Shown: piece after piece, positions 1 through 14,183 of the stretch
Layout: every line of letters starts with the position of its first letter
How positions within the stretch are numbered: the stretch's first letter is position 1
Source of the DNA: an uncultured Porphyromonadaceae bacterium
GTDB lineage: Bacteria > Bacteroidota > Bacteroidia > Bacteroidales > Muribaculaceae
Length of the DNA: 14,183 nt
Direction of reading: 5' to 3'
Assembly (NCBI GenBank): GCA_905193995.1
Contig: CAJJQT010000019.1
Location: 1-14,183 of the forward strand
Program-made: the position numbers and the translations under genes
The notes under the pieces: model-generated
Database searches by the model: none
Told to the model about the DNA's origin: nothing
The model's input: the letters and a program-made list of their open reading frames with translations, nothing else

Positions 1-300
1 CCCGGCGCCGATGATCCCGTCGAAGTCCCCGGTTACCCCTCCGACAATGCCGACCCCGACGATCCGGCCGACTACTCCACCGACATAACCATTGTCGACG
101 ACGACGATGATGAGCCCATCGAAGTCGACCCCGACGAAATCCTCGGGCCCGGCGACCCGCAGCCCGGCGACATCGACGACAACCTCGACGGAACGCCGCA
201 GCTGCCCCCGCCCGGCGACGACATTGACATCATCGACGACGACCCGTTCATCGACAGCGGCGAACCGGCCGACGACCTTAACGACTTCAGCGATATCTAA
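1..300 (+). CDS. C-terminal end of a protein with an Asp/Pro-rich acidic tail (5' end outside window)
   Basis: Frame 1 is open from the first base to a TAA at 298-300, giving 99 residues with no start codon of its own, so this is the end of a larger gene. By my count the fragment has 31 Asp, 5 Glu and 16 Pro and no Lys or Arg. It includes a run of five Asp followed by Glu (residues 33-38) and several Pro-Gly-Asp-Asp type steps. Such a stretch should be disordered, extended and strongly negative; possible roles are divalent-cation binding, a spacer, or partner binding, but no family can be named. The stop lies 21 bp before the start of the Sel1 gene with no terminator between them, so the two are probably cotranscribed. 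The smaller Met-initiated frame at 92-307 (Thr/Ser-rich) is an out-of-frame shadow of this one. I am confident it is coding because of the consistent composition and clean junction; its function is unknown. Confidence 0.7.
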   Translation, partial: PGADDPVEVPGYPSDNADPDDPADYSTDITIVDDDDDEPIEVDPDEILGPGDPQPGDIDDNLDGTPQLPPPGDDIDIIDDDPFIDSGEPADDLNDFSDI

Positions 301-321
301 CATTTAAAACACCCGTTCATC

Positions 322-1839
322 ATGAAACTCCATAATATCCTCCTTGCCTCTCTCATTCTTCTGTCTCCCCTGACTGCCAAGGCCGCACAGGCCGACGACG
401 ACACCGTAAGCCGCGACAGCATCATGGCCGTCATCGAAGCAGCCAAGGAATCCGACCCCGTAGCGCTCAACACACTCGGCCTCTGGTACTACAACGGCCG
501 GAACCTCGAGCTCGACTACACCAACGCCGCACGAATGTTCGCCAAGGCCGCCTCCCTGGGCAATGTCGAGGCCATCGGCAATCTCGGCATCTGCTACCGC
601 TACGGCCACGGCGTCGAACAGGACTCGCTCCGCGCAGCCGGCCTCTACGAGCGATCGGTCCGCGAGGGCAATGCAGCACTCTTCAGTCAGCTCAAGGCCG
701 AGGCCGACAAGGGAGGAATCTTCGAATGCGCTTCCGTAGCCCACTTCTATAACGACGGCATAGGCACGGCCCGCGACTTCGCACTGGCCGGACACTACTA
801 CGGCCTCATCGCACGCAAGGGCGACATCACCGCCATGCGCCAGGCCGGCGTCGCATACCTCAACGCCAAGGACTACAAGAAGGCCCTCGAATGGCTTCGC
901 AAAGGCGCCCTCGCAGGCGACACCGTCAGCGAATATTACTACGGCTCCATGCTCGCCGAAGGTCTCGGCTGCACCGCCGACCCCTCCTCAGGATTCGTCT
1001 ATGCCCTCAAGGCCGCCGAAGCCGGCAACGCCAACGCAATGTACCTCGTATCGAAACTCTACCGCGAGGGCCGAGGTGTGGCCGCATCGCGTACCCAGGC
1101 CGACTCGTGGCTGGCAAAGGCCGCCTACAAGGGTCTCGCAAAGGCGATCTACGACTACGCCCTCATCGCCGTCGAGAAGAACGAGATCACCGAAGCCGCA
1201 TACCTCTTCTCGTGGCTCCAGTCGCGTAACTCGTTCGTGCCCCAGATGAAGGCCCTCTTCGACCCCGCGGCTGAAGGCAACGTCCTCGCCACCCCTTTCG
1301 GCCACTACACCCTGGCCATGAAGGCCATCGAAGCCGGTGACTTCAAGACAGCCAAAAACGAGATCAAGGCCCTCAAGAAAGACAAACTCGGCATCGCCGA
1401 CATCCTCGAGGTCCGCATCCTGCTCAGCCCCGCCAACGAAAAGCGCGACGTAGCCAAAGCCGTCAAGCAGCTCGCCAAACTTTCCGAAAAGGACGCATAC
1501 GCAGCCTACCTCCTGGGCCTGCTCTACGAGCGCGGCACCGAAGGTCTCGAGCCCGACCCCGACAAGGCACTTGAATACCTGACTCTCGCCTCCGACAAGG
1601 GCTTCATGCTCGCCGGCGACGCCCTCGGCAACGCTTACTACGAAGGCTCCTTCGGCGCCCGCGACGCCGCCCTCGCCCGCCAGGCCTACGACGCCCAGTA
1701 CTCCCGAGGCGGCATGCTCGCCGCAGCCGCCAGCCGCTACGCCGCAGCCATCCAGGGCCTCAACGACGCCCTCGCCAAGAAAGTCACCTCGATGAAATAC
1801 CCCGAATCCATCGACACCTACCTCACCCTCGTGAAATAA
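322..1839 (+). CDS. Secreted Sel1-repeat (TPR-like) protein
   Basis: This is a 505-residue protein with an N-terminal signal peptide (residues 1 to about 22, hydrophobic core L-L-A-S-L-I-L-L, Ala-rich cleavage region) and no lipobox Cys, so it is probably periplasmic or exported. The mature part is built of roughly eight Sel1-like helical repeats of about 35 residues. Clear copies lie near residues 46-80, 81-115, 130-165, 166-199, 200-235, 236-270, 391-427 and 428-463, with the typical A-x-x-x-L-G-x-x-Y and A-x-x-x-Y/W-x-x-K-A-A-x-x-G patterns. A more divergent helical stretch sits between residues 275 and 390. Sel1 repeats are protein-protein interaction scaffolds, and nothing here suggests catalysis. 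The start at 322 is the Met directly before the signal peptide. The gene follows the acidic-tail gene by 21 bp, converges on the glucan locus, and ends at a strong hairpin. It is probably unrelated to the PUL. Partner and pathway are unknown. Confidence 0.88.
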   Translation: MKLHNILLASLILLSPLTAKAAQADDDTVSRDSIMAVIEAAKESDPVALNTLGLWYYNGRNLELDYTNAARMFAKAASLGNVEAIGNLGICYRYGHGVEQDSLRAAGLYERSVREGNAALFSQLKAEADKGGIFECASVAHFYNDGIGTARDFALAGHYYGLIARKGDITAMRQAGVAYLNAKDYKKALEWLRKGALAGDTVSEYYYGSMLAEGLGCTADPSSGFVYALKAAEAGNANAMYLVSKLYREGRGVAASRTQADSWLAKAAYKGLAKAIYDYALIAVEKNEITEAAYLFSWLQSRNSFVPQMKALFDPAAEGNVLATPFGHYTLAMKAIEAGDFKTAKNEIKALKKDKLGIADILEVRILLSPANEKRDVAKAVKQLAKLSEKDAYAAYLLGLLYERGTEGLEPDPDKALEYLTLASDKGFMLAGDALGNAYYEGSFGARDAALARQAYDAQYSRGGMLAAAASRYAAAIQGLNDALAKKVTSMKYPESIDTYLTLVK

Positions 1840-1868
1840 CCCGCGCCCCAGCGCCGACGCGCAGCCAC

Positions 1869-1902
1869 CAGAGCAGGCCTCTATGTAAAGAGGCCTGCTC
1901 TG
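1869..1902 (+). terminator. Hairpin terminator of the Sel1 gene
   Basis: There is a perfect 14-bp inverted repeat (1869-1882 with 1889-1902; arm core AGAGCAGGCCTCT) around a 6-base loop ATGTAA, 29 bp after the Sel1 stop codon. The following bases are only moderately T-rich (CTGTTATAATT), so it is a strong stem with a weak U-tract. The position at the end of the plus-strand unit supports a terminator role. Confidence 0.8.
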
Positions 1903-1948
1903 CTGTTATAATTAATGCGCACCCGCTCTCCGGGCTCCGCGATGGCAC

Positions 1949-1982
1949 AAAAAAAGCTACGCAGGGATTGGCCCTGCGCAGC
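1949..1982 (-). terminator. Rho-independent terminator of the glucan PUL operon
   Basis: Read on the minus strand this is an 11-bp stem (GCTGCGCAGGG with CCCTGCGTAGC, one G-U pair) around the loop CCAAT, followed directly by seven T. It lies 49 bp beyond the stop of the 988-residue gene and is the classic intrinsic terminator form. With the opposing hairpin at 1869-1902 it isolates the two convergent transcription units. Confidence 0.9.
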
Positions 1983-1983
1983 T

Positions 1984-2030
1984 CATCATGCATCATGCAT
2001 GCTCAATTATTCATTGCGCTTCATGCATTT
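1984..2030. repeat. Short ATGCATGATG-type repeat tract between PUL end and terminator
   Basis: The AT-rich stretch between the last PUL stop codon and its terminator contains two tandem 7-base units (ATCATGC at 1985-1991 and 1992-1998), then another ATGC and, after a 20-base gap, TCATGCAT at 2021-2028. The tract is nearly self-complementary around the TGCA centres. No function is evident; it resembles the low-complexity intergenic repeats common in Bacteroidales. Confidence 0.45.
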
Positions 2031-2031
2031 T

Positions 2032-4998
2032 TCATTTCACCACGACCTTGGCGACTGTGTTGCCCTGACGCCGGATGTACAGGCCGGGAGCGAATTCGCC
2101 CTCGACGCGCACGCCCTGCAGATTGTAGTATTCAGTCTCGGCTGATGCGTCGGCGTCGATGCCGTCGATGTAGCCGGGCTTATCCTTGCCCATTACCGAC
2201 ACTTCCTTGAGCTTGATGCCCCAGGTCGGTTCGTAAGCGGCCTTGGTGTCGATGCGCACGTAGCGGGTCGAGTGACCTTCGCCTTCAACAGCAAACAGAC
2301 GGCGTGCGGTGACGCCTGCGCCGCCGATGCCGGCGGTCTCGGTCATGGTGTACTCACCGGTCGAGGGAGCGCGGAACACGGTCTCTTCCGGAGCGCCGCC
2401 CGACATCAGGGTGACGGTGTACTCCTTGGCGCTGGCGCCTTCCCATACAAGCTCTACGGCCTCTACGATCTTGTCGCTGCCAAGGTCGATGACTGCGTAG
2501 TGCTCCTGAGTCTCGGCACACGACCATTCGATCTGGGTTCCTTCGTTGCCGTCGACAATGAGGCTGTAGTCGATGCCGTCGACGTCGCCGGTGACGGTGC
2601 CTCCGAGAGCCTTCGAGTCGGCCGAAACGACGCAGGCCATGTCAACCGTGGCGGTCAGGTCGCCGCAGGTGGCGGTGATGGTGGCGCTGCCCTTGTCGGC
2701 GGCTGTCACGTAGAAACCTTCGACGCCGAATGCGGCCGAATTGCTGGTCAGAGTCACGTCGCGGCCGAATACATAGTGGCCGGCGGCGTCGCGGAGTACG
2801 ACGGTGGCAGGTACGGTCTCGGCGACCTTGAGCGAGGTCTTGGGCAGCATGATCTCGATGGCTGCGGGTTCGCCAACCTCAACGGGCGAGTTTTCCTGCC
2901 CGACAGTGTACTGGTTGTTGAGCGAGCCGATGTTGGTGTTGCCGCCGTCGGCATAGATGATGTCGAACGTGAACCAGGCCATGCGGTCGCCTTCCTCGTA
3001 AGTACCGGTGGTGGTGAAAGTTGCCTTCTCGTATGTACCTTCCATGGCCACGTGGTCGGGCTGGTTGTCGCGGCGGGGTTCGCCTACGGCCACGATGTTG
3101 GGAGCCACCATCCCGGTGACGGGCTTCTCCGTGATCACCGAAGCGGTGAAGGTGATGGTCATGTCGGGGTTATAGGAGGCCTCGACGTCGATGCTGACAG
3201 GCAGCGAGCGCTTGTCGGCGGGAGTCTCGTCTGTGTAGTAGGCGTTGGCGATCATGCCGTCGGCACGGCCGTGCCATACGGCGGCTGTCGCGCCGTCGCG
3301 GATGGTGCGGAACTTCACTACGGCCTCATTGCTCTCGTAGTCGGTGCCGGCGATGTTGGCGACAGCCTTCAGGGTATAGGTGTACTCGGTCGACGGGGTC
3401 AGGCCGGTGAGCACGACGGGATTCTCGGTGACGAGGGCGCCGTTGCAGAGCACGGCGACTTCGGTACCGTCGAATTCGCTGCTTGCGCGCAGCATGTAGG
3501 CTATCGACGCGCCGGTGGCGGTGATGTCGCCGGCCGATGCAGTCAGACGCAGCGTCGGCGTTGCCACAGGCTTGTCGTTCGAGGCGCCGAATACGTAGCC
3601 GGCTATGGCCGGGCCTACCACGCCGCCGGGATATTCAAGCCAGAAATGCAGGGCATCGAAAGCCTTGCCGAGTTCGAAAGTCGCGGTGTTGTCTGTAGTG
3701 CCCTTCCAGCATTCGGCAGCCTCGTCGTAGGTCAGTTCCATGTATTTGTCGTAGCCGACGCTCTGCGAGAAGACGTGCAGCTTGTGGCCGCATTCGAGGC
3801 CGTCGGTACCCTCGAAAGTGGCTTCGACGCTCAGTGTGCCGTCCTCGTTGGCAGTCAGCGCGTAGCTGACGGTGATATTGTACTCCTTGCCCTCGCGCGA
3901 GGCTGTGGCCTCGGCCGAGCCGTACCATACACCGCCGTAGGCGGGCTTGACGGCGTTCGGATCCTTGTAGAAATAGACGTTGGCGATGAAGCACTCGGCA
4001 CCGGTGTTGCCCTGGTCGAACTTCACCTGGAAGACGTCGGCGAAATTGACGGTCGTCCAGTGCGACAGGGGTACGTCATAGCTGTTCCATTCGCCGACCT
4101 TAACCTCGGGAGCCACCCAGGGGCCTTCGTTGCCCGGGCTGATGGGCGTGAAGCCGAAGTTGGTGGCGCTCACGGGATAGAAGTCGACATGCATGTAGTC
4201 GCATTCGCTGACGTCGATATGCTGTGCGAGCTCCCAGCCCAGATAGTTGAAATTGCGCAGATGCGCCACGGGAGCGCCACCGTCGGAGGTCAGCGACTCA
4301 AACTGCGTCGACTGGCCCCAGCCGCCGATGCCGAAGGTGGTGGCAGCTGCGTACTTGCCGCTCAGCAGCGACACCACGTCAGCCGCGTCGGCTGCCGGTA
4401 CGGGAGGTTCCGGGCAGAAGCGCACGATCTCGGGCTTCGTCCAGCTTTCGTCGGTGTTGGTGTAGACCACATCGTCGACATACAGTTTCGTGTCAGCCGT
4501 GAAGTTCTCCACTATCAGACCCAGGAGGCAGTCGTTGGCGCCGAACTGCTTGTATTCCTTCCACTGGGCGGCCACGGCTGCGAAATCGTCAGTCACACTG
4601 TACGAGGCGGTTAGCCACTTGTTTACATCCGCATCAGTGACGGTTATCACCTGCTGCGCGTTGTCCTGCGACCCGAGCTGCACGGTCACCTTGCAGGGCG
4701 TCGTCGCATAGTACCTGAACGACAGGCCGGCCGAATGCAGGGGGCCGGAGATAGCGTTGCCGTCGTCGGCGGGCTGGAAGCCCATGCAGAAGTTCCCTTC
4801 GAGAGTCCCGCCGTTGGTAAGTTCGAACACGGCACCTTCGCCGTCAGGATTGGCGGCGGTCGCGTTCATCGCGCAGTTCCACCATTGGTTGGCGTTGACG
4901 CTCGGGGCCACCACACCGTTCTGATACACGATGTAGTCGGCGGCTGAGGCCGTCAGCGCAGCCGCTGCGGCAACTGCTGTTAATAATACTTTTTTCAT
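2032..4998 (-). CDS. Large multidomain secreted glycan-binding-like protein with C-terminal sorting-type tail
   Basis: This 988-residue protein starts with a signal peptide (1 to about 19, cleavage near A-S-A-A; no lipobox). Visible modules: a beta-sandwich at about 21-180 ending in L-Y-V-D-D-V-V-Y; a second at about 205-346 with Trp/Tyr-rich strands and the ending N-V-Y-F-Y, a pattern of carbohydrate-binding jelly rolls; an unknown module at about 353-470 opening with G-V-W-Y-G; an FN3-like module at about 478-567; a likely second copy of the unknown module at about 570-705 opening with A-V-W-H-G; a Big-like Ig fold at about 711-791; an F5/8 type C-like (discoidin, CBM32-like) domain at about 793-938; and a 35-residue tail (954-988) with Y-Y-N-L-Q-G-V-R-V and G-L-Y-I-R-R-Q-G. 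No glycosidase domain is recognised. It is the last gene of the operon, 30 bp after the GH128 gene. I infer a surface protein that holds beta-glucan; direct evidence is only domain shape. An uncharacterised enzyme is an alternative. Confidence 0.72.
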   Translation of the reverse strand: MKKVLLTAVAAAAALTASAADYIVYQNGVVAPSVNANQWWNCAMNATAANPDGEGAVFELTNGGTLEGNFCMGFQPADDGNAISGPLHSAGLSFRYYATTPCKVTVQLGSQDNAQQVITVTDADVNKWLTASYSVTDDFAAVAAQWKEYKQFGANDCLLGLIVENFTADTKLYVDDVVYTNTDESWTKPEIVRFCPEPPVPAADAADVVSLLSGKYAAATTFGIGGWGQSTQFESLTSDGGAPVAHLRNFNYLGWELAQHIDVSECDYMHVDFYPVSATNFGFTPISPGNEGPWVAPEVKVGEWNSYDVPLSHWTTVNFADVFQVKFDQGNTGAECFIANVYFYKDPNAVKPAYGGVWYGSAEATASREGKEYNITVSYALTANEDGTLSVEATFEGTDGLECGHKLHVFSQSVGYDKYMELTYDEAAECWKGTTDNTATFELGKAFDALHFWLEYPGGVVGPAIAGYVFGASNDKPVATPTLRLTASAGDITATGASIAYMLRASSEFDGTEVAVLCNGALVTENPVVLTGLTPSTEYTYTLKAVANIAGTDYESNEAVVKFRTIRDGATAAVWHGRADGMIANAYYTDETPADKRSLPVSIDVEASYNPDMTITFTASVITEKPVTGMVAPNIVAVGEPRRDNQPDHVAMEGTYEKATFTTTGTYEEGDRMAWFTFDIIYADGGNTNIGSLNNQYTVGQENSPVEVGEPAAIEIMLPKTSLKVAETVPATVVLRDAAGHYVFGRDVTLTSNSAAFGVEGFYVTAADKGSATITATCGDLTATVDMACVVSADSKALGGTVTGDVDGIDYSLIVDGNEGTQIEWSCAETQEHYAVIDLGSDKIVEAVELVWEGASAKEYTVTLMSGGAPEETVFRAPSTGEYTMTETAGIGGAGVTARRLFAVEGEGHSTRYVRIDTKAAYEPTWGIKLKEVSVMGKDKPGYIDGIDADASAETEYYNLQGVRVEGEFAPGLYIRRQGNTVAKVVVK

Positions 4999-5028
4999 GT
5001 CTGTATTTAAGATTGGTTAAATAAATTC

Positions 5029-6489
5029 TTACCTTACGAGAATCTTCGAGGCCGCATTGCCCTGCCGGCGTATATACAGGCCGGGAGCGAGGCCGGCGGC
5101 CGGATCGACGCGGCGCCCGTCGAGGGTATAGACGGCTCCGTCGGTAATGTCGGCAGTGGTATCGGCGGCGATGTCCTCAACACCGTTCTTGGCGTCGAGG
5201 CGCACGGTCGATATGCGGATGCCGCTCGGCTGGTACTGGCGGCCGTCGAAGAGGCGCAGCCGGCGATGGCCGGCCTTGAGCGTGAGGTCAAACGCCTGGG
5301 TGGTGTACACGGCATCGTCGCCCGAAAGAGCGAACGTGACGGGTTCGGCCAGCACGGTGACCATGTCGCTCTCGACGAGCGACACGCCCAGCGACGGGTC
5401 GAAGCGCACGGGCTCGCCCTCGCCGCTGACGGTCAGTTTCAGCTCATAGACGCCGTCGGCCGGCACGTCGAACTGATAGTCGACATACGCGCCGGCGTTG
5501 AACTGCGTGATCTCGATGGGCAGCGGGCAGTCGGGGTTATTGCCCTTACCGAGGCCCAGGATCGACTGGTCGACATAGTCGGCGGCGGCCAGGTCGGTAC
5601 CGGTCGGGTTCCAGCGCTCGAGGTCGAAGTCGCTCATATAGGTGTAGACGTAGCCCTGAGGCGACAGATGACGTTCGCCCAGGCCGTTTTCGGTGATGAT
5701 CAGTCCGTAGCAGGGCGATCCCGACGTTGGGGTGTTCTCATGCTTGCCCACGGCCTTGAACCAGGCGTAGCGGTAGATCCAGGGAGTCTGCTCGAGCCAC
5801 TGCACCGTCTCGATCATCGAGGCGATCTGGACTGCGGGCTCCACGCGCGAGTCGGCCTGCCCCTCGTTGGGCCACAGGCAGAACTCGGTCACCCACACGG
5901 GCTTGCCGTACCTCTCGTGGAAAGCGGTGGCAAGTGTTTTCATCCCACCCAGGCCGCCGTAGTTGTGCACCGCCACGTAGTCGAAGGCGTCCGTGCCCAC
6001 GAGAGCCACGAATTCATCCATCCAGCGCAGCGGATCGGTATAGGGCGGATTGGGCGAGTAGTTCAGCGCCGGAGCCACAAGTTCCAGGCCCAGCTCGTCG
6101 GCCAGCGCCTTCACATCGGCCCACTTCTGGGCGGCCGCCTGGGGCGTCATGTTGGCCTGGGCCGTGAAGTTGGGCTCGTTGAAGCCTAAGAGGTACTTGC
6201 AGCCGGGATGCGACTTCGCATATGCGCGGATGGCGTCGGCATTGTAGTTGGCGTTCCAGCACATGGGGACGAATTCCATGCCCTCGTAGTTCTCGACCTG
6301 GCTCTGGTAGCCCTTCGTGGGCGCGTTGCCCCAGTTGTAGTACCAGCCCACTCCGGGCGCGAGGATTTCGAGCTGCGTCGCCAGCGCGAACTGGTTCTCG
6401 CTTACGCCGCGCTTGCTGCTGCGGGCCTGAGCCGGCCCTGCGGCAAGCAGGACTCCGGCGACGAGGATATATAATGCGGTTTTTTTCAT
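5029..6489 (-). CDS. GH128-like endo-beta-1,3-glucanase with C-terminal beta-sandwich and sorting-type tail
   Basis: The protein is 486 residues. The start chosen is 6489 (M-K-K-T-A-L-Y), which gives a proper signal peptide (1-22, cleavage after A-Q-A). An upstream in-frame Met at 6576 would add 29 residues of low quality that overlap the GH3 gene, so it is rejected. Residues about 30-295 match the Asl1-like/GH128 TIM-barrel family: L-L-G-F-N-E-P-N (101-107) holds the likely acid/base Glu105, and V-W-V-T-E-F (198-203) the likely nucleophile Glu202. V-A-V-H-N-Y (172-177) and the Trp/Tyr-rich W-I-Y-R-Y-A-W-F (237-244) are also typical. GH128 enzymes cut beta-1,3-glucan internally. Residues about 320-432 form a beta-sandwich resembling CBM6-type modules. 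The last ~35 residues (V-Y-T-L-D-G-R-R-V ... G-L-Y-I-R-R-Q-G) are a sorting-type tail. The gene starts 1 bp after the GH3 stop (TAA-G-ATG), indicating tight coupling. It probably acts at the cell surface. Confidence 0.87.
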   Translation of the reverse strand: MKKTALYILVAGVLLAAGPAQARSSKRGVSENQFALATQLEILAPGVGWYYNWGNAPTKGYQSQVENYEGMEFVPMCWNANYNADAIRAYAKSHPGCKYLLGFNEPNFTAQANMTPQAAAQKWADVKALADELGLELVAPALNYSPNPPYTDPLRWMDEFVALVGTDAFDYVAVHNYGGLGGMKTLATAFHERYGKPVWVTEFCLWPNEGQADSRVEPAVQIASMIETVQWLEQTPWIYRYAWFKAVGKHENTPTSGSPCYGLIITENGLGERHLSPQGYVYTYMSDFDLERWNPTGTDLAAADYVDQSILGLGKGNNPDCPLPIEITQFNAGAYVDYQFDVPADGVYELKLTVSGEGEPVRFDPSLGVSLVESDMVTVLAEPVTFALSGDDAVYTTQAFDLTLKAGHRRLRLFDGRQYQPSGIRISTVRLDAKNGVEDIAADTTADITDGAVYTLDGRRVDPAAGLAPGLYIRRQGNAASKILVR

Positions 6490-6490
6490 C

Positions 6491-8713
6491 TTATTCTGTG
6501 ATTTTGAATGATACGGGATCGGCGGTCGTGGCCGACGAGTTGTCGACCCACAGGTGGAAGTCGCCCGGCTCCACACGGTAGGCGCCGGTCTCGTCGTGGA
6601 AGCCCAGGTCTGCGGCGGCGAGTGTGAAGGTCACGTCGCGGCTCTCGCCCGGGGCGAGCGTGAATTTCTCGAAGCCCTTCATCACCTTCAGAGGCTGTAC
6701 GCGCGAGGCCACGAGGTCACGGATGTAGAGCTGGGCCACGTCGCTGCCGGCGCGGTCGCCCGTATTGGTCACGCGGCAGGTCACCGTCAGCGTGCCGTCG
6801 GCTTTGAGCTCGGAGGAGCTAAGCTCCGGTGTGCCGTACTCGAAAGTGGTGTACGACAGGCCGTAGCCGAAGGGGAACAGAGGCTGATAGCCGGCATCGA
6901 GGAAGAACGAGGTGCAGCCCGTCGATGTCTGGCCCGCTTCGAGAGGTATGTCATCGATGAGCGTCATCTGCTCGACGGGGCGCCCGGTGTTCTTGCGCGA
7001 ATAGTAGAGGGGCTCCTGGCCGCTCATGCGCGGCAGGCACACGGGCAGCTTGCCGCCGGGCACCGCACGGCCGCTGAGCACGTTGGCCAGCGCCGGACCG
7101 CCCATCGTGCCGGGATGGAAGGTGTATACCGTGGCTGCGCTCTGCGATGCCACATCGGGGATAGCCAGCGGGCGCCCGGCCATGACCACGGTCACGACGG
7201 GCTTGCCGGTGGCGGTCAGTGCGGCCAGATATTCTTTCTGGGCGCCGGGCAGCGTGATGTCGGCACGCGAGTGGGCCTCGCCCGACAACACGGCTTCTTC
7301 GCCGGCGAAGTACAGGATGACGTCGGCATCGGCAGCGGCGGCCACGGCGGCCGCGAAGCCGTCGGTCGAGCGGTCGCGCGAGTAGGCCAGGCCCGGCAAG
7401 TAGACCACGGCGTCGCCGTACATCTCGCGCAGGGCCGCCAGCGGAGTCACGGTGCGGTCCTTCTCCATATCGAACGACCATGTACCGTTCTGGTCATGCC
7501 GGGCGTCGGCCATAGGACCCGTCACCAGAATGCGGTGCGGCTGCCGGAGCGGGAGCACGCCGTCGTTGGTCAGCAGTACGGTGGCTTCCTCTGCGGTCAC
7601 GCGCGCGGCCTCCAGGGCCTCGGGCGAATAGAAGTCGTTGGCCCGGGCCATGTCGACGTATGGATTGTCGAACAGACCCAGACGCATCTTCAGGCGCAGT
7701 ACGTTGCGCACCATGCCGTCGAGTACGCTCATCGGCACCTGCCCCGACTCCACGAGCTCGGCCAGATGCGACAGGTAGGCGTGACCCTCCATGTCAATAT
7801 CGACACCGGCCAGTGCAGCGGCGCGCGCCGCGTCGCTGCGGTCGGCGCTGTAGCCGTGGTTGATCATCTCGGTGATCGAATTCCAGTCACTCACCACCAA
7901 GCCGTCCCAGCCCCACTTCTTGCGCAGCAGTTCGCGCATCAGGTAGGCATTCGCCGACGAGGGCAGGCCGTTGATGTCGTTGAACGAGCACATGAACGTG
8001 GCTGCCCCGGCGTCGGCCCCGGCCTTGAAAGGCGGCAGATATACGTCGTGGAGCAGCGACATCGGTATCCAGGTCGTGTTGTAGTCGCGGCCGCTCTCGG
8101 CGGCGCCGTAGCAGGCAAAATGCTTCACGCAGGCTGCCATAGTGCCGGGCTTCGACAGATCGTCGCCCTGATAGCCTCGCACGGCCGCCACACCCATCGC
8201 CGAGGTCAGCACCGGATCTTCGCCGTAGCCTTCGGCGATGCGGCCCCAGCGGGCGTCGCGGGCTATGTCGACCATCGGCGAGAACGTCCAGCGCACGCCC
8301 GCCGACGCTGCCTCACGGGCCGCGATCGCGCTCCCGCGCTCGACGAGCGACGGATTCCACGTTGCTCCCTGGCCCAGCGGAATCGGGAAAATGGTGCGGA
8401 ATCCGTGGATCACGTCGCGGGCGAACACCAGGGGGATTCCCAGACGCGAATTCTCCACCGCCTCTTTCTGCAGGCAGTTGACGGTCTCCGGATCGACTTC
8501 GTTGAGCAGCGAACCTACTTCGCCGCGGCGGACGGCTTCGACCATGTAATCGGTGTAGCCGACGCCCGAGAGCTGGTTGAGCTGCCCTATCTTCTCGGCG
8601 AGCGTCATCGACGATACAAGCTCGTCGACGCGGGCTTCCTGTGCCGGCGTGAGCGCTGCCGACACCTGTGCGGCCGCCAGCATCGCGGCGGCTATGAGCC
8701 TGTGTATTTTCAT
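6491..8713 (-). CDS. GH3 beta-glucosidase (BglX-like), periplasmic
   Basis: This 740-residue protein has the normal length and layout of BglX-type GH3 enzymes. A signal peptide (1-19, cleavage V-S-A-A) has no lipobox, so it is predicted periplasmic. The TIM-barrel domain (about 25-355) has R-W-G-R-I-A-E-G-Y-G-E-D-P (155-167), K-H-F (197-199) and G-L-V-V-S-D-W-N-S (271-279), where Asp276 is the expected nucleophile. The alpha/beta sandwich (about 365-595) has G-E-E-A-V-L-S-G-E-A-H-S-R (471-483), in which Glu479 is the likely acid/base. A fibronectin-III-like domain (about 610-735) follows F-P-F-G-Y-G-L-S-Y. The expected reaction is removal of terminal beta-glucosyl residues from imported gluco-oligosaccharides, giving glucose. 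The start codon overlaps the stop of the GH16 lipoprotein gene by 4 bases (ATGA), a sign of translational coupling. Linkage preference cannot be read from sequence, but GH16 and GH128 neighbours suggest beta-1,3-linked substrates. Confidence 0.94.
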   Translation of the reverse strand: MKIHRLIAAAMLAAAQVSAALTPAQEARVDELVSSMTLAEKIGQLNQLSGVGYTDYMVEAVRRGEVGSLLNEVDPETVNCLQKEAVENSRLGIPLVFARDVIHGFRTIFPIPLGQGATWNPSLVERGSAIAAREAASAGVRWTFSPMVDIARDARWGRIAEGYGEDPVLTSAMGVAAVRGYQGDDLSKPGTMAACVKHFACYGAAESGRDYNTTWIPMSLLHDVYLPPFKAGADAGAATFMCSFNDINGLPSSANAYLMRELLRKKWGWDGLVVSDWNSITEMINHGYSADRSDAARAAALAGVDIDMEGHAYLSHLAELVESGQVPMSVLDGMVRNVLRLKMRLGLFDNPYVDMARANDFYSPEALEAARVTAEEATVLLTNDGVLPLRQPHRILVTGPMADARHDQNGTWSFDMEKDRTVTPLAALREMYGDAVVYLPGLAYSRDRSTDGFAAAVAAAADADVILYFAGEEAVLSGEAHSRADITLPGAQKEYLAALTATGKPVVTVVMAGRPLAIPDVASQSAATVYTFHPGTMGGPALANVLSGRAVPGGKLPVCLPRMSGQEPLYYSRKNTGRPVEQMTLIDDIPLEAGQTSTGCTSFFLDAGYQPLFPFGYGLSYTTFEYGTPELSSSELKADGTLTVTCRVTNTGDRAGSDVAQLYIRDLVASRVQPLKVMKGFEKFTLAPGESRDVTFTLAAADLGFHDETGAYRVEPGDFHLWVDNSSATTADPVSFKITE

Positions 8714-9597
8714 TTCTCTGTGATTAGTTGGTTGTTCGGTAGATATATTCGTATGTAGTCGACGTACATCGACGCCTCGTCCTCCGGGTCGAGCGCCGTC
8801 ACGGCCGCCGGATCGTGGATGCCGGTGAAATCGCCGCCGACTGCCAGGTTGAGCAGTATGAAGTTGGGCTTGTGGAAGTAATAGCCCGGCGACGCGGGAT
8901 TGTCGCGGTCGCTGATGTCGACCGACAGATAAGGCGCCTCGACCTCGTCGACATACATGTTGATGGCCTCAGGCGTCCACACCAGGTAGAACCGGTGGTA
9001 CCGCCCGTCCTGGAGGCTGACCGGGCTGCTTCCCACGCCGACCTGCTGCACATGCTCGCCGGTGCCGTAGTGCAGGGCGCCGTTGAACAGGCGCGACTGC
9101 TTGCCGGCCGCTATGCCGTCGGCATGGCCCATCTCGAGCAGGTCGGTCTCGCCGCAGAGGGGCCAACCGTTATCGTCGATATCGGAGCCCATGAACCATA
9201 TCGCCGGCCACAGGCCGTCGGCCGTCGACGGCAGCTTCACGGAACATTCCACGATGCCGTAGGTGAAGTCGAACTTGCCGAGCGTGTTAAGCCGCCCCGA
9301 CGTGAAGGCGTGGTTGCCGAACTCGCGGCGCCGGGCCGTGATGACCAGGTTGCCGCCCGACAGCGACACGTTCTCGGGCGAGTCGACATAGTGCTCGAGT
9401 TCGTTGTTGCCGCAGCCCGAGCCGTTGATCTCGACATTCCACACGCTGCGGTCGAGCGAGTCGCCCTCGAATTCCTCCGACCATACCAGCGACACTCCCG
9501 ACGGATCGGCCGTGAACTGCCGCGAGGGTTTCGGCATCTGGGCGCACGCCGCAAGCGCGGCTGCAGCCAGGGTCGTTGTTATGACGATTTTTCTCAT
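8710..9597 (-). CDS. GH16 endo-beta-glucanase (laminarinase-like), lipoprotein
   Basis: This 295-residue protein begins with a lipoprotein signal: the lipobox L-A-A-C places the acylated Cys at residue 18. The GH16 concanavalin-like jelly roll spans about 33-287. The catalytic signature G-E-T-D-L-L-E-M is at 149-156, with nucleophile Glu150, assisting Asp152 and acid/base Glu155 in the E-x-D-x-x-E form used by laminarinase and licheninase members. D-G-L-W-P-A-I-W (127-134) upstream is also typical. It should cut beta-1,3 bonds inside laminarin-like or beta-1,3/1,4-glucans, attached to a membrane by lipid. It ends right after the catalytic domain with no binding module and no sorting tail, unlike its upstream paralogue. 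Over the 52 residues around the active site the two GH16 proteins are identical at 34 positions (about 65%), so they are probably a tandem duplication followed by different anchoring. It is spaced 14 bp from the upstream GH16 gene and overlaps the GH3 start by 4 bases. Confidence 0.93.
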   Translation of the reverse strand: MRKIVITTTLAAAALAACAQMPKPSRQFTADPSGVSLVWSEEFEGDSLDRSVWNVEINGSGCGNNELEHYVDSPENVSLSGGNLVITARRREFGNHAFTSGRLNTLGKFDFTYGIVECSVKLPSTADGLWPAIWFMGSDIDDNGWPLCGETDLLEMGHADGIAAGKQSRLFNGALHYGTGEHVQQVGVGSSPVSLQDGRYHRFYLVWTPEAINMYVDEVEAPYLSVDISDRDNPASPGYYFHKPNFILLNLAVGGDFTGIHDPAAVTALDPEDEASMYVDYIRIYLPNNQLITEK

Positions 9598-9611
9598 CTC
9601 TGCCCTTCTGA

Positions 9612-10769
9612 TTATCTGATTACGGTTTTAAGGGTCGAGCCGCCCGCGGCTATCACGTATATGCCGGGACTGAGACCTGCGAGGTCGAGCCTGTCGCCCT
9701 CGCCGAAGGCCACCGGACGCCCAGTAGCGTCGTAGACGGCTATCGAGGCGGCGCCGGGCGCTGTGACGATGCCGCCACGCAGCGCTATCTGCGTGCGGTC
9801 GGCCGATACGTCGGCTACCGATGCCTCGTCGCCGGGAACGATCGTGTAGAGGTCTTCGTCGGCCGTACCCTTCTGATACACCTTCACATAGTTGACATAC
9901 ATCGAGGCCTCGTTGCCGTTGGCGTCGTTGAGCGCCGTGATGTTCCCGGCCTCGTGGATACCGGTGAAATCGCCGCCCACGGCCATATTGAAGATGATGA
10001 AGTTGAGCTTATGGAAGTAGTTGCCCGGCGACCACTCGTTGCCGGGATCGTCGTGCGTGATTCCCATGCGGAAATAGGGCGTCTGCACCGGCTGGCGGTC
10101 AAGGTCGACGTACATGCGCATCTCGTTCTCGTCCCATACGGCCGTGAAGAGATGGAACTCGCCGTCCTGCAGCGAATAACTCTTGGTAGTCGCCCTGGCG
10201 TACGACCCTGCCGGCCACCCCTGGCCCCAGTGCATGGCGCCGTTGAAGTAGCGGTCCTGGGTACCGTTGCGGATGCCGTCGGCGTTACCCATCTCGAGAA
10301 TATCGGTCTCGCCGGATTTCGGCCAGCCTACCTCGCCGTAGTCGTTACCCATCATCCAGAAAGCCGGCCACAGGCCGTCGGCAGTCGGCGGCAGCTTTAT
10401 CGATGCCTCTACCTTGCCGTGGGTGAACGCTACCTTGTCGCGCGAGTTCACGCGCCCCGACGTGAACTGCCGCCCGCCGAGATTCTCGCGCCGCGCCGTC
10501 AGTATCAGGCAGCCGTTGCCCTGGCCGTCATCGCCCACGCGCACGTTTTCTTCACGGTCGGCGTAGTACTGCAGCTCGTGGTTTCCGCCGCCGTTGGCGT
10601 TCTGCTCCACGTTCCAGCGCAGGTCGTTCAGTATGCCGTTGTCGAACAGATCCTGCCACACCAGCCGGTAGCCGTCGGTCTCGCCCGACCCTTCCTGGGG
10701 TTCGGCGCACATGGCCGCCGGTATTGCGGCCGCTCCCGCCAGCATCATGGTCAATATTCTGAATTTCAT
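9612..10769 (-). CDS. GH16 endo-beta-glucanase (laminarinase-like) with C-terminal sorting-type tail
   Basis: This 385-residue protein has a signal peptide (1 to about 22, probable cleavage A-M-C-A before E-P). The Cys at 21 is not in a good lipobox (A-A-M-C), so I predict signal peptidase I processing. The GH16 domain covers about 34-300, with D-G-L-W-P-A-F-W (131-138) and G-E-T-D-I-L-E-M (153-160): Glu154 nucleophile, Asp156, Glu159 acid/base. The role is endo-cleavage of beta-1,3 or mixed-linkage glucan. After a short linker, residues about 318-385 form a small beta-rich domain with the pattern I-A-V-Y-D-A-T-G-R-P-V, then L-S-P-G-I-Y-V-I and K-T-V-I-R. This resembles type A C-terminal sorting domains of type IX secretion more closely than the shorter tails elsewhere in the locus. 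It lies 316 bp downstream of the glycan-binding gene and 14 bp upstream of its GH16 paralogue. It is probably secreted or surface-attached. Confidence 0.93.
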   Translation of the reverse strand: MKFRILTMMLAGAAAIPAAMCAEPQEGSGETDGYRLVWQDLFDNGILNDLRWNVEQNANGGGNHELQYYADREENVRVGDDGQGNGCLILTARRENLGGRQFTSGRVNSRDKVAFTHGKVEASIKLPPTADGLWPAFWMMGNDYGEVGWPKSGETDILEMGNADGIRNGTQDRYFNGAMHWGQGWPAGSYARATTKSYSLQDGEFHLFTAVWDENEMRMYVDLDRQPVQTPYFRMGITHDDPGNEWSPGNYFHKLNFIIFNMAVGGDFTGIHEAGNITALNDANGNEASMYVNYVKVYQKGTADEDLYTIVPGDEASVADVSADRTQIALRGGIVTAPGAASIAVYDATGRPVAFGEGDRLDLAGLSPGIYVIAAGGSTLKTVIR

Positions 10770-11085
10770 TTCTTTATATCGTTTAAATTATTGTCAAAAT
10801 TAAGTGGTTGACCTGCCCGGAGCAGAGTCGTTGAGTGCCTGCCGCCGCCCGCATTCGGGCTGCAGCCGATGTAATAAATGGTGGCGCCGTGCGGACCGTA
10901 CGGCCCCGTTCGAAAAAAGTAATAAACCTAAAAACAACCGTTCGTGCCTCAGGCAATCATGCCTTTCGGGCGCCGTTGCTGCCAAGGCCGGCGCAGCCTG
11001 CGGGGTAATGTGTCTTTCATGAAATGGGGGCGGCCACCCTTCGCCGGGCCGCCGCCCCGGGGTCAGTTAGAAATCTATGGAATTG
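10770..11085. other. 316-bp intergenic stretch between glycan-binding gene and GH16 gene
   Basis: No credible coding sequence is seen here; the short open frames have no family features. Read in the operon direction (minus) it begins with a GC-rich hairpin (11027-11058) after the upstream stop, passes through a mixed region with a small GCCCG/CGGGC hairpin (10847-10860) and a T-rich patch (10913-10930), and ends with an AT-rich leader of about 30 bp before the GH16 start. It is far longer than the 1-30 bp gaps elsewhere in the downstream genes, so an internal promoter or a 5'-UTR element for the enzyme block is possible, but no convincing -33/-7 Bacteroidetes promoter was found. Confidence 0.5.
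11027..11058 (-). terminator. GC-rich hairpin after the glycan-binding gene
   Basis: GGGGCGGC and GCCGCCCC (8 bp, 11027-11034 with 11051-11058) pair, continue after a G-G mismatch with four more pairs, and enclose a 6-base loop. It lies 27 bp after the stop of the 287-residue gene. No U-tract follows on the minus strand, so it may be a partial terminator or an mRNA 3'-end stabiliser that lowers expression of the downstream enzymes, not a full stop. Confidence 0.5.
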
Positions 11086-11949
11086 TTACTTTACGGTCAC
11101 TTTGCTGACGCTGCTGCCCTTGCGCACGATGTACAGGCCGGGGGCGAGCTCGCCGTCGACGCGCACGCCCTGCAGATTGAAGTATTCGGCGGGAGCGTTT
11201 TCGTCGTTCAGTTCCAGATCATCGACACCGTTGTTGGCGTAGTTGTAGAAGTAAACGGCGTCGAAAGCGATGGTCTGGCCGGTGACACCGCCGCAGAGGA
11301 ACGACATGATGTTGCCCGTCCAGCCTGCGGCAGCGCTGTAGTTGAAGCCCTTGAAGATCTTCTTCAGGTCGCCGAAGCTGATGTCGATCGCCTGCCAGTC
11401 GTCCGAGCTGGTGGTGCCGATGCTGGGGAAGGCGGTGCCGTTGTCGTTGAAGGCGGCGCCGAGCGATACCTTTGCAGGACCGTAGGCCGTGTTGCCGTCG
11501 GGGCCGTCGGCGATGATCAGCCCTACCGAGGGGCAGACGGTGCCGGGCGACATGTAAGCCAGGTGGAAGCGGGTCTCGTCATTCCAGTTCGAGGAGTTGA
11601 AGCCGGGGGCGGCCACGTTGTAGCCTGCGCCCGACCAGCCGATCGTGCCGACCGAGAACGATGCATAGCCGTCGAAGTGCATGCCTACGCCGGGATAGCT
11701 GCTGTCGCCGGCTCCGAACGTGTTGTCCCATACCCACAGGTTCTGGGTCTCGCCGTTGGGACCTACAAGCGTGGTGGTGGCGCCCTGGTCCTGGAAGGCC
11801 TTGACCGATGCCTCGTCGAGTGCGATATACTGCACTTCAGCGACTTTGCCTTTGGCGAGGACGGTTTCGACGGTCGGGTCGACGTTGTACTGTGCGGATG
11901 CCGTCATGCCGGCTGCGCATGCTAATGCTACAAGAGTAAACTTTTTCAT
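11086..11949 (-). CDS. Secreted beta-sandwich protein in the surface glycan-binding position, with sorting-type tail
   Basis: This 287-residue protein has a signal peptide (1-19, cleavage A-S-A before Q) and no lipobox. Residues about 21-240 look like one beta-rich domain with many aromatic residues (W-V-W at 72-74, G-W-S-G at 104-107, W at 122 and 185). It ends in F-D-A-V-Y-F-Y-N (229-236), the closing strand pattern of carbohydrate-binding jelly rolls. A 34-residue tail (254-287: E-Y-F-N-L-Q-G-V-R-V, then G-L-Y-I-V-R-K-G) follows. The gene lies directly after susD, where PULs usually encode a surface glycan-binding (SusE/SGBP) protein. Those are normally lipoproteins, so this one would reach or hold the surface by another route. 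I recognise no named family; the glucan-binding role rests on position and fold style. It is separated from susD by 141 bp containing a hairpin. Confidence 0.75.
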   Translation of the reverse strand: MKKFTLVALACAAGMTASAQYNVDPTVETVLAKGKVAEVQYIALDEASVKAFQDQGATTTLVGPNGETQNLWVWDNTFGAGDSSYPGVGMHFDGYASFSVGTIGWSGAGYNVAAPGFNSSNWNDETRFHLAYMSPGTVCPSVGLIIADGPDGNTAYGPAKVSLGAAFNDNGTAFPSIGTTSSDDWQAIDISFGDLKKIFKGFNYSAAAGWTGNIMSFLCGGVTGQTIAFDAVYFYNYANNGVDDLELNDENAPAEYFNLQGVRVDGELAPGLYIVRKGSSVSKVTVK

Positions 11950-12014
11950 CTCTGTCTTAAAGTTTTTGGTTAATAATTGGTTATGTATTTTATCAGTTTT
12001 CGGATTTTGGACAG

Positions 12015-12057
12015 CGCGGCCTGCCCCGGCGGGGGAGAGCCTGTAGAACAGGCCGCG
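12015..12057 (-). promoter_or_regulatory. Intercistronic hairpin cluster after susD
   Basis: A 9-bp inverted repeat (12015-12023 with 12049-12057) encloses 25 bases that themselves hold CCCC-GGC-GGGG (12024-12034). Alternatively GCCTG-TAGAA-CAGGC (12039-12053) can form a small hairpin using the same right arm, so two folds exclude each other. On the minus strand no U-tract follows. It lies between the susD stop and the glycan-binding gene, so it is likely an mRNA processing, stability or partial termination element that sets susCD output above that of the downstream genes. Confidence 0.45.
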
Positions 12058-12090
12058 GCATGGGAGTGGGTATGGAGCCTGGAAACCCTA

Positions 12091-13695
12091 TCAGTATCCG
12101 GGATTCTGAGCCATGGGGTTGAGGTTGATTTCTTCCGACGGGATCGGGAACAGCTCGTTCTTACCCTTGACGAAGTTGGCCATCTCGGCGCGGGCTTCTT
12201 CGGTCTCGCCGCGGCCGTACGAGCCGTTGTCGCGGTCCATCACCTCGTAGGCGATGCCCCAGCGCACCAGGTCGAACCATCGGTGGCCTTCCATGGCCAG
12301 CTCTACGCGGCGCTCGTGGCGCAGGGCCGCGCGCAGGCCGTCCGCAGTGTCGGCGTAGCCGTAGCCGGGGAAGTCGGGCAGACACGGAGTGTTGACCATG
12401 GCGCGGGCTCGGCCGCGCACCTCGTTCAGGGCCCACTTGGCCGCCGTGAGGTCCTTGCCGCTCTCGAGGCACGCCTCGGCGTAGAGCAGCAGGGCGTCGG
12501 AGGCGCGCATCAGCCTGTAGTTCATCGGCGAGCGCGAGTCATGAGCCAGTGCCGGGAACTCCATGCCTTCGTCGTACGAGTTCTTGCGGTTGAAGTATGA
12601 GCTGCCCAGGTAGTTGACCTCGACTTCCTGCGACACTTCGTCGTCGAAGCTGCCGATGGTCAGCTCGCGGCGCGGATCGTTGGGCTCGTATTCGGCGTAG
12701 AGGTTGTGGGTCGGATGGTCGAAGCCCCAGCCGCGCTTGCCGCCCAGAACGGACGCGCGCGGGCGGCAGAGGATCGTGGTAAACGTGCCGCGGGTGAATC
12801 CGAAGCCCCCGATGGCAGCGTCGCCGTAGTCGCTGGTCGGGTCTTCCATGTACTGGATCTCGAACACGCTCTCCGCCGAGTTCTCGCCGGCCAGCCTAAA
12901 GTTCATGCCGTAGTCGCTCAGCAGCGAGTACTGGCTGCCGTACTGCTCGTCGGCCCATTTCTTGCCCCAGAGGTAGGCGTTGTCGTAGTCTTTCATATAC
13001 AGGTAGGCCTTGCACAGGAATGCCTGCGCGGCGCCTCGGGTGGCGCGGCCGAGATCCTCGGCCGAGTATACCGACTTGTCCCACAGCAGCCCTTCGGCCA
13101 GCTTCAGGTCGGCGACTATGTGCTCGTACACTTCCTCGACCGTGGCGCGGGGCTGGATCCAGCGCTCGCTCGAGTCGATCACGAAGTCGACCAGCGGCAC
13201 GCCGCCGAACACGCGAACGAGCTGGAAATAGTAGACCGCGCGCAGGAAGTAGGCTTCGCCCATCAGGCAGTCGCGGCGCGAGTCGGTCATCGAGTCGTCG
13301 GGATCGACCTGCGGGATCTGCTGCAGAGCCAGGTTACAGCGGGCTATGCCCTGGTATTTGGCACGGTAGTAGTCGAGCAGAAGGCCGTTGTTGATGTTGG
13401 TCTTGAAGTTGTCGATGTCGTAGGCGTTGCTGTCATCGGTCACGTTCTGGCCGCCCTTGAGGGCGTCGTCCGACGCGATGTCGCCGATATACCACTCCGA
13501 AAAGTACGTATGGTTGTATTCCCACGCCAGCGGTGTGTAGCAGGCGTTCACCGACTGGATGGCTACGGCTCCGCTGATAAAGAAGTCGTCGAGCTTGTTC
13601 GTGCCGGGACCATCCTCCTTGAGCCAGTCGTTGCACGAGGTGAGCGACATGGCAGCCGCCGCGGCCGCGAGCACTGCTTTATATGCTGTTTTCAT
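12091..13695 (-). CDS. susD: SusD/RagB-family outer-membrane glycan-binding lipoprotein
   Basis: This 534-residue protein has normal SusD length. The lipoprotein signal has lipobox L-T-S-C with Cys21 as the acylated residue. Family hallmarks are clear: G-E-A-Y-F-L-R-A-V-Y-Y-F-Q-L-V-R (146-161) leading to F-G-G-V-P-L; A-L-R-H-E-R-R-V-E-L-A-M-E-G-H-R-W-F-D-L (457-476); and the C-terminal end L-F-P-I-P-S-E-E-I-N-L-N-P ... Q-N-P-G-Y. The TPR scaffold with N- and C-terminal SusD domains is expected. SusD proteins cap the SusC barrel at the cell surface and bind the glycan before import. It follows susC by 14 bp, the standard pair arrangement. The symbol names the family, not the starch-specific protein: the neighbouring GH16, GH128 and GH3 genes indicate beta-glucan, not starch. 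Start is the Met before the signal peptide at 13695. Confidence 0.96.
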   Translation of the reverse strand: MKTAYKAVLAAAAAAMSLTSCNDWLKEDGPGTNKLDDFFISGAVAIQSVNACYTPLAWEYNHTYFSEWYIGDIASDDALKGGQNVTDDSNAYDIDNFKTNINNGLLLDYYRAKYQGIARCNLALQQIPQVDPDDSMTDSRRDCLMGEAYFLRAVYYFQLVRVFGGVPLVDFVIDSSERWIQPRATVEEVYEHIVADLKLAEGLLWDKSVYSAEDLGRATRGAAQAFLCKAYLYMKDYDNAYLWGKKWADEQYGSQYSLLSDYGMNFRLAGENSAESVFEIQYMEDPTSDYGDAAIGGFGFTRGTFTTILCRPRASVLGGKRGWGFDHPTHNLYAEYEPNDPRRELTIGSFDDEVSQEVEVNYLGSSYFNRKNSYDEGMEFPALAHDSRSPMNYRLMRASDALLLYAEACLESGKDLTAAKWALNEVRGRARAMVNTPCLPDFPGYGYADTADGLRAALRHERRVELAMEGHRWFDLVRWGIAYEVMDRDNGSYGRGETEEARAEMANFVKGKNELFPIPSEEINLNPMAQNPGY

Positions 13696-13709
13696 TGCTT
13701 TGATTCAGA

Positions 13710-14183
13710 TTAGTATGTGATGTTTACACCGAAGATGAATGTACGCGACTGGGGGTAGTTGCCGTAGTCCACGCCCGAGCTAACCTCGGGGTCGAAGCCC
13801 TTGTACTTGGTGATGGTGAACAGATTGCCGCCCTGCAGGTAGAACCGGCAGTTGCTCAGTCCGGCCTTCATGATCAGTTTCTTCGGGATGGTGTAGCCGA
13901 TCTGCAGGTTCTTCAGGCGGAAGTACGAGCCGCTTTCGAGGAAGCGGTCGCTCGTGTAGTAGTTGATCGAGTTGCGCGGGTTGGGGATCGAGCCTTCGGG
14001 ATTGTCGGCCGTCCAGGCGTCGGCCATGATCGGCGACACTACCGATTCGGAGCCGCTGCCCTCGAGCTTGTGGCGCATCTGGTTGTAGATCTTGTTGCCG
14101 CCCACGCCCTGGAAGAAGATGGACAGGTCTATGCCCTTCCACTCGGCGCCGATGGTCAGGCCGTAGTTGAGGCATGGAATCGA
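13710..14183 (-). CDS. susC: SusC/RagA-family TonB-dependent transporter, C-terminal 157 residues (partial)
   Basis: The minus-strand frame is open from the window edge to the TAA at 13710-13712. A Met inside it (14105) could be mistaken for a start, but the frame continues upstream with G-L-T-I-G-A-E-W-K-G-I-D-L-S-I-F-F-Q-G-V-G-G-N-K-I, a very typical SusC stretch. Next come L-K-N-L-Q-I-G-Y-T-I-P-K, R-F-Y-L-Q-G-G-N-L-F-T-I-T-K-Y-K-G-F-D-P-E, and the end Y-P-Q-S-R-T-F-I-F-G-V-N-I-T-Y, with an aromatic last residue as usual for outer-membrane barrels. SusC forms the 22-strand TonB-energised channel that imports oligosaccharides captured by SusD. Only the last strands are here; plug and carboxypeptidase-like N-terminal domain lie beyond the window, as probably do the operon promoter and regulator. 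Confidence 0.95.
   Translation of the reverse strand, partial: SIPCLNYGLTIGAEWKGIDLSIFFQGVGGNKIYNQMRHKLEGSGSESVVSPIMADAWTADNPEGSIPNPRNSINYYTSDRFLESGSYFRLKNLQIGYTIPKKLIMKAGLSNCRFYLQGGNLFTITKYKGFDPEVSSGVDYGNYPQSRTFIFGVNITY

Follow-up and report, generated by a model that had tools for sequence, protein, structure and literature searches.

The four C-terminal tails encoded in the window (the whole stretch of 14,183 nucleotides that was analysed) fall into two classes: three are short (p988, GH128 and p287; 43-51 aa) and one, that of GH16B, is longer and type A-like. The tails of both classes are very probably T9SS C-terminal signals, directing the four proteins out of the cell. The locus as a whole is highly likely to be a Muribaculaceae-type beta-glucan PUL with two export routes, in which T9SS export would be combined with SusCD import.

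Gene content and C-terminal tails

Adjacent SusC and SusD genes (SusC lying partly inside the window) together with glycoside hydrolases identify the locus as a Sus-type PUL (Table 1). The Sec signal peptide expected of T9SS cargo was read from the N-termini of the tailed window proteins. The start of GH16A after its lipobox is without an acidic surface-export motif. The tailed p988 is probably a surface glycan-binding protein.

Table 1. Genes and C-terminal tails of the window (E-values of the tail models were computed over the seven window proteins; the short-tail model was built without window rows)
Feature	Positions	Strand	Properties
p988	2032-4998	(-)	988 residues; signal peptide by eye; F5/8 type C-like domain above Pfam cut-off; Fn3 weak
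Short T9SS-type tail, p988	2035..2163	(-)	final 43 aa, begins G-I; model 4e-21
GH128-type enzyme	5029-6489	(-)	486 aa; PF11790 (GH128) 1.9e-52
Short T9SS-type tail, GH128	5032..5184	(-)	final 51 aa, begins G-V; model 3e-9
GH3, beta-glucosidase-like	6491..8713	(-)	signal peptide by eye; tail absent; predicted periplasmic
GH16A	8710..9597	(-)	lipobox LAAC, then AQMPKPS; tail absent
GH16B	9612-10769	(-)	385 aa
Long type A-like tail, GH16B	9615..9833	(-)	approximately 73 aa, start by eye; TIGR04183 17.8 bits; long-tail model 3e-11
p287	11086-11949	(-)	287 residues; signal peptide by eye; CBM30/CBM11-like beta-sandwich; tail
Short T9SS-type tail, p287	11089..11229	(-)	final 47 aa, begins G-V; model 1e-19
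SusD-like lipoprotein	12091..13695	(-)	SC-NDWLKED, acidic start; tail absent
SusC/RagA 3' end, cut by window	13710..14183	(-)	TIGR04056, 169 bits, positions 822-980 of 981

The short-tail model matches p988, p287 and GH128 and reaches the final 1-2 residues of each, and the GH16B tail is matched by a model of the long type A tails of relatives. A motif test picked out p988, GH128, GH16B and p287 but not GH3, GH16A or SusD; its pass rate was 58/4900 (1.2%) for shuffled C-termini and 17/419 for the remaining six-frame ORFs of these loci, which may include genuine tailed genes. By both approaches, the four tails of the original prediction are real and located at the extreme C-termini, but they represent two classes and not one. 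The suggested comparison with TIGR04183 divided them in the same way: GH16B scored 17.8 bits, under the curated cut-off of 23, and was also the only one to touch PF18962 (under its cut-off), while neither model matched p988, GH128 or p287.

With the type A CTD (TIGR04183, PF18962; RgpB CTD 5hfs, 7pq4) the window tails have in common their C-terminal position and the motifs of the second half of the domain, namely B (Y-x-L-x-G), D (G-x-Y-I/V) and E (K/R). The tail of GH16B is of the same kind, whereas those of p988, GH128 and p287 are without the first half. An AlphaFold model of p287 presents its tail as a small strand unit after a low-confidence linker (242-247), with three strands of at least 3 residues and one 2-residue bridge, and not as the seven-stranded Ig-like sandwich of the type A CTD. 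The VIA rows for p287 list no T9SS CTD; these span residues 30-240, with the tail outside. Nothing significant came from searching the short-tail profile against solved structures; the top hit, at E 0.23, was 7jvi, a beta-helix protein with its own YNLQG stretch near the end.

Short T9SS CTDs have been described in Prevotella intermedia, called the only such species in the available part of that report, where cleavage was measured and the short signals were shown to undergo the same cleavage and glycosylation as long signals (Ye et al. 2025, PMC11969387). The definition of the class was taken from that same part: 40-51 aa from the cleavage-site motif to the C-terminus (43, 47 and 51 aa in the window), motifs B, D and E with short gaps, and a single small sheet, the last seen for p287. 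The two groups have in common the Y-x-L-x-G, G-x-Y-I and K motifs, a G-I-type cleavage-site motif and one small beta sheet. A putative cleavage motif, G[I/V], is present in 34/42 short-tail rows, at 42-51 aa (median 45) from the end, and seven of the remaining eight carry S-A-[I/V]. The suggestion that the short tails form an undescribed separate class is therefore not upheld, as the P. intermedia signals, so far as the available text describes them, match in length and motifs and have a similar cleavage-site motif (PMC11969387). Differences from that account are that the window class is Muribaculaceae-type, with the signature Y-[YF]-N-L-Q-G and a cleavage site predicted from sequence, and that it is family-wide, occurs on PUL proteins and is swapped with long tails between relatives.

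Tail exchange, T9SS genes and sorting of locus products

Relatives of p287 end either in short tails or in ordinary type A domains, with TIGR04183 matching 39/40 of the long-tailed and 0/20 of the short-tailed proteins. A tree of p287 bodies with 116 rows (22 short, 94 long; the incomplete rows P0008, P0049, P0110 and P0118 were left out) contains six changes of tail class, at least two of them forced by strong branches. Profile-profile alignment placed short on long tails motif on motif (96% probability, E 2.4e-9), the short ones lacking the strands with which the type A fold begins.

The original prediction called for sprA, porU and porV homologues, and these were found when related genomes were searched: SprA was above cut-off in 21/21, PorU in 20/21 (G001 has sub-cut-off pieces) and PorV reached at least 399.9 bits in 20/21 (153 bits in G010). 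Short-tail matches at E 0.01 occurred in 21/21 related genomes and in 21/43 other SprA-positive genomes, with none found in the other 22. No short tail was matched at this threshold in 15 Bacteroidales giving no SprA match at all, an absence that may partly reflect ancestry because the model was built from Muribaculaceae-like sequences. G240, which has a SprA match under cut-off together with PorU and PorV, was placed in neither group, and no short tail was found in it. Among 12 of the 15 genomes without SprA that were searched for PorU and PorV (G104, G136 and G274 left out), four had PorV-family matches above cut-off, at 163-264 bits. Within 118 Muribaculaceae genomes, PorU was above cut-off in all and a short tail was matched in 113 (median 17, 2208 matches in total).

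These data bear on two other readings of the short tails. They could be a sorting or anchoring signal unconnected with T9SS that has replaced the T9SS domain, in keeping with their escaping TIGR04183 and PF18962 and with their patchiness among the other SprA-positive genomes; yet the likeness of the two profiles, the exchange of tails inside the p287 family, the 0/15 result without SprA and, in the available part of PMC11969387, the processing of P. intermedia short signals in the manner of long ones make this very improbable. The tails could instead be a mere remnant of the export domain on proteins that remain periplasmic, as the missing first strands would allow. Given 2208 matches in 118 genomes, terminal in the 20 regions checked, this has a very slim chance of being correct, since remnants would hardly be kept so often; short signals are moreover functional in P. 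intermedia (PMC11969387, available part).

The reading as T9SS signals also agrees with the distribution of tails among locus products. Closed ORFs of relatives carry a tail in 59/63 cases for GH128, GH16B, p287 and p988 and in 0/34 for GH3, GH16A and SusD (assignment by best hit, open-ended ORFs excluded, and split genes, GH3 in L021 and SusD in L010, entered as two), in line with the sorting into tailed and untailed products originally proposed. In 20 regions taken from the best-scoring short-tail matches, only 0-1 aa separate the tail from the stop codon, and the start is signal peptide-like in each. Signal peptides of relatives were called by a hydrophobicity script and not SignalP, with 20/21 tailed ORFs positive; the twenty-first, L100_0, has no clear signal peptide. 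L096 is tail-bearing, yet has a lipobox-like start.

PorU2 sortases and dockerins

PorU2 is a second PorU-like sortase, and it is very improbable that it is dedicated to short tails. Its gene is close to porU and porV, its conserved His and Cys columns are kept (17/17), and the median number of tails is 24 where a genome has two PorU matches versus 9 where it has one (p=1e-7; p=4e-5 for one match versus all with two or more; kinship uncorrected in both, and match counts may include fragments). Against this, 35/118 genomes have one PorU match, yet up to 46 tails, those with 3-4 matches have few (medians 8 and 3.5), and PorU2 is one old clade, so that the counts are not independent. A requirement of PorU2 for short tails was rejected on these grounds, the genomes with a single PorU match and as many as 32-46 tail matches already weakening the idea. 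The order porU-rex-fah-porU2-porU2 is not present in all 10 genomes examined: G323 is without rex and fah, and G352 without fah.

In L019, from a dockerin-rich relative, three relatives of window proteins end in C-terminal dockerins in place of tails. The available parts of PMC7480376 and PMC10872696 (Sodaliphilus) describe dockerin-bearing PUL enzymes of rumen Bacteroidetes, whereas the window proteins have tails; in 2020 the role of such dockerins was called undefined (PMC7480376, available part). Mutual exclusion of dockerin and tail was seen throughout 1.6 Mb of sampled stretches, but L184 (15293-17290) as well as P0213 with its relatives are exceptions to it; proteins combining a dockerin, a cohesin fold and a short tail occur in other genomes. 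A tailed cohesin as a general docking partner in most dockerin-rich genomes did not gain support: PF00963 was not found in G019, G018, G020 and G004. A custom cohesin-like model was applied to about 1.0 Mb of stretches taken from genomes that have 3-4 PorU or are rich in dockerins, where it identified a single ORF (G352), and to about 1.1 Mb from the remaining genomes, where it identified none. The P0213 relatives with precomputed PF00963, 19 among those listed, all fail the tail motif.

It is possible, if rather doubtful, that in Sodaliphilus-type Muribaculaceae the dockerins at the C-termini of PUL enzymes functionally replace T9SS tails, by either of two routes. The dockerin may itself be a novel signal for sorting or attachment by T9SS, recognised by extra PorU2 sortases, which do occur in Sodaliphilus-type, dockerin-carrying Muribaculaceae genomes; or the enzymes may dock onto T9SS-exported surface proteins with a cohesin ahead of a short tail. 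If so, the "cellulosomal" dockerins of rumen Bacteroidota would be part of T9SS surface display. The tail/dockerin exchange offers a direct handle on the role of dockerins in rumen Bacteroidota PULs.

Proposed export model and its meaning

The combination of T9SS export and SusCD import put forward in the original prediction is supported by the exchange of p287 tails, the T9SS genes of relatives, the sorting of locus products and the 0/15 result without SprA. In this model, Sec would carry p988, GH128, GH16B and p287 across the inner membrane, and the shuttle PorV would recognise their C-terminal signals, short on three and long on GH16B, at the SprA translocon. PorU would probably cleave the tail off within the flexible G-[I/V] linker, fixing the protein on the cell surface. 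Outside the cell, glucan would be bound by the CBM-like p287 and by p988 and cut by GH16B and GH128; the fragments would enter through SusD/SusC and be finished in the periplasm by GH3, perhaps together with the lipoprotein GH16A.

A Chitinophaga PUL paper (PMC10449523) reportedly mentions T9SS. PULs of Bacteroides employ the surface glycan-binding lipoproteins SusE/F and SGBP. According to the available part of PMC5080379, these possess a lipid anchor and an N-terminal export signal (LES), whereas the tailed window proteins have a C-terminal T9SS-type signal; T9SS-borne CAZymes are also known, from the available part of PMC5831590, in one member of the rumen Bacteroidales that has no PULs.

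In eight genomes searched at E 0.01, the short-tail model gave 143 matches and TIGR04183 gave 151 (some under cut-off), with four common to both when the lists were compared by reading; if short tails are T9SS signals, TIGR04183 therefore overlooks nearly all short-tailed cargo. The Muribaculaceae form one of the major families in the gut of mammals, and, if the model is true, many of their PUL enzymes and binding proteins would be displayed on the surface via T9SS, and not as lipoproteins.

Short and long tails in the window locus

The PUL lies on the minus strand in the order SusC (3' end), SusD, p287, GH16B, GH16A, GH3, GH128 and p988; a Sel1-repeat protein (PF08238) without known link to the PUL adjoins it on the plus strand (322-1839). 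C-terminal tails, predicted on four proteins, are present at all four named genes, that of GH16B being longer and type A-like. A short-tail profile built without the window rows matches the three short tails (4e-21, 1e-19 and 3e-9), and the GH16B tail matches a long-tail profile at 3e-11. GH16B alone among the window proteins is touched by TIGR04183, the curated T9SS type A model (17.8 bits, below the cut-off of 23). From G-[I/V] to the C-terminus the window short tails measure 43, 47 and 51 aa, which fits the short T9SS signals of Prevotella intermedia; G-[I/V] was found in 34 of 42 short-tailed rows (median length 45).

Features of the window, of locus L019 from a dockerin-rich relative and of Muribaculaceae PorU2-like genes
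Feature	Position or sequence	Strand	Character	Remark
p988 C-terminal end	GIDADASAETEYYNLQGVRVEGEFAPGLYIRRQGNTVAKVVVK	minus	short tail	
p287 C-terminal end	GVDDLELNDENAPAEYFNLQGVRVDGELAPGLYIVRKGSSVSKVTVK	minus	short tail	
GH128 C-terminal end	GVEDIAADTTADITDGAVYTLDGRRVDPAAGLAPGLYIRRQGNAASKILVR	minus	short tail	
L019 p287 relative	3191-4102		dockerin end in place of T9SS tail	PF00404 over cut-off
L019 GH16B relative	5687-8878		dockerin end in place of T9SS tail	PF00404 over cut-off
L019 GH128 relative	9959-11458		dockerin end in place of T9SS tail	PF00404 over cut-off
PorU2-like genes	L025 5751-9113, L033 6108-9503, L183-L192		behind porU in Muribaculaceae	

Sorting of locus products and dockerin exchange

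One genome scan with GH128 as query gave 21 related loci, in assemblies labelled Muribaculaceae, Muribaculum, Bacteroidales, Porphyromonadaceae, Bacteroides or Prevotella-type. The original prediction that tails sort the locus products holds across these relatives by motif-test counts per protein family (closed ORFs only, assigned by best hit), and the sorting is conserved: the motif was positive in GH128 (19/21), GH16B (19/20), p287 (16/17) and p988 (5/5, some of the five matching over part of the protein only), and in none of the GH3 (0/15), GH16A (0/3) and SusD (0/16) proteins. GH3 in L021 (5469-7702) and SusD in L010 (3735-5362) are each split into two ORFs, through mutation or assembly error. 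In the species studied, surface lipoproteins are marked by acidic residues after the cysteine (PMC5080379). They follow the lipobox of SusD; since that of GH16A has none behind it, this enzyme may face the periplasm.

All four motif-negative relatives of the tailed proteins come from L019. A second GH16 there does have the tail motif, and a further GH128-type gene of the locus has neither dockerin nor clear tail. Its genome has 38 dockerin matches, versus 0-2 in the other 20 related genomes, and no PF00963 cohesin. This dockerin/tail exchange would come as a surprise to a specialist. Relatives of the p287 dockerin form are widespread, one being named as from Sodaliphilus pleomorphus (among 120 listed of 332). 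The 159 p287-like proteins with a body match comprise tailed forms with a signal peptide (115) or cut start (8), terminal dockerins with a signal peptide (28), cut start (1) or lipobox-like start (1), two with a lipobox and no tail (P0160, P0161), and four with a signal peptide and neither end: P0039 was overlooked by the motif test, P0110 has an unrelated end, and P0152 (by scan) and P0153 (by listed Pfam) have internal dockerins.

C-terminal dockerins numbered 19 in 800 kb sampled from four genomes with 3-4 PorU matches, 15 of them in ORFs whose start is signal-like; 800 kb from four genomes with 1-2 gave none. The stretches were non-random: in three of the four 3-4-PorU genomes they are consecutive pieces of one contig, and density varies between 7 and 62 per Mb. 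Immediately after a PorU2 gene, L184 (15293-17290, genome G352) encodes a protein with LRR, dockerin, a further domain and a short tail; in the similar P0213, and there only, the further domain was modelled with a cohesin fold.

T9SS genes and PorU2 across genomes

In the 21 related genomes, the translocon SprA exceeded the cut-off in all, the sortase PorU in 20 (the remaining genome has PorU pieces), and the shuttle PorV scored at least 399.9 bits in 20. Besides the 400-bit PorV, 20 of the 21 (G001-G021) have a second PorV-family gene scoring about 145-189 bits, and a gene of this type is the sole PorV-family gene of G010; the lower-scoring gene may encode PorQ or a further shuttle. Of 295 genomes drawn evenly across the order, 280 matched SprA, 279 over cut-off. 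Short-tail matches (E 0.01) occurred in 21/21 related genomes, 21/43 other SprA-positive genomes and 0/15 without SprA (Fisher p 4e-4 for 21/43 vs 0/15, without kinship correction), and G240, with sub-threshold SprA and with PorU and PorV, had none at that E. Among 12 tested genomes without SprA, PorU exceeded the cut-off in none and PorV-family matches in four. All 118 Muribaculaceae genomes have PorU over cut-off and 113 a short tail (median 17 matches per genome, maximum 64, some partial).

In 20 regions around best-scoring matches, the tail ends 0-1 residues short of the stop and its ORF has a signal-peptide-like start, as judged with a hydrophobicity script. One region contains a further, 21st ORF with a tail but without a clear signal peptide, and some ORFs also list weaker internal tail-like stretches. 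At E 0.01, TIGR04183 gave 151 matches and the short-tail model 143 in eight genomes, with four places in common among the matches listed. In a solved beta-helix protein (PDB 7jvi, 847-residue chain), the stretch VYNLQGQRV...GIIITNGKK lies close to the chain end and looks like a tail that the construct retained.

Muribaculaceae have second, also third and fourth, PorU-like genes behind porU, in most cases separated from it by rex and fah. PorU2 lies in porU-rex-fah-porU2-porV-ispF clusters (rex, fah and ispF identified by eye, without family search), although some genomes do not show every part; it forms one clade in the tree, and the conserved His and Cys columns are intact in 17/17 aligned. 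Tail number is associated with the number of PorU matches: the median was 9 with one PorU match (35 genomes), 24 with two (67), 8 with three (12) and 3.5 with four (4). PorU2 as a requirement for short tails is ruled out, because one-PorU genomes have as many as 46.

Relation to described T9SS signals

For S24-7, a 2016 paper reported 22 genomes with a complete T9SS, and 161 TIGR04183 proteins (PMC4936053). The alternative first offered, an undescribed sorting class, gives way to the short T9SS signals described in 2025 in P. intermedia, of another family (PMC11969387); a limited search of the T9SS literature found no report of them in Muribaculaceae. There is good support for reading the window as a PUL in which short and long T9SS signals occur together; according to PMC11969387, P. 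intermedia is the sole species for which both have been reported. To a short-signal class known from 2025, the window adds a variant from a different family, inside a PUL.
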